64,000 nt of DNA, taken from Rosistilla carotiformis (lineage in GTDB: Bacteria > Planctomycetota > Planctomycetia > Pirellulales > Pirellulaceae). Below the pieces are notes generated by a model, which saw only the letters and a list, made by a program, of their open reading frames with translations, had not been told where the DNA came from and did not search any database. This document shows, one piece after another, positions 1-64,000 of the stretch. The stretch is from assembly GCF_007753095.1 (NCBI RefSeq), contig NZ_CP036348.1, positions 1,674,001 to 1,738,000 on the forward strand, read 5' to 3'. The position numbers and the translations under genes are program-made. The first letter of the stretch is position 1. The number at the start of each line of letters is the position of its first letter.

Positions 1-124
1 ATTAGCCATCTCGTGAAACCTAGAAAAGCCCACGGGACAAGAACGTTTGTGGATGGTATGATCCGGGGTGCTTTCCCGCCCTGCGAGCCCCGCCTTCATC
101 CTCGAGAGCTGTGTTTTAGCTATC

Positions 125-1129
125 ATGACGATCCCCATTGCGACCATCGACGACGTTCGAAAAGCTCAAAAAGTGATCGACCAGCACATCAGTCCCGCTC
201 CTTTGGTGCGGTCTTATGCGTTGGAAAAGGAGCTGGCGTTGCCGCCCAGTCGCCGCGTTTGGCTGAAGGATTACGGTTGGACGCCGGTCGGATCGTTCAA
301 GCTGCTCGGGGCGCTCAACTGGATGGCGAATCATCTGGAAGCGATCGGCGATCGTCCGGTCGCCGCTCATTCGTCGGGCAACTTCGCTTCGGGAATCTCT
401 TTCGCCGGCATGCGCTATCAAAAGCAAGTCGTGATCGTGATGCCCGACACCGCGCCGCAGGTGAAGTTCAATCTGACCAAATCGTTTGGTGCGGAGGTCC
501 ATACCTATGATATCTCTCGCGACCACGAGACTGGCGATCGCGATCGGTTGACGCGGGAGATCGTTCAACAGCGGCAGTGCGTCCAAGCGTCGCCGTACGA
601 CGATCCGCATGTGATTGCTGGCAATGGCGTCGGCGGGTTGCAGATCGTCGAAGAACTGAAGCGACAGCAGCGCGGCGTTTCCCATTTTGTTTGCCAGGTC
701 AGTGGCGGCGGCTTGATGGCGGGCCATGCCCTGGCGATCGCCGACGGTTTCCCGCAGGCAAGCATCATCGGCGTCGAACCCGAGGGGGCGGACGACTTCC
801 GCCAATCGTTGGCCGCCGGAGAGCGGGTGCGCGTCGAGCGGCCCAGCAGTATTTGCGATGGATTGCTATCGTACGATGTCGGCGAACATAACTGGCCGAT
901 CTTGCGACAGCATGTCGCGTCGTCGGTGACCGTCGCCGATCTGCAAACGCGGCAAGCGATGCGATGGTTATATGACAAGCACGGCCTGCGGACCGAACCG
1001 TCCGGCGCGGCGGCGACCGCGGCGCTACTGACCGGCCAGTTCTCTCCCGACGGCGAAGGAGACATCGTGCTAGTCGTCAGCGGCCGAAACGTTGACCAGC
1101 AACCATTCATGGACTGGATCGAAGTCTAA
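125..1129 (+). CDS. PLP-dependent threonine/serine dehydratase-like enzyme
   Basis: Fold-type II PLP enzyme of about 334 aa, expected to deaminate threonine or serine, or to act as a related lyase or racemase. The PLP lysine lies in GSFKLLGA (about residue 59), the substrate loop in SSGNFASG, and the phosphate-binding glycine run in SGGGLMAG (about residue 195). There is no C-terminal ACT domain, so it resembles catabolic dehydratases rather than long biosynthetic IlvA. An in-frame start lies 57 bases upstream, but ATG 125 begins the conserved part (MTIPIAT). The exact substrate cannot be read from the sequence. Confidence 0.8.
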   Translation: MTIPIATIDDVRKAQKVIDQHISPAPLVRSYALEKELALPPSRRVWLKDYGWTPVGSFKLLGALNWMANHLEAIGDRPVAAHSSGNFASGISFAGMRYQKQVVIVMPDTAPQVKFNLTKSFGAEVHTYDISRDHETGDRDRLTREIVQQRQCVQASPYDDPHVIAGNGVGGLQIVEELKRQQRGVSHFVCQVSGGGLMAGHALAIADGFPQASIIGVEPEGADDFRQSLAAGERVRVERPSSICDGLLSYDVGEHNWPILRQHVASSVTVADLQTRQAMRWLYDKHGLRTEPSGAAATAALLTGQFSPDGEGDIVLVVSGRNVDQQPFMDWIEV

Positions 1130-1173
1130 CAACCGCGTTGGAGTCAAGGCTTCAGCCGACCGAGCGCATCCCA

Positions 1174-2526
1174 TCAATCCTCTTTCTCAGGATTGAGCGT
1201 CAATGCGACGTCCGGTTCCGCGTTGTCGCCACCGATTCCGCCGTCGTCGACCATGTCGACACCAACGCACCAGGCGATCGGGTAACCGTCTCGCAGAGCG
1301 TAACGAACCGGAGCGTTATCGTGCGGATCGATCGGTACGCTGGGCAGGTAGGCGGGGACCAGTTCTTCAATCGTTTGAGGGTACTCGGATTTCGCGAGCT
1401 TGTAGCGCTGGGCCGCGATCAGCACATCGGCCAGCTTGGCATAAGAATCGGCTCGCGCCCCTGCGGTGATGACAGCGTCTATGGCGGGGAAGACTAACGT
1501 TGTCAGCATGTATCGAATCCGGTTGAGTGGACTTTGGGTGGCCTCCGTCAGTTTTGTTTGAGCCGAATCAGCTGCTCGGAAACTCTCTACCCACGAGACC
1601 TGCGTCCCTTCGATGAAATCTCCCATCAGCTCGAGATACAGCGATTGATCTTCGTTCCCAAATAGCGGAAGCCCTGGAAGCTGCGTAATCTCTTCGTCCA
1701 TCAATGCTGGGTTGTCGAAGGCCAGTCTCCCTAATACCTGTTGGCCCAGGATGCTGTTGCGAACCGTCGCGAGATAATTCGTTCGCCGCGTTAATTCTTG
1801 CAGACGCTGCAGCTGGGAATCGTTCCACCGGAGATGCGGTAGCAGTTCGACGGTCGTTCGGACCGCCATGCCGTCCATGGCGATCATCACCAATTGCGAG
1901 ACCAGGACCGGATCGTTTTCGACAGCGCGGCCGATCGTGAACATCGCTTCGAGTGATTGGAGACACGCCGCAGAGTCACCCTGGTGGGCGTTCACATGGG
2001 CTTCCAGTTCAAGCATCCTCGCTCCGCTGCGGAGGCTTTGCACGTGGGGCAGCAGCAGTGCGATACCTTGCGTGAAATCGTGATCGAACCGGGCATAGCC
2101 GCCCATCGCTGTCGCCTGATGCATCAACTGCATCGATTCGGCGTACGTGTTCAACAGTTGCTGCACTGCGGCCTGCTCTTTCCACGGCGTTCCCGGCGGC
2201 GGGATTTCGCTGGGGCCATTGGCACCAACAATCGGCAGGTCGCTGGCTGCAGTACTAAATTGTTTGGTATCCAACGGCGTGCAGGCGTCGATCCACAGCT
2301 GCGTCGCATCTTCGGCGCCGGCTGGAAGGACGTAATGCTTCGACAATTCGGCCGCATTTGTCGGTTGGCCGTTGGCTCGTATGCGGTCGAGCTGTTTTTC
2401 CAGCTTCGCCTTGGAGCCCGCTCTCCATGTCAAGATTCCCGCGCAGGGAATCAGGAAACCCGCGAACCCGATCGCGACCAACACAATGATCGCGTTGCGT
2501 CTTCGTTTGCTTTTCTGCTCGCTCAC
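1174..2526 (-). CDS. Membrane-anchored hypothetical protein
   Basis: 450 aa with a GTG start at 2526 preceded by a G-rich stretch. A basic N-terminus (EQKSKRRRN) is followed by one transmembrane segment at about residues 12-34, so the rest is predicted periplasmic. The remainder is mostly helical, with no catalytic motif I recognise. The C-terminal part (residues about 370-420: YKLAKSEYPQTIEELVPAYL, then a DPHDNAPVRY-like stretch) resembles the tail of many planctomycete exported hypotheticals that describe rows of 'size and order' strings, but no function follows from that. It is monocistronic by spacing. Confidence 0.75.
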   Translation of the reverse strand: MSEQKSKRRRNAIIVLVAIGFAGFLIPCAGILTWRAGSKAKLEKQLDRIRANGQPTNAAELSKHYVLPAGAEDATQLWIDACTPLDTKQFSTAASDLPIVGANGPSEIPPPGTPWKEQAAVQQLLNTYAESMQLMHQATAMGGYARFDHDFTQGIALLLPHVQSLRSGARMLELEAHVNAHQGDSAACLQSLEAMFTIGRAVENDPVLVSQLVMIAMDGMAVRTTVELLPHLRWNDSQLQRLQELTRRTNYLATVRNSILGQQVLGRLAFDNPALMDEEITQLPGLPLFGNEDQSLYLELMGDFIEGTQVSWVESFRAADSAQTKLTEATQSPLNRIRYMLTTLVFPAIDAVITAGARADSYAKLADVLIAAQRYKLAKSEYPQTIEELVPAYLPSVPIDPHDNAPVRYALRDGYPIAWCVGVDMVDDGGIGGDNAEPDVALTLNPEKED

Positions 2527-2680
2527 CGTGATTCCCCGTTTGCATCGCCGCGCAATTTGAATGCCGGTGATTGTTATATCAGGAAATCAGGTGAATCGAT
2601 GTGTAGAGGCCAGATGCTCCGCAGCAGGAGCCCTGCATCGAACTCGAAAGTTGAAGGAGCCCTGGATTGGAAGGAGCAAC

Positions 2681-3832
2681 TTAACGCAACGATTGGGTCG
2701 TGGCCGATGCAACGGCGGCGTTTTCCAGCGGCTTCGATTTTGGAACGTCTTCGGGAAAGATCGTCCAGACGGGGATTTTGCGTTCCAAGTCGGTGATTAG
2801 ATTTTTTTGCTGCTCTTGTTGCATGTTGTCTTTAAGGATCTTGCGGATCTCTTCTTGGGCATCGGCGAACGAAAGCATCCCCGCCTCCTCACGTTCCAAC
2901 ACGCGAATGATGTGGAATCCGTTGTCGTCCTCGATGATCTGGCTCAGTTTGTTGACCGGCAGGCTGAAGATCTGTTGGTCGAGGACGTCCGATGCGAGGC
3001 TGCCCTTGTTGGTCCAGTCGTGTAGGCCGCTGGTTTCGTCGGCCAATGGTTCTTGCGACAACCGCTTGGCCACGGCTTGGACATTACCGCCGTAGTAGGC
3101 TTCGTTGCCCATGCGGATGATCGCGTCGCGGGCTTCTTGTTTGGTTTCAAATCGCGAGAACAGAGCGGTCAGTTGTTCCCAGCGGGCCCGCGCATTGCGG
3201 CTGAATTTTTCAGTGTTCTGTTCGTAATAGAACTTCATGTCGGGCAATGGGATCTCGGGATCCTTTTCCATTTCGCCGCGGATGAATTCCTGGCCGAGAA
3301 TGCTTTCAACAAATCGACGTTCTTGTTGTTCTAGCGACGAACCATGCTTCCGTAATTCGGCGTCGGCGTCGGAGACGGTTTCCAGTTGGTACTGTTCCAG
3401 CAATTTAGGCACTTGTTGTTCGTAGAACATTTTGCGGACGTTGCTGGTGATCGACAGTTCCATCTCCGCCCGTTTGTCCTGGGGCTGAGTGCCGGTCATC
3501 TTCCGCACAAACGCGCGGTACATCATCTTGCCTTGGATCTCTTTCCGCAGCTCGCGACGGATCAGCGCGGTCCGAGCCATCTTCAGTTCTTCGGGGCTTG
3601 GTTGCCGTCCCGAACTGGCAATGATCTGTTGAATATTGTTGTCGACGGTCTCGGCAACATCGCGCAGCAGAATTGGTACGCCATCGACATTGGCAATCAT
3701 CGCCGTCGGTTCGGAAGGCAATTCGACGTCCGATGGCTCAACCCCCGGTGGCTGGGCAAACGCCCATGACCCGCTGAGACACAATGCGATCAGCAGCGTA
3801 AGCGTTGAGGAAAATTTCAAACCAACAATCAT
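2681..3832 (-). CDS. Exported parvulin-type peptidyl-prolyl isomerase (SurA/PrsA-like)
   Basis: About 383 aa. An N-terminal signal peptide ends near AFAQ (about residue 26), followed by a SurA-N-like helical chaperone region and a parvulin core at about residues 210-310 (ARARWEQLTALFSRF, LHDWTNKGSLASD, VNKLSQIIEDDNGFHIIRV). It should catalyse prolyl isomerisation and assist folding of envelope proteins. I chose ATG 3832 because it begins the signal peptide and has GGAG at 3839-3842, six bases upstream; the open frame extends 90 bases further without such a site. The C-terminal tail is short and polar. Confidence 0.85.
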   Translation of the reverse strand: MIVGLKFSSTLTLLIALCLSGSWAFAQPPGVEPSDVELPSEPTAMIANVDGVPILLRDVAETVDNNIQQIIASSGRQPSPEELKMARTALIRRELRKEIQGKMMYRAFVRKMTGTQPQDKRAEMELSITSNVRKMFYEQQVPKLLEQYQLETVSDADAELRKHGSSLEQQERRFVESILGQEFIRGEMEKDPEIPLPDMKFYYEQNTEKFSRNARARWEQLTALFSRFETKQEARDAIIRMGNEAYYGGNVQAVAKRLSQEPLADETSGLHDWTNKGSLASDVLDQQIFSLPVNKLSQIIEDDNGFHIIRVLEREEAGMLSFADAQEEIRKILKDNMQQEQQKNLITDLERKIPVWTIFPEDVPKSKPLENAAVASATTQSLR

Positions 3833-3997
3833 GGAGAACTCCGCGATTCCATTCGCAGCGACCAAGTGAAACGGTGCTTTTCGTATCGCCATCGTCCGAG
3901 TGCTTGCAACAATGCGAGCCACGCCACTGAATCGACCGGTGCAATTGGTTCAGATTGACACCCGACGATGGAATACCGTTGGCTTATAAAGACGTCA

Positions 3998-6900
3998 CTA
4001 CGCCAAATGCAAGATCGATCTGGCAAGTTCCAGCCAATCGATCTCGGCGGCGTTGCTAGCGGCGGCCGGTTGAGGCTTGCCATTGCTCGGCTTTGCTATC
4101 AATGCCGGAACATAAGCTTGATGGTCGTCGACGATTCGAACCGGCCGATTCGCTTGACGCTTCAACTGTTCGATCCGGCTGCGGTCGGTGTATTCAAAGA
4201 CCAGGTAATCGCCGTCGATCCGGATCTCGCTGATCTGCCAGATCGCCGCGTCAAACCGCAGTTCCGCGATCTCCATCATCCGTTGGACTTCGATCGGCAG
4301 CGGGCCAAAGCGATCTAACAGCTCTTCGCGCATCTCCTGCAATTCGTCGAACTGTTCCATCCTTGCGATCCGCCGATACAGATCGATCTTCTGCCGCAGA
4401 TCGGGGACATAGTCCTCCGGCAGATAGGCTTCGATCGGCAGATCGACATCGACGTCGGCCGACAGTTTAGGGGGCAGCTTCTTCATCTGTCGGACCGCCG
4501 ATTCCAACAGCTGGCAATACAGTTCGTATCCGATCGCTGCGATGTGGCCGCTCTGCTGAGTCCCCAGCAGATTTCCGGCACCACGAATTTCGAGGTCCCG
4601 CATGCTGATAGCAAATCCAGCTCCCATCTGGCTGAATTCTTCGATCGCCCGCATCCGCTTCGCCGCCGAAGGGCTTAGATGTTTGTGGGCGTCGATCATC
4701 ATGTAGCAATAGGCTTGATGTTTGTAGCGACCGACGCGGCCCCGCAATTGATGCAGGTCCGACAGCCCGTACCGATCGGCTTCATCGATGAAGATCGTGT
4801 TGGCGTTGGGGATGTCGAGGCCGCTCTCGATTATCGTCGTCGCCAGCAGGATGTCGAACTTGCGCGCGATGAAGTCGACCATCACCTGTTCCAGGTCGTT
4901 TTCGTTCATCTGGCCATGCCCGACGACGATGCTCGCCTGCGGGACGATCCGCTTCAACTTCTCCGCGACTTGGTGGATGTCGTTGACGCGATTGTGGACG
5001 AAATAGATCTGACCGTTGCGGTTGAGTTCCCGGACGATCGCGTTGTGGATCAGTTTCTCATCCCACCGCGTGACCCGCGTCTCGACGCTCAAGCGATCTT
5101 CGGGCGGTGTCTCCAGGTTGCTGATATCGCGGACGCCGACCATCGCCATGTGCAGCGTCCGAGGGATCGGTGTCGCCGACATCGTCAGCACATCGACGTT
5201 GCTGTGTTTGGTCTTCAGCCGTTCTTTGACCTGTACGCCGAACCGCTGCTCTTCGTCGATGATCACCAGGCCCAAGTTGTTGAACTTGACGTTCGCCCCG
5301 GCGACGCGATGCGTTCCGATCACGATATCAACTCGCCCCGACTTGATCCCTTTGAGCGTCTCCCGCTGTTCTTCGGGGCTGGCAAAACGGCTGAGCTTGC
5401 CGATATCGAAAGGGAATTCGCCCATCCGGCTGGTGAACGATTGGTAGTGCTGTTCAGCCAAGACCGTTGTCGGGACCAAGACGGCGACTTGATAACCGGC
5501 GTCGACAGCTTTGAAGGCGGCCCGCATCGCGACTTCCGTTTTGCCAAACCCGACGTCGCCGCAGATCAAGCGGTCCATCGGCTGCGTCGATTCCATGCTC
5601 TCTTTAAAAGCGATCGTCGCCAGGGCTTGGTCGTGCGTGTCGGTGTAAGGGAATGAAGATTCAAACAGCCGCTGCCAATTGCTGTCGGCAGGGAACGCGA
5701 TCCCGCGCCGCGCCGACCGCTGCGCCTGAAGCTCCAACAGTTCCGACGCCATGTCGGTCACCGCCGACTCGGCAGCTTTCTTGTTTTTGGTCCAGGATTG
5801 GCCGCCGATTTTTGCGAGCCGTGGACGACTCTTGTTGCCGCCGATGTAGCGTTGGATCAGCCCGATCCGGGTCGCCGGGACATAGATCTTGGTGCCGCCG
5901 TCGAATTCGATCGCCAGGTGTTCCAGTTTTTGGCCGTGCTTTTCCAGCAGTTCCAGGCCGCGGTAGAGTCCGATGCCGTGGGACAGGTGGACGACCAAGT
6001 CGCCTGGATGCAGTTGCAGGAAGCCGTCGATCGGTTTACTGCGGACCTGGGCTTTGACGCGTCGCAGCGGCGTGCGGTGGAACAGTTCCGCGCCCGTCAG
6101 GACCAAGACTGCGGGATCGTCGATCTGGAAGCCGCCCCCGAGCGAACCGGTTTGGAAACTCAGTTTGCCCCGCTTGGCGACCTCAGTCCCGATCAACAGT
6201 TCGCTCATCCGTTGATTGTCGGCTGGCGTGTCGGCGACGACGATCACCTGTTGGTCGGACGCAACCTGGTCGATCCGCCGCGTGATGTATTCCAGATCTC
6301 CAACAAATCCATCGACCGAAACGCTGTGCAGGTCCAACACCTGGTCGGTTCCCGCTTCAGCTAACTGCGTTCCCATCGCGATTCGAAACGGTTGGCACTG
6401 GACCATCAGGTCGTTCCAGGAAAGGTAGTCGTCGTGATGGCTGGTGCGAGCCAGCAGCGCGTCGATCGATTTTTTGCAGGCCTCGGGATCGACGATCACG
6501 ATCGCCGTATCCGCCGGCAGATGCTGCATCAACGTTCCGGAGGAATGGCTGCCACTGTCGACCGCGGAAAATTCAAACTGCGGGACATTGTTGATGCTGC
6601 GTTGGCTGGCGACATCAAACGAGCGGATCGAATCGATCTCGTCGCCAAACAATTCGATCCGGTAGGGATGCTGGTGATCGGGGGCGAAAACATCCAGGAT
6701 CCCGCCGCGCATACTGAATTCGCCATGCAGTTCGACGGCGGTCGAGGCGTGGAATCCAGCGGTCGCCAGCCATTGTCGCAGTTCGTCGACATCGATCCGT
6801 TGGCCGACCTTCAGCGTGCGGCTGGATTGTTCCAGCTTCTCCGGCGACGGGACGCCTTGGATCGCTGCGGTGATCGGGGCGGTGACGACATCGGGGACGC

Positions 6901-7369
6901 CGCCGGGCTGCCAGGCTCGCAGTTGCTGCAGGACTTGCAAGCGGCGAGCGTAATCCTGGTCTTGGATCGACTCGGGAGTCCCTTCGGCGGTGCTGAAGGG
7001 GAGCGTCAGGGCGCTCGGAATGTCGAACGATTCGAGGTCGGCGGCGACTAGATCGGCGGCGCTGCCGTCGGGCGTCAGGACCAACAGCGGGCGGGTGTGC
7101 TGGCACAGAACGGCGGTCAGCAGTGACGCGGTGCCGCTCCAAACGCCTTGCATCCAGAGCGGTTCGCCTGGTTTCCAACGCTTCAGCGCAGCGGCAACCG
7201 GGCGCCGCCGCGCGATCGCGGGGGGAAGTTGAGCAAGCGTTTTGATCTTCGATCGAGGCGCCCGTTTCGCCGGTTTGGCGACGGGCACCGAATCTTCCGT
7301 GGGAATAACCGCACCTCGCGATTCGTGGACCTTGCAAATTAAAGATAACGAATCGCGGTAAGAAAACAT
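3998..7369 (-). CDS. mfd: Transcription-repair coupling factor Mfd
   Basis: 1123 aa, the normal size for Mfd. It removes stalled RNA polymerase from lesions and recruits UvrA. In order: an N-terminal UvrB-like region with degenerate ATP site (GVWSGTASLLTAVL), the polymerase-interacting domain with the GDLVVHLSHGIGLYRGLE signature (about residue 460), the SF2 translocase with Walker A GDVGFGKTE (about residue 605), DEEQ box, SATPIPRTL and HQLRGRVGR, then the TRCF C-terminal domain (LPIEAYLPEDYVPDLRQKID). ATG at 7369. It stands alone, flanked by unrelated genes. Confidence 0.97.
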   Translation of the reverse strand: MFSYRDSLSLICKVHESRGAVIPTEDSVPVAKPAKRAPRSKIKTLAQLPPAIARRRPVAAALKRWKPGEPLWMQGVWSGTASLLTAVLCQHTRPLLVLTPDGSAADLVAADLESFDIPSALTLPFSTAEGTPESIQDQDYARRLQVLQQLRAWQPGGVPDVVTAPITAAIQGVPSPEKLEQSSRTLKVGQRIDVDELRQWLATAGFHASTAVELHGEFSMRGGILDVFAPDHQHPYRIELFGDEIDSIRSFDVASQRSINNVPQFEFSAVDSGSHSSGTLMQHLPADTAIVIVDPEACKKSIDALLARTSHHDDYLSWNDLMVQCQPFRIAMGTQLAEAGTDQVLDLHSVSVDGFVGDLEYITRRIDQVASDQQVIVVADTPADNQRMSELLIGTEVAKRGKLSFQTGSLGGGFQIDDPAVLVLTGAELFHRTPLRRVKAQVRSKPIDGFLQLHPGDLVVHLSHGIGLYRGLELLEKHGQKLEHLAIEFDGGTKIYVPATRIGLIQRYIGGNKSRPRLAKIGGQSWTKNKKAAESAVTDMASELLELQAQRSARRGIAFPADSNWQRLFESSFPYTDTHDQALATIAFKESMESTQPMDRLICGDVGFGKTEVAMRAAFKAVDAGYQVAVLVPTTVLAEQHYQSFTSRMGEFPFDIGKLSRFASPEEQRETLKGIKSGRVDIVIGTHRVAGANVKFNNLGLVIIDEEQRFGVQVKERLKTKHSNVDVLTMSATPIPRTLHMAMVGVRDISNLETPPEDRLSVETRVTRWDEKLIHNAIVRELNRNGQIYFVHNRVNDIHQVAEKLKRIVPQASIVVGHGQMNENDLEQVMVDFIARKFDILLATTIIESGLDIPNANTIFIDEADRYGLSDLHQLRGRVGRYKHQAYCYMMIDAHKHLSPSAAKRMRAIEEFSQMGAGFAISMRDLEIRGAGNLLGTQQSGHIAAIGYELYCQLLESAVRQMKKLPPKLSADVDVDLPIEAYLPEDYVPDLRQKIDLYRRIARMEQFDELQEMREELLDRFGPLPIEVQRMMEIAELRFDAAIWQISEIRIDGDYLVFEYTDRSRIEQLKRQANRPVRIVDDHQAYVPALIAKPSNGKPQPAAASNAAEIDWLELARSILHLA

Positions 7370-7430
7370 CCAGGGCGGCGAAAAAGAATGGCGGCCGCAG
7401 CCGCCGTCGCAGGGCCCGTGGCGGCGGAAA

Positions 7431-8489
7431 CTACTTGGCTGGCAAGTTGAAGTCGCCGGTCAGATCGCGCCACACGCAGTGGATGTGGTTGGCTGGGTTG
7501 CCCGCCGCATCGGGCTGCGTGTTGACAAATTCGATCAGGAACGATTTGCCTTGGACGCGGTAGTAGTGGCCGATTCCGGTCTTCAACGCACCGCCCCAAG
7601 CGAAGTGGACGTCGTTCCAGCCATCGTTGTCGATGATCTGACGACGGTCGGCCGCGACTTCGGCGGTCATCGAATCGATGTAGACATCGACCAGCGAACG
7701 CAACATCTCTTGTTGCTGTCCGTTGAGCGAGGCGTACGAAATGCCAACCAGCTTTGGCGCGGTCGGTTGCGGTTCGCCCGCGTCGCTGATCTCCTCGGGA
7801 GCTTCGGCGGCGAAGATCGCTTTTTCGCGTTGGCTCGACTGCAGCGAAGCCATCAAATCGAAGGCCAGCTGCTCTTCGTCGCGCAGCACGCGGGTTCCCT
7901 TTTTCAGGGGGCCGCTGACATCGTTTTTGATCTCGGCAGGATTGCTGGCGAAGAACTGAGGCGTCGAGTCGACGATCTTGCCCCCTTCGACGACGAAGTT
8001 CAACGACATGTGATGCCCTTCAAAACTGAAGCCCCACGGTTGCGTGTCGCTCGGTTCGCCGAACAACGTTACATAATACTTCTCTGGATCACGGCGGCCC
8101 TTGCTTTTGGGACCTTCCAATTCCAACAAGACAGCTTCCAACGACATGATCCGCCGCGACTTCTCGTACCCGGATTCGCTGAGCGCTGCGCGCAGCAAAC
8201 GCAACGCGGCAGCTTTTTGAGCTGGATTCATGTCGCGGATCACAAGCCCTTTCCGCGTTGGCATCGGAATGAAATGCCACTTCGTCCGCTCGGCTGCATC
8301 GTAAGCCAACAGCGCCTTCGATTTTGCTGCGTCGTCCAGCGTGCTTAGGAAGGCGTTGGCTGATTGGACCATCGCCGCACCGCCGGAGGTTGCTTGCAAC
8401 AGGATCGCGCCGGTTGCTGTCGCCAAAAGCCCTCCAAAACAGAGCATCGTGATCAGGGAGAGGCGTGAGAAGAGTCGAGGGTTGCGCAT
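7431..8489 (-). CDS. Exported DUF3500 family protein
   Basis: 352 aa with a hydrophobic N-terminal segment (about residues 10-32) that is a signal peptide or anchor. The body matches my recollection of the DUF3500 family: YYVTLFGEPSDTQPWGFSFEGHHMSLN-type core (about residues 145-170) and a C-terminal WGGALKTGIGHYYRVQG plus NHIHCVWRDLTGDF. The family is exported and of unknown function; conserved His and Trp suggest a binding or enzymatic site but I cannot name it. Start ATG 8489. Confidence 0.8.
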   Translation of the reverse strand: MRNPRLFSRLSLITMLCFGGLLATATGAILLQATSGGAAMVQSANAFLSTLDDAAKSKALLAYDAAERTKWHFIPMPTRKGLVIRDMNPAQKAAALRLLRAALSESGYEKSRRIMSLEAVLLELEGPKSKGRRDPEKYYVTLFGEPSDTQPWGFSFEGHHMSLNFVVEGGKIVDSTPQFFASNPAEIKNDVSGPLKKGTRVLRDEEQLAFDLMASLQSSQREKAIFAAEAPEEISDAGEPQPTAPKLVGISYASLNGQQQEMLRSLVDVYIDSMTAEVAADRRQIIDNDGWNDVHFAWGGALKTGIGHYYRVQGKSFLIEFVNTQPDAAGNPANHIHCVWRDLTGDFNLPAK

Positions 8490-8819
8490 ATTGGCGGGTC
8501 CGTGGTGGAGTGAATGGATCGTGTGGGAGGCTTGGAAAGCCAGCGAGTATGATATTCGCCCGCCGGCTGCAATGCAAAACGGGGATTCGATAGCATGGTG
8601 GCAAGCTCCCGAGATTTCCGTAGCGGCTTTTTGCCACCGAGCACTCAGAGGGCACTGAGTCTTTGATTTTCTAGTTTAAGGTGTTGTCTCCGTGAACTCG
8701 GCGGCCTCTGTGGCAAATCAAATTCTTCGTTCTCCACCAGCGTCTCTGTTTGCCTCGGGAGACGCTCCGATTCCGTGAAGTTCACTGCGGCCAAAACACC
8801 GTTTGTTGCATCTTTATGT
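8490..8819. other. Intergenic region with an imperfect long inverted repeat
   Basis: No gene seen. It holds the upstream region of the DUF3500 gene and, at 8630-8717, two 30-base arms that are imperfect inverted copies of each other (listed separately). Confidence 0.6.
8630..8717. repeat. Imperfect inverted repeat, about 30-base arms
   Basis: The arm at 8630-8659 (starts TTTGCCACCGAG) and the arm at 8688-8717 (ends CTCTGTGGCAAA) are imperfect reverse complements, separated by 28 bases. The motif recalls the 'TTTGCCACAGAG...' type dispersed intergenic sequences seen in many environmental bacterial genomes, including planctomycetes; that link is from memory. Confidence 0.5.
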
Positions 8820-9620
8820 TCAATGATCCGGATCGTGTTTGCCGGGGTCGAGGTCGTGGTGGGCTTGATCGATGTGGATGTGCAGGTCGCGGCGTTTTTC
8901 GAACATCGCTTGCCAGCCGGCATCGGTGACGCGGCCGCCGTCGATGTACAGCGAACGCAAGCTTTTCAGATCCGCTAGCTGCAGCAGATTTTCATCGTCG
9001 ACGGGAATGTCGATCAGGTGCAACGATCGCAAGCCGGTTAGTTCGCTGATCGGCTGGCAGATCGCTGCGGTGGCGTGAGTCGAACCGAGCCGAAGTTGCC
9101 GCAATTTGGAAAGCTGTTTCAGTTCGGCGATCCCCGCCGCGGTGACCTGCGACTGAGGCAGATTCAAAATTTCCAGCTCTGCCATTTGGGCGATCTGCTG
9201 CATCCCGGCGTCGCTGATCGGCGAAAACCGCAGCCGCAGATGCTTGAGGTTGGGGCAGGTGGCGATCGCGGCGAGCCCCTTGTCGGTGACAACGCCTCCA
9301 TCGATCAAAAGATCGGTCAGGGAATCGAGGTTCGAAAGCTGGGGGAGATCCGAATCGGTGATCTTTGTGGTAACGTCGATCCGCGTGGTTTGCGACGCTT
9401 GGACGTCAGCGATCTGTTGCGCAAAAGTCGGCTCGGACAACGACGGATCGGTTTGCGAGTCGCGAATCGTATCGGCAGCCGGGTCGCGTGAATCCGCGGG
9501 GGGAGAGCTTGGGCTGCATCCAATGATGGCAAGACTCAACGCGATACCGCTGAACAAGATCCAAGACTCGGTTCGCCCGTTGTGACGGGATTGCGTGAGG
9601 GGACGATTGGTTGAAAGCAT
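8820..9620 (-). CDS. Leucine-rich-repeat lipoprotein
   Basis: About 266 aa. ATG 9620 was chosen because it precedes a signal sequence with a lipobox (SLAIIGC, Cys at about residue 35); the longer frame would need a TTG at 9665. After a low-complexity linker, at least six LRRs of about 24 residues follow (for example LKHLRLRFSPISDAGM and LRQLRLGSTHATAA), of the 'T-D-A-G' cysteine-containing or RI-like type. Expected to be a membrane-anchored binding scaffold; the partner is unknown. Confidence 0.8.
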   Translation of the reverse strand: MLSTNRPLTQSRHNGRTESWILFSGIALSLAIIGCSPSSPPADSRDPAADTIRDSQTDPSLSEPTFAQQIADVQASQTTRIDVTTKITDSDLPQLSNLDSLTDLLIDGGVVTDKGLAAIATCPNLKHLRLRFSPISDAGMQQIAQMAELEILNLPQSQVTAAGIAELKQLSKLRQLRLGSTHATAAICQPISELTGLRSLHLIDIPVDDENLLQLADLKSLRSLYIDGGRVTDAGWQAMFEKRRDLHIHIDQAHHDLDPGKHDPDH

Positions 9621-9761
9621 AAGGCGTTTGGGGCGTTCTGCAGGCTGGGAAATATCGATCGGCAACCTTCATCTATTCAAGCTGCAGCGCCGCGAAGGCG
9701 AAAGCGCGGGGGCTCGCTCATTTTAGCCAAAAAGCGAGGGCTCGAGGGGGAGCAACGAAAA

Positions 9762-9801
9762 GAGGGCGGTTGTCTGTGAATGTTCACAGGCAACCGCCCT
9801 C
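9762..9801 (-). terminator. Strong hairpin, possible terminator of the NtrC-type regulator transcript
   Basis: 19-base arms around a two-base centre, GC-rich outer part (GAGGGCGG / CCGCCCTC). Reading on the minus strand, it is followed by CTTTTCGTT, a weak T run. Confidence 0.45.
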
Positions 9802-10033
9802 CGCTGTTCTCTGGCACCGAGGTGACGCGGCTGCGACACCCCGGTGCTCAGTAAAGCTCTACCGCGAAACACCGCATGGGATCCTCGACCCAGATAGGAT
9901 CCCAATGGGCTTTTGCTTCATCCCCCGAAGGGAATGCAGTTGTCAGTTCCCGCAATCCGACAACTGTAACGGTACAGCTTCAAATGGTTTTCTTCTCAAT
10001 CGTCGGACAACCGCCACGCGGGTGGAGGTCCGA
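9762..10033. ncRNA. Candidate structured RNA (unidentified)
   Basis: Five stem-loops in about 270 bases: 9762-9780/9783-9801 (19-base arms, one non-Watson-Crick pair), 9814-9824/9837-9847 (11-base arms, one imperfect), 9877-9884/9897-9904 (8 perfect), 9937-9944/9959-9966 (8 perfect), and 10003-10008/10028-10033 enclosing CCAC/GTGG. The density and the absence of an ORF suggest a non-coding RNA or a structured 3' UTR of the regulator gene. The first hairpin is followed on the minus strand by a short U-rich run, so minus transcription is slightly favoured, but the wobble pairs do not settle the strand. I could not match it to tmRNA, RNase P RNA or SRP RNA motifs. Confidence 0.3.
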
Positions 10034-10172
10034 TAGAGAAGGCAATTACCAAGATCGAAACGGGCGTGTCAACGCGGATTGGAAACCAAGTCGAAGAAAT
10101 GCGAGAACCGCGACGATTCAGCCGCCGGGTGTGTATTCCGGCTGTATCGGGTTGATGCCGGAAAACGCTGGC

Positions 10173-11612
10173 TTAGTGCCCTTCGGCACCCATGAATTGC
10201 AAGCGTGGATCGTCCAGCCCAAGCCGTTTCATTTTTTTGTACAAAGTGGTTCGATTGACACCCAAAGTGTCGGCGGTTGCGGCACGATTCCAGCTGTGCG
10301 ATCGCAGCGATTCCAAGATAATACGCCGTTCGGGTTCTTCCAACGCTTCGCGAAGCGTCTGGCCGTGACCGGGATCGTTCCCGATAGCGCTCGACGACTC
10401 CAAGCCAGTGCCGGCGGCCCGTGGTTGTGTTGAACTCGATAGCAAATGGGGGGGCAGGTCGTGTCGGGTGAGAACCGAATCGCGTGCCAGTAGGACGGCG
10501 CGTTCGACGATATTTTCGAGCTCGCGAACGTTTCCCGGCCAGGAATACGATTGCAGCACCGACATCGCGTCGCGATCGAAACCTTGCACGTCGCGGCCAG
10601 CCGCTTCGCAGACTTCCCGGAGGAAATGGTCGACCAGTAAAGGAACGTCTCCCGATCGTTCCCGCAGGGCCGGCAATTCAATATTGATTACGTTGACGCG
10701 GTAGAAAAGATCCTGGCGGAATTCGCCGCTGGCAACCGCTTTGGTCAGGTTTTCGTTGGTCGCCAAGATGACCCGCGTGTCGATCGTTTCGGTAACAGTG
10801 CCACCGAGCGGTTCAAATTGCAGTTCCTGAAGAACGCGAAGCAGCTTCACTTGAAAGGCTTGCGATGCGGTGCCGATCTCGTCCAGGAAGATCGTCCCTC
10901 CGTCGGCCTGTTTGAATTTACCGACCTTGTTCGTCGTCGCACCGGTAAAGGCTCCGATCACGTGACCAAACAGCTCGCTTTCCAGCAGGTTGTCGGGGAG
11001 CGCACCGCAGGCGACTTCAACAAAAGGATTGTTGCGGCGATTGCTTCGCTTGTGAACGGCGCGGGCGATCATCGATTTACCCGTTCCGTTTTCTCCGGTG
11101 ATCAATACCGAAGCGCGAGCGTCGGCGACGCTATCGATCACGTCGAAGATCTTCAGCATCCGGTAATCGTGGCTGAGGATATGTTCGAGTCCAAAGCGGC
11201 TGTCGAGCTGGGCCCGCAGTTTTTCGTTTTCCGCTTCGATATTCCGCTGGGCCAGCGCTCGTTCCAGGGCATGGGAGAGTTCTTCGTCGACCAACGGCTT
11301 GGTCAACAGATCAAACGCCCCCGCTTTGACCGCTTCGATCGCTGTATTGGGGGTCGCGTATCCGGTCAGGACCAGGATCGCACAATCGGGCTGGCGACGC
11401 TTGGCTTCGGAAATCAGTTCAAAACCATCGCCATCTTCCAAACGTAGATCCAACAACAACAGATCGTAGCTGTGTTCTTGAAGCGCACGGCGGCCGGTGG
11501 CCAGGGAATGGGCTTGGTCGACGCTGAATTGTTGGTCACGCAGCCAATCGGCCATCGATTCAGCAAGACGTCGATCGTCGTCGACTAACAGCAGCTTGGG
11601 ATTCAACGTCAT
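10173..11612 (-). CDS. Sigma-54-dependent response regulator (NtrC family)
   Basis: 479 aa with three domains. Receiver domain residues 1-125 with phospho-acceptor Asp55 (LLLLDLRLEDGD); AAA+ sigma-54 activation domain with Walker A GENGTGKS at about 173-180 and the sigma-54 contact loop GAFTGA at about 220-225; C-terminal Fis-type helix-turn-helix (NRAATADTLGVNRTTLYKKM). It should activate sigma-54 promoters when phosphorylated. The intact GAFTGA argues that it really works with sigma-54. No histidine kinase is next to it. ATG 11612; divergent from the NarL-type regulator at 12010. Confidence 0.93.
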   Translation of the reverse strand: MTLNPKLLLVDDDRRLAESMADWLRDQQFSVDQAHSLATGRRALQEHSYDLLLLDLRLEDGDGFELISEAKRRQPDCAILVLTGYATPNTAIEAVKAGAFDLLTKPLVDEELSHALERALAQRNIEAENEKLRAQLDSRFGLEHILSHDYRMLKIFDVIDSVADARASVLITGENGTGKSMIARAVHKRSNRRNNPFVEVACGALPDNLLESELFGHVIGAFTGATTNKVGKFKQADGGTIFLDEIGTASQAFQVKLLRVLQELQFEPLGGTVTETIDTRVILATNENLTKAVASGEFRQDLFYRVNVINIELPALRERSGDVPLLVDHFLREVCEAAGRDVQGFDRDAMSVLQSYSWPGNVRELENIVERAVLLARDSVLTRHDLPPHLLSSSTQPRAAGTGLESSSAIGNDPGHGQTLREALEEPERRIILESLRSHSWNRAATADTLGVNRTTLYKKMKRLGLDDPRLQFMGAEGH

Positions 11613-12009
11613 CGGCGAACCTGTGTGCGAAAATGAGCGGGCGACCCGGTCGTCAACAGACCACGAAGCGAACAGCGTTTAGAAAAAACTTCTTTCCAGT
11701 ATTTAGGTTGCGATTCGCGGTGTGTCAAAAAGGCATCATCGACGTCGCCCCATAGCAACGTTACGGTGGGGAATGCAACAAAAACCTGGTGTTTTTCGCT
11801 GCCTGCGGTGCAAAAGTCGGCTATTCTTCCTTATGCTGCACACGCTTATGGCCAGATTCACGACGCTTGACGTTCCCCTACCATCTAATGGCCGAGAAAG
11901 ACTCTCCAGTCGCGTTCCAACGCAAATTGCACTTCGGATCGCTAGTTGAGGGAGGCCAAACGCTGTATATTTCCGGAAAAACTAGAACCTCGCGAAAGCA
12001 TAAATTGTC
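11613..12009. other. Divergent intergenic region between two response regulator genes
   Basis: 397 bases carrying the promoters of the NtrC-type (minus) and NarL-type (plus) genes. No ORF, and I could not identify a convincing -35/-10 pair or a TGGCAC-N5-TTGC sigma-54 site in it. Confidence 0.5.
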
Positions 12010-12648
12010 ATGAAAAGTTTGGATGTTGTAATTATCGATGATCATGAGGTCGTCCGCAGTGGCATTGCGAGCTTGCTGTCGGGGCCCGAAGTTACGGTCG
12101 TCGGTAGCGCGGCTTCCGGACAGGAGGGGCTGGAATTGATGAGCAAGAAGTTGCCGGATGCGGTGCTGCTGGATATTCGCATGCCCGACAATGATGGGCT
12201 GTCGACCTTGCAAACGCTTCGCGCAAGCCACCCCGACCTGCCGATTGTGATGGTCAGCACCTACGATAATCCCACCTACATCGCACGCTCGGTTGCTTTG
12301 GGGGCCAATGATTACGTCCTCAAGGGGGATTCGCGTTCGGTCTTCCTGGACGCATTGACGCGGGCTGCTAGTGGGGAAGAACCCTCCACCGATAGTCTTC
12401 TGCGGAAAATCGGCGATGCGATGTCGCAGTCGGGTAAAGAAGCCCCTGTGATGGACGTTCCGTTGACGGCGCGTGAAGTTCAAGTCCTGCGGCACGTTGC
12501 CTTGGGCCTGAGCAACAAAGAGATTGGTCGCTCGTTGAACATCAGCGTCGAAACGGTCAAAGAACACGTTCAGAACATCTTGCGTAAGCTGAACGCTGCC
12601 GACCGAACCGACGCGGCAGTTCGTGCCGTCAAAATGGGCCTTGCATAA
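12010..12648 (+). CDS. NarL/LuxR-family response regulator
   Basis: 212 aa. Receiver domain with acidic pair Asp10-Asp11 (VVIIDDHEVV), phospho-acceptor Asp55 (AVLLDIRMPD) and Lys in YVLKGDS; linker; then a LuxR-type HTH at about residues 145-205 (LTAREVQVLRHVALGLSNKEIGRSL, VKEHVQNILRKL). Expected to bind DNA as a phosphorylation-dependent dimer. It is an orphan here: no sensor kinase is adjacent, and its neighbour is another response regulator on the opposite strand. The ATG follows a weak SD. Confidence 0.93.
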   Translation: MKSLDVVIIDDHEVVRSGIASLLSGPEVTVVGSAASGQEGLELMSKKLPDAVLLDIRMPDNDGLSTLQTLRASHPDLPIVMVSTYDNPTYIARSVALGANDYVLKGDSRSVFLDALTRAASGEEPSTDSLLRKIGDAMSQSGKEAPVMDVPLTAREVQVLRHVALGLSNKEIGRSLNISVETVKEHVQNILRKLNAADRTDAAVRAVKMGLA

Positions 12649-12680
12649 GCCTTATTGAACCGACATCGGTTTCTCTCTCT

Positions 12681-12714
12681 ACCCAGCAGCTCCATAGAGC
12701 AAACAATGCTGGGT
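12681..12714 (+). terminator. Possible terminator of the NarL-type regulator gene
   Basis: Eight-base perfect stem (ACCCAGCA / TGCTGGGT) with an 18-base loop, followed by TCTTTGG. The T tract is weak. Confidence 0.4.
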
Positions 12715-12861
12715 TCTTTGGTCGCGACCAGCCTCGAAACGGCTGGTTGACCTTCTTCATCGATTTCGCCGCCCGAGGCAAATCATCTCCGCTCCGACGT
12801 CTTCAGCAGGTTGCGTATTGGCTGTGCCAACGGGGCAGACTGCAACGGTGGAATCCAATAA

Positions 12862-12894
12862 AAAACGCTAGCTTTCCGGAGAAGCTAGCGTTTT
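12862..12894. terminator. Bidirectional Rho-independent terminator
   Basis: Perfect 13-base arms at 12862-12874 and 12882-12894, with AAAA on the left and TTTT on the right of a CGCTAGCTT stem and a 7-base loop. It lies between the convergent genes ending at 12648 (+) and 12943 (-), so it can serve both. Confidence 0.85.
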
Positions 12895-12942
12895 GAGTCG
12901 GTGTCGTTTTGCTGTCCCAGGATTAAGCCAGCGGGCCGGAGA

Positions 12943-14352
12943 TCAGTCCCACCACCATTGGCCGGGTTTGAGCGAATCGGTGCGCTGCGATTGATGGGCT
13001 TGAGCGGCCCGTCCCTCGCTGTCGGGAAGGATCCGGTCTCGGTTAAGTGCCACGCGCGGTTGCAGCTTGACGCCGCCCCCAAGAGGTGTCATCAGGGTGT
13101 TGCCACGCCAAATCGCATTGACTGCCGTTTCGACTTGCACCGGTGCAGTATGGGTTTCGACAGCAAACGCTTTCTCCGAACCGAAGACAGGCATTTCCCA
13201 GCCCGATTTGCCGTAGAAGTCCTGCTTTTGAATGAAAGCCGCGGCGACCGAAACGTCGATCAGATTTCGCAGCTGGGCATAAACAACCACGGTACGTGAG
13301 ATTTCTTCAAATTTCTCGGTGAATTCAGCACAATAAGCTTGGCTCGCCTTGTTGACGCCGCGAGAGGCTTCCCGTTGTCCGCCTTGGCCGACACGTTCGC
13401 CTTCACCGATCAATTTCACTCCCTTGCCGATCAGCTGCATTGCGTTTTCGTCTTCGCTGACGCGAACACAGTCGTAATTGGGAACAAAATACCAGCGTTC
13501 CATCGCGTTGGCAGCAACCTGACGAGGATGCACCCGATCGACGTAGCTGAGCAAGCCGACGGGCAGTTTTTCCAGTCCGATTCCGACCAATTTCATCCGG
13601 TAATCGGCTTCAACCAGAACCTGGGCGAAGTGGGTCGACGTAGAAACACCTTGGAAGGTGACGTTTTGCATCCCCATCGAACCTTTCAGACCTGCGGCCA
13701 ACCGAGCTGCATCGCTGGGGCGAACCCGGCCGCGAACGCTGGCCAGGAACTGCTGCATCTGTTGCAGACCCTGTTCGGTAGGATCGATCGAGACGCTGAT
13801 CACGGAGTTCGACTTTTCATGCGGGGGAAACGCTCGCAATGCGACGACCAGATCTTCCAGCAGGACGACAGGTCGGCCGGTATCGATTCCTCGCACACGC
13901 CCGCTGGGGTCCTTCACAAAGCCTTCGGCAGGCCCCGCGAGGACAATTTCACCTTGTTCGGGATAGAAAAACACGTACTCAACCCCCGTTAGTCCCGCGA
14001 GGGCAAGCATGTCTTCGGGGACTTTTTCACCAGCTTCCAGCTTCGCAGCGACCGCATCTTCGAGTCGTCGCAGCGAAATTTTCCGCAGCGGACTGCGTCG
14101 CGCTAAGTCGGCAGGCAATTGTTGCCGGGCTGCCGCGATTTGCTGACGCAGCAGTTCGGGAGAGAATTCGCGGACGCGCAGCACCCCAGCAGCGTCGATT
14201 TCGACACCGGCAACCTGATTGAAATTCTGATCGTTGTCATCGTCGCCACCGTCGCCAGAATAAGCGTTGTTCAGTGGTAGGGCAGCCAAAATGAGCGAGA
14301 GCAACGCGCAAGCGGCACGTGTCTGGAGCGATAACTGCGAATTTGAAATCAT
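12943..14352 (-). CDS. Exported DUF1598-like planctomycete protein
   Basis: About 469 aa with signal peptide (about residues 10-32, ending ...NNAYS). The body contains VLRVREFSPELLRQQIAAAR, a VEYVFFYPEQGEIVLAGPAEG segment and NVTFQGVSTSTHFAQVLVEADYRMKLVGIGLE, which I recall as the DUF1598 family, almost confined to planctomycetes; its function is unknown. ATG 14352 is preferred over GTG 14358, two codons upstream. It shares the terminator at 12862 with the convergent regulator gene. Confidence 0.75.
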   Translation of the reverse strand: MISNSQLSLQTRAACALLSLILAALPLNNAYSGDGGDDDNDQNFNQVAGVEIDAAGVLRVREFSPELLRQQIAAARQQLPADLARRSPLRKISLRRLEDAVAAKLEAGEKVPEDMLALAGLTGVEYVFFYPEQGEIVLAGPAEGFVKDPSGRVRGIDTGRPVVLLEDLVVALRAFPPHEKSNSVISVSIDPTEQGLQQMQQFLASVRGRVRPSDAARLAAGLKGSMGMQNVTFQGVSTSTHFAQVLVEADYRMKLVGIGLEKLPVGLLSYVDRVHPRQVAANAMERWYFVPNYDCVRVSEDENAMQLIGKGVKLIGEGERVGQGGQREASRGVNKASQAYCAEFTEKFEEISRTVVVYAQLRNLIDVSVAAAFIQKQDFYGKSGWEMPVFGSEKAFAVETHTAPVQVETAVNAIWRGNTLMTPLGGGVKLQPRVALNRDRILPDSEGRAAQAHQSQRTDSLKPGQWWWD

Positions 14353-14552
14353 TGTCACGGGAAAGCCACCTTCATCGCTGTGAAAGCGTAGAGAAGAGTA
14401 AACGAACGGTCACGAACAACTTCAGATTAGTCTGAAGCGGATCACTCTACAACAGTTTTGAACGATCGCCGCGATTTAGTTCGATCAATTAAAATCATTA
14501 TGCCAGTCGTTTGGGGCCCTGCATTTTCTCGCTCGGACCCGGTCAATGGGCA

Positions 14553-15833
14553 TTAATCGCGGAGAGGCTGGCGGGGCGTGTCCCCTAACCGGCCGAATAC
14601 CGCGTCGGCGGCCCGGATCCCGCTGTGGAGTGCCCCTTGTATCGACGACGTCTCGCAATGGTCGCCACAGACAATCGGCATTCCGCCTCTTTGAACGGGC
14701 TTGCAGACCGGTTGCATGCGGTCGATCGATTGGTACGGCAAGGCAAAGGGGATGTGATACGTCCGTAGCAGCGACCACCCATCGACCTGTTCCCCAAACC
14801 AACCACGCAACTGATTTAAGACCGGCGACCGCAGCTCCATCGCCGGAACGTCGGTCTGCAAAACGCTGACGCTGATCAGAGATTTGCCGGCGGGGGCATA
14901 ATCGGCAGCAACCGTGCTGACCTCGCAAACGTTGTTGATCGGGCCCGACGTGTCGCCCGACAAAATCAGTTGCTTCGTTTTCAGTGGTGGCTCGTCGGCG
15001 GCGAAATAGAGGCAACTGACCTGTTGCCAGGCAATTGCGTCGTCGATTTTCAGCAGCCGCGCCGCTGCGGAGCTCTCCGTTGCGATCACGATCTGATCGG
15101 CCGAACGCTGCGATCCGTCGGTCATCCGCACCGTCGTCCCGTCGATTTCCAAAACCGTTGCCTGGGGGTGGATCCGATCGGCGGGAATCCGATCGGCCAG
15201 CTGTTGCGGAATCGCTTGCATCCCTTGGGCGGGGATCGCCGCTTCCCCTTGGGCAAGCATCCGCAGCACAAACTCCATGATTCGGCTGCTCGTCTGCAGG
15301 TCGCGATCAAGAAAGATTCCCCCCAGCAGCGGACGGAAGAATTGATCGATGAAGCGATCGCTGAAGTTCAGCCCCTGCAGTCGGTAACAGGTCGGCTGGG
15401 CGACGTGCTCCCAAATCTCTTCCAATTCGCCTCGGCAGACGTCGCGCATCAGTCGCGCCAAACGAAGTTTGTCGGCCAACGAGCCGACCGGGCTCAGCGC
15501 GCTGGCAAAGAGCGATCCAGGGCGGCGGCGCGGATCCAATAATGCCGAAAATTGGTCGCCGTAGCGCACCAGTGCCCCCGGTTCGAAGGTTTGCAGCTGC
15601 AATCGATCGTAATCCAACAGCTGCTGGGCTGCCGGATATGCCGTCAGGAAAACTTGGAAGCCATGATCCAGTTGGAAGCCGTCGACGACATCGGTACGGA
15701 CCCGTCCCCCCACGCGATCGGTCGCTTCCAAGATTTCAAAGTCGACGCCACGGGTGGCCAATTGAACGCCACAGGCCAGCCCCGCCAGACCGCCGCCAAT
15801 AATGATCACCTCTTTTTTTCGGTTGTCACTCAC
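14553..15833 (-). CDS. FAD-dependent amine-oxidase-family oxidoreductase
   Basis: 426 aa flavoprotein. N-terminal dinucleotide-binding motif IIIGGGLAGLACG, followed by the amine oxidase/protoporphyrinogen oxidase signature VGGRVRTDVVDGFQLDHGFQ; C-terminal FAD-contact region CGDHCETSSIQGALHSG. It probably oxidises an amine or performs a desaturation; the substrate is not evident. GTG start at 15833, 24 bases after the astB stop, so it is the last gene of an operon with astB, astD and an aldo/keto reductase. That context makes an amino acid or amine substrate attractive, but this is inference. Confidence 0.85.
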   Translation of the reverse strand: MSDNRKKEVIIIGGGLAGLACGVQLATRGVDFEILEATDRVGGRVRTDVVDGFQLDHGFQVFLTAYPAAQQLLDYDRLQLQTFEPGALVRYGDQFSALLDPRRRPGSLFASALSPVGSLADKLRLARLMRDVCRGELEEIWEHVAQPTCYRLQGLNFSDRFIDQFFRPLLGGIFLDRDLQTSSRIMEFVLRMLAQGEAAIPAQGMQAIPQQLADRIPADRIHPQATVLEIDGTTVRMTDGSQRSADQIVIATESSAAARLLKIDDAIAWQQVSCLYFAADEPPLKTKQLILSGDTSGPINNVCEVSTVAADYAPAGKSLISVSVLQTDVPAMELRSPVLNQLRGWFGEQVDGWSLLRTYHIPFALPYQSIDRMQPVCKPVQRGGMPIVCGDHCETSSIQGALHSGIRAADAVFGRLGDTPRQPLRD

Positions 15834-15857
15834 GCGGAAGCACTCGGTTGGGCGGCA

Positions 15858-17192
15858 TTAATGGGCAAGGTCACGGGACAACGATCGCAGGTCCAGAATC
15901 GAACTCAGCGCTCGCATCGCTGCTTGCGTCTGTTCGATCCGGTCGATATCACCCAGATCGTCCACCGTAAGCTTAGTCGGATAGTGGGCGATCACCCAGG
16001 CCCGGAGCTGTTCATCCAACTGCGGTGACCACAAGACACTCGCCGGGATCTGGACTGCCTGAGCTTCGTCGACCGGAACGCGCAATCGCAAACAGGCAGG
16101 CCCTCCGCCGTTGTTCATGCTCTCGTGCAAGTCGACAAAGTGGACCGTGTCGATCGGATTGGGATCGCGAAGGATTTGATCGATCACGTCCCGAGCCCGC
16201 GGATGCTGTTCGCAAGCCCGTGGGCAAATCAACCGCAAGCCCGCATTGCGGTTGTCGCCGCAGCGGACGATCTGGCTGTTGAACAAGTAGGTCGCAATCG
16301 CGTCGTGCAAGGAAAAGTCGTCCGCCGCGACTTCGATCCGGTACAGCGACCGGCCGGTCGATTGATGGAAGTCCCGGTCCAGGCGTTCCAACGCATCGGA
16401 GGCATCGACGAAGGCTTGCTCGTGGTACAGCAGCACGTTCTCACAGCTGGTTGCAACGACGTCGTTGTGGAACGCTCCCGCATCGATCGCGTCGGGATGT
16501 TGCTGCAAAAACAGCGTCCGTTGCCCCGCCAGCCGATGCCGCCGTGCGATCGCGTGGCAGGCGGTTAGCGATTGTCGCGGGGGAAACCGGGTTCCCTGGG
16601 GCTCGCCGTAAACCAAGAGATCCCACGAGTCTTCCCCGCTCGGATCGCTTAAACGCATGTGGTTCGCGGCCCCTTCATCGCGCAGCGGCGTCGCGGGGGG
16701 AAGCGGATCGTGGACGCGGAAGCAGGATGCGGCAAAAATCTCGCGCAGCACCACCGTGGTCCATTTGGGTTCGATCGAACGATGCAGACTGCTGATCAGA
16801 TTGGCGGGCGTGAAGTGAGTCGCCCGATCGCCGCTACGACCACTGCGCGTCACGGTCGCCGCGTTGGCGGCCCACATGTTCGACGCGCTGTAGGCGGCCG
16901 ACAGCAGGCTCGGCGACTCGTCGCGCGCACGGCGGATGATCTCCGCCGGCGTCCCGTCAAATCCACATCCGCGCAGCAACTCCAGGTCGGGGCGTGGTTG
17001 CGGTGGCAGCACGGCTTGGCGACAGCCGAGTTCAGCCAGCATCGCCATTTTGTCGAGTCCCTGCAGCGCCGCGGCCCTCGGATTGGCGACTTCGCCCGCA
17101 TGCCGGTGCGACGCGAGATTGCCGATTCCCAGTCCGCCAAAGTGATGCGTGGGGCCGACGATGCCATCGAAGTTGATCTCGAAAATGGTCAC
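15858..17192 (-). CDS. astB: N-succinylarginine dihydrolase
   Basis: 444 aa, the usual AstB length. It hydrolyses N2-succinylarginine to N2-succinylornithine, ammonia and CO2 in the arginine succinyltransferase pathway. The N-terminus (NFDGIVGPTHHFGGLGIGN) and FHNDVVA are typical. The C-terminal ESMNNGGGPACLRLRV carries the catalytic Cys, and the amidinotransferase-fold His is in the FHNDV region. It starts at GTG 17192, which overlaps the astD stop (GTGA), so translation is coupled. AstA, AstC and AstE are not in the window. Confidence 0.95.
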   Translation of the reverse strand: MTIFEINFDGIVGPTHHFGGLGIGNLASHRHAGEVANPRAAALQGLDKMAMLAELGCRQAVLPPQPRPDLELLRGCGFDGTPAEIIRRARDESPSLLSAAYSASNMWAANAATVTRSGRSGDRATHFTPANLISSLHRSIEPKWTTVVLREIFAASCFRVHDPLPPATPLRDEGAANHMRLSDPSGEDSWDLLVYGEPQGTRFPPRQSLTACHAIARRHRLAGQRTLFLQQHPDAIDAGAFHNDVVATSCENVLLYHEQAFVDASDALERLDRDFHQSTGRSLYRIEVAADDFSLHDAIATYLFNSQIVRCGDNRNAGLRLICPRACEQHPRARDVIDQILRDPNPIDTVHFVDLHESMNNGGGPACLRLRVPVDEAQAVQIPASVLWSPQLDEQLRAWVIAHYPTKLTVDDLGDIDRIEQTQAAMRALSSILDLRSLSRDLAH

Positions 17193-18688
17193 GGTTGGGT
17201 ATCTTCCAATCCGGGGAGAAGCGAAGCGGGAGGGACCAGACGATCGCTCTCCAACGAAGCGACCGGATCGCTGCAGAAATCGGCGGCGAAATATCCGGCC
17301 GGGCGATGATTGCCACTCTCACCGGTCCCGCCAAAAGCCAGCCGTCCGCTAGCGCCGGTTGTTTGCCGATTCCAATTGATCACTCCGGCGCGAACCTCGC
17401 GGCGAAAACGTGTGAAGTCCTCGGTGGAACCGCCGACCAATCCGGCTGCCAGTCCAAATCGCGTTGCGTTGGCCGCAAGGATCGCGGCGTCGAAGTCATC
17501 GACCCATTGCAATTGCAACAACGGGCCAAAGCACTCTTCGTCGTCGGCCGCCGCTGCGGTCATATCGATCAGTCCAGGCGACACCAGCGATTGGCAGGCC
17601 GTGTCGCGCCGCGCCCGAACTTGCGGTATGCCTCCCTTTCGAAGCAGCGTTTCTTGGGTTGCCAACACCTTGTCGGCAGCGGCTGGTGAAACCAGCGGAC
17701 CACAGAACGGTGGTGGATCGGCGTCGGGAAGACCACAGCGGATTCGCGGAATCGCCGCTGCCAAACGCTCCACAAATTTGCGGTTTTCAGGGGAGTCGAT
17801 CACGATCAACCGGCGGGCGCAGGTGCAGCGTTGTCCCGACGAAAGAAAGGCCGATTGAATCGCCAGATCGATCGCCGCGTCGACCGGTCGCGCATCGGCG
17901 ACGACCAACGGATTGTTGCCTCCCATTTCCAGCGCCAGCAGAACTTCGGGGCGCCCGGCCAATTGGCGATGGATCGCGACGCCGACTCGCCGGCTGCCAG
18001 TGAACAGGACGCCAGCGGTTTGCGGGTGATCGATCGCCGCCGTGGCGACATCCGCTCCCCCCTGCAACAGGTTGATCACGCCCGCCGGCAGTCCCGCCGC
18101 TTGCCAGGTTTGCACCAGCATCGGACCGATCGCAGGAGCCAGTTCGCTGGGCTTGAAGACAACGGTATTGCCCGCCAACAGTGCGGGGATGATCTGCCCA
18201 CCAGGCAGATGCAGCGGGAAATTGAACGGTCCCAGAACCAGCATCACTCCCAAGGGGCGATAGCGTCCCACGGCTTCGAAACCCGCGAGCTCTTGTCGTG
18301 TTGTCGCGCTCCGCTGAAGCATCGCGGTAATGGAAACATCTACTTTGGCGATCGACGTCGCGACTTCCGTGGCCGCTTCCCAAGCGGGTTTGCCAACTTG
18401 TTGCGAGATGCAATCGGCGAAGGCGTCGCGACGGCTCGTTAGCAGTTCGCCAAAGCGGCGGACGATGGCGACCCGATCCGCGGCCGGTCGAGCGGCCCAT
18501 GCGAGGCTCGCGTGGGTTGCCGATACAATCGCCGCGTGCGCTTGGTCGGTGTTGGCCTGATGCCCGTTCCAGACGATGGAACCGTCGGCGGGACTTTGTC
18601 GCGTCAGTGGCGGTCCCTCACCAGCGAGCCAGGTTCCGTCGATCAATAGATCCGACAGCGGTTCTTCGGGGCGTGTGGTGTGGGACAA
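17189..18688 (-). CDS. astD: N-succinylglutamate 5-semialdehyde dehydrogenase
   Basis: 499 aa aldehyde dehydrogenase, closest to AstD: LLIDGTWLAGEG near the start, GKPAWEAATEVATSIAKV, GPFNFPLHLPGG, ALEMGGNNPLVV with the general-base Glu, and the active-site Cys in SSGQRCTCARR. It oxidises succinylglutamate semialdehyde to succinylglutamate with NAD(P). The C-terminal WNRQTTGASGRLAFGGTGES also matches. The only upstream start is TTG at 18688, 15 bases after the aldo/keto reductase stop. It is about 10 residues longer at the N-terminus than E. coli AstD. Confidence 0.93.
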   Translation of the reverse strand: MSHTTRPEEPLSDLLIDGTWLAGEGPPLTRQSPADGSIVWNGHQANTDQAHAAIVSATHASLAWAARPAADRVAIVRRFGELLTSRRDAFADCISQQVGKPAWEAATEVATSIAKVDVSITAMLQRSATTRQELAGFEAVGRYRPLGVMLVLGPFNFPLHLPGGQIIPALLAGNTVVFKPSELAPAIGPMLVQTWQAAGLPAGVINLLQGGADVATAAIDHPQTAGVLFTGSRRVGVAIHRQLAGRPEVLLALEMGGNNPLVVADARPVDAAIDLAIQSAFLSSGQRCTCARRLIVIDSPENRKFVERLAAAIPRIRCGLPDADPPPFCGPLVSPAAADKVLATQETLLRKGGIPQVRARRDTACQSLVSPGLIDMTAAAADDEECFGPLLQLQWVDDFDAAILAANATRFGLAAGLVGGSTEDFTRFRREVRAGVINWNRQTTGASGRLAFGGTGESGNHRPAGYFAADFCSDPVASLESDRLVPPASLLPGLEDTQP

Positions 18689-18703
18689 CGCTTCGCCTTG
18701 GGG

Positions 18704-19699
18704 TTAGTGGATCCGTGAGCCCTCGGTCGACTGCCAAAGGTCGGCGTTGGGGCCCATCGCTTGTTTCAGGGGATCGGTCACTTGATTCACTTGTTTTAGC
18801 AGTTCTTTGTCTAACGGTCGGGCGATCGTCGCCGCATTGGCCGCAATCTGTTCGGGCGAACTGGCACCGACCAGGATCGATGTGATCTGTGGATTCGACG
18901 CCAGCCAACGCAGGGCCAGTTCGACCATCGTATTGTGCGAAACGTCAGCGAACTGTTGCAGGCATTCGATCGTGTCGAAGGTCAGCGCTTCGTGACCGGC
19001 TTCGTCGTGCCGGACATGTTCGCGTTGCGAGGAAAAGTGCCGGCTACGGGCTCGCGTTGCGGGAACCTCATCGGCCGATTTCCACTGGCCGCGCAACATC
19101 CCGTGCATCAAGGGACTGTAGGCGAGGACACCCATCTTCTGCTTTTTGCAACGGGGCAGGATCTCACTCTCGATCGCGCGGAACAGCAGGTTGTAGGGCA
19201 ATTGATTGGTCGCTGGCTTTTCCAAAGCACAAACCACATCCAACTGTTGCGGGCCAAGATTGCAGACGCCAACGGCGCGAGCCTTGCCAAGTTGTTTCAG
19301 TTCGATCAACGCGCCCCAGACTTCCGCTAGCTCGGCATCGGTGCCGGCCCAGTGGATTTGGTAGAGGTCGACGTAGTCGGTTTTCAATCGGGTCAAAGAA
19401 GCATCAAGCCCTGCGGCGACCGCATCGGCGGTTGTCTGTGCGGGGGTGCACTTGGTTGCGATTTGAACTTCGCTACGCTTCCCTACCAACAATTCGCCCA
19501 GCAGCGTTTCGTTGGCCCCGTCGGCATACATCGTGGCGGTGTCAAACAGCGTGATCCCGGCGTCCAACGCGGCTGCAACGATTGCTTGGGCCGCCGCCGG
19601 ATCGCGTTGGCCCCAATGGAAATCGCTGGTCAAACCCCAACAGCCAAGAGCCAGTTGAGAGACGGTGACGTCGGTTCCGGGAAGGGTGGTTTGTTTCAT
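18704..19699 (-). CDS. Aldo/keto reductase
   Basis: 331 aa TIM-barrel NAD(P)H oxidoreductase. Visible catalytic tetrad: Asp and Tyr in LFDTATMYADG, Lys in IATKCTP, His in VDLYQIHW. A cofactor-binding SILVGASSPEQIAAN stretch lies near the C-terminus. It is the first gene of the operon leading into astD, astB and the FAD oxidoreductase. It may reduce a semialdehyde or other carbonyl formed in the same pathway, but no substrate-specific signature is recognised. Confidence 0.9.
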   Translation of the reverse strand: MKQTTLPGTDVTVSQLALGCWGLTSDFHWGQRDPAAAQAIVAAALDAGITLFDTATMYADGANETLLGELLVGKRSEVQIATKCTPAQTTADAVAAGLDASLTRLKTDYVDLYQIHWAGTDAELAEVWGALIELKQLGKARAVGVCNLGPQQLDVVCALEKPATNQLPYNLLFRAIESEILPRCKKQKMGVLAYSPLMHGMLRGQWKSADEVPATRARSRHFSSQREHVRHDEAGHEALTFDTIECLQQFADVSHNTMVELALRWLASNPQITSILVGASSPEQIAANAATIARPLDKELLKQVNQVTDPLKQAMGPNADLWQSTEGSRIH

Positions 19700-20088
19700 C
19701 GCGCTGCCAAATTTTGCCTGTTCTGATCCACGTGAAAAGGAGCAACCGATCGCGCTTCGTCGGTGAAGCGGTGGCGGTCGCCGGAAGCGGGTGCCGCACG
19801 CGGTGGGATTTGAAAGGAACGTCTCTTCTTAAGGGCCTGATGTTATACTTCAATCCCGTCGCCGCAACATCCTCGGCAGCCCGCCGCGAGCCGGATTCCA
19901 CGCCCCACACCGGCAATCCGCCGGTTGACGCCACCCTTGGCAGACAGTTTCATACCGATTGCCCAGGATCGTAGGAACTCAAGTTTTCGGTCTCCAACAT
20001 CTGTTCTTGGGCTGACAATCGGCAGCCCTGCGCCGCAACGCAACTTGGGGTTCGCCATTTGCTACCCGCCTTCCAAGGATTCTTTGCA
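19700..20088. other. Divergent promoter region
   Basis: 389 bases between the divergent aldo/keto reductase and PQQ-like genes. No ORF or strong structure seen. Confidence 0.5.
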
Positions 20089-21393
20089 ATGAAGATCAAC
20101 GACCACTTGCCGCTGTTGGTTAAGATTCTGTGTTTCATTTTTCCTGCCCTCCCGGCGCTGGGACAATCCACCGATTGGCCGCAGTGGCGTGGCCCGCATC
20201 GCGACGGAAAAGCTGCCGCGCAGGCGTTGCTGCAGGAATGGCCTGCCGAAGGGCCGAAGCTGAAGTGGACCTTCCGCGACTGTGGCGTCGGCTATTCCGC
20301 GTTCTCGATCGTGGGTGACCAATTATTCACGATGGGGCTGGAAGAGGGCCAGTGCTTTGTGATCGCGTTAAAGCCGAGCGATGGCAGCGAAATCTGGCGC
20401 TCGCCAATCGGACCGGCTGCCAAAGAGGACGCCTATCTGATGGGCTGGGGGGGCGGACCACGGAGCACTCCAACCGTCGATGGCGACCATCTTTATGCGC
20501 TCAGCGATACCGGCGTGTTGGCTTGCTTGAAAACCGCCGATGGTGAACTGGTTTGGAAAGTCAGCCTGGTCGACGATTTCGGCGGCTCGATTCCCAAATG
20601 GGGTTACAGCGAATCGGCGTTGATCGACGGCGACCGCGTGATCGTCACGCCCGGGGGTAAAAACTTTATGATCGGTTTGGATAAACAAACCGGAAAACAG
20701 ATCTGGGGCAGCGAAGGGATCGAAGCCAAGGCGCAGTATGCGTCGGTAATCAAACACACCGTCGATGGGATCACGTTTTACGTCACCGCCAGCAACCCGG
20801 GACTGATCGCTGTCGATGCAACCAGCGGCAAGCAGGTGTTTGCCGACACGGGGACCGCCAACGGCGTCGCAGTGATCCCAACGCCGATCGCAACGGGCGA
20901 CTTGGTTTACCACACGTCGGCCTACGATGCCGGCAACACGTTGGTCAAATTGGCCAAGGGGGAAGCGGGAACCCTGGCTGTTGAACCTGTCTATTCGCTT
21001 TCGAAGGAATCCAAAAGCATGGAAAACCACCACGGCGGCGTCGTGTTGGTCGATGGCGTGATCTACGGATTCACCAAGACGAATCGCGGCAATTGGATGG
21101 CTCAAGACTTCCAAACGGGCGATACGCTGTGGATGGAATCGGTCGGCAAGACGCGCAGCGGTTCGATCGCGTTTGCCGATGGACGTCTGTACTGTTATGG
21201 CGATCAAGACGGTTCGGTCGTGTTAGCCGAACCCAGCCGCAACGGTTTGGTAACCAAAGGCAAGTTGGTGCTGCCCGAACAAACCAGCATCGATCGCGGC
21301 AAGGGAGCGATCTGGGCCCACCCCGTGATCGCTGGCCAGACGTTGTTTTTGCGAGATCAGGATTTGGTTTTTGCGTTTGACCTGACCCCATAG
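20089..21393 (+). CDS. Exported PQQ-like beta-propeller protein
   Basis: About 434 aa. Signal peptide ending in PALPALGQ, then the typical planctomycete opening TDWPQWRGPHRDGKA and a series of Trp-docking blades (GSEIWRSPIG, GELVWKVSL, GKQIWGSEG, GDTLWMESVG). Such proteins are pyrroloquinoline-quinone-like propellers, usually scaffolds or dehydrogenase-like proteins without proven PQQ. ATG 20089 has an AAGGA upstream. It is a paralogue of the protein encoded at 32559-33845. Confidence 0.85.
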   Translation: MKINDHLPLLVKILCFIFPALPALGQSTDWPQWRGPHRDGKAAAQALLQEWPAEGPKLKWTFRDCGVGYSAFSIVGDQLFTMGLEEGQCFVIALKPSDGSEIWRSPIGPAAKEDAYLMGWGGGPRSTPTVDGDHLYALSDTGVLACLKTADGELVWKVSLVDDFGGSIPKWGYSESALIDGDRVIVTPGGKNFMIGLDKQTGKQIWGSEGIEAKAQYASVIKHTVDGITFYVTASNPGLIAVDATSGKQVFADTGTANGVAVIPTPIATGDLVYHTSAYDAGNTLVKLAKGEAGTLAVEPVYSLSKESKSMENHHGGVVLVDGVIYGFTKTNRGNWMAQDFQTGDTLWMESVGKTRSGSIAFADGRLYCYGDQDGSVVLAEPSRNGLVTKGKLVLPEQTSIDRGKGAIWAHPVIAGQTLFLRDQDLVFAFDLTP

Positions 21394-21423
21394 AACTTCC
21401 GCTTTCGGTTCGCCCCTGTCTAC

Positions 21424-21467
21424 GAAAAAAGCCTGACTGCGATCGCTCGCAGCCAGGCTTCTTTTTC
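21424..21467. terminator. Bidirectional terminator
   Basis: Stem AGCCTGACTGCG / CGCAGCCAGGCT (one imperfect pair) with A6 on the left and CTTTTTCG on the right, between convergent genes ending at 21393 (+) and 21492 (-). Confidence 0.85.
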
Positions 21468-21491
21468 GTTCGTGATGCGGTCTGGAGACCG

Positions 21492-22067
21492 TTACATTTC
21501 GGGGACCGTGGCCGGATCGACATCGCCCACCATGTGCAGGTGGTTGTGATCGACATAGATGACTTCGACCGAGTCCTGATCCTCAAGCGTGTGTGGCACT
21601 GGGTATCCGACGATGGTTCGTTCGGAGAAGTAGACCGTGCACTTGTAGTGGGCGTGGTGCAATTGAACCGGGCCGACCAAAGGCATCACGCGAGGTGGAT
21701 CGATGTAGTCGGCGATCTTCTCCTTGATGATCCGAACGTTGTTGCGTTGACGTTCAAACAAGAACGGCACACCACCTTGAATCGGACGCGCTTTTTCAAG
21801 CGCCATCATGACCTCATCGTCGCTTGGCGGATCCAACGCGATCGGTGGACCACCGGAGGTGATCGGTCCGATGATCGGCACGCGTGCATAACGCTCATGC
21901 TCCCAGAATTTCTCTTCCTGACGGTGCTGGTAGTAAGAGCTGACTGGGATCGGGAGTCCAAAAATTCCCAACGAAGCCCCTTGGCTCATGCCAATGCAAC
22001 CCGCCGAACTGACGGCCGCCAATGCGGCAAGCAGGGTGAGGAGTGTCTGTGATCCTTTGCGATTCAT
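21492..22067 (-). CDS. Small hypothetical lipoprotein
   Basis: About 191 aa. The lipobox SSAGC (Cys at about residue 24) follows a hydrophobic N-terminus; the mature part has RYARVPIIGPITSGGPP, a DDEVMMALEKARPIQGGVPFLFERQRNN stretch and a C-terminal IYVDHNHLHMVGD. No family recognised; the conserved acidic/His end could bind metal, which is speculation. ATG 22067 has AAGGA about 8 bases upstream. Confidence 0.75.
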   Translation of the reverse strand: MNRKGSQTLLTLLAALAAVSSAGCIGMSQGASLGIFGLPIPVSSYYQHRQEEKFWEHERYARVPIIGPITSGGPPIALDPPSDDEVMMALEKARPIQGGVPFLFERQRNNVRIIKEKIADYIDPPRVMPLVGPVQLHHAHYKCTVYFSERTIVGYPVPHTLEDQDSVEVIYVDHNHLHMVGDVDPATVPEM

Positions 22068-22597
22068 CCAATCAGTCCTTCGCGGTTGACTATCCATCGT
22101 CGCCAGCGGCTGGTGCGTGTTCTTCCAGAGTCACGCTAGCTGCTTCTGGAAATCCTGTTTCCAATGTTATCTATCGTGTAAACTTGTAACGATCTTGCGG
22201 GTTTTTCGGGTAATCCGCCAAATTCGTGGTCGCTAGCATCCGCAGGCCATTAAAGAGGGGCGAGTGGGTGTGGCCAAAGGGGGCGGTGTTTTCCAGCGAT
22301 TACGGGTTCGCCGCGGTGGGGAAGCGATGCGGTCGCGTATTGCACTGCGTTGAAATTGCCGTAGTTCGGACAGTGATTGACCTCGCGAATGCCTCGCGCC
22401 TGTCGCGGGCCCCCTGAAGATCCCACGACGGCTGGCGCTCATCGAGCGCTGACGATCCACACGACGGCCGGTGGCAGCGAACCCAGAGGGCGTCGGTGCC
22501 TGGGAAGCAAGTGGTCACGGCAAACGAAAAAAGCCCCCGACATAATGTCGAGGGCCTTTCATCGCAAGCGGTTCAGAAGGGGTTGTCTGACGTTTGG
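22068..22597. other. Intergenic region with a terminator, no gene seen
   Basis: 530 bases upstream of the lipoprotein gene and downstream of the BON-domain gene. Short frames inside show no recognisable protein. The terminator at 22533-22555 belongs to the BON gene only if its transcript runs through it. Confidence 0.5.
22533..22555 (-). terminator. Terminator downstream of the BON-domain gene
   Basis: GCCCCCGACAT / ATGTCGAGGGC stem (one wobble) followed on the minus strand by a T6 run (plus-strand AAAAAA before it), 43 bases past the BON gene stop. Confidence 0.8.
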
Positions 22598-23965
22598 CTA
22601 GCGTGACTTCGACGAGTAGTCCAGCTGCCACCATCCGTCGTCCCATTCCAAGGTCACCTTACGCCAGTTCAACGGAACTTGCGGGTAAGGATAAAACGGT
22701 CCGATGTACGGCCAGGCCGAAGGACTGTATTGCTTGGGGTAAGACAGGGCTGCATAGTTTGGATAGGCCGAATAGCCTGGCCATGCGTAGTTAGGCAGGT
22801 TGGGTTGATCGGTTCGTGGCGAACCGTAAGCCATCCCTGCAGATGCGGGTTGCATCGGCATCGGTTGGCCGCCCATCATCGTCGCTCCTTGAACCATCAT
22901 GCCGCTCGATGCGTTGGCATATGGTTGTGGCATGGTGCTAGGACGATAAGGAACCGGCATCATCCGAGCTGGCGAACGTGTCATGCCAGCCTGTGGAGCC
23001 GCGTGAGCAACGGGGCGTGGCACAGGGCGAACCGACGCGGGAGCGAGTCCCTGCGGCAGTGGCATCGGCGACGCTTGGAACACGGGAACCGAATCCGAGG
23101 CTTGGCGAACCTTAGCCGAAGGATCTTGCATCAGGACCTTGATGTCATCCACAACGTTGGTGACGCCAGGGACATTGCGGACGATTTCGAGCATCGATGC
23201 GCGTTGTTCGCCGGTCACGGTCCGACCTTGCAGCCAAACTTCACCATCGTTGGTGGTGATGTCCATGGCAAAGCCACGCAGACGACCATCTTGCTTGGCT
23301 TGTGTCAACGCTTGGGTAATCCGAGCGTTCAATTCGCGGTCGCGATCGCCCGCGGTGGGCTGAGCCGCCACAGGACGCTTGTTGCCAACGGGCATGACTT
23401 CGATCGGTTCGATCGACGATGCCAATTGGGTCACAGGCCCCGCGGTTGGTTGTGCGATCGCTTCGGGAACGATCACCTTTTGAGCAGGCTTTACGATGCC
23501 TGCAGGCTTAATGTCCGCAGCGGGTTTCACCACGCCGGCGGGAGTTGCGTCGACGATCATCACCGGTTGCGGCTTCTTGATCGACGAGATCGCGTTGGTC
23601 TTGGGAACCGATTGGACGGCTGGTTTGCCCATCACCAAAGTTGGTTCGGCGGTTTGTGCCGCTTTGCTGTCATTGGCGGTTGCCACGGGCAGCTTCATGT
23701 CATCGACGATATCCTTGATCCCGTCCACGCTTTTGGTCGCTTCGAGAACCAGGTTGCGTTGCGCCAAGGAAGCGACGCTGCCGTTGAAGGCGACGACGCC
23801 ATCGTTGACCTTCAGGTCGACCTTAAAGTCTTTCAACGCGCCCGAGTCGCGATGAGTTTTCAGTTTCAAAATAATCTGTTCGGCGATCTCGCGATCTCCC
23901 GACCACGCACTCAGCGGCATCGACATCGTTGCCATCATCGCCATACCGACAAATAGTCGTCGCAT
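22598..23965 (-). CDS. Exported protein with two BON domains
   Basis: 455 aa. Signal peptide (about residues 1-22), BON domain 1 at about 25-95 (IAEQIILKLKTHRD ... GVVAFNGSVAS ... GIKDIVDDMKL), a Pro/Val/Lys-rich linker, BON domain 2 at about 205-285 (NARITQALTQAKQDGRL ... GEVWLQGRTVTG ... GVTNVVDDIKVL), then a Met/Pro/Gln/Tyr-rich tail ending in YPYPQVPLNWRKVTLEWDDGWW. BON domains bind phospholipid or help maintain the envelope. The low-complexity tail suggests surface or cell-wall contact. ATG 23965. Confidence 0.85.
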   Translation of the reverse strand: MRRLFVGMAMMATMSMPLSAWSGDREIAEQIILKLKTHRDSGALKDFKVDLKVNDGVVAFNGSVASLAQRNLVLEATKSVDGIKDIVDDMKLPVATANDSKAAQTAEPTLVMGKPAVQSVPKTNAISSIKKPQPVMIVDATPAGVVKPAADIKPAGIVKPAQKVIVPEAIAQPTAGPVTQLASSIEPIEVMPVGNKRPVAAQPTAGDRDRELNARITQALTQAKQDGRLRGFAMDITTNDGEVWLQGRTVTGEQRASMLEIVRNVPGVTNVVDDIKVLMQDPSAKVRQASDSVPVFQASPMPLPQGLAPASVRPVPRPVAHAAPQAGMTRSPARMMPVPYRPSTMPQPYANASSGMMVQGATMMGGQPMPMQPASAGMAYGSPRTDQPNLPNYAWPGYSAYPNYAALSYPKQYSPSAWPYIGPFYPYPQVPLNWRKVTLEWDDGWWQLDYSSKSR

Positions 23966-24355
23966 GGTAACCCCTCCCTAAGTTCAATTTGTGGATCCCG
24001 CAGGATCTCTTGCTGCGATTCTTTACCGGTGAAAGCGGTCTGAGAACAACTTCGCTGCCACCTAACGAAAACCCTTCTGGATCGATCTGCCAAACAGGGC
24101 AAATACGTTCGAAACCGAACCGGTTCGTACCGAGCACCGAAGCCAAGCGCAAACCTGTTCCATTGAAGTTTTCGGCCAGACGAATATGCAGCCGATACGG
24201 TTTTTTCCGATTTTGTTGGTCTTCCCGATTTCGCGTAGCTTGCGGTTACGCGTTCGAAGTGCCAACACGGTCGCCGAAAGCGTCGGATGAAGAGGGCTAG
24301 CTTCGCCCAATCGAAGTCGCCAGCGGGGCAAGCGTGCCGCGCGAACGAGGCCGAC
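23966..24355. other. Intergenic region upstream of the BON gene
   Basis: 390 bases with no ORF of note. It holds the promoter side of the BON gene and the 3' end of the Deg-like operon. Confidence 0.45.
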
Positions 24356-24697
24356 TTACGACGATCGAAAGAAGCGAATAAAGGCGCCCAACGCCAGCAG
24401 CGAGCTGAACAGAGGAATCAGCACAAGCAGCAGTTTGGGTTGGAATACCGCAGCGCCGATCAAGATCACGACGACCGCTGTTGCCCCCGGCGGCAACCAC
24501 GCCGCCGGACGCCGAATCACCGGCAGGGCAACCCAACAGGCCAGCAGCACAAAGCCCACACGCAACAATGCGGCGTTAGAAACCGATTGCCCTAACCGAT
24601 CGCTAAACGCTTCGCGAAAACCGCCCCACAGCAGCAGGCTGACAGCGGCGACCAGCAGCAGATTCCGCTGAAGTTTCGACGACGTTTCATCACTCAT
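24356..24697 (-). CDS. Small integral membrane protein (hypothetical)
   Basis: About 113 aa with three or four predicted transmembrane helices (LLLVAAVSLLLWGGF, LLRVGFVLLACWVALPV, GATAVVVILIGAAVF, LLLVLIPLFSSLLALGAFI). ATG 24697 starts 7 bases after the stop of the upstream Deg-like gene, so it is the last gene of that operon. No family recognised; possibly a membrane partner of the exported Deg-like proteins. Confidence 0.6.
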   Translation of the reverse strand: MSDETSSKLQRNLLLVAAVSLLLWGGFREAFSDRLGQSVSNAALLRVGFVLLACWVALPVIRRPAAWLPPGATAVVVILIGAAVFQPKLLLVLIPLFSSLLALGAFIRFFRSS

Positions 24698-24703
24698 TTG
24701 CAA

Positions 24704-26665
24704 TCAAATCCGATCCAACGAACGGATCCAACGCCCGACCGTATCTTGAATTTTGGGGTCATCGGCCAACGGCTCTTTCTCCGACGACGGCGCTTGCAGC
24801 ACGGGAAAGCCGACGTTGGCGATCATGCGTCCCCAGATCGGCATTTCATCCCCGCCCACGACCAGAAACTGTAGCGGCGACGCCGGATCGTTTTCGCTCA
24901 ACGCAAACCCTCCCGGGCGGCTGCCCGCCGCGGCAACTGCTCCGCGAATCAGTTCGCGGTTGCGCATCGCAACCATCATGCTCATCTCGGACCCTGCGCC
25001 GTAACCCGCAACCACAACCTGCTGCGGTTCGACGTTGATCGCCTTTTGGGCCTGTTGAATCAGCCGCACGATCACATCGCTTTCGGCGGGCTTCCAGCGG
25101 TCCGTTTCCGCTGCGCCGATCACCAGAACGGCGATCTGATGCTCCGCCGCTTCGCTCCGCCAAGCCTCGGCCAACGGTTCCAACTTTTCCGTACCAGGAC
25201 GCGCCAGCAAGACCAGCAACCCGAGGCTGGGACGGGCGTCCCCTTTTGGTTTCAGCAACCGACTGGTGTTGGAAACGTCGGGCAGCGAACGGGGGACGAT
25301 TTCCCAAGCCTCTTCGCCGATCGGATCCTTCAGTTCGGGGAGTTCGGCAACGACGGTGTCGGGAGTCGATTGCAGGTCGCAGCGAACGTCCAACGGTTTG
25401 CCGTCGCGAAGGACGGTCAAATCCAAGTCCTCTCCAGGAGGATGTGTCATCACCAACAACCGGGCTCGATCGATGTCGTCGATCTTGTTGCCATCGATCG
25501 CTTGGATCGTGTCGCCGATCTGCAGCTTCGCCTTGGCGGCGGCCGAGTCGTCAAAAATGTGAGTGATTTCCAGCGATTCGCCCTGCGGATCGGCCAGCAC
25601 GCCGAGGACGCGAGGCCGGAAAGCGGGGATATCAGCGGCCAATTCGACCTCGAATTCCAGTTCCTTCTCGTCGCGGAGGACCTTGATTTTCAAGACCTCT
25701 CCCGCATCGCGTGGTCCCAGCAATTGTTTGATATCAGCGTTCCAGCGGACCGCTTCTCCATCGATCGCTAACAATTCGTCGTCGGCTTGAATACCGGCTC
25801 GTTTCGCTGGCGAGAGGGCCAGGACAGCCGACAGCGTGCGGTCGTCGGAAAAGGGCATCTTGCTGGCCGGTACGATCCCCAGCTTGCCCGCGCGGATGTC
25901 TTTGCCCGCTTTCATTTGATCGATCCGGCTGGCGATTGCTTCGGCCGAAACGACAAAGGCGATTCCCGAATCGTACCAGTCCGACTTCTCTCCCGCTGAA
26001 CCGGCTTCGGGTTTCATCGGGACCGAGATCCCGATCATTTCGCCTTCGATATCGACGACCGGACCGCCATAAAACGACGGTGAAATACGGGCATCGATCT
26101 GAACGGCTCGGCCGTACATCCGCCCAGTGGCACTGACGATGCCGATCGAAACCGAAGGGGTTTCCGGTGCGATCCCGCGGCCGACTGCGATCGCCCACTG
26201 GCCAACGCGAACCTTCTCGCTGCGTTGCAACGCGACATGGTTCGCCGAACCGCTAGGCTTTGTTTTCAGCAGCACCAGCTCGCGGCTGAAGTCCCGCGCG
26301 ACGAGTTCAGCTGGCTGCCGCGAACCGTCCGCTTCGACGATCAAGATGCTCGCCGGCGTCTCTTCCAAGCCCCACAGGCTGGTCAGAACATGCCCTTGGT
26401 CATCGATCCGCGTTCCCGAGATCGGCGCTCCCAGGGTCAGTTCTCCCTGCGATGCCGAAGCTCCGATCGTTTCGATCTGCACGACGGCACCCGCCGTCTG
26501 CTGGATCGCTTGTTGGATCGCTGCGTATTCGGCGTCTTGAGCGTTTGCGACGCCCGGCGACAGCGACGCGGCAACCGCGACGGCCAGCCCAAAGCCCGCA
26601 AAAAACGGCGTGATGAACCGGCGGCCTGGCCGCGGCGACTGGTTGTTTTGTCTCATGTGTTTCAT
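24704..26665 (-). CDS. Deg-like pseudoprotease with two PDZ domains and a degenerate alpha/beta-hydrolase domain
   Basis: 653 aa, exported (signal peptide to about residue 42). Residues about 45-255 have the trypsin-like Deg fold, but the triad is gone: aligned to the active paralogue next door, His is Trp98 (GHVLTSLWGLE), Asp is Glu129 (SRELVLLK) and Ser is Tyr199 (SPSFYGGPVVD). Two PDZ domains follow (about 262-345 and 352-432). The C-terminal 170 residues look like an esterase-type alpha/beta hydrolase whose nucleophile elbow reads GYGAG (554-558), with Gly where Ser belongs. So it is probably a binding or scaffold protein. Start 26665; nine bases after the previous stop. Confidence 0.85.
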   Translation of the reverse strand: MKHMRQNNQSPRPGRRFITPFFAGFGLAVAVAASLSPGVANAQDAEYAAIQQAIQQTAGAVVQIETIGASASQGELTLGAPISGTRIDDQGHVLTSLWGLEETPASILIVEADGSRQPAELVARDFSRELVLLKTKPSGSANHVALQRSEKVRVGQWAIAVGRGIAPETPSVSIGIVSATGRMYGRAVQIDARISPSFYGGPVVDIEGEMIGISVPMKPEAGSAGEKSDWYDSGIAFVVSAEAIASRIDQMKAGKDIRAGKLGIVPASKMPFSDDRTLSAVLALSPAKRAGIQADDELLAIDGEAVRWNADIKQLLGPRDAGEVLKIKVLRDEKELEFEVELAADIPAFRPRVLGVLADPQGESLEITHIFDDSAAAKAKLQIGDTIQAIDGNKIDDIDRARLLVMTHPPGEDLDLTVLRDGKPLDVRCDLQSTPDTVVAELPELKDPIGEEAWEIVPRSLPDVSNTSRLLKPKGDARPSLGLLVLLARPGTEKLEPLAEAWRSEAAEHQIAVLVIGAAETDRWKPAESDVIVRLIQQAQKAINVEPQQVVVAGYGAGSEMSMMVAMRNRELIRGAVAAAGSRPGGFALSENDPASPLQFLVVGGDEMPIWGRMIANVGFPVLQAPSSEKEPLADDPKIQDTVGRWIRSLDRI

Positions 26666-26674
26666 CCTAACTGA

Positions 26675-27685
26675 CTATCGAACCAGTCTCAGCGACAAGA
26701 TTTCCGAGCCCCGCTGCAGGACGATTGGAACCGGGTCGCGGCGATCGATGCTGCGCAGCTGCTCCAACAGGCGGTCCTGGTTTTCGATCCGGACCTTCCC
26801 GACCAACAGAATCAAATCGTCGGGCCTCAGCCCCGCCGCGTCGGCGGGCGATTTCGGAACGACGGCGTCGACGTAGGCGGGCGTCTGGTCCAAGACATTG
26901 GGGACCATCAACAGCCCCAGCGTTTCAAAGTTGTGCGATTTGTCGCGAGCCAACAGCTCCGTTTTTGGCGGCTCGACGATCGCTTCGCCCGAGACGATTG
27001 CTAGCAGCCGCGGTCGCAGCGTCGTTGCGGGCAGGGCGTAGTTCAGCCAAGCACCGCTGCGCGCGTCGCGAAGTTCCTTCCCCAGCATGCCGACCAATTC
27101 GCCAGCTCGCGTGACCAGAGCACCTCCCGCCGCGCCGGGGTTATTCGCGACCAAGTCCAAGATCAGGACCTCGCCTTGATAAGCCGATTTGAAGACGCCG
27201 CTGCGAGCGTCCAGTTCGGCAACACCTGCGACATAGCCCTGCATCACGCTGGCGGGCTCGCGTCCGGTGGCGATGTTAAACAGGTTGCTGATCGCTAGCA
27301 CTGGCTGGCCTGCTTGCGTCGGTGGGACCTCGCGAATCGCAAAGTAAGGCAAATCGCCCGCTTCGATTTTCAAGACCGCCAGTTCCAGCTGCGGTTCAAA
27401 CCCGACAACCTCGGCTTCGAAGCGTCGTCCGTCGTCGAGGATCACCACGGGATCGACGTCCAGGACATAGCTCCATGCCGTCGCGATGTGCCCTTCGGGG
27501 GAGACGAGGAAGCCGCTTTGATAGGCTTCCAGGCCGCCCAAGCCGCCGGCACCGTAGACCTTCACGACTTTACGCCGCGCGTCCTGGATCGTCTTTTTGA
27601 CAGGATACTGAGCCCGCAGCGTGGCGGTATTCAGGACCAGCGTCGCTAGCAACGCCACGATCATGCATCGAATTTTATTGTTCAT
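26675..27685 (-). CDS. Deg-like pseudoprotease with one PDZ domain
   Basis: 336 aa with signal peptide (to about residue 25). A Deg-type trypsin fold (about 30-235) with all three catalytic positions replaced: His by Ser72 (ATAWSYVLD), Asp by Glu101 (LELAVLK) and Ser by Ala186 (NPGAAGGALV, against NPGNSGGPLY in the active paralogue). One PDZ domain at about 245-330 (TPAYVDAVVPKSPADAAGLRPDDLILLVG). The glycine frame of the oxyanion loop is kept, so the fold is probably intact. The start overlaps the end of the upstream active Deg gene by 11 bases. Confidence 0.85.
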   Translation of the reverse strand: MNNKIRCMIVALLATLVLNTATLRAQYPVKKTIQDARRKVVKVYGAGGLGGLEAYQSGFLVSPEGHIATAWSYVLDVDPVVILDDGRRFEAEVVGFEPQLELAVLKIEAGDLPYFAIREVPPTQAGQPVLAISNLFNIATGREPASVMQGYVAGVAELDARSGVFKSAYQGEVLILDLVANNPGAAGGALVTRAGELVGMLGKELRDARSGAWLNYALPATTLRPRLLAIVSGEAIVEPPKTELLARDKSHNFETLGLLMVPNVLDQTPAYVDAVVPKSPADAAGLRPDDLILLVGKVRIENQDRLLEQLRSIDRRDPVPIVLQRGSEILSLRLVR

Positions 27686-29393
27686 TTGCCGACGCCTTCC
27701 ATTGTTCGACCTGCATCCGCCAAGCCCGTCGCTCGCCGAAGTAGAGCGACAGTCCCACGGGTTGATTATTGTCCCCCGCTTCGATCAACAGCTCCGCCGG
27801 GTCGCGAAAGCGATCGGCCCAGCATTCGACAGCTTCCAGCCGCCCCGATTCGGGATCGAAGTAGAACCATGACTCGAGTTCTCCGGAGGTGCCGACCAAG
27901 ACGTTGCGGAGCGGATATTCGCCACGCAGTGGCATCGTCCCCAGATAATAGACCTCACCGAATCGATCCGGTCCCAACGCGACCATCCGCTGCCAAGCGT
28001 CCAGGCAGGCGGCGAAGGCGGGCAATTGCTGGCTATCGATCCCGTCGTACAGAGCGGTCGGGTCGAGGAGCGTCGGCTGGCCCCCATCGGTTGCGATCGA
28101 GACCTGCTTGCCCAGGTTCAGTTCCAGCACGGGGCCGTCGTTGTCGGTTGGCCCTTCGATCGTCCAAGCTCCCGACGCATCGGGGCTGTGCTTCTTCAAA
28201 GCCTCCCACAACCGCTGCTGATGCAGTCGATTGAAGTAGTAATTGGCGTATCCATGTTTGGCTTCGTAAACCGCTTCGACAGACGCGGGCAGTTCGGCGT
28301 CGTGCGCATTTGCAGCGGCGATCTGATCCTTCTCGGCGTCCCCTTCCTTTTGCTTCGGTCGGGGTGGAGGTGGCGGCATCGACGCGGCCATCTTCTCCAG
28401 CAGTTCATCGCGGCCGTGGACGCCCGCCAAGCGAACGATCGTGTCGACGTTGCGGCCTTCATGGCGGAAGCTGATCGGCACGCGCCAGCCTTTGGGAAGC
28501 GTGCCGAGGACGTTTTGCAGATCGTTAGCCGACGCGACGTCGCGGCGGTTGACCGCCAGGATTTCCGCACCGTAACGCAGCCCGCGGCGGTAGGCGTCGG
28601 AGTTCTCCAGGATGTTGCTGACAATCACCTTCCCTTCGTCGGTGGCAACGGTCGCACCTAGCGTGGCGTGGTCGACGATCCGGCCGCTGTGCAGATAGCC
28701 GAGGAAGTTCTTGGCCTGGTTGATCGAGATCGCGTAGCCGACGCCAACGTTTACGCGGCCTCGCTTTTCGAAGGAGGCACGGCCGACGATGCCGATCAAT
28801 TTCGAATCGGCGGCGTACAGCGGACCGCCCGAATTTCCTGGGTTGATCGACGCGTCGGTTTGCAAGCAATCGGCATATTCCAAAAGCGTTCCCGACGGAT
28901 ATTGATAGCGATGGACGCCGCTGATCAACCCCCAGGTGACGGTCGGTTGCAGGTCGTTGGCCAGCAGGAACGGATTGCCGATCACCATGCACCAATCGCC
29001 CTGTTGGACGCGGTCGCTGTTCCCTAGCTCTGCGGCGGAGAAGTCGCTGCGTCCCAGAAGTTTCACGAGCGCCAGGTCGCCGACCGGATCGATTCCCACG
29101 ATCACGGTGTCGTACAGATTTCCGTCGGCCATCCCGCAGACCATGTACGCGCCGGCGGGGCTGCTGACGTGGAAATTGGTCAGCGCGAAACCTTCGGGAT
29201 CGATGACCACTCCGCTGCCGCCTCCCGCTCCGCTGGGAACGAACACGCTAACAGCCGAATTGGTCGCCTGGGCGATCGCCGCAATCCGATCCGCTTCGGC
29301 TTTCAAAACACTTGCATCGACATCCGCAGCGCGGCTGTTTGCCGGCAGGGCGACAAGCAGACACGCGGCTAAAAACGACTTCCGGTCGATCAT
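27675..29393 (-). CDS. Exported Deg/HtrA-type serine protease with PDZ domain
   Basis: 572 aa, signal peptide to about residue 22. A complete catalytic triad is visible: His75 (LTNFHVSS), Asp106 (VGDLALVK), Ser188 (NPGNSGGPLY). One PDZ domain (about 250-340) follows, then a linker rich in Pro and Lys (MPPPPPRPKQKEGDA) and a C-terminal domain of about 200 residues that I do not recognise. A periplasmic quality-control or regulatory protease by family. Its ATG overlaps the stop of the upstream NPCBM-like gene (ATGA). It is the only catalytically complete member of the three-gene Deg set. Confidence 0.92.
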   Translation of the reverse strand: MIDRKSFLAACLLVALPANSRAADVDASVLKAEADRIAAIAQATNSAVSVFVPSGAGGGSGVVIDPEGFALTNFHVSSPAGAYMVCGMADGNLYDTVIVGIDPVGDLALVKLLGRSDFSAAELGNSDRVQQGDWCMVIGNPFLLANDLQPTVTWGLISGVHRYQYPSGTLLEYADCLQTDASINPGNSGGPLYAADSKLIGIVGRASFEKRGRVNVGVGYAISINQAKNFLGYLHSGRIVDHATLGATVATDEGKVIVSNILENSDAYRRGLRYGAEILAVNRRDVASANDLQNVLGTLPKGWRVPISFRHEGRNVDTIVRLAGVHGRDELLEKMAASMPPPPPRPKQKEGDAEKDQIAAANAHDAELPASVEAVYEAKHGYANYYFNRLHQQRLWEALKKHSPDASGAWTIEGPTDNDGPVLELNLGKQVSIATDGGQPTLLDPTALYDGIDSQQLPAFAACLDAWQRMVALGPDRFGEVYYLGTMPLRGEYPLRNVLVGTSGELESWFYFDPESGRLEAVECWADRFRDPAELLIEAGDNNQPVGLSLYFGERRAWRMQVEQWKASANEQ

Positions 29394-30538
29394 TTTCGCA
29401 ACCTCGGTTTCCTGAGCAGAAGAGCATCTCCGGTCGAACTGTCCTGCCCCGATTCGACGCGGATCTGCAACCGTCGTTTCCCCGCGACATCCAATTGGAT
29501 CGCTTCGGGCAACTCCGCCGCCGTCAGCTTTTTGTCCAACGCCGCATCATCGTCCAACTGGATCACCAAGCGGACGACGCCGCCGTCGAAGGAGCGGTTG
29601 GGAGTTTCGACGATCGTTTCAAACAATCGATCGTCGTCCCCCAATCGGATCGTCAGTTCCGAACCAGCCGACAGAGCGATCCCCGACGCGACATCACGCG
29701 GGCCGAACAGCGTCTTCGAAAACGCGGGGTCCAACAGTCCGCCAATCGCTGCGGCGAATGAAACGCTTGCCGCGTCGGCAGCTCGCAGCATCCGCACGTT
29801 GCCGCGGAATTCGATCTGTTGAATTCGATCCAACGCAAACGTGCGCGAGATGCCCGCGGCGGTTTCCAGCTGCAGCGTTTTGCCTTGGCCGGTGATTTTG
29901 CTAGCTGCCCAAGTCGATCCGGCGATATCGGTGATCTGAGCTTGGATCTTTGTTGGTTCGGCGTCGCTGCCGCGGAAGACGATGCCTTCCAAGCGGTCCA
30001 GCGGCGCGTCGACTTGTTGCCCTCCCAGGTCGAACGAGACCGCATCGCGACCGATGGCCAGAACCGTACCGGCGATTTCATCCAGTTGATCGCTGCCGGC
30101 ACGTACCACCAAGGTGTCAGCCGGTTTGTCCGCGGCTTGCTTCTGTTCCCATTGTTCGTTGATGCCTTGGGCAACCGGTGGGCGGAAACGGATCCAGGCG
30201 ACTTGTTTCAGCGGGACGTCTAAGGTGGCGTCGTCGGCCGCAGCTCCCAACAGATCGAGGGTCACCGACTTGCCTTCGGCTTGAACGCTGCGCACCCTCA
30301 ACTGACTGCCATCGACGAGCCCGACACGGATCGCTGTGGCCGATGGGGAGGCGTCGGCGTTGCGACGCAATTTGACGACCGATTCGATTGGGTATTGTTC
30401 GGTTTTGCCCGCGGTTTCGATCGTTATCGCGGTTTCATCGATCGCGACCCAATTGCCCGCAATCTTTTGCCCATCGACGCTGTCGACGGTCACCTGACCG
30501 AGCCCCGCGACGATCAGCAAGAATCCAATAAAAGCCAT
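29390..30538 (-). CDS. Exported protein with NPCBM-like C-terminal domain
   Basis: About 382 aa, first gene of the Deg-type operon. N-terminal hydrophobic segment (AFIGFLLIVAGLG) then several short beta repeats of the SM-like or 'VDGQKIAGNWVAID' type, each about 45-60 residues (VDSVDGQKIAGN, LVDGSQLRVRS, EIAGTVLAIGRDAVSF). The C-terminal half has SGIALSAGSELTIRL and FDGGVVRLVIQLDDD, which resemble the NPCBM (carbohydrate-binding) fold. ATG 30538 was preferred because the longer frame has no signal peptide. Possibly it targets the Deg proteins to a wall or polysaccharide ligand. Confidence 0.65.
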   Translation of the reverse strand: MAFIGFLLIVAGLGQVTVDSVDGQKIAGNWVAIDETAITIETAGKTEQYPIESVVKLRRNADASPSATAIRVGLVDGSQLRVRSVQAEGKSVTLDLLGAAADDATLDVPLKQVAWIRFRPPVAQGINEQWEQKQAADKPADTLVVRAGSDQLDEIAGTVLAIGRDAVSFDLGGQQVDAPLDRLEGIVFRGSDAEPTKIQAQITDIAGSTWAASKITGQGKTLQLETAAGISRTFALDRIQQIEFRGNVRMLRAADAASVSFAAAIGGLLDPAFSKTLFGPRDVASGIALSAGSELTIRLGDDDRLFETIVETPNRSFDGGVVRLVIQLDDDAALDKKLTAAELPEAIQLDVAGKRRLQIRVESGQDSSTGDALLLRKPRLRK

Positions 30539-30723
30539 GTTTGGGTATGCCAGCTGTGATGAATACCAAGGGACGCGACTCGTCCCGACGCTCCATTGTA
30601 GGCTGAAAACCTTAACATGTCTTGGATCGTGAGGTGCGATCAGGCAGCAGGACCAAAAAACGGCCACCCACGCGGGTGGCTAGGCCTGTCCGGAAATCGC
30701 ATCGCAAAACTTCCGACGGCAAC

Positions 30724-31584
30724 CTACCGGTGCGCCAACTGGATCGGGCGACGTTGATCTCGATAGCCCATCGGCGGCAGTTCGTCCTCGGGCAATCCAA
30801 ACAGCGACTCCAGCCGGCAGCTGGGATCGGCCAGCTCGGCGACCGATTCGACCACCAGATCGGGACCGAAGGCATAGTTGTCCAGATCGGCCAATTGAGT
30901 TCCTCCCGAAAGGGCCAACACGGTGTGATATCCCATCTGCACGCCGCCAATGATATCGGTCTCCATTGTGTCGCCGATCATGACGGTTTCCGATGTGGAC
31001 AGTCCCAATTGTTTGCGCGCCGCACGCATCATCACAGGGCTCGGTTTGCCCATGCTGGATGCCTTTTTGCCGGTCGCCATTTCCAGGAAGGCCACCGTCG
31101 CACCACATCCGGGGCGGGTTCCACTGGCCGTTGGACAGTTCGGGTCGAGATTCGTTGCGATCAATTTCGCACCCGCCAGGATCATCCGTGTGGCGGCGTC
31201 CAGGGCTTCGGCGGTGACGGTTCGACCTTCGCCTACAACCACATAGTCGGGATCGGTATCGACAATCGAATAACCGTTCAGATGCAGCGCCTGCAGCAAG
31301 CCTCCTTCGCCGATCACATACGCGGTCCCTTGAGGCTTCTGTTTGGAAAGGAAGCTCGCCGTCGCCATTGCACAGGTAAATATCTGCTCCTCGCGGGCGT
31401 CGATCCCCATCCTTTGCAACCGCACCGCGACATCGCGTTGGGTGCGTTGACTGTTGTTGGTCAAAAACAGAAACGGGTGATCGTTCTGATGCAGTCGGGC
31501 GATGAATTGATCGGCACCCGGAATCAATTGGTTGCCTTTGTAGATCACGCCGTCCATGTCGATCAAGAATCCAAGTTTGCTCAT
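30724..31584 (-). CDS. HAD-superfamily sugar phosphatase, NagD type
   Basis: About 286 aa. Motif I with nucleophilic Asp is FLIDMDGVIYKG; the C2 cap region carries a LTNNSQRTQRDVA-like second motif; Lys in MGKPSPVMM (motif III); MIGDTMETDIIGG holds the motif IV acidic pair. This is the 4-nitrophenylphosphatase/NagD family, which dephosphorylates small sugar phosphates or nucleotides. ATG 31584 begins the conserved domain; a longer frame adds 20 non-conserved residues. Monocistronic. Confidence 0.88.
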   Translation of the reverse strand: MSKLGFLIDMDGVIYKGNQLIPGADQFIARLHQNDHPFLFLTNNSQRTQRDVAVRLQRMGIDAREEQIFTCAMATASFLSKQKPQGTAYVIGEGGLLQALHLNGYSIVDTDPDYVVVGEGRTVTAEALDAATRMILAGAKLIATNLDPNCPTASGTRPGCGATVAFLEMATGKKASSMGKPSPVMMRAARKQLGLSTSETVMIGDTMETDIIGGVQMGYHTVLALSGGTQLADLDNYAFGPDLVVESVAELADPSCRLESLFGLPEDELPPMGYRDQRRPIQLAHR

Positions 31585-32106
31585 TTTCAAAGCCTTTAAA
31601 AGGAATATTGTTGGATGATTCGCAAGTTGTCTGTCGCGACCCACCAGCCGCGGGGGCTTGTCTGAATTCAGACGCTTGGCAGGTCGCTGGGGTTTGCGAA
31701 TTGTTAGGGTTGAAATCGCTGGTACGGAAAACCATTGGCAGGGAGCTTACGCAAGTGCCGCGCCACTTCTGTTTCCTTTGGGGAAATAGAACGCCAGCAA
31801 ACCTGGCTGGGGAAGGTTTGCGTCAGATAACTCCCCGCAATCGATCGATTAAGCGGTTCCGCTTTCCCGATTTGTTGCAGCAATCCGATAGATTAAACTT
31901 TCGGTCGCAGCGGAGATGCCGAAGATGTAAGACTACTTGCCAATCCGTTGCGCAGTCGCTGCACAGTTACCCGACAGCGAATCGAGGCGAGTTGCGATGT
32001 GGCGGGCAAGACCGGGGTTCCGTTCGCTACCGGTCTGGGGCAGATGGAGTTCCGTTGCGATCGGCGTGTTGCGTAGATCGGGTGCACCGCGTTCGATATC
32101 GATTTC
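31585..32106. other. Intergenic region, no gene seen
   Basis: 522 bases. It contains a perfect 14-base palindrome (GTCTGAATTCAGAC, 31660-31673) inside an outer 8-base inverted repeat (31618-31625 / 31694-31701), upstream of the HAD gene. Possible operator or remnant; no protein frame is convincing. Confidence 0.45.
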
Positions 32107-32562
32107 TCAAGCCGCGTTGGCTTGTTCGACTGCCCGTTTTAAGTGCCCCAAGTTATGACGGATCCGCTTGCGGGCAATCCAACGGATCAGTGGCGCCGCC
32201 ATTCGAGTGGGGATGCGCATTAGCGGCTGGAAGTGCAGCTGAACGTCTTGCCTGACGATCGTCTTATCCCCCGCCGGTTTCAATCGGTAATCGACTCGCA
32301 CACGCATCCCCCCCTGATTGATCCGCATCCCCAGCAATTGGTCTTGGCGGAAGGCGACGATCTCGCCCGACGTTTCGACGACCCGTTTCTTATACTGAAA
32401 CCGCTGCTGGAATTGCGTGCCGATCCGCTGGCCAGCGACCGATTGGTGCGCGTTGGCGATCATTTGAGGAACCCACTGCAGGACCCGCTGCGGATTGTCC
32501 AGCCACAGGAAGACTTCGGCGGGGGGGCCTGTGATCGTGATATCATCTCCGGTGCAAATCAC
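32107..32562 (-). CDS. SRPBCC-superfamily protein
   Basis: 151 aa, helix-grip fold by pattern: TGPPAEVFLWLDNPQRVLQWVP at the N-terminus, central strands with GMRVRVDYRLKPAGDKTIVRQDVQLHF and a C-terminal amphipathic helix. Such proteins bind hydrophobic ligands or act as cyclases/lipid carriers. GTG 32562 overlaps the stop of the upstream PQQ-like gene (GTGA), so it is translationally coupled to it. Ligand unknown. Confidence 0.75.
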   Translation of the reverse strand: MICTGDDITITGPPAEVFLWLDNPQRVLQWVPQMIANAHQSVAGQRIGTQFQQRFQYKKRVVETSGEIVAFRQDQLLGMRINQGGMRVRVDYRLKPAGDKTIVRQDVQLHFQPLMRIPTRMAAPLIRWIARKRIRHNLGHLKRAVEQANAA

Positions 32563-33845
32563 GGCTTTTCGATGCGGTAGAGCGCTTTGGCGGTCCGCAG
32601 CAGGATCGACGAATCCAATGGAGCGAGACTGGCCAACGTTCGCTCGCCGAGGTCGTTCCTCGCCAATTCCTGGAAGTCACGACTGGCTTGGATCACCGTT
32701 GTCTCTCCCGCTTCGCTTGTGAAGTAGATCTTACCGTCGGCCAACAGGGGCGAGGCGGAGTATTGTCCGCCGATCCGTTTCTGCCAGATCCGGTCGCCAC
32801 TGGCAGCGTCCAAGCAATAGGCAACGCCTGCGTCGTTGATCATATAAAGCAGCCCCGACTGCATCAGCGGCGTCGGCGTCTTGGGAGCCCCTTTGTCCAG
32901 CTGCCACAACACGTTTGTCTCGGTGATGTTCCCGCGGCCGCGCGGGTCGATCGCCAACAGGCCCCCTTTGTCGTAGCTGGTGCAGACGACCAAGATACCG
33001 CCGACGTAAACCGGTTGAGGAATCACCGAATAGCCGTCGTAGTCGACTTGCCAAAGGATCGATCCATCGGCCGGATCGATCCCCAAAACACAATTGCTTC
33101 CCGGTGCGACGATCTGTTGTTTCCCGTCGACCTCGATCACTGCGGGGGTGCTAAAGGAAAACTTCTTCTTCGCCTCGACGGGCCGCGGGCACTTCCACGC
33201 CAACTCGCCGGTGTCGGTCTTTAGGGCTGCGATGAAGGGTTCGCTGGCACCATCGCAAGTGAAGACCAACCGATTGTCAACCAACACTGGCGAGCCGCCG
33301 TTACCGTGAATGGCCTTGAAGCTCAGGTCGCGATTGATCCACAGTGTCTTGCCTTGCAAGTCGGTGCAGACGGTTCCTTGGAATCCGAAATGAGAGTAGA
33401 GTCGGTCGCCATCGAGGATCGAGGTCGGGCTGGCGTGCGAATTTTTGGCGTGGATCTTTTGAGTCTCTTCCGCCGTTTGATGGATCAACGTTTGTTGCGT
33501 TTGCAGTTCGCCTGTCTCGGCGTCGATGATCAGAAGCGACAGATCGAAGCTGCCGTTGGAAGCCTCTTCCCCCACCGCCGCTTTGTCGCTGGGAATCGCA
33601 GCGGTCAGATAGATCCTCTTTCCATCGGTCACCGGCGACGACCAACCTTCGCCCGGCAGTTCGGTCCGCCAGCGAATGTTCTTCGTGGGATCCCACTGCA
33701 CCGGCAGCGCTACGTCCGAGACGATCCCCGCTCGATCGGCACCGCGGAACTGAGTCCAAGTCGGTTCGACAGCGGTCGCTTTGGAAACTCCAAAGCCTGC
33801 CAACAGGAGGACGATTGGCAGGAATCGATTAGTGCGTGTATCCAT
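32559..33845 (-). CDS. Exported PQQ-like beta-propeller protein
   Basis: About 428 aa. Signal peptide MDTRTNRFLPIVLLLAGFG then EPTWTQFRGADRAGI, and propeller blades with Trp-docking motifs (GELAWKCP, GSILWQVDYD, GDRIWQKRIG). Paralogue of the protein at 20089. ATG 33845 was chosen for the short signal peptide; ATG 33863 is six codons longer. It is followed by the coupled SRPBCC gene. Confidence 0.85.
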   Translation of the reverse strand: MDTRTNRFLPIVLLLAGFGVSKATAVEPTWTQFRGADRAGIVSDVALPVQWDPTKNIRWRTELPGEGWSSPVTDGKRIYLTAAIPSDKAAVGEEASNGSFDLSLLIIDAETGELQTQQTLIHQTAEETQKIHAKNSHASPTSILDGDRLYSHFGFQGTVCTDLQGKTLWINRDLSFKAIHGNGGSPVLVDNRLVFTCDGASEPFIAALKTDTGELAWKCPRPVEAKKKFSFSTPAVIEVDGKQQIVAPGSNCVLGIDPADGSILWQVDYDGYSVIPQPVYVGGILVVCTSYDKGGLLAIDPRGRGNITETNVLWQLDKGAPKTPTPLMQSGLLYMINDAGVAYCLDAASGDRIWQKRIGGQYSASPLLADGKIYFTSEAGETTVIQASRDFQELARNDLGERTLASLAPLDSSILLRTAKALYRIEKP

Positions 33846-33994
33846 CAAGGGGCTCGCTGGCATGGTGAATGGGAGAAACTCAACCAGTTTAAACACCGCC
33901 AGCGAAGATGGCTATTGTCGTTCCCCACGCTAGACCGTGAGAGGAGTCAGGCTGCGTACGAGCTGAACTAGCGTTAACGGGGAATGGAGATTGG

Positions 33995-34110
33995 TAGGAA
34001 TGATTGGCGGGCAGGATGATGGAGGCAGAATGATTTTTATTGAGGTAATCATTCTGCCCCCATCATTCTGCCAAACCTCGCTCTGCCAGTTCCTATCATC
34101 CTGCTGCTTA
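33995..34110. repeat. Nested palindromic intergenic element
   Basis: Centre 34024-34035 / 34047-34058 is a perfect 12-base inverted repeat (GGCAGAATGATT). Around it are further diverged copies of the same word: GGCAGGATGAT upstream near 34010, then ATCATTCTGCC again at about 34062-34072 and ATCATCCTGC at about 34097-34106. It looks like a short mobile or REP-type element between the PQQ-like gene and the SNF2 gene. Copy number is unknown. Confidence 0.55.
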
Positions 34111-34126
34111 GGTAGCAGAATTAGTT

Positions 34127-35926
34127 TTAGATCGTTTTGACGATCCCTTCGGGGGTGCGGAGCTTGAAGAGGCCGAAGATGTCGTCGCGGCTGAGCCCGA
34201 CGGTGCCGGGGCTGGCGCTGTCGGAGAAGACCGATTCGAACAGCTCTCGCTTTTGGTCCAGGACTTCGGCGATCCGTTGTTCGATCGTGTTCATCGCCAG
34301 CATCCGCGTGATCGTCACCGATCCGGCCGCTCCAATCCGGTGGGCGCGGTTGATCGCTTGATCCTCGATCGCCGGATTCCACCAACGATCGAACAGGAAG
34401 ACGTACCGGCAGAACTGAAGGTTCAGCCCCACGCTTCCCGCTCCGTAGCTCATCAAGATCACATGCTTGCTGGGATCGTTCTTAAATTGATCGATTACGC
34501 CGTCCCGCTTTTTGTGCGGGATCCTGCCGTGATATTCCAGCGGCCCAAAGCGTTCGAGCGCCGGCCGCATCTTGTCGATACTCTTGACCCATTGGCTGAA
34601 GACGATCGCCTTGTGTCCGCTCGCCGCCACCTCTTCCATGTCGGCGACCAAGCGTTCCATCTTGGTGCTGGTCCCGGTGGCGGGGTCGAAGTTGCAGATC
34701 TGTTTCAGCCGCAGGACGAGCTCAAAGACGTGCTGGACGGTCAGCGATTTGCCCATCTCTTCCAACTGGATCACGCCGCTATCTTCGGCCTGTTGATAGG
34801 TCGCCCATTGTTCGGGAGTCAGATCCAATTCGGCGTCGCGGAACAACCGCGGCGGCATGTCGGTGAGCACTTTATCTTTGGTGCGTCGCAAGACAAAGTC
34901 GCGAGTCGCTTTGCCCAACGCCAACGGCGTCATGTCGTTGTTCAGATATCCAGGCGACAAAAACTCGAAGATCCCGACCAGATCGTTGGGGCTGTTTTCG
35001 ATCGGCGTTCCGGTCAGCGCCCACGACCGTTTGCGAGAGATCGCATGGACGATCTTGCTGGTCGTGCTGTTGCGGTTCTTGATCCGTTGAGCTTCGTCCA
35101 ACGCGACCAGATCAAATTTCAATTCGGGGTCGGTGACGACGTCGCGATCGCGCATCAGCAATTCGTAATTGGCGATCTTCACCGGCGTCGCCCGATGCCG
35201 CCACTGCCAAGCCCGCTTCTCCGCATCTCCCTCGACGATTCCCACAGGAATCTCGGGAGCCCAGAGTTTGAACTCGCGCTGCCAGTTGGTAACTAGTGGC
35301 TTGGGGCAGACCAGCAGAATGCTGCTCGCTTCGCCCGAACACAACAGGAACCGGATCGTGCTGATCGCCTGCATCGTTTTGCCCAGCCCCATCTCATCGG
35401 CCAACACGGCGGCGTAGCGGGGGAACAGAAACGCGATCCCATCGAACTGATACGGGAAAGGCTTAAACGGAAAGTTCAACTCGCCCGAACCGACCAGCGA
35501 TTCCATCGGCGGCTGCAACAGATAGTACAACCGGTCCTGTAGCTTGATCACATCCGACGGCGGCTCGATCCGCGTGGCCGACTTCTTTTTCTTCGCCTTC
35601 GGCTCTGGATCCTCTTCCGGAACAACGATCTCGTCGGCCGGTTGGACCTTCTTGCGGACGATCTTCTCTTCCGACTTCTTTCCCCACATCGGCGATTCTG
35701 GGAAATCGAAGCCGGTCGTCTTGATCTTGATATTGTTCAACTTGACCGACAGCAGCTTCGGCGTCTCGAAGGCCAGCGGTTCGCTGATCAATTCGACGCT
35801 CGGCGCCTCGGGATCCTCGTCGGCATACCAGCTCGGTTCGGCGAGAACGATCCGCAGATCGGGGCGCGCAGGGGCAGCCGGTTCGTCGTCTTCGGGAGCT
35901 CGATCGGAGAAAGCAAGTAGGTTCAC
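34127..35926 (-). CDS. SNF2/Swi2-family DEAD-like helicase (HepA/RapA type)
   Basis: About 599 aa. Helicase domain 1: LADEMGLGKTMQAIS (Walker A), LVALDEAQRIKNRNS (DEAQ box), ALTGTPIENSPNDL. Helicase domain 2: IVFSQWVKSIDKM, LMSYGAGSVGLNLQ, FDRWWNPAIEDQAINRAHRIG. ATP-dependent DNA translocase, remodelling protein-DNA complexes. The N-terminal 150 residues are charged and rich in Lys/Glu. The start is uncertain: GTG 35926 has AAGG upstream, while the frame runs to GTG 35992, overlapping the upstream gene. Co-directional with, and close to, the hypothetical gene upstream. Confidence 0.9.
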   Translation of the reverse strand: MNLLAFSDRAPEDDEPAAPARPDLRIVLAEPSWYADEDPEAPSVELISEPLAFETPKLLSVKLNNIKIKTTGFDFPESPMWGKKSEEKIVRKKVQPADEIVVPEEDPEPKAKKKKSATRIEPPSDVIKLQDRLYYLLQPPMESLVGSGELNFPFKPFPYQFDGIAFLFPRYAAVLADEMGLGKTMQAISTIRFLLCSGEASSILLVCPKPLVTNWQREFKLWAPEIPVGIVEGDAEKRAWQWRHRATPVKIANYELLMRDRDVVTDPELKFDLVALDEAQRIKNRNSTTSKIVHAISRKRSWALTGTPIENSPNDLVGIFEFLSPGYLNNDMTPLALGKATRDFVLRRTKDKVLTDMPPRLFRDAELDLTPEQWATYQQAEDSGVIQLEEMGKSLTVQHVFELVLRLKQICNFDPATGTSTKMERLVADMEEVAASGHKAIVFSQWVKSIDKMRPALERFGPLEYHGRIPHKKRDGVIDQFKNDPSKHVILMSYGAGSVGLNLQFCRYVFLFDRWWNPAIEDQAINRAHRIGAAGSVTITRMLAMNTIEQRIAEVLDQKRELFESVFSDSASPGTVGLSRDDIFGLFKLRTPEGIVKTI

Positions 35927-35957
35927 GCGTACCTTGCAGTGGTTCGTGGTGGGAACG

Positions 35958-36527
35958 TTAGGCGGCGGCGCGGGACGTGCCACGGGCTTCACTGAACGCT
36001 TCGCGAATGCGATCGAACGGTTCGTTCAGATCGAACGTCGCGGGTAACTTCTGCAGGATCTCCATCACCTCGTCACGCTGCCCCGGCGACGCGATCGCTT
36101 GCCATCCGTCGACCTCGATCACATCGTCGATGTTCGCTCGCTTGCTGACCTCGGTGCAGGCGAACGGGATCCCGCTGCGACGGGCCAGCGGCAGCGCGTC
36201 GACGTTGTCGGCAAGGACCAACTGAGTCTTCATCTTGGCACGATCCAACAGCGCCTTGCCTATCAGGTCGCCGACCAGATAGGCGCCCAGGGAGGGACCG
36301 TAGAGGATTTGTTGGGTGCGAGTCGGTCGCAGAGGCAACGAACAATGAAACTCCAGCGGGCGGCCGCTGGAATTGAGGACCAGATAGCCCCCCATCCAGC
36401 CTGCGGTTTCGTCGTTTTGCACCAGGTAAAAACCAAGGTTGATGTCGTTCTTGGTCGCCAAGATCGTGTGCCTCCAGCGGCATTCATGTTGCATCGTCAA
36501 TTGCCGCGGCAAAGTCGCCGCAATCAT
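35958..36527 (-). CDS. Hypothetical protein upstream of the SNF2 gene
   Basis: About 189 aa. No family recognised. The N-terminal half reads LGFYLVQNDETAGWMGGYLVLNSSGRP with LEFHCSLPLRPTRTQQILYG, then a Rossmann-like VLADNVDALPLARRSGIPFAC segment and a C-terminal IRE region. It could be an adaptor encoded with the helicase (32 bases between the genes at the preferred start). Start ATG 36527; alternatives are ATG 36494 and TTG 36602. Confidence 0.65.
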   Translation of the reverse strand: MIAATLPRQLTMQHECRWRHTILATKNDINLGFYLVQNDETAGWMGGYLVLNSSGRPLEFHCSLPLRPTRTQQILYGPSLGAYLVGDLIGKALLDRAKMKTQLVLADNVDALPLARRSGIPFACTEVSKRANIDDVIEVDGWQAIASPGQRDEVMEILQKLPATFDLNEPFDRIREAFSEARGTSRAAA

Positions 36528-36731
36528 TCCAATCGGTACGACACCTGCGACCGCTTGAGCTTTGCTGACCGATGCGAGCGGAGAATTTTTCGACGCTATC
36601 AAACCTACAAACGGCCCGATTGTGGCCGCTTTCCCTGCTTGCCCGACCCAACTTGGATGGGTCTATATCGCGCTATCGTTCGATCCGGCATGCAACGCAA
36701 ATCTTTCAATTTGATAAACATTTCTAGATGC

Positions 36732-36761
36732 TCGACATTTTCAACAGGCCGTGGTTATACT
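36732..36761 (+). promoter_or_regulatory. Sigma-70-like promoter of the gene at 36802
   Basis: TCGACA at 36732-36737 and TATACT at 36756-36761, spaced 18 bases, about 40 bases upstream of the ATG. Confidence 0.5.
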
Positions 36762-36801
36762 CGAAAAGTCCTCATTTTTTGCAATCATTGGAGCCTCGAC
36801 G

Positions 36802-37263
36802 ATGTCCAATCCTCACCGACCGGTATCGCCTATTTTTAGCATCGATGTCTCGGCGGAGCCCCCCACAGCGGCAAGCCCTCAGTTCGATGGTGACGAACTG
36901 GTTGTCGAGCTGCTGCGAGAACTTGTGGTCGGCCAACAGAAGCAGAATCAGTTACTCGAACAGATGGCGCAACAGACCGCTGCGATGCAAAAGCAACGGA
37001 CCAATGAACTGCAACAGTGGAAAGATGCCAATCCGTTGCTATCAAAGCACTGTCACCGCGCCGCCGAAACACTCAGCCGCGTGCAGACCCAGTTCCTGGA
37101 AAATCTGACCGTCGAAGTGCTCGACAATGCCGAGCATCTGGTCGATGGCGAATTCATGCTCAACGAGTTTGTCGATCGCTTTGGGCCGCGGATGGCACAC
37201 CTCAACGGAGTGCTGCAAGTCTTGGCCCAATTGGGAACCGGTCAGCCGGCATCGGAAACCTGA
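36802..37263 (+). CDS. Hypothetical coiled-coil protein
   Basis: About 153 aa. N-terminal half has a coiled-coil run (ELLRELVVGQQKQNQLLEQM, residues about 35-70, Gln-rich). The C-terminal half is helical (NLTVEVLDNAEHLVDGEFMLNEFVDRFGPRMAHLNG). No family recognised. ATG 36802 has GGAG about ten bases upstream. Confidence 0.75.
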   Translation: MSNPHRPVSPIFSIDVSAEPPTAASPQFDGDELVVELLRELVVGQQKQNQLLEQMAQQTAAMQKQRTNELQQWKDANPLLSKHCHRAAETLSRVQTQFLENLTVEVLDNAEHLVDGEFMLNEFVDRFGPRMAHLNGVLQVLAQLGTGQPASET

Positions 37264-37320
37264 TCCCGTCTATTAATAGGTAGCCGCATCGCGAGGTCGT
37301 TCCCACGCGGGGGCGACCGA

Positions 37321-37767
37321 TCAGTAATCGATCGGCAGCTTGAACGCCCCTTGCTGCCAAGCTCCTAAAAAATCGGGCATGCTGCCCAACAGATCCCGCC
37401 GCGGAGTGATCTCGCTTCGCTTGAGCCAGAAAATCTCTTCGACCTCGGCTGGGTTGGGAACCGGATCCAAATCGTGGGCCGCTTCGATCAACCACCATCC
37501 CAGTTCGGTCCCCCATCGCGTAACGCTCTCCCAGATCCGTTGGGTGGGGACGATGTCGATCGCCAGTTCTTCTTGCATCTCGCGAACCAAGGCGTCCTGT
37601 TCCGACTCTCCCGCTTCGACGCCGCCGCCAGCGAAACAGACGAATCCCGGCGCGGTGACCGTTTTGCTGCGACGGATCAACAGAAACCGATCTTCGCGTA
37701 AAATGACACCGACGACTCCCATCCCGGTCCGTTGGCGTCGATCGGCACGATCCTTGTTTGTGTCCAT
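37321..37767 (-). CDS. Nudix hydrolase
   Basis: 148 aa with a Nudix box at about residues 47-69 (GGVEAGESEQDALVREMQEE), in which the last Gly of the consensus is Ala (EELAI). Likely hydrolyses a nucleoside diphosphate derivative. Its start (37767) faces the CCA-adding-like gene, whose likely start is only 41 bases away, so the two promoters are back to back. Confidence 0.85.
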   Translation of the reverse strand: MDTNKDRADRRQRTGMGVVGVILREDRFLLIRRSKTVTAPGFVCFAGGGVEAGESEQDALVREMQEELAIDIVPTQRIWESVTRWGTELGWWLIEAAHDLDPVPNPAEVEEIFWLKRSEITPRRDLLGSMPDFLGAWQQGAFKLPIDY

Positions 37768-37808
37768 TGCGTCTTGCTCTTGTTCTCGTGGAATTTTGGA
37801 AACCCGTA

Positions 37809-39125
37809 GTGACCGACTCCGACCAGCCGCTCGACCCTCGCGAACGCTTCGCCCGCAGCGTCGTGCAAAAACTAACCGATGCCGGCCACATCGCCTACTT
37901 CGCCGGCGGCTGTGTCCGCGACCGGATCCTCGGTCTGCGGCCCAAGGATTTTGACGTCGCCACCGACGCCACGCCCGATCGAATTCGCGAACTCTTCGGT
38001 CGACGGCGAACGCTGGCGATCGGGGCGGCCTTTGGAGTGGTCAGTGTATTGGGTCGCAAAGGTGCCGGGGAAGACCCGATCGAAGTCGCGACCTTCCGCA
38101 GCGATGGCGATTACAGCGACGGCCGTCGCCCCGATTCGGTGGTTTTCAGTTCTCCCGAACACGATGCCCAACGACGCGACTTTACGATCAACGGCCTGTT
38201 CTACGATCCGATCGCCGGCCGAGTGATCGATTTCGTCGACGGACGCAGCGATCTCCAGGCGGGTGTGTTGCGGGCGATCGGCGATCCCGACGCGCGGATC
38301 TGCGAAGACAAGTTGCGGATGCTGCGAGCCGTCCGGATGGCGACGGTATTCGGATTTGAGATCGAATCGGCAACCCGCGACGCGCTCCATCGTCATGCCG
38401 CCGAAATCGATGTCGTCAGCAACGAACGGGTCGGCGCCGAGATGCGGCGTCTGTTAGCCGCGACCGCCGCTTTCGATGGGCTCGCGACGCTCCGCGAGAC
38501 TCGGATCAGCGACGTCGTCTTTCCCCAGTTGGCTGAAATCTGGGAGGCGGCGATTCCTCAAGCCGATCTGCCAGCGCAGTTCTCCTTCCCCGCAGCAACC
38601 GGCGCCGTGCTGCTGTCGAAACTATTGGGGGCGCGGCGCGAGTGTGACTTCGTCTCGGGATTGATCGTTTGCCTGTTGGCGATCCAGTGGAGCGGTGGTG
38701 ATTCGGGCAATGCGCTCCGTCGAATCGCCGACTTGTGGCGATTGTCGAACGAAGAGACGGCGCGGGCTGCGTTTGCTTTAGAGAGTTTGTCGACGGTGCT
38801 GCAAGCCGATCGCCAGCCCTGGTCGATCGTGCAGCCAGTCCTCGCGGCTCGCTACGCTGGCGATGCGGTCACGCTTGCCGAAACCGTGACCCGCGCGATG
38901 GACCTGCCGGGCGAAGCGGTCGCCGTCGCGCGACAGCGACTCGGCTGGGATCGCGCCCGACTCGATCCGCCTGCGCTCCTCAGTGGCAACACACTGCAGA
39001 AACTGGGGCTCACCCCGGGCCCAGGATTTCGCGAGATCCTACAAGACGTGCGGGCTCGCCAACTGGACGGTGAATTAAACGATGCGGAAGTGGCAACCGG
39101 ATATGTTCGCCAAACTTACTTTTAG
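37809..39125 (+). CDS. CCA-adding / poly(A) polymerase family nucleotidyltransferase
   Basis: About 438 aa. Head domain: YFAGGCVRDRILGLRPKDFDVAT (the DxD metal pair in KDFDVATD), IEVATFRSDGDYSDGRRPDS and QRRDFTINGLFYDP; neck: EDKLRMLRAVRMATVFGF and EIDVVSNERVG. The family adds CCA to tRNA 3' ends or A tails; the sequence alone does not settle which. The frame is open from 37758, but GTG 37809, with GGA eight bases upstream, begins the conserved part and avoids overlapping the Nudix gene. Confidence 0.85.
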   Translation: MTDSDQPLDPRERFARSVVQKLTDAGHIAYFAGGCVRDRILGLRPKDFDVATDATPDRIRELFGRRRTLAIGAAFGVVSVLGRKGAGEDPIEVATFRSDGDYSDGRRPDSVVFSSPEHDAQRRDFTINGLFYDPIAGRVIDFVDGRSDLQAGVLRAIGDPDARICEDKLRMLRAVRMATVFGFEIESATRDALHRHAAEIDVVSNERVGAEMRRLLAATAAFDGLATLRETRISDVVFPQLAEIWEAAIPQADLPAQFSFPAATGAVLLSKLLGARRECDFVSGLIVCLLAIQWSGGDSGNALRRIADLWRLSNEETARAAFALESLSTVLQADRQPWSIVQPVLAARYAGDAVTLAETVTRAMDLPGEAVAVARQRLGWDRARLDPPALLSGNTLQKLGLTPGPGFREILQDVRARQLDGELNDAEVATGYVRQTYF

Positions 39126-39306
39126 GTCGGCGATAGCGCGCGTTTCCGGTGAGGCCCGTGCTGGGAAAGCGTTTTTCGCGACTATGTAAATCAGCAGGCG
39201 TGCGGTCGCCTGTCGGTGGGGGGGCAAGTCGGAACACGGATTTTCCCAGCGCGTCGATGCGTTTCGGAAAATTTGAAAGCTGACAATACCGTCGTGATTT
39301 GCTGGC

Positions 39307-39312
39307 TATAAT
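39307..39312 (+). promoter_or_regulatory. Possible -10 box of the gene at 39372
   Basis: Perfect TATAAT about 60 bases upstream of the ATG, but no good -35 at the normal distance (the nearest candidate, CTGACA at 39280-39285, is 21 bases away). Confidence 0.35.
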
Positions 39313-39371
39313 CGACAACCCGCAAGTAAAATCTTCCCGCCACCCTCTCTTAACCCACCTGGAAATACGCC

Positions 39372-40718
39372 ATGCGTCGATTCTCTCTCCTCCGCAGCCA
39401 TGCGCTGCTGCTCGCGTTCGCTCTTCCTCTCCTCGTCTCCAACGCTCCACTGCACGCCGCCGAAGCTTATGCCTTGAGCGTCGCTGCCGATCGCGACGAC
39501 GCGATCTACGATTCGGGCGAAGCCGCTGCATTTGTGATCTCGGTGAAGCAGGGGGATCAACCGGCGACCGATGGGAAGCTGACCTATGTGGTCGACGATT
39601 TTTTGCGGAGCGGCAAAAGCGGAGGTTATCCCGAAGGAGAGGTTTCGCTCGATGGGAAGCCAATTCGCGTCGCGGTGACATCGGACCAACCGAATGTCTT
39701 GCGATGCCAAGTCACCTTCACACCGGCCGAGGGCAAGCCGATTCGCAGGATGGCGGGACTCGCGTTTTCGCCGACCGAGATCCAACCGAGCATGCCGGTC
39801 CCCGATGACTTCGACGCCTTCTGGGCCGAGCAGAAACGCCAACTAGCCGAAGTCGAGATCACGCCGACGCTGACCCCCGTCGCCTACAGGGACGAACAAA
39901 TCGCATGCTTTGACGTTCAAGTTCCCTGCTTGGGCGGCGCTCCCGTATCGGGATATTTTGCCAAGCCAGAAGCGGCGGAAGCGAAGAGCTTGCCAGCGAT
40001 TTTGTGGGTTCATGGCGCGGGCGTGCGAAGCTCGTCGCTCGCCAACGCAATCAAAGGTGCCAACGCGGGGATGCTGTCGATGGACATCAACGCGCACGGA
40101 ATTCCCAACGGCAAGCCCGCTGAATTCTACGCTCAACAGAGTGGCGGCCCGCTGAATAACTATCGTTATGCCGGCCGCGACAGCCGCGAGACAAGCTATT
40201 TCCGTGGGATGTTTTTGCGACTGGTTCGCGCGATCGACTTCCTGACGATGCAACCGGAATGGAACGGACGTGAAGTGATCGTGATCGGTCACAGCCAAGG
40301 GGGCGGCCAAGCATTGGTCGCTGGCGGATTGGATCCGCGTGTCACCTTGATCGCGACCGGCGTCCCGGCGATCTGCGATCACACCGGAAACGTCGCCGGC
40401 CGCGTCAACGGCTGGCCGAAACTGGTTCCCAACGGGCCCGATGGAAAGCCCGAACCGGCGGCACTGGAAGCGTCGCGCTACGTCGACTCGGTCAACTTCG
40501 CCTCGCGATGCAAGGCCGACGCGATCATGAGCGTCGGTTTTGTCGATGTCACCTGTCCGCCGACTAGCTGTTACGCCGCGTACAACGCGTTGTTGGGCGA
40601 GAAGACGATGATCAATGAACCTTTGATGGGACACAACGCGCCGGCTCATATCCAGAAAGCGTTCTTCGATCGCGTGCTTGAGCACGTCGAACAAAGTCAA
40701 CCCGCAGCGGCCAAGTAG
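39372..40718 (+). CDS. Exported acetyl xylan esterase-family hydrolase (AXE1-like)
   Basis: 448 aa with signal peptide (about 1-30). N-terminal beta region, then PMPVPDDFDAFWAEQKRQL and an alpha/beta-hydrolase fold resembling the AXE1/cephalosporin C deacetylase family: nucleophile Ser in IVIGHSQGGGQAL, acidic residue in SVGFVDVTCPP, His in MGHNAP. It should remove acetyl groups from plant or algal polysaccharides. Followed by convergent sialidase-like and divergent pectate-lyase-like genes, which suggests a polysaccharide-use locus. Confidence 0.88.
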   Translation: MRRFSLLRSHALLLAFALPLLVSNAPLHAAEAYALSVAADRDDAIYDSGEAAAFVISVKQGDQPATDGKLTYVVDDFLRSGKSGGYPEGEVSLDGKPIRVAVTSDQPNVLRCQVTFTPAEGKPIRRMAGLAFSPTEIQPSMPVPDDFDAFWAEQKRQLAEVEITPTLTPVAYRDEQIACFDVQVPCLGGAPVSGYFAKPEAAEAKSLPAILWVHGAGVRSSSLANAIKGANAGMLSMDINAHGIPNGKPAEFYAQQSGGPLNNYRYAGRDSRETSYFRGMFLRLVRAIDFLTMQPEWNGREVIVIGHSQGGGQALVAGGLDPRVTLIATGVPAICDHTGNVAGRVNGWPKLVPNGPDGKPEPAALEASRYVDSVNFASRCKADAIMSVGFVDVTCPPTSCYAAYNALLGEKTMINEPLMGHNAPAHIQKAFFDRVLEHVEQSQPAAAK

Positions 40719-40777
40719 ACCGCCGCAGGAATTGGAGCGATCGTCTGTCGTTTACCACCAATCCCGTTCAACGAAGC

Positions 40778-40846
40778 GTAGTGGACGAGGTTACGAGTCC
40801 TTTTGCATCAGGCCAAATCGCTGGGACTCGTAACCTCGTCCACTAC
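40778..40846. repeat. Perfect 23-base inverted repeat
   Basis: Arms 40778-40800 and 40824-40846 are perfect reverse complements with a 23-base spacer. It lies between the convergent AXE1-like gene and sialidase-like gene. The arm word starts GTAGTGGACGAGG and ends ACGAGTCC. I recall it as a recurring intergenic sequence in related genomes, from memory only. It may also work as a two-way terminator. Confidence 0.7.
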
Positions 40847-40902
40847 ATCCCGCCGCTAATTCTTTCGACGGTCCGAGGCTCCTTCGTTGAACGGTATTGC
40901 GT

Positions 40903-42168
40903 TTACCACAGCGGCAGACGATTGGGACGGGACCAACGGATACGAGCCAGCAGCACATCGCCGCGGTATCCATCCCTTGGCATCCATTCCCCGACCGTGA
41001 TCCACGATTCGTCGGGGCTGGCGTGGGTGACGTGGAAGTTGCCCATCAAGGCAACTTGATTGGGTTCGTTCACTCCATCGCCGACCAGCGGCAATGCGAC
41101 TTGTTCGGTCTCTCGGATCAAGCATTGTCGCTCCACATCGACCTGTGCGACCCACAGAGGTGAACGCCAACGCATGACGTTTGTGTTGGAAGCGTCCTCA
41201 CGCGTGTAGACCAGAAACAGCCCGTCGCTGTGTGTCAGCCAGTGTTGTTGCGTTGTCGACATTCCGATCGGTGTGCCGTCTTCCCATGCCCACGCCTTTT
41301 TAGGCGACCAGTTCAGCCCGTCGTCGCTGCTGCTGACATATCCGCGATTGTCTTCGGCGCGGATCGTCATCCAGAACTTGCCATCAAACTCGGTCACGCT
41401 TGGTTCCAGCAATCCGCGGCCGTGGCGGTTCTCCAGCGGCGGGCCGACTTCACGCATCGTCAGTTGGTCGCCGTCGTAAGCTGCGTGGACACCCGCGACC
41501 ATCCGGTTCTTCTCTCCGGGCCCAAAGGTGAACGACATCTGCACGTCGCCATTGGGCAACACGACGCGTTGACCACATCCATTGGAGTAGATGGAGGTGT
41601 TGCGTGGATCTTCCCACTGGAGGATCTTCCGCGGCGACCAAGTGCCATCGGCGGCGCGGGTGGCATAAACGGGATAGCGCGACAACTGTTCGTTCCGAGC
41701 AAAATATTTGCCTTTATAAAAGACGACGTGCCCCAGGGCGAGGACCGAATTCGATTGGGGGTGGTACTGCGGAACGACGTCGCAGACCGCAGCTTTCAAG
41801 TCGTCGCTACGGCCCGGGATCGGATCGCGTCCCAACGCCGGAATCGGTTCGGGATCGCTCCACGTCTTCCCCAGATCAGTCGACGTCGACCAACAGACAG
41901 GGCCGAAATAGTCTGACCCGCCGATCTCTTGAATCGTCATCAGCGCGATCGGTTTGCCATCGGGGCCCGGCATCATGCAGGCTCGCGGATGAAACCAAGT
42001 CGCTCCCTTGCCATCGCGATTTTCCCACAGCGTTTGCTTGGAGATCGAAGCGATCAGCGGTTCGTCGGCGCGGGCAAGCGTCGCCAAGTTCGCTCCCACG
42101 CAAATTGCGATTATGATGGCGATCCGCAGGTGGTGCTTCGGGTTAACGGATAAACTTGCGGTAGACAT
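40903..42168 (-). CDS. Exported sialidase-like (BNR repeat) glycosidase
   Basis: About 421 aa with signal peptide (to about residue 35). Asp-box (BNR) motifs STSTDLGKTW and SSDDGLNW are present, in a six-bladed propeller pattern with GRGLLEPSVTEFDGKFWMTIRAEDN. Such proteins are sialidases or unrelated exo-glycosidases with the same fold; the exact specificity is not visible. ATG 42168 with GAGGAATTC upstream. Divergent from the pectate-lyase-like gene, start codons 58 bases apart. Confidence 0.8.
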   Translation of the reverse strand: MSTASLSVNPKHHLRIAIIIAICVGANLATLARADEPLIASISKQTLWENRDGKGATWFHPRACMMPGPDGKPIALMTIQEIGGSDYFGPVCWSTSTDLGKTWSDPEPIPALGRDPIPGRSDDLKAAVCDVVPQYHPQSNSVLALGHVVFYKGKYFARNEQLSRYPVYATRAADGTWSPRKILQWEDPRNTSIYSNGCGQRVVLPNGDVQMSFTFGPGEKNRMVAGVHAAYDGDQLTMREVGPPLENRHGRGLLEPSVTEFDGKFWMTIRAEDNRGYVSSSDDGLNWSPKKAWAWEDGTPIGMSTTQQHWLTHSDGLFLVYTREDASNTNVMRWRSPLWVAQVDVERQCLIRETEQVALPLVGDGVNEPNQVALMGNFHVTHASPDESWITVGEWMPRDGYRGDVLLARIRWSRPNRLPLW

Positions 42169-42226
42169 CGTGAATTCCTCATAGTTGTTTTGGTCGTCGG
42201 CAATCCATCGTTGGACGTTTTTAGTT

Positions 42227-43717
42227 ATGGCAACATTGTATCGAATGATTTGGGACCGAAGGTTTTCTCGCGGCTCGTTGGCTTGGGGCCTCGTGGTGGT
42301 AATCGCGATTGCTGCCACACCGATTGCGCGGGTCGATGGCGACGAACCGCCGACGCGCGAACAGGCGGTGGCGGCGATGCATCGCGCCGTGAAGTTCTTT
42401 CGCGATCGCGCATCGGCAGGGGGCGGGTATGTGTTTCGTTTGAGCGAGGATCTTTCGCTGCGAGAAGGCGAAGGCAAGGTTGGCGATTCGACAGCATGGA
42501 TCGAACCTCCAGCAACGCCCGCGGTGGGGTTGGCCTATCTGAACGCGTACCGTTTGACCAACGATCCAATCTTGTTGGACGCGGCGCAGCAAACCGCAAC
42601 GGCTTTGATCAACGGGCAATTGGTTTCCGGCGGTTGGGGCGAACAGATCGAATTTGCACCGCGCGATCGGGCTCGGTACGCGTATCGCGTCGATTCGATG
42701 GAGGTTGGCAAGCGACGCAATACGAGCACGCTGGACGATAATAAAACGCAGTCCTCGTTGCGATTTTTGATGCAGTTGGATAGCGAGCTGGAATTTCGCG
42801 ATGCCAAGCTGCATGAAGCGGCTCGATACGGATTGGACCGCGTCTTGGCAGCTCAATACCGCAACGGAGCTTGGCCGCAGCGATTCGATGGTCCCAACGA
42901 TCAGGCCGAGGTTCCTGTCGTTAAGGCGAGCTTTCCAGAGCAGTCGCCGAAGACGTTTCCCAAACAGAAATACGATTCGTTTTATACGCTCAACGACAAC
43001 ACCCATTGCGACGTGATCGCCACGATGCTGGAAGCTTGGGACACTTACCAAGATTCACGCTACCAAGAGGCAGCGGTGCGCGGCGGCGACTTTTTGCTGT
43101 TGGCTCAGCTGCCGCAACCTCAGCCGGGTTGGGCGCAACAGTATGACTACCAGATGCATCCGGTATGGGCTCGGAAGTTCGAGCCGCCATCGATCTCCGG
43201 GGGCGAGTCGCAGGGAGCGATGCAGATGTTGTTGCACATGTACCGCCGGACCGGGGACCCGCGTTATCTGGAGGCCGTGCGGACCGCCCTCCCCTACTTC
43301 AAACAATCGCTGCGAGACGATGGGCAATTGCCGCGATTTTTGGAACTGCAAACCAATCGTCCGTTGTATCTGACCCGCAAATACGCGTTGACGTACGACG
43401 ATAACGATCTGCCAACGCACTATGGATTTGTCGTGAAGTCAAAACTGGATTCGATCGAACGGGAACTTCGCAAGGTCGAATCGCTCCCCGCGGATCAGCT
43501 TTGGCGTCCCGGTAAAAGGAAAACGCCGAAGATGAGTGATGCGTTGGCGAAGGCGGCATCCCAACGGATCGAATCGCTGGACCAACGTGGAGCTTGGGTG
43601 GAGAAGGGGGAATTAAAAACGCACGCCAAGACACCTGGAGGGCGGGTCATTTCGAGTGCAACGTTTATCAAGAACTTAAATGTGTTAGCGGAATATGTCG
43701 CCGCGACCAATCGCTAG
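42227..43717 (+). CDS. Exported pectate-lyase-like (PL10-type) protein
   Basis: About 496 aa. Signal or anchor segment near the N-terminus (SLAWGLVVVIAIAATPIARV), then an alpha/alpha-toroid pattern like family 10 pectate lyases (VGLAYLNAYRLTNDPILLDAAQ, FYTLNDNTHCDVIATMLEAWD, GEQIEFAPRDRARYAY). Planctomycete genomes often encode such proteins. ATG 42227 is preferred over the TTG at 42185; a third start at 42245 is possible. Divergent from the sialidase-like gene. Confidence 0.75.
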   Translation: MATLYRMIWDRRFSRGSLAWGLVVVIAIAATPIARVDGDEPPTREQAVAAMHRAVKFFRDRASAGGGYVFRLSEDLSLREGEGKVGDSTAWIEPPATPAVGLAYLNAYRLTNDPILLDAAQQTATALINGQLVSGGWGEQIEFAPRDRARYAYRVDSMEVGKRRNTSTLDDNKTQSSLRFLMQLDSELEFRDAKLHEAARYGLDRVLAAQYRNGAWPQRFDGPNDQAEVPVVKASFPEQSPKTFPKQKYDSFYTLNDNTHCDVIATMLEAWDTYQDSRYQEAAVRGGDFLLLAQLPQPQPGWAQQYDYQMHPVWARKFEPPSISGGESQGAMQMLLHMYRRTGDPRYLEAVRTALPYFKQSLRDDGQLPRFLELQTNRPLYLTRKYALTYDDNDLPTHYGFVVKSKLDSIERELRKVESLPADQLWRPGKRKTPKMSDALAKAASQRIESLDQRGAWVEKGELKTHAKTPGGRVISSATFIKNLNVLAEYVAATNR

Positions 43718-43798
43718 GTTCCCACGCGGTATCGATGGTTTGTTATAACGTCGGCCGACCTGGTCTGTTCCTCTGCTCTCTTGCAACGTGAAGAAACA

Positions 43799-44461
43799 AT
43801 GCCCGACGCTTCCGAACCGATCGATCCTTATCACAAGTGGCTGGGAATTCCCAAGTCGCAACAGCCGCCGACGCACTACCGATTGCTGGGGATCGAGCCG
43901 TTTGAAGGCAATCCCGAAGTGATCGACGCTGCCGCCAGTCGCCAGGTCGCTTATCTTCATCAACTGACCTCCGGGCCTCATCGCCGCTTGACGCAGAAGT
44001 TGATGAACGAGATCGCTCAGGCGCGTCGCGTGCTGATGGACGATGCGTCGCGGGAGAAGTACGACGCGCAGCTGCGCGAGCGATCGGGGGAGAAGCCTGC
44101 GTCCCCCAAGCCAAAAAACAAGATCGACTTTGGTACTTTCCCCGCGATCGACTTTGGTGAAAAGACGCCCAGGAAGTCAGCGAATGCGGGATCCGTCGCG
44201 GTTGTCCGTGGGCCCACCGGGGAAGAACCCGCGGCCATTGCGGCTCAGTCGGAATCCCCGCCACCACGGCGCGGAAGATCAAAAAAAGCTTGGTGGCAGA
44301 AGAATGACTGGCGAATCCATCTGGGGATCTCCGCCATTACCGTCGTGATCTTCGTCGTCTATCTACTGTTCTGGGGCCCTGGATCGAACGAGCGGTTTGT
44401 TCCCGAGGGGAACTTTGAACAACCCAAGATCCAGAACTTCGACGACAAGTTTACCGATTAA
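43799..44461 (+). CDS. J-like-domain membrane protein
   Basis: About 220 aa. The N-terminal region (DPYHKWLGIPKSQQPPTHYR, then LLGIEPFEGNPEVIDAAASRQ and ARRVLMDDASREKYDAQLR) is the J-domain-like module frequent in planctomycete proteins; it lacks the HPD tripeptide, so DnaK stimulation is unlikely. Then a Pro/Ser-rich linker and one transmembrane segment (ISAITVVIFVVYLLFWG) near residue 190. ATG 43799 rather than the TTG at 43781. Confidence 0.8.
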   Translation: MPDASEPIDPYHKWLGIPKSQQPPTHYRLLGIEPFEGNPEVIDAAASRQVAYLHQLTSGPHRRLTQKLMNEIAQARRVLMDDASREKYDAQLRERSGEKPASPKPKNKIDFGTFPAIDFGEKTPRKSANAGSVAVVRGPTGEEPAAIAAQSESPPPRRGRSKKAWWQKNDWRIHLGISAITVVIFVVYLLFWGPGSNERFVPEGNFEQPKIQNFDDKFTD

Positions 44462-44504
44462 CGCGACGACAATATTGCCGCCGCGTCGTTAAGTGTCGCT
44501 TGTT

Positions 44505-45431
44505 CTATTTGAGCTTCAATTGATCGATCGAGCGGGCAGCGACGGAGGTCTTCGTTTCGATCAGCGTCTCGTTCAAGCGAGCGCGATATTCCATCATGCT
44601 CTCGGCTCCTTCGAATCCGACGACGGTCTCGTCCCAGTCCAATTGTTTGCTGAGCACGCGGCCAGCATCAATGTCGAACTTGATCGTGCCGTTGCTCAAT
44701 TGCTGAACGACTTGCGACTTGACTTTGGCATCGTGGATCGGGGTGATCGGTTGCGATTGGACTGTGATCGTCGCCACGCCGGTTTGCACTTTGGTGAGTG
44801 TATAGAGCTCGCGCACGTCGATCCGCTTGACTTCACCACCGGCGAGCCGCGCGTGCGTTTGCCGCGGCACGGCCCATGTGGCGCCAACTTTGATTGGCTT
44901 CGGTGGCAGCGGCAGGGTTAATCCACCCATGCCCAAATTAGCTTTGGTTCCGGCGTGACTCTCGCGTTCTTTTTCCTGTCCCTGCCCGTTGATGCTGACC
45001 GTGGTCAACGGTTTGCCCAGCGTCGCTTTGACCGATTCGAATTGGTAGGGTGGTTCCTCGCCCGACTTGCTGTCCCAGCGGATTTCATCAGCGTCGCCGA
45101 TCTTTTGACTCAGTTCGGTATCTTGAACCATGTGAACAAAGGTCATTTGCCCCGTCGCTGAATCGACCGATTCGACATTCCAGACCTTGGTGCTGAGGCT
45201 GCGAACGTTGGTCAATTCGTCTTTCCCGCGAATCCGTGTCTTTGTTTTGGCGACATGCGTCACTTGATACTGCAGCGTTTCGCCAGCTTTTAATTGGTAG
45301 TGCAACAGATAAGCTGGCTCGGCTTGGACCGCGGGGCTCGCGTTGTCGGTCGGCTGGGCACCAGCAGATCCAACAAGCACGGCCAACAACAACGTCATTG
45401 GGAGGCTGGCGAAAACGGTGATTCGAGTCAT
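44505..45431 (-). CDS. Exported hypothetical protein
   Basis: About 308 aa with signal peptide (TRITVFASLPMTLLLAVLVGSAGA). All-beta pattern with AYLLHYQLKAGETLQYQVTH, LNVESVDSATGQMTF-like strands and KVGATWAVPRQTH. It resembles the exported 'DUF6263-type' planctomycete proteins, but I am not sure. ATG 45431 with AAGGA at 45440-45444 upstream. Convergent with the J-like gene. Confidence 0.75.
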   Translation of the reverse strand: MTRITVFASLPMTLLLAVLVGSAGAQPTDNASPAVQAEPAYLLHYQLKAGETLQYQVTHVAKTKTRIRGKDELTNVRSLSTKVWNVESVDSATGQMTFVHMVQDTELSQKIGDADEIRWDSKSGEEPPYQFESVKATLGKPLTTVSINGQGQEKERESHAGTKANLGMGGLTLPLPPKPIKVGATWAVPRQTHARLAGGEVKRIDVRELYTLTKVQTGVATITVQSQPITPIHDAKVKSQVVQQLSNGTIKFDIDAGRVLSKQLDWDETVVGFEGAESMMEYRARLNETLIETKTSVAARSIDQLKLK

Positions 45432-45878
45432 GAGTGCGGTCCTTGCAAAACAATCGAGGCGGGGAGAAACATCCAATGTTTTCGAAGCCCAGCATGTCAA
45501 AAACGCCCCATTCGGGCAACCCGAATCTTGACCGCGCGTCGAAGACGGTCGTCCCTCTCGATGCCTGATCGCTGCGGCGCGCAGTTTTCCATCGCGCACG
45601 AACGCAGTTGCCCACGTGCAATATTCCCGAACGAGCCATCGGTCGATTGGCGACCGAATGTCGTTTGTACGTTTCAGGCGGCGGGGGACGCTTGGGGCAA
45701 AGTGGCTTGCGGAATCATCGAAAACTTGGCTGCCGCATGTTCGGGCCGCCTATTGCACCGGACGTGCGGGGCGCGGTTCAATACGGTCGGCTAGCGATCG
45801 CAGCCACCGGTATCTGCCTGGCCGTAGTGCCGGTGAACGATCTTCCATTCCCATCCAAAGCGATCCCTAGGGAGTCCG
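45432..45878. other. Divergent intergenic region before the QueD-PKS operon
   Basis: 447 bases. Plus-strand frames such as 45608-45991 overlap the QueD start and show no recognisable protein. No clear promoter was picked out. Confidence 0.5.
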
Positions 45879-46373
45879 ATGACGGCAACTGCAAGTTACC
45901 GAGTCGAAGTCTGCAAAGAGGCGTTTGTCTTTTCGGCGGCTCATTTCATTACGTTTGCTGGCGACATCTGCGAACGACTGCACGGCCATAACTATGGTGT
46001 GAAAGTTGCCGTCGAAGGGCCTTTGGATGCCAATCAGTATGTCGTCGACTTCATCGCGCTCCGCGACGCGGTGTTGCACGAGACGATGCAGCTGGACCAT
46101 CATGTGCTGCTGCCGCGCGATCATGCGGAGATCAGCGTCCGCGAGGAACAAGGGGAAATCGTGGCCCGATTCCGGGAGCGGCGGTGGGTCTTCCCGAAAG
46201 AGGATTGCATCGTGCTGCCGGTGGTCAATACAACCGCGGAAGAATTGGCGCGGGTGATCGCCCAGCGCGTTTGCGAGCAGACACGGTCGAAGTTTGGGAA
46301 TGCGATTAGCATGATCGAAGTCGGCGTCGACGAGAATCACGGCCAGTGGGGAGTTTGTCGATTGCCATGGTAA
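45879..46373 (+). CDS. 6-pyruvoyltetrahydropterin synthase / QueD-family protein
   Basis: 164 aa. Zinc-binding and active-site pattern of the T-fold family: FSAAHFI, CERLHGHNYGVKV (Cys-x3-His-Gly-His), LDHHVLL and, at the end, VGVDENHGQWGV. It also has an inserted stretch of about 35 residues (EISVREEQGEIVARFRERRW) between the LDHH and TTAEELARVI helices. Family members make 6-carboxy-tetrahydropterin (queuosine) or tetrahydropterins. RBS GGGAG before ATG 45879. The methyltransferase gene overlaps its end by 7 bases, so it heads the type III PKS operon. Confidence 0.88.
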   Translation: MTATASYRVEVCKEAFVFSAAHFITFAGDICERLHGHNYGVKVAVEGPLDANQYVVDFIALRDAVLHETMQLDHHVLLPRDHAEISVREEQGEIVARFRERRWVFPKEDCIVLPVVNTTAEELARVIAQRVCEQTRSKFGNAISMIEVGVDENHGQWGVCRLPW

Positions 46374-47074
46374 AAGGCTGGTTAAAGGAACGTCGCCGCG
46401 AACCCGAGTGGATGGATCAGCCCGATCTGGATCCACAGCTGCATCACGATGCGCTGGCGGGACTCACGCGGGTCAATGCAATCAGTGGAACGACAGCGTC
46501 GCTGTGGGGGCCAATCTCGAAACTTGCAAATTCAAGCGGCGAACCGCTCCGCGTCTTGGACGTTGCCAGCGGAGGGGGCGATGTGGCAATCGGTTTGGCG
46601 CAGCAGGCGGCGAAGTCGGGGCTGCCGGTGCAGGTCGACGGCTGCGACATGAGTGACGTGGCGCTCGCCTACGCTCAACAACGCGCCGACACGTTGGGCT
46701 TAAACGTCAATTTTCTTCGAGCGGATGTTTTGAGTGATCCGTTGCCGACCGGGTACGATGTGATCTGTTGTTCGCTGTTTTTACATCACTTTGATCCGCC
46801 AGAGGTGATTCAATTGTTGACGGCAATGCGCGACAGTGGGGCGCGGATGATCGTGATTAGCGATCTACTGAGGACTCGGCTCGGCTACGTGATGTGCTGG
46901 GCGGGAATCCGTTTGTTGACACGAAGCCGCATGTGCCACGTCGATGGACCGCTGTCGGTTCAGGGGGCGTTTACGCGTTCTGAGTTAAGAGAACTGGCCG
47001 ATCGAGCGGGACTGCGGGAAATGGTCCTGAAAAACGTCTGGCCACAACGTTTACTGATGACTTGGGAACGATAG
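46367..47074 (+). CDS. SAM-dependent methyltransferase of the type III PKS operon
   Basis: About 235 aa class I methyltransferase: motif I VLDVASGGGDVAIGL, acidic loop DGCDMSDVALAYAQQRA, post-I CCSLFLHHFDPPEVIQLL. The pattern resembles the O/C-methyltransferases often encoded with bacterial type III polyketide synthases. The start at 46367 overlaps the QueD stop; the next gene begins two bases after its stop, so it is part of a single coupled operon. Confidence 0.87.
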   Translation: MVKGWLKERRREPEWMDQPDLDPQLHHDALAGLTRVNAISGTTASLWGPISKLANSSGEPLRVLDVASGGGDVAIGLAQQAAKSGLPVQVDGCDMSDVALAYAQQRADTLGLNVNFLRADVLSDPLPTGYDVICCSLFLHHFDPPEVIQLLTAMRDSGARMIVISDLLRTRLGYVMCWAGIRLLTRSRMCHVDGPLSVQGAFTRSELRELADRAGLREMVLKNVWPQRLLMTWER

Positions 47075-47076
47075 TA

Positions 47077-48291
47077 ATGGATCCCACGATCGACCTCGCG
47101 ACGGCCACCGAAAAAATCTGGGATGTCGTGGTCGTCGGAGCGGGAGTCGCCGGGGCGACCGCGGCCATTGGAATTGCACGCGGTGGGGCAAGAGTTCTAC
47201 TGGTCGATCGGAAAACGTTTCCGCGAGACAAGGTTTGTGGTGCCTGTTTAAATCAAGATGCGGTGGCCGGGCTGAAGGCGCTCGGGGTGCTGGAACCGAT
47301 CATGCGGGCTGGCGCCCTACCGCTGAGCGCTTACGAATTGCGTTCGGGTTCGCAAGCGGTCACGTTGGCTCTGCCCGGCGGACTGTCGATCAGCCGACGC
47401 ACCATGGATCGGGTGTTGGTCGAGCAAGCGATCGGGGCTGGCTGCGAATTTTTGTCGGGATTGACTCTACGGATTGATGCGGATCCCACGACAGCGGCTG
47501 ATGGCGGCGGGTATCGTCAACTGCTGGTGCAAGGAAAAACGGAGGCGATCCGCGCGCGGATCGTCATCATGGCGACGGGATTGGCGAGCGAGAACCACAT
47601 CTCCCAGCCTCAGATGCAGGTGGCCACAAGCCCCGATTCTCGCGTGGGCTTCGGGATTTCGACCCGCGAATTCCCGCAGACTTATCGCGAGGGTACCATC
47701 TACATGGCGGTGTCGGCATGTGGGTATGTTGGTGTTTCGCGGACCGAACAAGGTCAATTAAATATCGCCGCGGCGATCGATCGCCAGGCTTTGCGAGGCA
47801 AGTCTGCGGCAGAGGTTTGCGGTGAGATCTTACGCACGGCGGACTTCCCTGTATGCGACGCGATGCTATCGGGGGCGTGGAAAGGGACGACGACCTTGAC
47901 CCGTCGCCGGCAAAATGTCGCCTGTACGCGTTTGTTCGTGGTGGGAGATGCCGCAGGGTATATTGAACCTTTCACTGGCGAAGGAATGGCGTGGGCGATC
48001 CGAGCCGGCCGAGCGGTTGCGCCGTTGGCTACGGATGCCGTTACGAATTGGACCGATGCGTACGTCGATCGCTGGAAACACACTACAGAAGATTTAATTA
48101 TCACCCAACAATACTGGTGCCACGCCTTCGCGCGGACGCTTCGATACCCGAAGCTGGTACGTGGTTTGCTGAGAGTTGTTACCGTTGTCCCGTCGTTGGG
48201 GCACTACGTGGTACGACAAATCAATCGGGAGCGGCAGCATGACATGTTCGATCATAGGCCTGGGGACGGCGCAAGCTCCCGAAGTTGTTAG
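47077..48291 (+). CDS. Geranylgeranyl-reductase-family FAD oxidoreductase
   Basis: About 404 aa. FAD-binding start WDVVVVGAGVAGATAAIGIA, DRKTFPRDKVCGACLNQDAV (the reductase/monooxygenase family Cys-rich signature), and CTRLFVVGDAAGYIEPFTGEG for the second FAD contact. Proteins of this type hydroxylate or reduce phenolic and isoprenoid products. In this context it likely oxidises the polyketide product. ATG 47077; its 3' end overlaps the PKS start by 53 bases. Confidence 0.88.
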   Translation: MDPTIDLATATEKIWDVVVVGAGVAGATAAIGIARGGARVLLVDRKTFPRDKVCGACLNQDAVAGLKALGVLEPIMRAGALPLSAYELRSGSQAVTLALPGGLSISRRTMDRVLVEQAIGAGCEFLSGLTLRIDADPTTAADGGGYRQLLVQGKTEAIRARIVIMATGLASENHISQPQMQVATSPDSRVGFGISTREFPQTYREGTIYMAVSACGYVGVSRTEQGQLNIAAAIDRQALRGKSAAEVCGEILRTADFPVCDAMLSGAWKGTTTLTRRRQNVACTRLFVVGDAAGYIEPFTGEGMAWAIRAGRAVAPLATDAVTNWTDAYVDRWKHTTEDLIITQQYWCHAFARTLRYPKLVRGLLRVVTVVPSLGHYVVRQINRERQHDMFDHRPGDGASSRSC

Positions 48292-49354
48292 CCAAGACGA
48301 GGCGCTGGCGCTAAGCTCCGAAGTGATCTGCGAGACTGAGAAGCAGAAACGTCTGCTGAGAACGCTGTTCAAAAAGTCGGGCGTTTCGTCGCGCCGAACC
48401 GTGATCCCGTATGAACTTGGGTATCAGTGGCACAAGTCCGACGGCGAGGCGAATCTGGAAGGGGGCGGAGGCGACGGACCGACGACCGCTCAGCGAATGG
48501 CATTGTACAAGCAGCACGCGACGCCGCTTGCACTGGGATCCGCGACGGCTGCGATTCACGACGCCGCGGTGCTGCCCGGAGACATCACGCATCTGGTCAC
48601 GGTTTCGTGCACGGGGTTCGCCGCACCGGGCGTCGACATCGATTTGATTCGGTTGCTTGGCCTGCCTCGCACCGTCCAACGCGTGCACGTTGGATACATG
48701 GGGTGTCATGGTGCAATCAATGGGATGCGGACGGTTCAGGGACTGACCGCGGCGGATCCTAATGCGTGTGTGCTGATGTGCTGTGTGGAACTGTGTAGCT
48801 TGCATTTCCGGATGCGTTGGGATCTCGACGGAATCGTCGGCAATGCGTTGTTCGCTGATGGGGCGGGTAGTCTCGTTGTCGCGGGCGAAAATTGGGAGGC
48901 CAAGCATCCTCACTCCGATTCGATTTGCAAGATCGAAGCGACAGGGGCCTGCTTGATTGAAGACACCACCGAAGAAATGTCTTGGCATATCGGTGACAAT
49001 GGTTTTCAGATGCGGTTGACCAGCGGAGTGCCCGATTGCATTCAAACCTACCTCCGCGCGTGGATCACAACTTGGTTGGGAAGTCATGGATTGAAACTCG
49101 ACGACATTCAACGCTGGATCGTTCATCCGGGCGGGCCGCGAATTTTGGATGCGGTTCAGGAAGCGCTTCAGCTCCAACCGAATCAGACTCAGATTTCTCG
49201 CGCCGTCTTGAACGATCTGGGCAATATGTCGTCGGCGACGGTGCTGTTTGTGATGGAACGCAATCAGGCGCAAACGCAGCGATTCGAAGGCCCCGCCGTT
49301 GTCCTCGCCTTCGGTCCTGGCGTGATGGCCGAAGCGGCACTACTGCGCTATTAG
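48239..49354 (+). CDS. Type III polyketide synthase (chalcone/stilbene synthase family)
   Basis: 371 aa. All three catalytic residues are visible: Cys124 (TVSCTGFAAPGVDI), His296 (WIVHPGGPRIL) and Asn329 (LNDLGNMSSATVLFV). By analogy with ArsB/ArsC, BpsA and related enzymes, such synthases make alkylresorcinols or alkylpyrones from fatty acyl-CoA and malonyl-CoA. RBS GGGAG at 48227-48231, seven bases before ATG 48239. Last gene of the QueD-MT-FAD-PKS operon. The product is not proven by the sequence. Confidence 0.95.
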   Translation: MTCSIIGLGTAQAPEVVSQDEALALSSEVICETEKQKRLLRTLFKKSGVSSRRTVIPYELGYQWHKSDGEANLEGGGGDGPTTAQRMALYKQHATPLALGSATAAIHDAAVLPGDITHLVTVSCTGFAAPGVDIDLIRLLGLPRTVQRVHVGYMGCHGAINGMRTVQGLTAADPNACVLMCCVELCSLHFRMRWDLDGIVGNALFADGAGSLVVAGENWEAKHPHSDSICKIEATGACLIEDTTEEMSWHIGDNGFQMRLTSGVPDCIQTYLRAWITTWLGSHGLKLDDIQRWIVHPGGPRILDAVQEALQLQPNQTQISRAVLNDLGNMSSATVLFVMERNQAQTQRFEGPAVVLAFGPGVMAEAALLRY

Positions 49355-49549
49355 CGATTGACAGCGTCGCCCATGATTTCGGACGCGTCTCGCGCGGCGC
49401 CCCCATTTCGGTGGGGCTGTCGGTGATCTGGACGCTCTAGAAAGGTAGCGGTAGAGTACGGAGGAGCCCGATTCGACCTACAGCGGTCCGGCAATCAACG
49501 AACGGCGGGCAGGGGACGGAGCGAGCGACCGGAGCGCGACACTTTCGAG

Positions 49550-50761
49550 ATGGATATTGCCCAACAAAATCGCAAACTAGTGCACTACGGAAAGTATGTG
49601 TTTGCGTTGTCGACGCTCCTGCCGTTTCGCCGCGGGAAGAAGAAGCCAACTGGAAGGCTGTCGACAGCCGAACTGCTGGACTGCTATCCGCAACGCGTCA
49701 AAATGCTTTGGCGCGAGGAAGCCGGCAGTTTGCCAACGAAGTCGCCCCACGATGCTGTCGAATCGGATCGAACCGGCGATTTCGACGACGGGCTTGTTAT
49801 GGAAATCGAAGGGGGATGGTGCCACGGTCGGCAGTGCGACTGGATCGGAATCGACAACGTCGTGCTATCGGAACTGCATCGTTGCGATGGCCCGCTTGCT
49901 CCCAAAGCCGTGCCCGGCGGTTGGCTCAATCCACGTCGCATCCGCCGCGCGGTGACAACTCCCCGCCGCCTGCCCCAACCAGTCCATGTCGCCGGTGATG
50001 TCGTCGTCCTCAACACGTCCGGATCGCACAACTATTTTCACTGGTTATGCGAGGTGCTGCCCCGCCTGGAATTGGTCCGCGAGGCGGGCGTGCTGCAAGC
50101 CGACGCCTACGTGGTCGACAACTACAAACCATTTCATCGCCAGACGCTCGAACTGTTGGGTATTCCCGCAGCCAAGGTGATCGAACCACATGAAGGCTTG
50201 CTGATCCAAGCCGATCGTTTGATCGTTCCCTCCCTGGCGACAGCGGTATCGCGACGGCGACTTGGGGCTCGCTTGCAATCCCGTTTGGGAACTACGACAG
50301 GGGCTCCGCAACCGCCATCGCAGCGGCGGCTGTATGTCAGTCGCCGACTGGCCCGAAACCGATCGTTGGGGAACGACGCGGAAGTCGCGGCGCTGCTGGC
50401 CAGCCATGGTTTCGAATCGCACTGCTTGGAGCAATATACGCTGGCAGAACAGGTTCGCCTGTTTCGCGACGCGGCGGTCGTTGTCGGTCTCCACGGCGCC
50501 GGACTGACTAACATTCTGCTCTCGCCCAACCCCATCGATTTGATCGAGATCAGACCCTCCAATTGCGACCGCGACTATTTTGAACTGCTAGCAAATGAAG
50601 TCGGGGCATCGTATCAGCAGGTTTCCGCTAGCAGAAACCGTTGGCGAGGGCCGTGGCACTGCCCGCTGGAACCTCTCGACAATGCAGTCCGCGACGCGAT
50701 CGCAGCGAGCGAAAGCGAGTTGCAAGCACCCCACACCGCCCGTGAGAGTTGCAATACCTGA
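49550..50761 (+). CDS. GT61-family glycosyltransferase (DUF563)
   Basis: 403 aa. The GT61/DUF563 core is recognisable: LNTSGSHNYFHWLCEVLPRL, LYVSRRLARNRSLGNDAEVAALL, VVVGLHGAGLTNILL and IEIRPSNCDRDYFELLA. It should transfer a sugar (often xylose or similar) to a surface polysaccharide. First gene of the glycan locus after the PKS operon; about 195 bases separate it from the PKS stop. Confidence 0.85.
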   Translation: MDIAQQNRKLVHYGKYVFALSTLLPFRRGKKKPTGRLSTAELLDCYPQRVKMLWREEAGSLPTKSPHDAVESDRTGDFDDGLVMEIEGGWCHGRQCDWIGIDNVVLSELHRCDGPLAPKAVPGGWLNPRRIRRAVTTPRRLPQPVHVAGDVVVLNTSGSHNYFHWLCEVLPRLELVREAGVLQADAYVVDNYKPFHRQTLELLGIPAAKVIEPHEGLLIQADRLIVPSLATAVSRRRLGARLQSRLGTTTGAPQPPSQRRLYVSRRLARNRSLGNDAEVAALLASHGFESHCLEQYTLAEQVRLFRDAAVVVGLHGAGLTNILLSPNPIDLIEIRPSNCDRDYFELLANEVGASYQQVSASRNRWRGPWHCPLEPLDNAVRDAIAASESELQAPHTARESCNT

Positions 50762-51162
50762 CGAGCCGCCTTCCATACTGCTTCGCAATGACTTCATTCA
50801 TGGGTGTCGGGCGAGATTCCACGACGCGAGCATTCGGCAATTCACCGACGCGTGTAACTTTGCCCGCCAAGCTCTCACCGTCTGTAAAACGCGAACCGGT
50901 TCATCGAGCATATAAGCCATCCGATCGCATTGACGTTGCGAATCCCCGAGAGATGTTCACGTTACTGAGGCTGTCGCCCTTGGCGAATCGTTCAATATCG
51001 GCAAAGCGGCAGATTGGGCTATTCTGTTATTGCCCGATTCGCTATCACAGGCCGATCCCGCTCACACAGTTGGGTGGGTTCCTCGCTTCCCCTCGTCGTT
51101 CGGTGAATGAATGTTTCGAGGCAAGGGTATGAAGTCAGAAGCTGTAGCATAGAGATTGAGCT
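50762..51162. other. Intergenic region, no gene seen
   Basis: 401 bases between GT61 and GT2 genes. A plus-strand frame (50749-51132) lacks any recognisable family and overlaps the GT61 stop; I do not call it a gene. Confidence 0.5.
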
Positions 51163-52002
51163 ATGAAAGTATCGGGATTCACCATCGCTCGCAACGCAAT
51201 CCATTACGACTACCCCGTTATCGAGAGCATTACATCGATACTTCCGATCGTTGATGAAATGATCGTTGCGGTAGGGAAAAGCTGCGATAAAACGCGGGAG
51301 CTAATCCAATCGATCGATTCCCCAAAGATACGGATCATCGATACGGTTTGGGATGAAACGAGCCGACAAAACGGAACCGTGCTCGCCGACCAAACCAACC
51401 TCGCACTGCGCGAGTGTTCTGGCGATTGGTGTTTCTACATCCAAGCCGACGAAGTGATCCACGAAGCCGATTTAGACCGGATCCAGGCAAGCATGCGGCG
51501 GCATGTTAACAACAAGCGAGTGGAAGGACTGTCGTTCCGTTACCATCATTTTCGCGCCGACTACAACATTCGCGATCCGCTCCCTTATCGGCGGCAGGTC
51601 AGGATCGTACGCGCGAACGCGGGTGTGCAATCGGTTGGCGATGCATGTGGATTCAACGTTCAGGATCGTAAACTGGTCGCCGCCCCCACAGGTGCTTGGG
51701 TATATCACTATGGATATGTTAAGCCGCCAAAGACGATGGCGGCTAAGTCTGACTACTTCTTAAGCCTCTACGATGGCAGACAAGTGACGCCCGGGGAGCA
51801 AACAGAAGAGGAGTCCTATGCCTGGGACCTGAAGACTTGCGAGCCATTTCGGGGATCACACCCACGGATCATGGAAGAGAGAATCGCCGCGAAAGACTGG
51901 GAGACTCCAGACGTCCGACTGGGATCGCGATGGTGCAATCCAACATTCTGGGCTGGCCTGCTACACAAGAACTCTCGGACGCTGCGGCGATGGGTCGCTT
52001 AA
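51163..52002 (+). CDS. GT2-like glycosyltransferase
   Basis: 279 aa. GT-A pattern: VSGFTIARNAIHYDYPVIES at the N-terminus, IIDTVWDETSR, and GDWCFYIQADEVIHEADLDR as the DxD-type acidic loop. Expected to use a nucleotide sugar in surface glycan assembly. Weak SD before ATG 51163. Confidence 0.75.
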   Translation: MKVSGFTIARNAIHYDYPVIESITSILPIVDEMIVAVGKSCDKTRELIQSIDSPKIRIIDTVWDETSRQNGTVLADQTNLALRECSGDWCFYIQADEVIHEADLDRIQASMRRHVNNKRVEGLSFRYHHFRADYNIRDPLPYRRQVRIVRANAGVQSVGDACGFNVQDRKLVAAPTGAWVYHYGYVKPPKTMAAKSDYFLSLYDGRQVTPGEQTEEESYAWDLKTCEPFRGSHPRIMEERIAAKDWETPDVRLGSRWCNPTFWAGLLHKNSRTLRRWVA

Positions 52003-52090
52003 GTGCACAAGCGGATCGTCGCCGAAAGCCTCGGCGAAGAGTCTCGATCGTGCGTCAAACAACGCAAAAGCAACCCAAATTGTTTCGCGA

Positions 52091-52119
52091 TTGACGCAAC
52101 TTACCCCGTTCGCTATCCT
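52091..52119 (+). promoter_or_regulatory. Sigma-70-like promoter of the sugar cassette
   Basis: TTGACG (52091-52096) and TATCCT (52114-52119) with exactly 17 bases between them, about 70 bases upstream of the rfbF start. Confidence 0.55.
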
Positions 52120-52189
52120 CCCCGCCACGTTGGCACTCGGTTCGCGTCTTAATAGCGTGGAATTTGCGATTTACCCTTAAGGTTGCGTT

Positions 52190-53041
52190 ATGAAAGCAGT
52201 AATTCTCGCTGGTGGTTTTGGTACTCGACTGAGCGAAGAAACGCAATTAAAACCCAAGCCGATGGTAGAAATTGGGGGGCGACCCATCCTGTGGCACCTT
52301 CTAAAGTTGTATAGCCATCACGGCATCAATGACTTTGTGATTTGCGCTGGGTATAAGGCCTACCTTATCAAAGAGTATTTCGCAAACTATCCGCTGCACA
52401 TGTCGGATATGACCTGGGACTATCGAACCAATACGGTGGAAGTTCACCAGAATCACGTCGAGCCTTGGCGAGTGACCGTGATTGATACAGGGCTGGAAAC
52501 GATGACCGGAGGTCGCTTGAAACGGATCCGCCAGCATGTTGGCAATGAAACGTTCCTGATGACCTACGGAGATGGCTTGGCGGATATCGATATCCAGGCA
52601 AGCATCCGTTTTCACCGCGCCCATGGCAAACTGGCGACAGTCACTGCGACCCAGCCAAGTGGCAGGTTTGGACGCCTGGCGATCGGTAACGACACCCGGG
52701 TCTCCGCATTCCAAGAGAAGCCGACTGGAGACGGTGGCTGGATCAACGGTGGTTTCTTTGTGTTGGAGCCCGAGACACTCGATTTCATCGAAGGGGATTC
52801 CACGATCTGGGAACGCGAACCGCTTGAACAATTGGCGATGCGAGGAGAATTGTCGGCATACAAACACTCTGGTTTCTGGATGCCAATGGACACGCTCCGC
52901 GACAAGCAGTCACTGGAGCAGAAGTGGGAAGAGCTCGATTGCCCGTGGCGCGTCTGGAACAAGATGCATTGCAGCGAAGATCAGGTCATCCGGACGCTGC
53001 CCGATCGAGTGCACTCACAAATAACAAAACAAGCTGCGTGA
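52190..53041 (+). CDS. rfbF: Glucose-1-phosphate cytidylyltransferase
   Basis: 283 aa, the usual size. It makes CDP-glucose from glucose-1-phosphate and CTP. N-terminal nucleotide-binding LAGGFGTRLSEETQLKPKPM, YGDGLADID (metal-binding region), NGGFFVLEPETLDF. First gene of the deoxysugar cassette; the rfbG SD begins 36 bases past its stop. Confidence 0.96.
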   Translation: MKAVILAGGFGTRLSEETQLKPKPMVEIGGRPILWHLLKLYSHHGINDFVICAGYKAYLIKEYFANYPLHMSDMTWDYRTNTVEVHQNHVEPWRVTVIDTGLETMTGGRLKRIRQHVGNETFLMTYGDGLADIDIQASIRFHRAHGKLATVTATQPSGRFGRLAIGNDTRVSAFQEKPTGDGGWINGGFFVLEPETLDFIEGDSTIWEREPLEQLAMRGELSAYKHSGFWMPMDTLRDKQSLEQKWEELDCPWRVWNKMHCSEDQVIRTLPDRVHSQITKQAA

Positions 53042-53076
53042 CGTCGAAGCGCGTACAGCAAAGACTCGGCTTCACC

Positions 53077-53083
53077 AAGGAGG
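53077..53083 (+). promoter_or_regulatory. Strong ribosome-binding site of rfbG
   Basis: AAGGAGG, five bases before ATG 53089. It decides the start over upstream in-frame codons, and is unusually strong for this window. Confidence 0.85.
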
Positions 53084-53088
53084 GTGAG

Positions 53089-54219
53089 ATGTTCGACAAT
53101 ACGTTCTCGGGACGCAGGGTACTAGTCACCGGAGATACCGGTTTTAAAGGCTCTTGGCTGTGCCAGTGGTTATTGCAACTGGGGGCTGAAGTGTTTGGTT
53201 GCGGTTTGACGCCGACAACAACCCCCAGCCTGTTTGAGTTGCTGGAACTGGAAGGCCAATACGACCACCGCACAATCGACATCCGCGACCAAGAAAAGGT
53301 CGCAGCATTTGTTGCTGAATCACGGCCCGATATCGTGCTGCACTTGGCGGCGCAGCCGCTGGTTCGATTGTCCTACCAACAGCCCAAAGAGACGTTCGAC
53401 ACCAACGTGATGGGAACCCTGCACGTGCTCGAAGCAGTACGGCAGCAACCAGACATCCAAGCCTGCGTCGTGATCTCATCGGACAAATGTTACGAGAACC
53501 GCGAATGGGTTTGGGGATATCGAGAGCAGGATCCGTTGGGTGGCAAAGACCCGTACAGCGCAAGCAAGGCGGCCACTGAGATTGTGACGGCCTCGTATCG
53601 CGATTCCTTTTTTCGCGACGCAGGCGCAACCTGTGTGGCAAGCGCCCGAGCGGGCAACGTGATCGGCGGCGGCGACTGGGCTCAAGACCGTATCGTCCCC
53701 GACTTTGTCTCTAGCATCCTGGCCGAGCAGCCTTTGGTGCTTCGAAAACCCAACGCAATCCGCCCGTGGCAACACGTCCTCGAACCGCTTTCGGGATACC
53801 TTGCCTTGGCATCGCGTCTGTGCGGCGCAGACGGAACGCAGTTCGCTAGCGGGTGGAATTTCGGGCCATCTCCCGCAGCGCATGTGACGGTTGGCCAACT
53901 TGCTAAGCGACTCGTGGCGACCTGGGGCGCCGGCGAGGTCCGTATCGATCCGGCAGCTGCTGAAGCGCTGCCCGAAAGCGGCATCCTCAAACTCGATTGC
54001 TCCAAGGCGATTTCGCAATTGGCCTGGCAGCCGAATTGGGACTTCGCAACGACAATCCAAGCCACCGTCGAGTGGTATCGCAGTTGGAGCGAAGGGGCAG
54101 ACATGCGGGACCTCACGCGACAACAGATCAAAAACTTTGAACATGCGGCGTCGACAGCTGGAGCAGAGTGGGCTGACCAGTCCCGCCAGCCTCATCACTC
54201 CCAAAGGCTTGCGGGCTAA
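53089..54219 (+). CDS. rfbG: CDP-glucose 4,6-dehydratase
   Basis: 376 aa SDR-type dehydratase. NAD motif VLVTGDTGFKGSWL, LHLAAQPLVRLSY, SSDKCYENREWVWGYREQDP and catalytic YSASK. It forms CDP-4-keto-6-deoxyglucose from CDP-glucose. Downstream genes (C-methyltransferase, 3,5-epimerase, reductase) act on this 4-keto sugar. No E1 dehydrase (RfbH) gene is seen, so 3-deoxygenation is not expected here. Confidence 0.95.
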   Translation: MFDNTFSGRRVLVTGDTGFKGSWLCQWLLQLGAEVFGCGLTPTTTPSLFELLELEGQYDHRTIDIRDQEKVAAFVAESRPDIVLHLAAQPLVRLSYQQPKETFDTNVMGTLHVLEAVRQQPDIQACVVISSDKCYENREWVWGYREQDPLGGKDPYSASKAATEIVTASYRDSFFRDAGATCVASARAGNVIGGGDWAQDRIVPDFVSSILAEQPLVLRKPNAIRPWQHVLEPLSGYLALASRLCGADGTQFASGWNFGPSPAAHVTVGQLAKRLVATWGAGEVRIDPAAAEALPESGILKLDCSKAISQLAWQPNWDFATTIQATVEWYRSWSEGADMRDLTRQQIKNFEHAASTAGAEWADQSRQPHHSQRLAG

Positions 54220-54291
54220 TCGCGCGGTCGCGGTGGAAAGCTGTACGAGCAATCGGCGGCTGTGTACAGAATTTATTAGGATCCTTGAATC

Positions 54292-55518
54292 ATGATTTCG
54301 AATTGTCGCGCCTGTGGCTCGAGCCACTTGGAGCCCGTGCTTTCGCTCGGGAAGACGCCGTTGGCCAACCGGCTTTTGACCGCGGACCAGTTGACCGAGC
54401 CTGAGCCGACGTACCCGCTCGAGCTGGTTTTCTGCGCCGATTGCACGCTAGTGCAAATCACTGAAACAGTTCCTCCGGAAGAGCTATTCAGCGAATACGC
54501 CTACTTCTCGTCGTACTCCGACACCATGCTCGAACACGCCCAAAATTTGGTCGAGCACTTGGTCCCAACGCTGCAGTTGACGGAAGATAGTTTGGCGGTG
54601 GAAATCGCCAGCAACGACGGCTACCTGCTGCAATACTACCAGCAACTCGGAATCCCTGTGTTAGGCATCGAGCCGGCACAGAACATCGCGGCTGTCGCCC
54701 AGGAACGTGGGATCCAGACGGTTGCCGATTTCTTCAGCCTGGAACTTGCGACGCAACTGGCCGAACAGGGACAGAGTGCGGATGTCATTCATGGGCACAA
54801 CGTCATGGCCCACGTCCCCGAATTGAACGGGTTCGTCGCCGGCGTTCACCGCATCCTGAAGCCAACCGGGCACGCAGTATTTGAAGTGCCCTACGTAAAA
54901 GACCTCGTCGATCACGTGGAATTCGACACGATCTACCACGAACACTTGTGCTATTTCTCGTTGACCACGCTCGATCGCTTGTTCCGCAGCCACGGATTGA
55001 CGATCGTCGAAGCTTCCCGAGTTCCGATCCACGGCGGTTCGCTGCGGATCGTCGCTTGCCGCAGCGAACACTGCGACCAGCCGGGCGAATCGGTTCGAAC
55101 GCTACTGGCCGAAGAGAGTGCCTGGGGCGTCGACAAACTGTCGTTCTATCTCGGCTTGCGGAACACTGTCGAAGGCCTCCGCCAGGACCTGCTGGAATTG
55201 CTGCAAGACCTTAAATCCGAAGGCATGCGGATCGCTGCATACGGCGCCTCGGCCAAAGGCAGCACTCTGCTGAATTACTTTGGACTTGGCAAAGAAGTGT
55301 TGGAATACGTGGTCGATCGCAGCCCGGTGAAACAGGGACGCTACACGCCTGGCACCCACCTGAAAATTTATGAACCCGAGATGCTGGTCGCCGACCAACC
55401 CGACTATGTATTGTTGTTGACCTGGAACTTCTGCGACGAGATCCTGCAACAGCAGGTCGATTACCAGGACCGTGGCGGGAAGTTTATCGTGCCGATTCCC
55501 CAGGTTCGCATTGCGTAA
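54292..55518 (+). CDS. Sugar C-methyltransferase (NDP-hexose C3-methyltransferase type)
   Basis: 408 aa with a zinc-binding N-terminus (CRACGSSHLEP and CADCTLVQ), a SAM-binding domain VEIASNDGYLLQYYQQLG, GHNVMAHVPELNGFV, and a C-terminal domain IAAYGASAKGSTLLNYFGL. This three-part pattern is that of TylCIII/NovU-like NDP-4-keto-hexose C-methyltransferases. It should methylate the 4-keto intermediate made by RfbG. Starts 72 bases after rfbG. Confidence 0.88.
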   Translation: MISNCRACGSSHLEPVLSLGKTPLANRLLTADQLTEPEPTYPLELVFCADCTLVQITETVPPEELFSEYAYFSSYSDTMLEHAQNLVEHLVPTLQLTEDSLAVEIASNDGYLLQYYQQLGIPVLGIEPAQNIAAVAQERGIQTVADFFSLELATQLAEQGQSADVIHGHNVMAHVPELNGFVAGVHRILKPTGHAVFEVPYVKDLVDHVEFDTIYHEHLCYFSLTTLDRLFRSHGLTIVEASRVPIHGGSLRIVACRSEHCDQPGESVRTLLAEESAWGVDKLSFYLGLRNTVEGLRQDLLELLQDLKSEGMRIAAYGASAKGSTLLNYFGLGKEVLEYVVDRSPVKQGRYTPGTHLKIYEPEMLVADQPDYVLLLTWNFCDEILQQQVDYQDRGGKFIVPIPQVRIA

Positions 55519-55528
55519 GGCGCTCGAC

Positions 55529-56059
55529 ATGATTTTCCAAACGACTCCGCTCGAAGGTGTCTTCGTGATTGAAGTCGAGCCAGCCGAGGACGAACGTGGA
55601 TTCTTCGCGCGGATTTACTGCCAACAAGAGTTTGCCCAGCGGGGGCTGATCTCCCAATTCAGTCAGTCCAGCCTGTCGTTTAACAAGCGTCGTGGTACGG
55701 TTCGCGGGATGCACTTTCAAGAAGCCCCCAGCGCCGAAACAAAGACAGTTCGTGTTATCCGCGGCGCGATCTTCGATGTTGCAATCGATGTTCGACCGCA
55801 ATCGCCCACACGAGGAGAGTGGACGAGCGTGGAACTAACGCAGGACAACCGAAAGTCACTGTATATCCCCGAAGGATTCGCACACGGCTTCCAGACGCTA
55901 TCGGATGATACCGAAGTGCTTTATCAAATATCTTCCGACTACGATGCGACCCTAGCACGAGGTTTTCGCTGGAACGATCCTGCGTTTGGAATCAGTTGGC
56001 CGCTTGAAGCCAACGTGATCTCACCGCGCGACCTTAGCTATGCGGATTACGAACGTTGA
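55529..56059 (+). CDS. RmlC-like NDP-4-keto-6-deoxyhexose 3,5-epimerase
   Basis: 176 aa cupin enzyme: VEPAEDERGFFARIYCQQEF, FNKRRGTVRGMHFQEAP, FDVAIDVRPQSPTRGEW, YIPEGFAHGFQTLSDDTEVLY. It would epimerise C3 and/or C5 of the keto sugar. ATG 55529; the following reductase gene starts at TTG 56056, overlapping its stop. Confidence 0.92.
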   Translation: MIFQTTPLEGVFVIEVEPAEDERGFFARIYCQQEFAQRGLISQFSQSSLSFNKRRGTVRGMHFQEAPSAETKTVRVIRGAIFDVAIDVRPQSPTRGEWTSVELTQDNRKSLYIPEGFAHGFQTLSDDTEVLYQISSDYDATLARGFRWNDPAFGISWPLEANVISPRDLSYADYER

Positions 56060-56967
56060 AACGGGTGCTAGTTACCGGAGCTCGTGGTTTTCTGGGCTCC
56101 CATTGCCTACCGTTGCTAGTCGCAGGTGGATATGAAGTCCACGCGGTCTCCCAGAAACCGATGCCTGCGTCGGATGGGATCCAGTGGCATTACGGCGATC
56201 TGTTGCAAGCTGGCTCCGCCGATCGCTTGTGTTCAGAAATTCGCCCGACGCATCTCCTGCATCTTGCCTGGGAAACCGCGCCGTCGCAATACTGGACCTC
56301 TCCGCAGAACCTGAATTGGCTGTCGGCAAGTATCGATCTTATGCAACGGTTTCAAGATAGCGGCGGCCAGCGTTTGGTCAGCGCGGGAACCTGCGCGGAG
56401 TACGACTGGCAGTACGGATTGTGTCGCGAAAGCATCACCCCGCTAACGCCGCGATCTTTGTACGGTAAGTCCAAGCTTGCGTTGTCACAGTTGCTCGAAA
56501 CGTGGTCCGAACAGATTGGTTTAAGCGCCGCGACAGCACGAATCTTCTTCATGTATGGACCCGGCAGCCCAGCAGCCCGGTTCCCTGGCCCGGTGATCTC
56601 CGCCCTGCTCGCGGGGCAGATTCCCGAATGTTCTCACGGTCGCCAAGTGCGTGACTATCTGTACGTTTCCGATGCTGCCAGCGCGCTGGTAGCTGTATTG
56701 GACAGCAAGGTTTGCGGGCCAATCAACATCGGATCGGGCAAGCCGATAACCCTGCGCGAATTGGTCAGCGAGATCAGCTCCCAATTCGGAGGCGAGAATC
56801 GTGTACGCTGGGGCGCTGTACCGACCGCAACAGACGATCCGCCTTGGGTCGTTGCCGACACGACGCGGCTGAACCGCGAAGTCGCTTGGCAACCACAAAC
56901 CAGTTTACGGTCGGGGATCCAAAGCACCATCAAACACGCTCGACGCGTTCAGTCTCATTCAACGTAA
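56056..56967 (+). CDS. NAD-dependent sugar epimerase/reductase
   Basis: 303 aa extended SDR. NAD-binding RVLVTGARGFLGSHC, LLHLAWET, SAGTCAEYDWQ and catalytic LYGKSK (Tyr-x3-Lys). It would reduce the 4-keto group or act as an epimerase in the deoxysugar pathway. TTG start overlaps the epimerase stop (TTGA). Confidence 0.88.
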   Translation: MKRVLVTGARGFLGSHCLPLLVAGGYEVHAVSQKPMPASDGIQWHYGDLLQAGSADRLCSEIRPTHLLHLAWETAPSQYWTSPQNLNWLSASIDLMQRFQDSGGQRLVSAGTCAEYDWQYGLCRESITPLTPRSLYGKSKLALSQLLETWSEQIGLSAATARIFFMYGPGSPAARFPGPVISALLAGQIPECSHGRQVRDYLYVSDAASALVAVLDSKVCGPINIGSGKPITLRELVSEISSQFGGENRVRWGAVPTATDDPPWVVADTTRLNREVAWQPQTSLRSGIQSTIKHARRVQSHST

Positions 56968-57010
56968 TCGATCAAACTATAACGCCACCCTTCGACGAGT
57001 AGTATTTCAA

Positions 57011-57775
57011 ATGCAAATCTCAATAGACACAGAACAAGCTCAAATTTCGATCCAGGAAAATGGCGATACTCGGCAATTGCCGCTGTACTCGAAAGCGGGT
57101 TACGAGTTGCTGTCGGACCTCTGGACCAAAGTGGGTTGGAACGAAAAACAGATCTACACCTACACTTGGTTTGGCCGCCCGATCATCCAGTTGTCCCAAG
57201 ATATGATTCGCACGCAAGAGGCGATCTACCAAGTGCGACCGGATGTGATCGTCGAGACTGGCGTGGCTCATGGTGGATCGTTGGTCTATTACGCCAGTTT
57301 GATGAAAGCGATGGGGCGCGGTCGTGTGATCGGTGTCGACGTCGAAATCCGCAAACACAATCGCGAGGCGATCGAATCGCATGAACTCGCTTCGATGATT
57401 ACGCTGGTCGAAGGCGATTCGATCAGCGATGAGATCGTCAACCAAGTCAAATCGCTAATTCAGCCGGGTGAAACCGTGATGGTACTACTCGATTCCTGCC
57501 ACACGAAAGATCATGTATTAGGTGAATTGAATGCGTATCATGATCTGGTTTCCCCAGGATCTTATATCGTCGCTACCGATGGGATCATGAAAGATGTCTA
57601 CGATACACCGCGTGGTGAAGCGAGCTGGGAACACGATCATCCAACCGCTTCGGCCGCGGAATTTGCCGCGACACATCCTGAATTTGAACTCGTCGCTCCA
57701 CCGTGGACCTTTAACGAAAGCGAACTGACCGAAGATGTCACGCACTGGCCCGGTGCTTGGCTGCGACGACGCTAA
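57011..57775 (+). CDS. CmcI-like / rhamnosyl O-methyltransferase family protein
   Basis: 254 aa. Motif I VIVETGVAHGGSLVYYASL, VIGVDVEIRKHNR, and VLLDSCHTKDHVLGELNAYHDLVSPGS are typical of the cephalosporin hydroxylase CmcI family, now known as SAM-dependent O-methyltransferases in glycan loci. It would O-methylate the sugar or a glycan. Starts 43 bases after the reductase. Confidence 0.85.
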   Translation: MQISIDTEQAQISIQENGDTRQLPLYSKAGYELLSDLWTKVGWNEKQIYTYTWFGRPIIQLSQDMIRTQEAIYQVRPDVIVETGVAHGGSLVYYASLMKAMGRGRVIGVDVEIRKHNREAIESHELASMITLVEGDSISDEIVNQVKSLIQPGETVMVLLDSCHTKDHVLGELNAYHDLVSPGSYIVATDGIMKDVYDTPRGEASWEHDHPTASAAEFAATHPEFELVAPPWTFNESELTEDVTHWPGAWLRRR

Positions 57776-57799
57776 TCAAGCTGAGCATGTCATTTTGCG

Positions 57800-57830
57800 T
57801 GCGATCGATATTCGATTGCATTTCGTTTTT
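57800..57830 (+). terminator. Terminator after the CmcI-like gene
   Basis: Stem TGCGATCGA / TCGATTGCA (one mismatch) with loop TAT, followed by TTTCGTTTTT, between convergent genes ending at 57775 (+) and 57867 (-). Confidence 0.6.
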
Positions 57831-57866
57831 ATACGAAAGTCTCGCTTAGGTAGCGTCTGTTAAGGA

Positions 57867-58961
57867 TTATGGACGCTCATTCTCCAGCATGTTTTGCAGG
57901 GCTGAATGAAAATTATCCCCTTCGGTCAAACAGGTTCGGACCGCGTCCGGCAGAGCGTTCCATCGCTTGGTTCTACGCTTAATCCGACGACGTTCCGAAG
58001 CGTCAAGCGACGCCTTGAGTATTGATTTCGTCATCCATTTGGGCAAAGTGCCTCGCTTCGAGAGAAGCCACAATAATCGAGCCGGTTTCCAATTAACATT
58101 CGGGATCATTGACTCTTCTTCCCCAATTCCATCCGGCCTCCGCCCCAGCAGCGCATCGACCTTACGCTGTCGGAATGAATCCCCATAGAAGTTGGCAACC
58201 GTCTGAAGAAGGTAACCTTTTGAAGTATCGGGGATGTTGAGAGCCATAATTCGTTGAGTTATCGAAACCAGGTGGCGAAAGACGTCATCTTGGTCGCCCC
58301 CTCGCAGCCCTCCCGTTGAGGAAATCGTCGATTTGTGGAGCGTGTATGCAGCGCCAATAACGTCGACGACAACAAACGGAAACGCGACGGCTGCAATGAT
58401 TCCCTGGATTCGGTCGTCGCCAGAAGGCTCAAAGGGACCGATGATATCCCTGGCTTCGCGTCGCATCAGAATGGAAGTTTGCACAAAATGCGACTGAGTC
58501 ATCTTTTCTGCATTCTGAACCGATGGTTCATAGAACCCTGGCTTCCACGGTTGATTCAGTAATGTCCACTGCATCGTTTCAACATCGACGATGACGGTTC
58601 GTGCGCAAGCAATGTTGGCGGACGGATATCGATTTAGCGCATGGGCAGCGGACTGGTAAAAGCCAGGCAGCAAAATGTCGTCATCATTGAGAATCGAATA
58701 CAGGGGTGTGCTGACGCACATACTTGCCTCAACCATATTATTGATCGCGCCGATATTCGTGTCGCGTTTGACGTACGAAATACGGTGATCTTGATTCATC
58801 AATTGCGTCGCTATCGATTCGGTTTCATCGCCAGACGCATTGTCGTAGATGCAGATCTTTATTTTTTGATAGCTTTGGGATTGAACGCTTGAAACGGCCC
58901 GCTTGAGAAGATCGGGGCGTCTGAAGGTTGGAATGATCGTTGTAATTTCTGCGTTGGTCAT
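57867..58961 (-). CDS. GT2-family glycosyltransferase on the opposite strand
   Basis: About 364 aa. GT-A start TTIIPTFRRPDLLKRAVSSV, NASGDETESIATQL, and acidic pair SILNDDDILLPGFYQ. It is the only minus-strand gene among the surrounding glycan genes and is visibly AT-richer in codon choice (many Ile, Lys, Asn) than its neighbours, which suggests later acquisition. ATG 58961, with a perfect 8-base palindrome upstream at 59022-59040. Confidence 0.87.
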   Translation of the reverse strand: MTNAEITTIIPTFRRPDLLKRAVSSVQSQSYQKIKICIYDNASGDETESIATQLMNQDHRISYVKRDTNIGAINNMVEASMCVSTPLYSILNDDDILLPGFYQSAAHALNRYPSANIACARTVIVDVETMQWTLLNQPWKPGFYEPSVQNAEKMTQSHFVQTSILMRREARDIIGPFEPSGDDRIQGIIAAVAFPFVVVDVIGAAYTLHKSTISSTGGLRGGDQDDVFRHLVSITQRIMALNIPDTSKGYLLQTVANFYGDSFRQRKVDALLGRRPDGIGEEESMIPNVNWKPARLLWLLSKRGTLPKWMTKSILKASLDASERRRIKRRTKRWNALPDAVRTCLTEGDNFHSALQNMLENERP

Positions 58962-59472
58962 CGAAAGTCTAATACCTCGGTTGTTGGTCTCGTTTTCCGA
59001 TATGGTGTCGCAGCTCGACGCGTTGGGAAACGTTCCCAACCAAAACCTGGTCCCGCGAGTAGTTTTCGTATCTTGTTCGTTTTAGGCGATCATCGTCCAG
59101 GTCAGCTTGGAATGCCTGCGCCGCCAGTACGGACGAGCCAGCAGAAGACGCTGTAGATAGGGCTGTTTTCTAACTCATTCTTTCGCTATACCAGTGCTCT
59201 AACGTCGACGAGCGATTGCCGGACGTTGGATTGTGTTTCGTTGATCGGTGTGCGCGATTTCGCATTGAAGCATCAGCCCCTGGGGGGCGCAAAAGCAGCC
59301 GAAACCGAATTCCACTGCCAACGATTTGCGGTTCTCCAATCAGGGGTCGAATGGCTTGCCTCAGTTTACCGATCACTCGCCGCAAATGAGCATTCCAGAC
59401 GCGGAAATAATCAGCGACCAAACTCCAGGTCAGTACCGAAAGCACCGTTAGTCAAACTTGCTAGGATGTTAC
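58962..59472. other. Divergent intergenic region between two GT2 genes
   Basis: 511 bases. A perfect 8-base inverted repeat with loop ACG (59022-59029 / 59033-59040, GTTGGGAA / TTCCCAAC) could be an operator for the minus-strand GT2. No ORF. Confidence 0.45.
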
Positions 59473-60450
59473 ATGGCTGTTGCTATATCGGAAAATAGAA
59501 TTGATGTTGTGATGTCGGTCTATAATGCGGAACGATATTTGCCCGAAGCGATTGAAAGCATTTTGCACCAGTCGTTTCGCGCATTCCGGTTGATCTGCGT
59601 CGATGATGGTAGCACCGATGGTTCCGCGGAGATTTTGGGCCGGTTCGCAACGGTGGATTCGCGCGTTGAAATTATTCGACAGGCGAATCAGGGCGTTGTC
59701 GGTGCTGCAAACGCCGGTGTCGCTGTGTGTACCGCACCTCTGATCGCAAGAATGGATTCAGACGATATTGCGATGCCCGAACGGTTCGCGAAACAGGTTG
59801 AATTTCTAGACTCGCACCCCGACGTGGTTGCTGTTGGCGCGGGGATTCTTGAAATCGATTCGAGCGGCGGGGCACTGGCCGTCGTTCAATACCCGACCTC
59901 CCACGAACAAATCGACAGCGCCAATCTCGTCTTGAAATCGGCGATTGCAAATCCCGTGTCCATGCTTCGCCGCACGGCGATCGAATCGGTGGGAGGCTAT
60001 CGCCCCGAGTTTGCTTGGGTCGAGGATCTCGACCTCTGGTTGCGTTTGGCTGAAGTTGGCAAGTTGGCGAATTTGCCCGAGATTTTGCTCTGCTATCGCC
60101 AGCATGCTGCCAGTGGAACATGGAATGGAGGGGGGACGCGAGACGAATGCTTAGTGAGATTGCTCGAAGAGACCTATGCGAGGCGCGGACTTGCCCATCC
60201 GGAACAATTGATCCGCAAATGTCGGAGGCCAAGATCGCCAGCGGGCCCGCTAAAATGGGCCAAAAAAGCTTCGCGGCAAGGGCAATGGGAGATCGCTTGC
60301 AAGCATCTTCGATCTCAATGGGGGACCAACCCGTTGAGTGCCCGTACCTGGAGCGCGACGATTGAGGTGGCGGCGCGGTCCGCGGTTGCGTGTGCATTTG
60401 GAAAACGGGCCCAATTCCCTCCGATTCCGAGGTATCGTGACGCAGCCTAA
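59473..60450 (+). CDS. GT2-family glycosyltransferase
   Basis: About 325 aa. VVMSVYNAERYLPEAIESIL, VDDGSTDGSAEIL, ARMDSDDIAMPERF and FAWVEDLDLWLRLAEVG: a complete GT-A pattern. The C-terminal 90 residues are a basic tail (RKCRRPRSPAGPLKWAKKAS). ATG 59473 rather than TTG 59458. Confidence 0.9.
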   Translation: MAVAISENRIDVVMSVYNAERYLPEAIESILHQSFRAFRLICVDDGSTDGSAEILGRFATVDSRVEIIRQANQGVVGAANAGVAVCTAPLIARMDSDDIAMPERFAKQVEFLDSHPDVVAVGAGILEIDSSGGALAVVQYPTSHEQIDSANLVLKSAIANPVSMLRRTAIESVGGYRPEFAWVEDLDLWLRLAEVGKLANLPEILLCYRQHAASGTWNGGGTRDECLVRLLEETYARRGLAHPEQLIRKCRRPRSPAGPLKWAKKASRQGQWEIACKHLRSQWGTNPLSARTWSATIEVAARSAVACAFGKRAQFPPIPRYRDAA

Positions 60451-60536
60451 TGAAACGAAAGTTTGAAACACAACGCTGAGACTTGTTTCGCTCGCTATTT
60501 GCGACGCGTTGCACAGCTGAATGAAGGATGGTCTCG

Positions 60537-61505
60537 ATGTACCGGGTATTGGTGACAACCTGTGGCCCCGAACTGCACTACACACGCCAAACTCCCGGTG
60601 GACGTGCGATCTGGGAAGATTTTGAGTTTATATTTAACCAATCCGATGTCAGTTGTGATGCGTGGGTTGTCTTCGAGAGTCTTCCTGAGGCGACGCGTGC
60701 ATATTGCCATCCAGAGAATGTTCTGTTCATCTCCGGCGAACCTCCCACCTTGCGTACTTATCGCAGCGACTTCCTTCGCCAGTTCCGCTGGGTTTTGACC
60801 TGCCACGAGGTCGCTCATCGAGGGCTGATCGCACGCCAGCAATCGCTTCCATGGCACGTCGGTATCCAGTTCGGCGCCGAATGTCGCGTCGCGTTGGACT
60901 ACGACCAGCTTTCAGCGATGTCGTATCCGGAAAAAAAGCGTGTGATGAGCGTCGTGATCTCGAACAAGGCGACGACACCCGGGCATCGTCAACGATTGGA
61001 GTTTGTACGACATCTGAAGGAACATCTAGGAGAAGCACTGGATGTCTTTGGCAACGGGCATCATCCGATAGCCGACAAATGGGAGGCGGTTGCACCCTAC
61101 CGGTTCCATCTGGCGTTGGAAAATACTGCGCATCCGCACTACATAAGCGAGAAAATTTCCGATGCGTTTCTCGGCTTTTCGTATCCATTTTATTTCGGTG
61201 CTCCCAACGCGGATGAATACTTGCCGCGAGACAGCTTTACGCCGATTGACATTTTCCAGCCTCAGCAAGCGATCGATTCAGTCTGTTCCGGGATCGAGCA
61301 GCAATTGGATGTTGCCCATCGACAGCAGGTCGTCGATGCTCGGAAGCTTGTCCTAGATAATCTCAATTTGTTCCCAACATTAGTCGGATTGTTACGAGAA
61401 CGGATGCAGCATGGCGATCGCCAGCAGGTTTGGCTGTATCCCAAGAATCAACATCTTCAGTTGGCACTTCGCAGTGTCGGGCAGCTATTGAGGAAATGCC
61501 GCTAG
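60537..61505 (+). CDS. GT10-family (alpha-1,3-fucosyltransferase-like) glycosyltransferase
   Basis: About 322 aa. Core GT10 signature: VVISNKATTPGHRQRLEFV then YRFHLALENTAHPHYISEKI and AFLGFSYPFYFGAPNADEYL. These proteins transfer fucose (or a related 6-deoxy sugar) in alpha-1,3/4 linkage. AAGG at 60524-60527 supports ATG 60537 over ATG 60528. Next to the GT11-like gene. Confidence 0.85.
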   Translation: MYRVLVTTCGPELHYTRQTPGGRAIWEDFEFIFNQSDVSCDAWVVFESLPEATRAYCHPENVLFISGEPPTLRTYRSDFLRQFRWVLTCHEVAHRGLIARQQSLPWHVGIQFGAECRVALDYDQLSAMSYPEKKRVMSVVISNKATTPGHRQRLEFVRHLKEHLGEALDVFGNGHHPIADKWEAVAPYRFHLALENTAHPHYISEKISDAFLGFSYPFYFGAPNADEYLPRDSFTPIDIFQPQQAIDSVCSGIEQQLDVAHRQQVVDARKLVLDNLNLFPTLVGLLRERMQHGDRQQVWLYPKNQHLQLALRSVGQLLRKCR

Positions 61506-61771
61506 TTGTCCGCTAGCTCAGCGGGGCACCAGAAGCGTTTGGCCGAAGCGGGTGAGAAGCGGAGCGGGTGTTGCCAAAAGCAGACCGTGGTCGTCGGTCC
61601 GCAGGCCGGCTTACGAGTGATGCAAATCGATATTGCATGCTGAGGGGATGTCGGAGATGATCCAACCCGTGATTTGGTGAGCTGTTGGCGTTCGTCCGTC
61701 GCGGCATGGAACCCCGCAACGACGCGTGGAGTGTTTGCCAGTGGGGACACCTGATCGGATGGGAGCTTGCA
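61506..61771. other. Intergenic region before the GT11 gene
   Basis: 266 bases, no gene seen. A longer in-frame extension of the GT11 gene starts at 61685 but has no SD. Confidence 0.4.
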
Positions 61772-62704
61772 ATGATCGTAACACGCTTAATCGGTGGCCT
61801 AGGCAATCAATTGTTTCAGTACGCTTACGGTGCGTACTTGGCAAAACAGGCCGGCGTGGAGCACTACATCGATGCCAGCGCCTTTGACGAGTACCAGTTG
61901 CGCGAGATGACGCTCGATCGATTTGCGATTCGAGCCCTACGATTGCCGGATGAATTTCGCCATCAAGTTCCTGCCAGATATTCTGGAGCATCAAAAGCGT
62001 ATTCCTGCTGGCAATCGTTTGTCGCACGGGCGTTTCCACGACAGTCGGGCGTCTTTCGATTGCGTCGCGAGAAGCCGTTTGGGTTTCGCGACAAATGGCT
62101 CCACTCGCCTCTCAATCTCTACACGGAAGGTTATTGGCAGGGGGAAGCCTTTTTTCCTGGGATGAAGGAAAACCTAAGGGACGAGTTCCAGTTGGTGGAT
62201 CCCGTTTCGCCTGCGACCGCAGCGCTGGCACGTCGGATGGACAGCACCCAAAGCGTTGCATTGCATGTTCGCCGTGGCGACTACGTTTCTGATCCTGTAA
62301 ATCAAAAGATCTTCCGAACGTTAGGGCCCGAGTACTACCGGCGTTGCCTGGAAGATCTTCGCCAGCACGTTGCCAATCCGCAGATCTTTTTGTTTTCCAA
62401 CGATATTCCCTGGTGTTTGGAGAATTTGGATGTCGGTATCCCCTTCACGCCGGTGACGCACAACGACGGTTCCACCTGTCATGAAGATCTTTATCTTATT
62501 AGCAAGTGCCGACACGCCGTGATTGCCAACAGTTCGTTCAGTTGGTGGGGAGCCTATTTGGCTGCGGAATCCGAAACGCGACGTGTCTACTATCCATCGC
62601 CTTGGTTCCACGCTGGAACGCTCGATGGTGCTGCGATTCCATGTCGCAAATGGATCGGCGAACACCAACTGGGACATCCAATCGCGACGCGTTGTGCGGC
62701 GTAA
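61772..62704 (+). CDS. GT11-family (alpha-1,2-fucosyltransferase-like) glycosyltransferase
   Basis: About 310 aa. GLGNQLFQYAYGAYLAKQ at the N-terminus, the HVRRGDY motif (LHVRRGDYVSDPVNQ), ANSSFSWWGAYLAAESE and PSPWFHAGTLDGAAIP near the end are the GT11 pattern. Transfers fucose in alpha-1,2 linkage by family. GGGAG at 61761-61765 before ATG 61772. No GDP-fucose synthesis gene (gmd/fcl) is seen in the window. Confidence 0.92.
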   Translation: MIVTRLIGGLGNQLFQYAYGAYLAKQAGVEHYIDASAFDEYQLREMTLDRFAIRALRLPDEFRHQVPARYSGASKAYSCWQSFVARAFPRQSGVFRLRREKPFGFRDKWLHSPLNLYTEGYWQGEAFFPGMKENLRDEFQLVDPVSPATAALARRMDSTQSVALHVRRGDYVSDPVNQKIFRTLGPEYYRRCLEDLRQHVANPQIFLFSNDIPWCLENLDVGIPFTPVTHNDGSTCHEDLYLISKCRHAVIANSSFSWWGAYLAAESETRRVYYPSPWFHAGTLDGAAIPCRKWIGEHQLGHPIATRCAA

Positions 62705-62754
62705 TGCCGAACGTGCTGAATGGGGCGATTTGCTTTTAAACCTTGGAATATTCC

Positions 62755-63897
62755 GTGACAACAACTGCCAGCCCGTGCCTTAGTCCTCCCACATGCGTCG
62801 TCCTCGCATCGACTCAGTCGACGTGGGGTGGTGGGGAAGCCTATCTGTTTGCTCTGGCTCAGGGATTGTTAGCTCGCGGTGTTGAGGTTCGATTGTTAGC
62901 ACCCGTCGCTGGGCAACTTGCTCAACGAATGCAAGATAGGTTGCCGGAGATTGGTCAGTGCGATGCTTCGCGAAAAAGCCCAGCGGCGATTTGGCGGATG
63001 CGCCAGTGGATGAAGTCTTTGGGGCCCGCCGTGTTACACTGCAATGATTCGCGTTCCTTATCACGAATGGGGCTGGCGGCTGCCGGATTGAAGTCGCTTC
63101 GCGTTGTCTCGATGCGGCATACGATGTTTCCGATCCGCTCTACGGCCAAATATCACCGGCTTTCGCAGAAGGTGATCTGCGTTTCCCATGCGGTTGCGGA
63201 TGCATGCGGCGCACGCGGTCTTTCGCCCGCGTGGACTCAGGTGATTCATGCAGCGATCGACCCTCCACAGGTGCTGCCTGCGGATGTCGAGCGTCTGCGA
63301 AGCGACCTGCTAGGTAGCGAGCATCAGAAAATTATCGTTGCCGTGGGGAACCTGTTCTCCTGCAAAGGACATTCGACATTGATCGACGCCGCTGCATTGC
63401 TCCGATACAAAGGCTGCAAAGCACTCACGGTAATCGCAGGTGAAGGCCGTCAACGGGCGGTGTTGGAACAGCAGATCGAAACGCTTGGGCTTGCTAACGA
63501 GGTGCGGCTGCTCGGATTTCGCGACGATGCAAACACCCTGCTCGCCGCCGCCGATGTGATCGCCCATCCGGCTCGTGACGAAGGGCTCTGTTTAACGGTC
63601 GCAGCTGCGATGATGCTGAAGAGACCAGTTGTTGCGACCGCCGTTGGCGGCTTAAGCGATGTGCTAGGGATCGAACCACGAATGCAGGCCGATGGGCCAT
63701 TCGCGGCGGTCGTTCCCGTGGATGACGAAGGCCAGTTGGCCGAACAACTCTATCGTCAGCTCGATTCGCCAGCGGATGAGCAGGCCTTAACGCGTGCCCA
63801 AGACTTTGCTCTCACTCGATTCACCACACCTCGCATGGTCGACGCAACGTTGGCGTTGTACCAGGATCTGTTTCGGCAGCAGCGAGCCGCCGCCTAA
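62755..63897 (+). CDS. GT4-family glycosyltransferase
   Basis: About 380 aa. N-terminal lobe: VVLASTQSTWGGGEAYLFAL, VICVSHAVADACGA. C-terminal GT-B lobe: VAVGNLFSCKGHSTLIDAAA, ADVIAHPARDEGLCLTVAAAMM, PVVATAVGGLSDVLG. The acidic EX7E motif keeps its first Glu (EGLCLTV) but the second is Ala; this reduces certainty that it is an active retaining enzyme. Start GTG 62755 with GGA upstream; TTG 62743 is four codons longer. Confidence 0.85.
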   Translation: MTTTASPCLSPPTCVVLASTQSTWGGGEAYLFALAQGLLARGVEVRLLAPVAGQLAQRMQDRLPEIGQCDASRKSPAAIWRMRQWMKSLGPAVLHCNDSRSLSRMGLAAAGLKSLRVVSMRHTMFPIRSTAKYHRLSQKVICVSHAVADACGARGLSPAWTQVIHAAIDPPQVLPADVERLRSDLLGSEHQKIIVAVGNLFSCKGHSTLIDAAALLRYKGCKALTVIAGEGRQRAVLEQQIETLGLANEVRLLGFRDDANTLLAAADVIAHPARDEGLCLTVAAAMMLKRPVVATAVGGLSDVLGIEPRMQADGPFAAVVPVDDEGQLAEQLYRQLDSPADEQALTRAQDFALTRFTTPRMVDATLALYQDLFRQQRAAA

Positions 63898-64000
63898 TTG
63901 CGTGCGGTCGCCGATCCACATGTGATCACGGATTGAGCGGCCTCGGCGCCCGCGTCGATCTAAACGATCGATTCGTTTTCGTTGCCGCTGGGGTCTTCGT
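63898..64000. other. Window end, no gene seen
   Basis: 103 bases after the GT4 stop with no recognisable feature; a gene may start just beyond the window. Confidence 0.4.

Follow-up and report, generated by a model that had tools for sequence, protein, structure and literature searches.

Three HtrA-type proteins are encoded one after another on the minus strand of the 64-kb stretch of Rosistilla carotiformis DNA analysed here (the window), and they raise the question of why a working protease is kept beside two relatives that lack its catalytic residues. Deg1 (27675..29393, 572 aa; Trypsin_2 2.9e-27, PDZ_2 2.2e-06) has the triad H75-D106-S188 and one PDZ domain, and is followed by Deg2 (26675..27685, 336 aa; Trypsin_2 5.3e-21), also with one PDZ domain, and Deg3 (24704..26665, 653 aa; Trypsin_2 5e-20), with two PDZ_2 stretches. 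The frames of all three are open, and each protein matches both Trypsin_2 and PDZ_2 above the Pfam curated cut-offs, which bears out an earlier reading, made from the sequence only, of three consecutive Deg-type proteins with a shared fold. That reading's residue assignments also hold: alignment to solved HtrA proteins and within each family places H75/D106/S188 of Deg1 opposite S72/E101/A186 of Deg2 and W98/E129/Y199 of Deg3, with a single PDB alignment putting Y73 instead of S72 at the His place of Deg2, where the ungapped reading gives S72. Deg2 and Deg3 are thereby predicted to be homologues of the HtrA/Deg family and not enzymes of it. The local module begins with a gene for a protein with a C-terminal NPCBM/NEW2 domain (29390..30667, minus strand; Pfam NPCBM 9.4e-07), which overlaps the start of Deg1 by 4 bases, as Deg1 overlaps Deg2 by 11 bases, and which lies immediately 5' of Deg1 in 133 of the 140 loci whose sequence extends far enough to show it.

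Pairs of an active and an inactive HtrA protein are known in a handful of special settings, but among 297 genomes from one class Deg2 and Deg3 occur together in 256, neither occurs in 40, and Deg2 alone occurs in one, the exception being G288, which has no strong Deg3. The C-terminal domain of Deg1 agrees with Deg2 in 293 of these 297 genomes (G350 has only the Deg1 C-terminus; G292, G314 and G382 have Deg2 without it). Beyond the class, the set is patchy and confined to scattered lineages, most genomes drawn being without it, and a strong Deg2 accompanies a strong Deg3 in 20 of 21 genomes (exception, G429). All three domains are visible at 148 of 180 loci when somewhat lower cuts are applied, the remainder including duplicates, contig ends and dispersed genes. 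Linkage is not always preserved: one genome (G163) retains all three genes at separate sites, three (G029, G083 and G093) retain Deg3 elsewhere in the genome, and another (G052), in which Deg2 and Deg3 are fused to each other, retains Deg1 elsewhere. Fusion open reading frames in relatives comprise eight of Deg1 with Deg2 and one of Deg2 with Deg3. Fusions and co-retention favour a joint function, and we read NPCBM-Deg1-Deg2-Deg3 as a proteolysis module of old standing in planctomycetes. Because the working protease is nearly always kept with both dead relatives, these two probably serve to keep the active Deg1 assembled or to direct it, and are not leftovers. On balance, we favour a role in envelope quality control in which Deg2 and Deg3, themselves non-catalytic, partner or regulate Deg1. 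Of the mixed active/inactive complex first proposed for this locus, the retention, the constraint and, through fusions and co-retention, the joint function are upheld; the physical Deg complex and the direction of regulation are steps that we infer.

The closest precedents of the Deg set are MamE/MamO and plant Deg7. As in the magnetotactic bacteria that encode MamE and MamO, active and inactive trypsin-2 genes lie side by side in one cluster; unlike there, the cluster has two dead partners, each forming one clade, and usually an NPCBM gene, with a LolA/RseB-like domain in Deg1 and often a dead esterase-like domain in Deg3. The NCBIfam models for MamO and MamE give the Degs 33-40 and 35-120 bits, respectively, short of the cut-off of 800. 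According to the available portions of PMC4794232, MamO carries a TauE-like transporter domain as well as a metal site, active/inactive pairs arose separately in three magnetotactic taxa, and MamO is required non-catalytically for proteolysis by MamE, with no physical interaction between the two detected. Plant Deg7 trimerises through its degenerate protease domain (PMC4754418, in part), and in Deg7 and the Deg7-like proteins of rice and moss an active and a degenerate protease domain cooperate (available parts of PMC4754418 and PMC3473262). The eight Deg1-Deg2 fusions of relatives have the same layout, an active domain and then a dead one, whereas the window has separate genes, no double-protease chain, and a further inactive protein whose nucleophile place is taken by Tyr.

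Since MamE and MamO act without detected contact, a common operon need not imply a complex, and Deg2 and Deg3 may be independent of Deg1, having been repurposed as binders (for example of metal, lipid or peptide tails) that share with it only an operon and a substrate pool. This reading, which we regard as unlikely though deserving real weight, draws on the metal-binding protease domain of MamO (PMC4794232, in part), on the two PDZ stretches of Deg3 and the room for an esterase-like domain in 137 of 165 Deg3 forms (those of at least 560 aa), and on the unlinked genes of some genomes; near-complete co-retention with Deg1 and repeated Deg1-Deg2 fusions fit a joint function better.

If Deg2 and Deg3 are partners of Deg1, Deg1 would be the sole cutter of the module, and the other two would most likely be subunits that set the oligomer or relay an activation signal to it. 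HtrA trimers relay such a signal via an Arg of loop L3, as known from work on DegP and DegS. This Arg is kept in 165 of 165 Deg3 domains and, together with the Tyr at the nucleophile place, would suit a subunit able to signal but unable to cut. A relay of this kind would not suit Deg2, because the Arg is not kept there: the window has Glu, and relatives have Pro (33), Arg (23), Gln (18), Lys (18) and others. The predicted structure of Deg3, a check proposed with the sequence-only reading, has the full HtrA fold (pLDDT 89.2; HtrA structures match at Z 25-28, top Z 27.7), the whole-model comparison being filled by HtrA rows and so speaking for the protease part and not for the hydrolase domain. 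Deg2 and Deg3 could also be brakes or decoys that lower the activity of Deg1, either by binding the same tails through their PDZ domains or by joining its trimers. In favour of this role, PDZ_2 is present in 29 of 29 Deg3 scanned and in the Deg2 of the window, and the Tyr at the nucleophile place of Deg3 is bulky; but the dead partner helps in both precedents (MamO for MamE, PMC4794232; trimerisation of Deg7, PMC4754418; both sources in part), and retention of the L3 Arg in Deg3 speaks for a signal that activates, so that this role appears improbable.

The loss of catalytic residues extends well beyond the window. The Deg1 triad is intact in 41 of 41 sequences, and in 151 domains no readable position departs from it (ten partial or low-scoring Deg1 rows excluded, whose readable residues are the catalytic ones). 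In this count and in those over 165 domains, identical domain sequences were counted once. A relative with a nucleophile Ser was sought among 180 loci, an uneven sample of which 80 are the best 80 of 559 relatives matching the Deg3 alignment, and Ser was found in 0 of 165 readable Deg2 domains and 0 of 165 Deg3 domains; the Deg3 rows excluded are L183, which is not a Deg3, and L096, a true Deg3 with Tyr that falls just below the cut. This alignment of homologues finds the replacements conserved in relatives and present in many families, and the idea that the loss is an oddity of the genus was rejected. At the nucleophile place, Deg3 has Tyr in 163 of 165 domains, while Deg2 varies among A, P, G, Y, Q, T, F, E and D; the His and Asp places of Deg3 vary widely. 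A change from Asp to Glu is mild, and since Deg2 has Glu at the Asp place in 103 of 165 readable domains, still has Asp in 23, and still has His at the His place in two, the consistently lost residue is the Ser. That Deg2 or Deg3 is not truly dead and has recruited an alternative residue for catalysis is very doubtful; the candidates would be S72 in Deg2, a Ser in all 41 of 41 sequences and in 139 of 165 readable domains, and Tyr199 in Deg3, a Tyr in 163 of 165, the variability of the Deg2 nucleophile place and of the Deg3 His and Asp places being what is expected of a lost site.

In the phylogenetic tree, Deg1, Deg2 and Deg3 each form their own clade, one mis-assigned row aside (Deg3_L183, an ordinary HtrA of genome G105); once the row is removed, Deg3 falls into a single clade (25 rows, 100/99), and with it Deg3 shows two changes. 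Operon copies of a diverged type cluster together within each of the three clades. The tree suggests that catalysis was lost once in Deg2 and once in Deg3, before the sampled lineages split, and it was not regained in any of the domains read. Comparisons within the genus give dN/dS values of 0.041-0.059 for Deg1, 0.041-0.054 for Deg2 and 0.137-0.144 for Deg3; the constraint on Deg2 equals that on Deg1. The earlier argument that the dead copies are retained and not decaying gains from the conserved replacements, from dN/dS values of 0.04-0.05 (Deg2) and 0.14 (Deg3) and from the HtrA-fold model of Deg3. The same frames occur in two other genomes of the genus (Deg2 97-98% and Deg3 88-93% identical), and sequencing error is therefore unlikely. 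Decaying or mis-sequenced genes, for which nothing speaks beyond the missing triads, were rejected as a negligible prospect in view of the open frames, the replacements common to many relatives, the low dN/dS and the high-confidence HtrA model of Deg3. Present in most genomes drawn from the class and in scattered lineages outside it, with one loss per partner by the tree and no regain in the domains read, the Deg set is a strong natural test of the purpose of a dead protease subunit.

Under the partner reading, the sensing of substrates or lipids would be divided among the PDZ domains, the C-terminal domain of Deg1 and, where present, that of Deg3. The former (residues 373-572, 27678..28277, minus strand) is modelled by AlphaFold2 at pLDDT 90.8, and the model has a LolA-like half-barrel fold: Foldseek returns RseB and LolA-family rows (E 2e-4 to 1e-3), and VIA-align places the LolA-superfamily structure 3buu first (Z 12.0, rmsd 3.6, 169 aligned), followed by LolA, LolB and RseB rows, the likeness to RseB being at the level of the fold (Z 5-7, TM 0.25-0.28). 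Among curated sequence families, LolA_like is matched by one of 31 Deg1 C-terminal members (E 0.064). In the envelope stress response of E. coli, the HtrA protease DegS acts with a separate sensor protein of RseB/LolA fold, RseB; here a domain of this type is fused to the HtrA protein itself. DegS has, to our knowledge, no dead partners. The C-terminus of Deg3 (residues 440-653, 24707..25348, minus strand) is assigned by sequence profile to the alpha/beta-hydrolase fold, with matches to a PHB-depolymerase-family esterase (2e-10, by profile against solved structures), to NCBIfam NF050058 (1.3e-06, short of its cut-off) and to Abhydrolase_3 in 11 of 24 Deg3 C-terminal members (E up to 0.1). This domain, too, is degenerate: in the window GYGAG replaces the GxSxG elbow, with Gly at the nucleophile, and Ser is present in four and absent in 129 of 133 readable relatives, only L106 having a true GxSxG, although the place is less certain in rows without the elbow glycines. 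The sequence-only reading mentioned neither of these two domains, nor the NPCBM partner, nor a MoxR/Bat-type operon.

The surroundings of the module in relatives may point to a larger system. A MoxR-DUF58-BatA operon lies 5' of it in seven of 11 stretches of relatives, and also in G112, the MoxR, DUF58 and BatA/VWA genes being followed by coiled-coil, TPR-like, NPCBM and the three Deg genes. Relatives of MoxR, DUF58, BatA and the coiled-coil and TPR-like proteins were sought within the 64-kb window and none was found; the BatA/VWA part sits at 2.69 Mb (G000:C1). The upstream genes resemble the MoxR-Bat (aerotolerance) operons of Bacteroides, spirochaetes and others, from which the relatives differ in the coiled-coil, TPR-like, NPCBM and Deg genes that follow. 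In the available text of PMC5700661 and PMC3557215, no HtrA gene is named as a member of MoxR-Bat operons, and the latter, in the same portion, calls Bat function elusive. A literature search gave, among the matches listed, no apparent description of these proteins or of a MoxR operon with an HtrA gene. The module, whose proteins are predicted to be exported and which probably belongs to the cell envelope, may be the periplasmic arm of the MoxR AAA+ system, being in many relatives the distal part of its operon, with any link to MoxR activity conjectural; the tie would give this system, which lacks a clear output, a proteolytic one, in a group whose envelope quality control is thinly known. We put forward, tentatively and with somewhat less than even confidence, an old MoxR/DUF58/BatA AAA+ envelope machine of Planctomycetota whose periplasmic arm would be a Deg hetero-oligomer. 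In it, a single cutter with its built-in LolA/RseB-like sensor would be joined by two pseudoproteases, one inactive both as protease and as esterase, and catalysis would lie in one subunit type and control in the others. At the other end of the module, directly 3' of Deg3, an open reading frame (24356..24703, minus strand) encodes a 115-aa protein that matches no Pfam family and appears membrane-like by eye; among 40 loci, the small gene is present at three (L053, L054 and L067).

The best-supported reading of the three consecutive Deg-type genes in the window makes Deg2 and Deg3 non-catalytic partners of the triad-bearing Deg1. All are encoded on the minus strand: Deg1 (27675-29393; Trypsin_2, 2.9e-27, plus PDZ_2), Deg2 (26675-27685; Trypsin_2, 5.3e-21, plus PDZ_2) and Deg3 (24704-26665; Trypsin_2, 5e-20, plus two PDZ_2 stretches). 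The Deg2 ORF overlaps that of Deg1 by 11 bases and is separated from that of Deg3 by 9 bases, and an NPCBM-domain gene upstream (29390-30667) overlaps Deg1 by 4 bases, an arrangement as in one operon. By eye rather than by predictor, signal-peptide-like N-terminal stretches are seen in all three Deg proteins, and in the NPCBM protein if an internal Met is its start. No NCBIfam model matched any of the four proteins at its cut-off. Downstream of the module, on the same strand, lies a protein with two BON stretches (22598-23965), found close to the module also at loci L053, L054, L067 and L071. A membrane-like protein of 143 aa immediately 3' of Deg3 at another locus (L072:2851-3282), with relatives in L034, L043 and L070, may be the counterpart of the 115-aa protein at 24356-24703.

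Alignment to solved DegP, DegQ and relatives, together with within-family alignments, placed the triad positions at H75-D106-S188 in Deg1, S72-E101-A186 in Deg2 and W98-E129-Y199 in Deg3, bearing out the assignment of the sequence-only reading for all three proteins. Among 147 genomes sampled from the genus, family and order, 136 have a Deg2 relative (E <= 1e-25). In the window and 40 further loci Deg1 has its full triad (41/41), the Deg2 nucleophile position holds Ala in 36, Thr in 2, Pro in 2 and Gln in 1, and by a by-eye count that of Deg3 holds Tyr in 37 of 38 rows, with Val in L038. When 180 loci were read, each identical domain sequence being taken once and ten partial or low-scoring Deg1 rows and two Deg3 rows being set aside, all readable Deg1 residues were catalytic (His 147/147, Asp 150/150, Ser 150/150). 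The expectation that the replacements are conserved in relatives held, Ser being found at the nucleophile position in 0/165 Deg2 and 0/165 Deg3 sequences: readable Deg2 sequences have Ala (122), Pro (10), Gly (9), Tyr (7), Gln (6), Thr (5), Phe (3), Glu (2) or Asp (1), and those of Deg3 have Tyr (163), Val (1) or Phe (1). Replacement in Deg2 is less strict at the Asp position (Glu 103/165, Asp 23/165).

The set is retained jointly across the class. Deg2 is present in 257 of 297 class genomes (E <= 1e-40), and the best Deg3 E-values separate into two sets, none lying between 2.7e-66 and 7.9e-95; both proteins occur in 256 genomes, Deg2 only in one (G288), Deg3 only in none, and neither in 40. 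The Deg1 C-terminal domain (E <= 1e-5; 255/297) agrees in presence with Deg2 in 293 of 297, the disagreements being Deg2 without the domain in G292, G314 and G382 and the domain without Deg2 in G350; these tables were compiled by hand from lists, and where an absentee was not named there it was deduced by elimination. Of the 40 genomes with neither protein, 32 are the drawn members of family f21, and they are without the Deg1 C-terminal domain as well, a natural loss that could reveal what the module is needed for. Among 244 genomes drawn across the phylum, occurrence outside the class is patchy, with strong Deg2 in 20 genomes (E <= 1.3e-58) and strong Deg3 in 21 (E <= 6.2e-86), 20 being common to both and G429 the exception. 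Genome G163 encodes the three proteins at three separate places, their expected residues kept; Deg3 is retained away from Deg2 in G029, G083 and G093; and G052 has a Deg2-Deg3 fusion and a Deg1 match (6.8e-158) on a different contig.

Maximum-likelihood analysis of 86 protease domains gave separate clades for Deg1 (25 rows, support 100/98), Deg2 (24 rows, 100/99) and, once one mis-picked row was removed, Deg3 (25 rows, 100/99). In all three clades, diverged-type operon copies (L094, L103, L107) cluster with L150, a locus outside the class, which indicates that the whole trio was duplicated or transferred together. This diverged type, with a Deg3 lacking the hydrolase domain, was seen in L094, L095, L097, L103, L107, L110 and L111, as a second or sole copy; two Deg2 matches per genome were found in 14 of 147 genomes. 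Comparison of three genomes within the genus gave dN/dS values of 0.041-0.059 for Deg1, 0.041-0.054 for Deg2 and 0.137-0.144 for Deg3. The Deg3 model, built from a 29-row alignment, has a mean pLDDT of 89.2, and its matches to HtrA structures score Z 25-28.

The loop-L3 arginine has a role in signal relay in DegP and DegS. Deg3 keeps this residue (R182) in 165/165 sequences, along with Q189 (165/165) and D191 (163/165). At the aligned place Deg2 has Glu in the window and does not keep Arg, its relatives having Pro (33), Arg (23), Gln (18), Lys (18) and others.

Residues 373-572 of Deg1, modelled in isolation (pLDDT 90.8), gave RseB and LolA-family proteins as best Foldseek rows (E 2e-4 to 1e-3); TM-scores were low (RseB 0.25-0.28; the LolA-superfamily protein 3buu 0.56). 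VIA-align gave 3buu at Z 12.0 (rmsd 3.6, 169 aligned), next came rows for LolA and LolB, and RseB scored Z 5-7; as modelled, the domain is LolA/LolB/RseB-like in fold. The C-terminus of the window Deg3 is an alpha/beta-hydrolase domain (profile match of 2e-10 to a PHB-depolymerase-family esterase; NF050058, 1.3e-06) with the elbow GYGAG. At its nucleophile place only 4 of 133 readable relatives have Ser, the commonest residues being Gln (46), Gly (29) and Glu (23), and 28 of 165 Deg3 proteins are shorter than 500 aa, without room for the domain, including diverged operon copies, several members of the order and most of the genomes from outside the class that were read. One Deg3 relative (L106:3812-5716) has a true GxSxG (GQSTG) and may thus retain an active esterase part.

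Of the 140 loci with room for it (at least 1.5 kb), 133 have the NPCBM gene immediately 5' of Deg1. Ahead of NPCBM, many relatives have a TPR-like (24/54 loci) or coiled-coil-like gene (28/54), and outside the class both occur in 15 of 20 loci; these genes adjoin the module in 0/17 of the window's closest relatives (L053-L069), and of the upstream genes, NPCBM is the only one for which a relative was detected within the window. Of 11 stretches of up to 20 kb, where greedy ORF choice may hide genes, 7 have genes with the Pfam names MoxR, DUF58 and BatA farther upstream on the module's strand, and in G112 the series was read from MoxR through the start of Deg2. The genome of the window carries a group of BatA, VWA, c3, coiled-coil and TPR-like genes at 2.69 Mb of contig C1, with no Deg genes in the stretch read there. 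A very large protein precedes the MoxR gene in L297, L299, L305, L309 and L314; that of L299 has PQQ/BamB-like and TPR matches and is followed by a terpene-cyclase-toroid-like protein.

As partners of Deg1, Deg2 and Deg3 could act as scaffold, relay or brake; the PDZ and LolA/RseB-like domains may do the sensing, and the module may be coupled to MoxR. There are two precedents for such partners: MamO activates MamE non-catalytically, with no contact between the two detected (PMC4794232), and trimerisation of plant Deg7 is mediated by its degenerate domain (PMC4754418, PMC3473262). Fusion ORFs of relatives (eight Deg1-Deg2, one Deg2-Deg3; families f1, f7, f51, f56 and f78) come from many-contig draft genomes; the Deg1-Deg2 fusions resemble Deg7 in carrying an active and then a dead domain in a single chain. 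The literature search found no description of these Deg/NPCBM proteins or of an HtrA-containing MoxR operon. The window's genome twice more pairs a triad-bearing trypsin-like domain with a degenerate one (G000:C1:2159541-2160773, L084 and L088; G000:C1:6187631-6189006, L083 and L090), once as a fusion of 647 aa and once as adjacent genes; the second domains have no His at the aligned place and Cys at the nucleophile position (EECGGP, DQCGGP).
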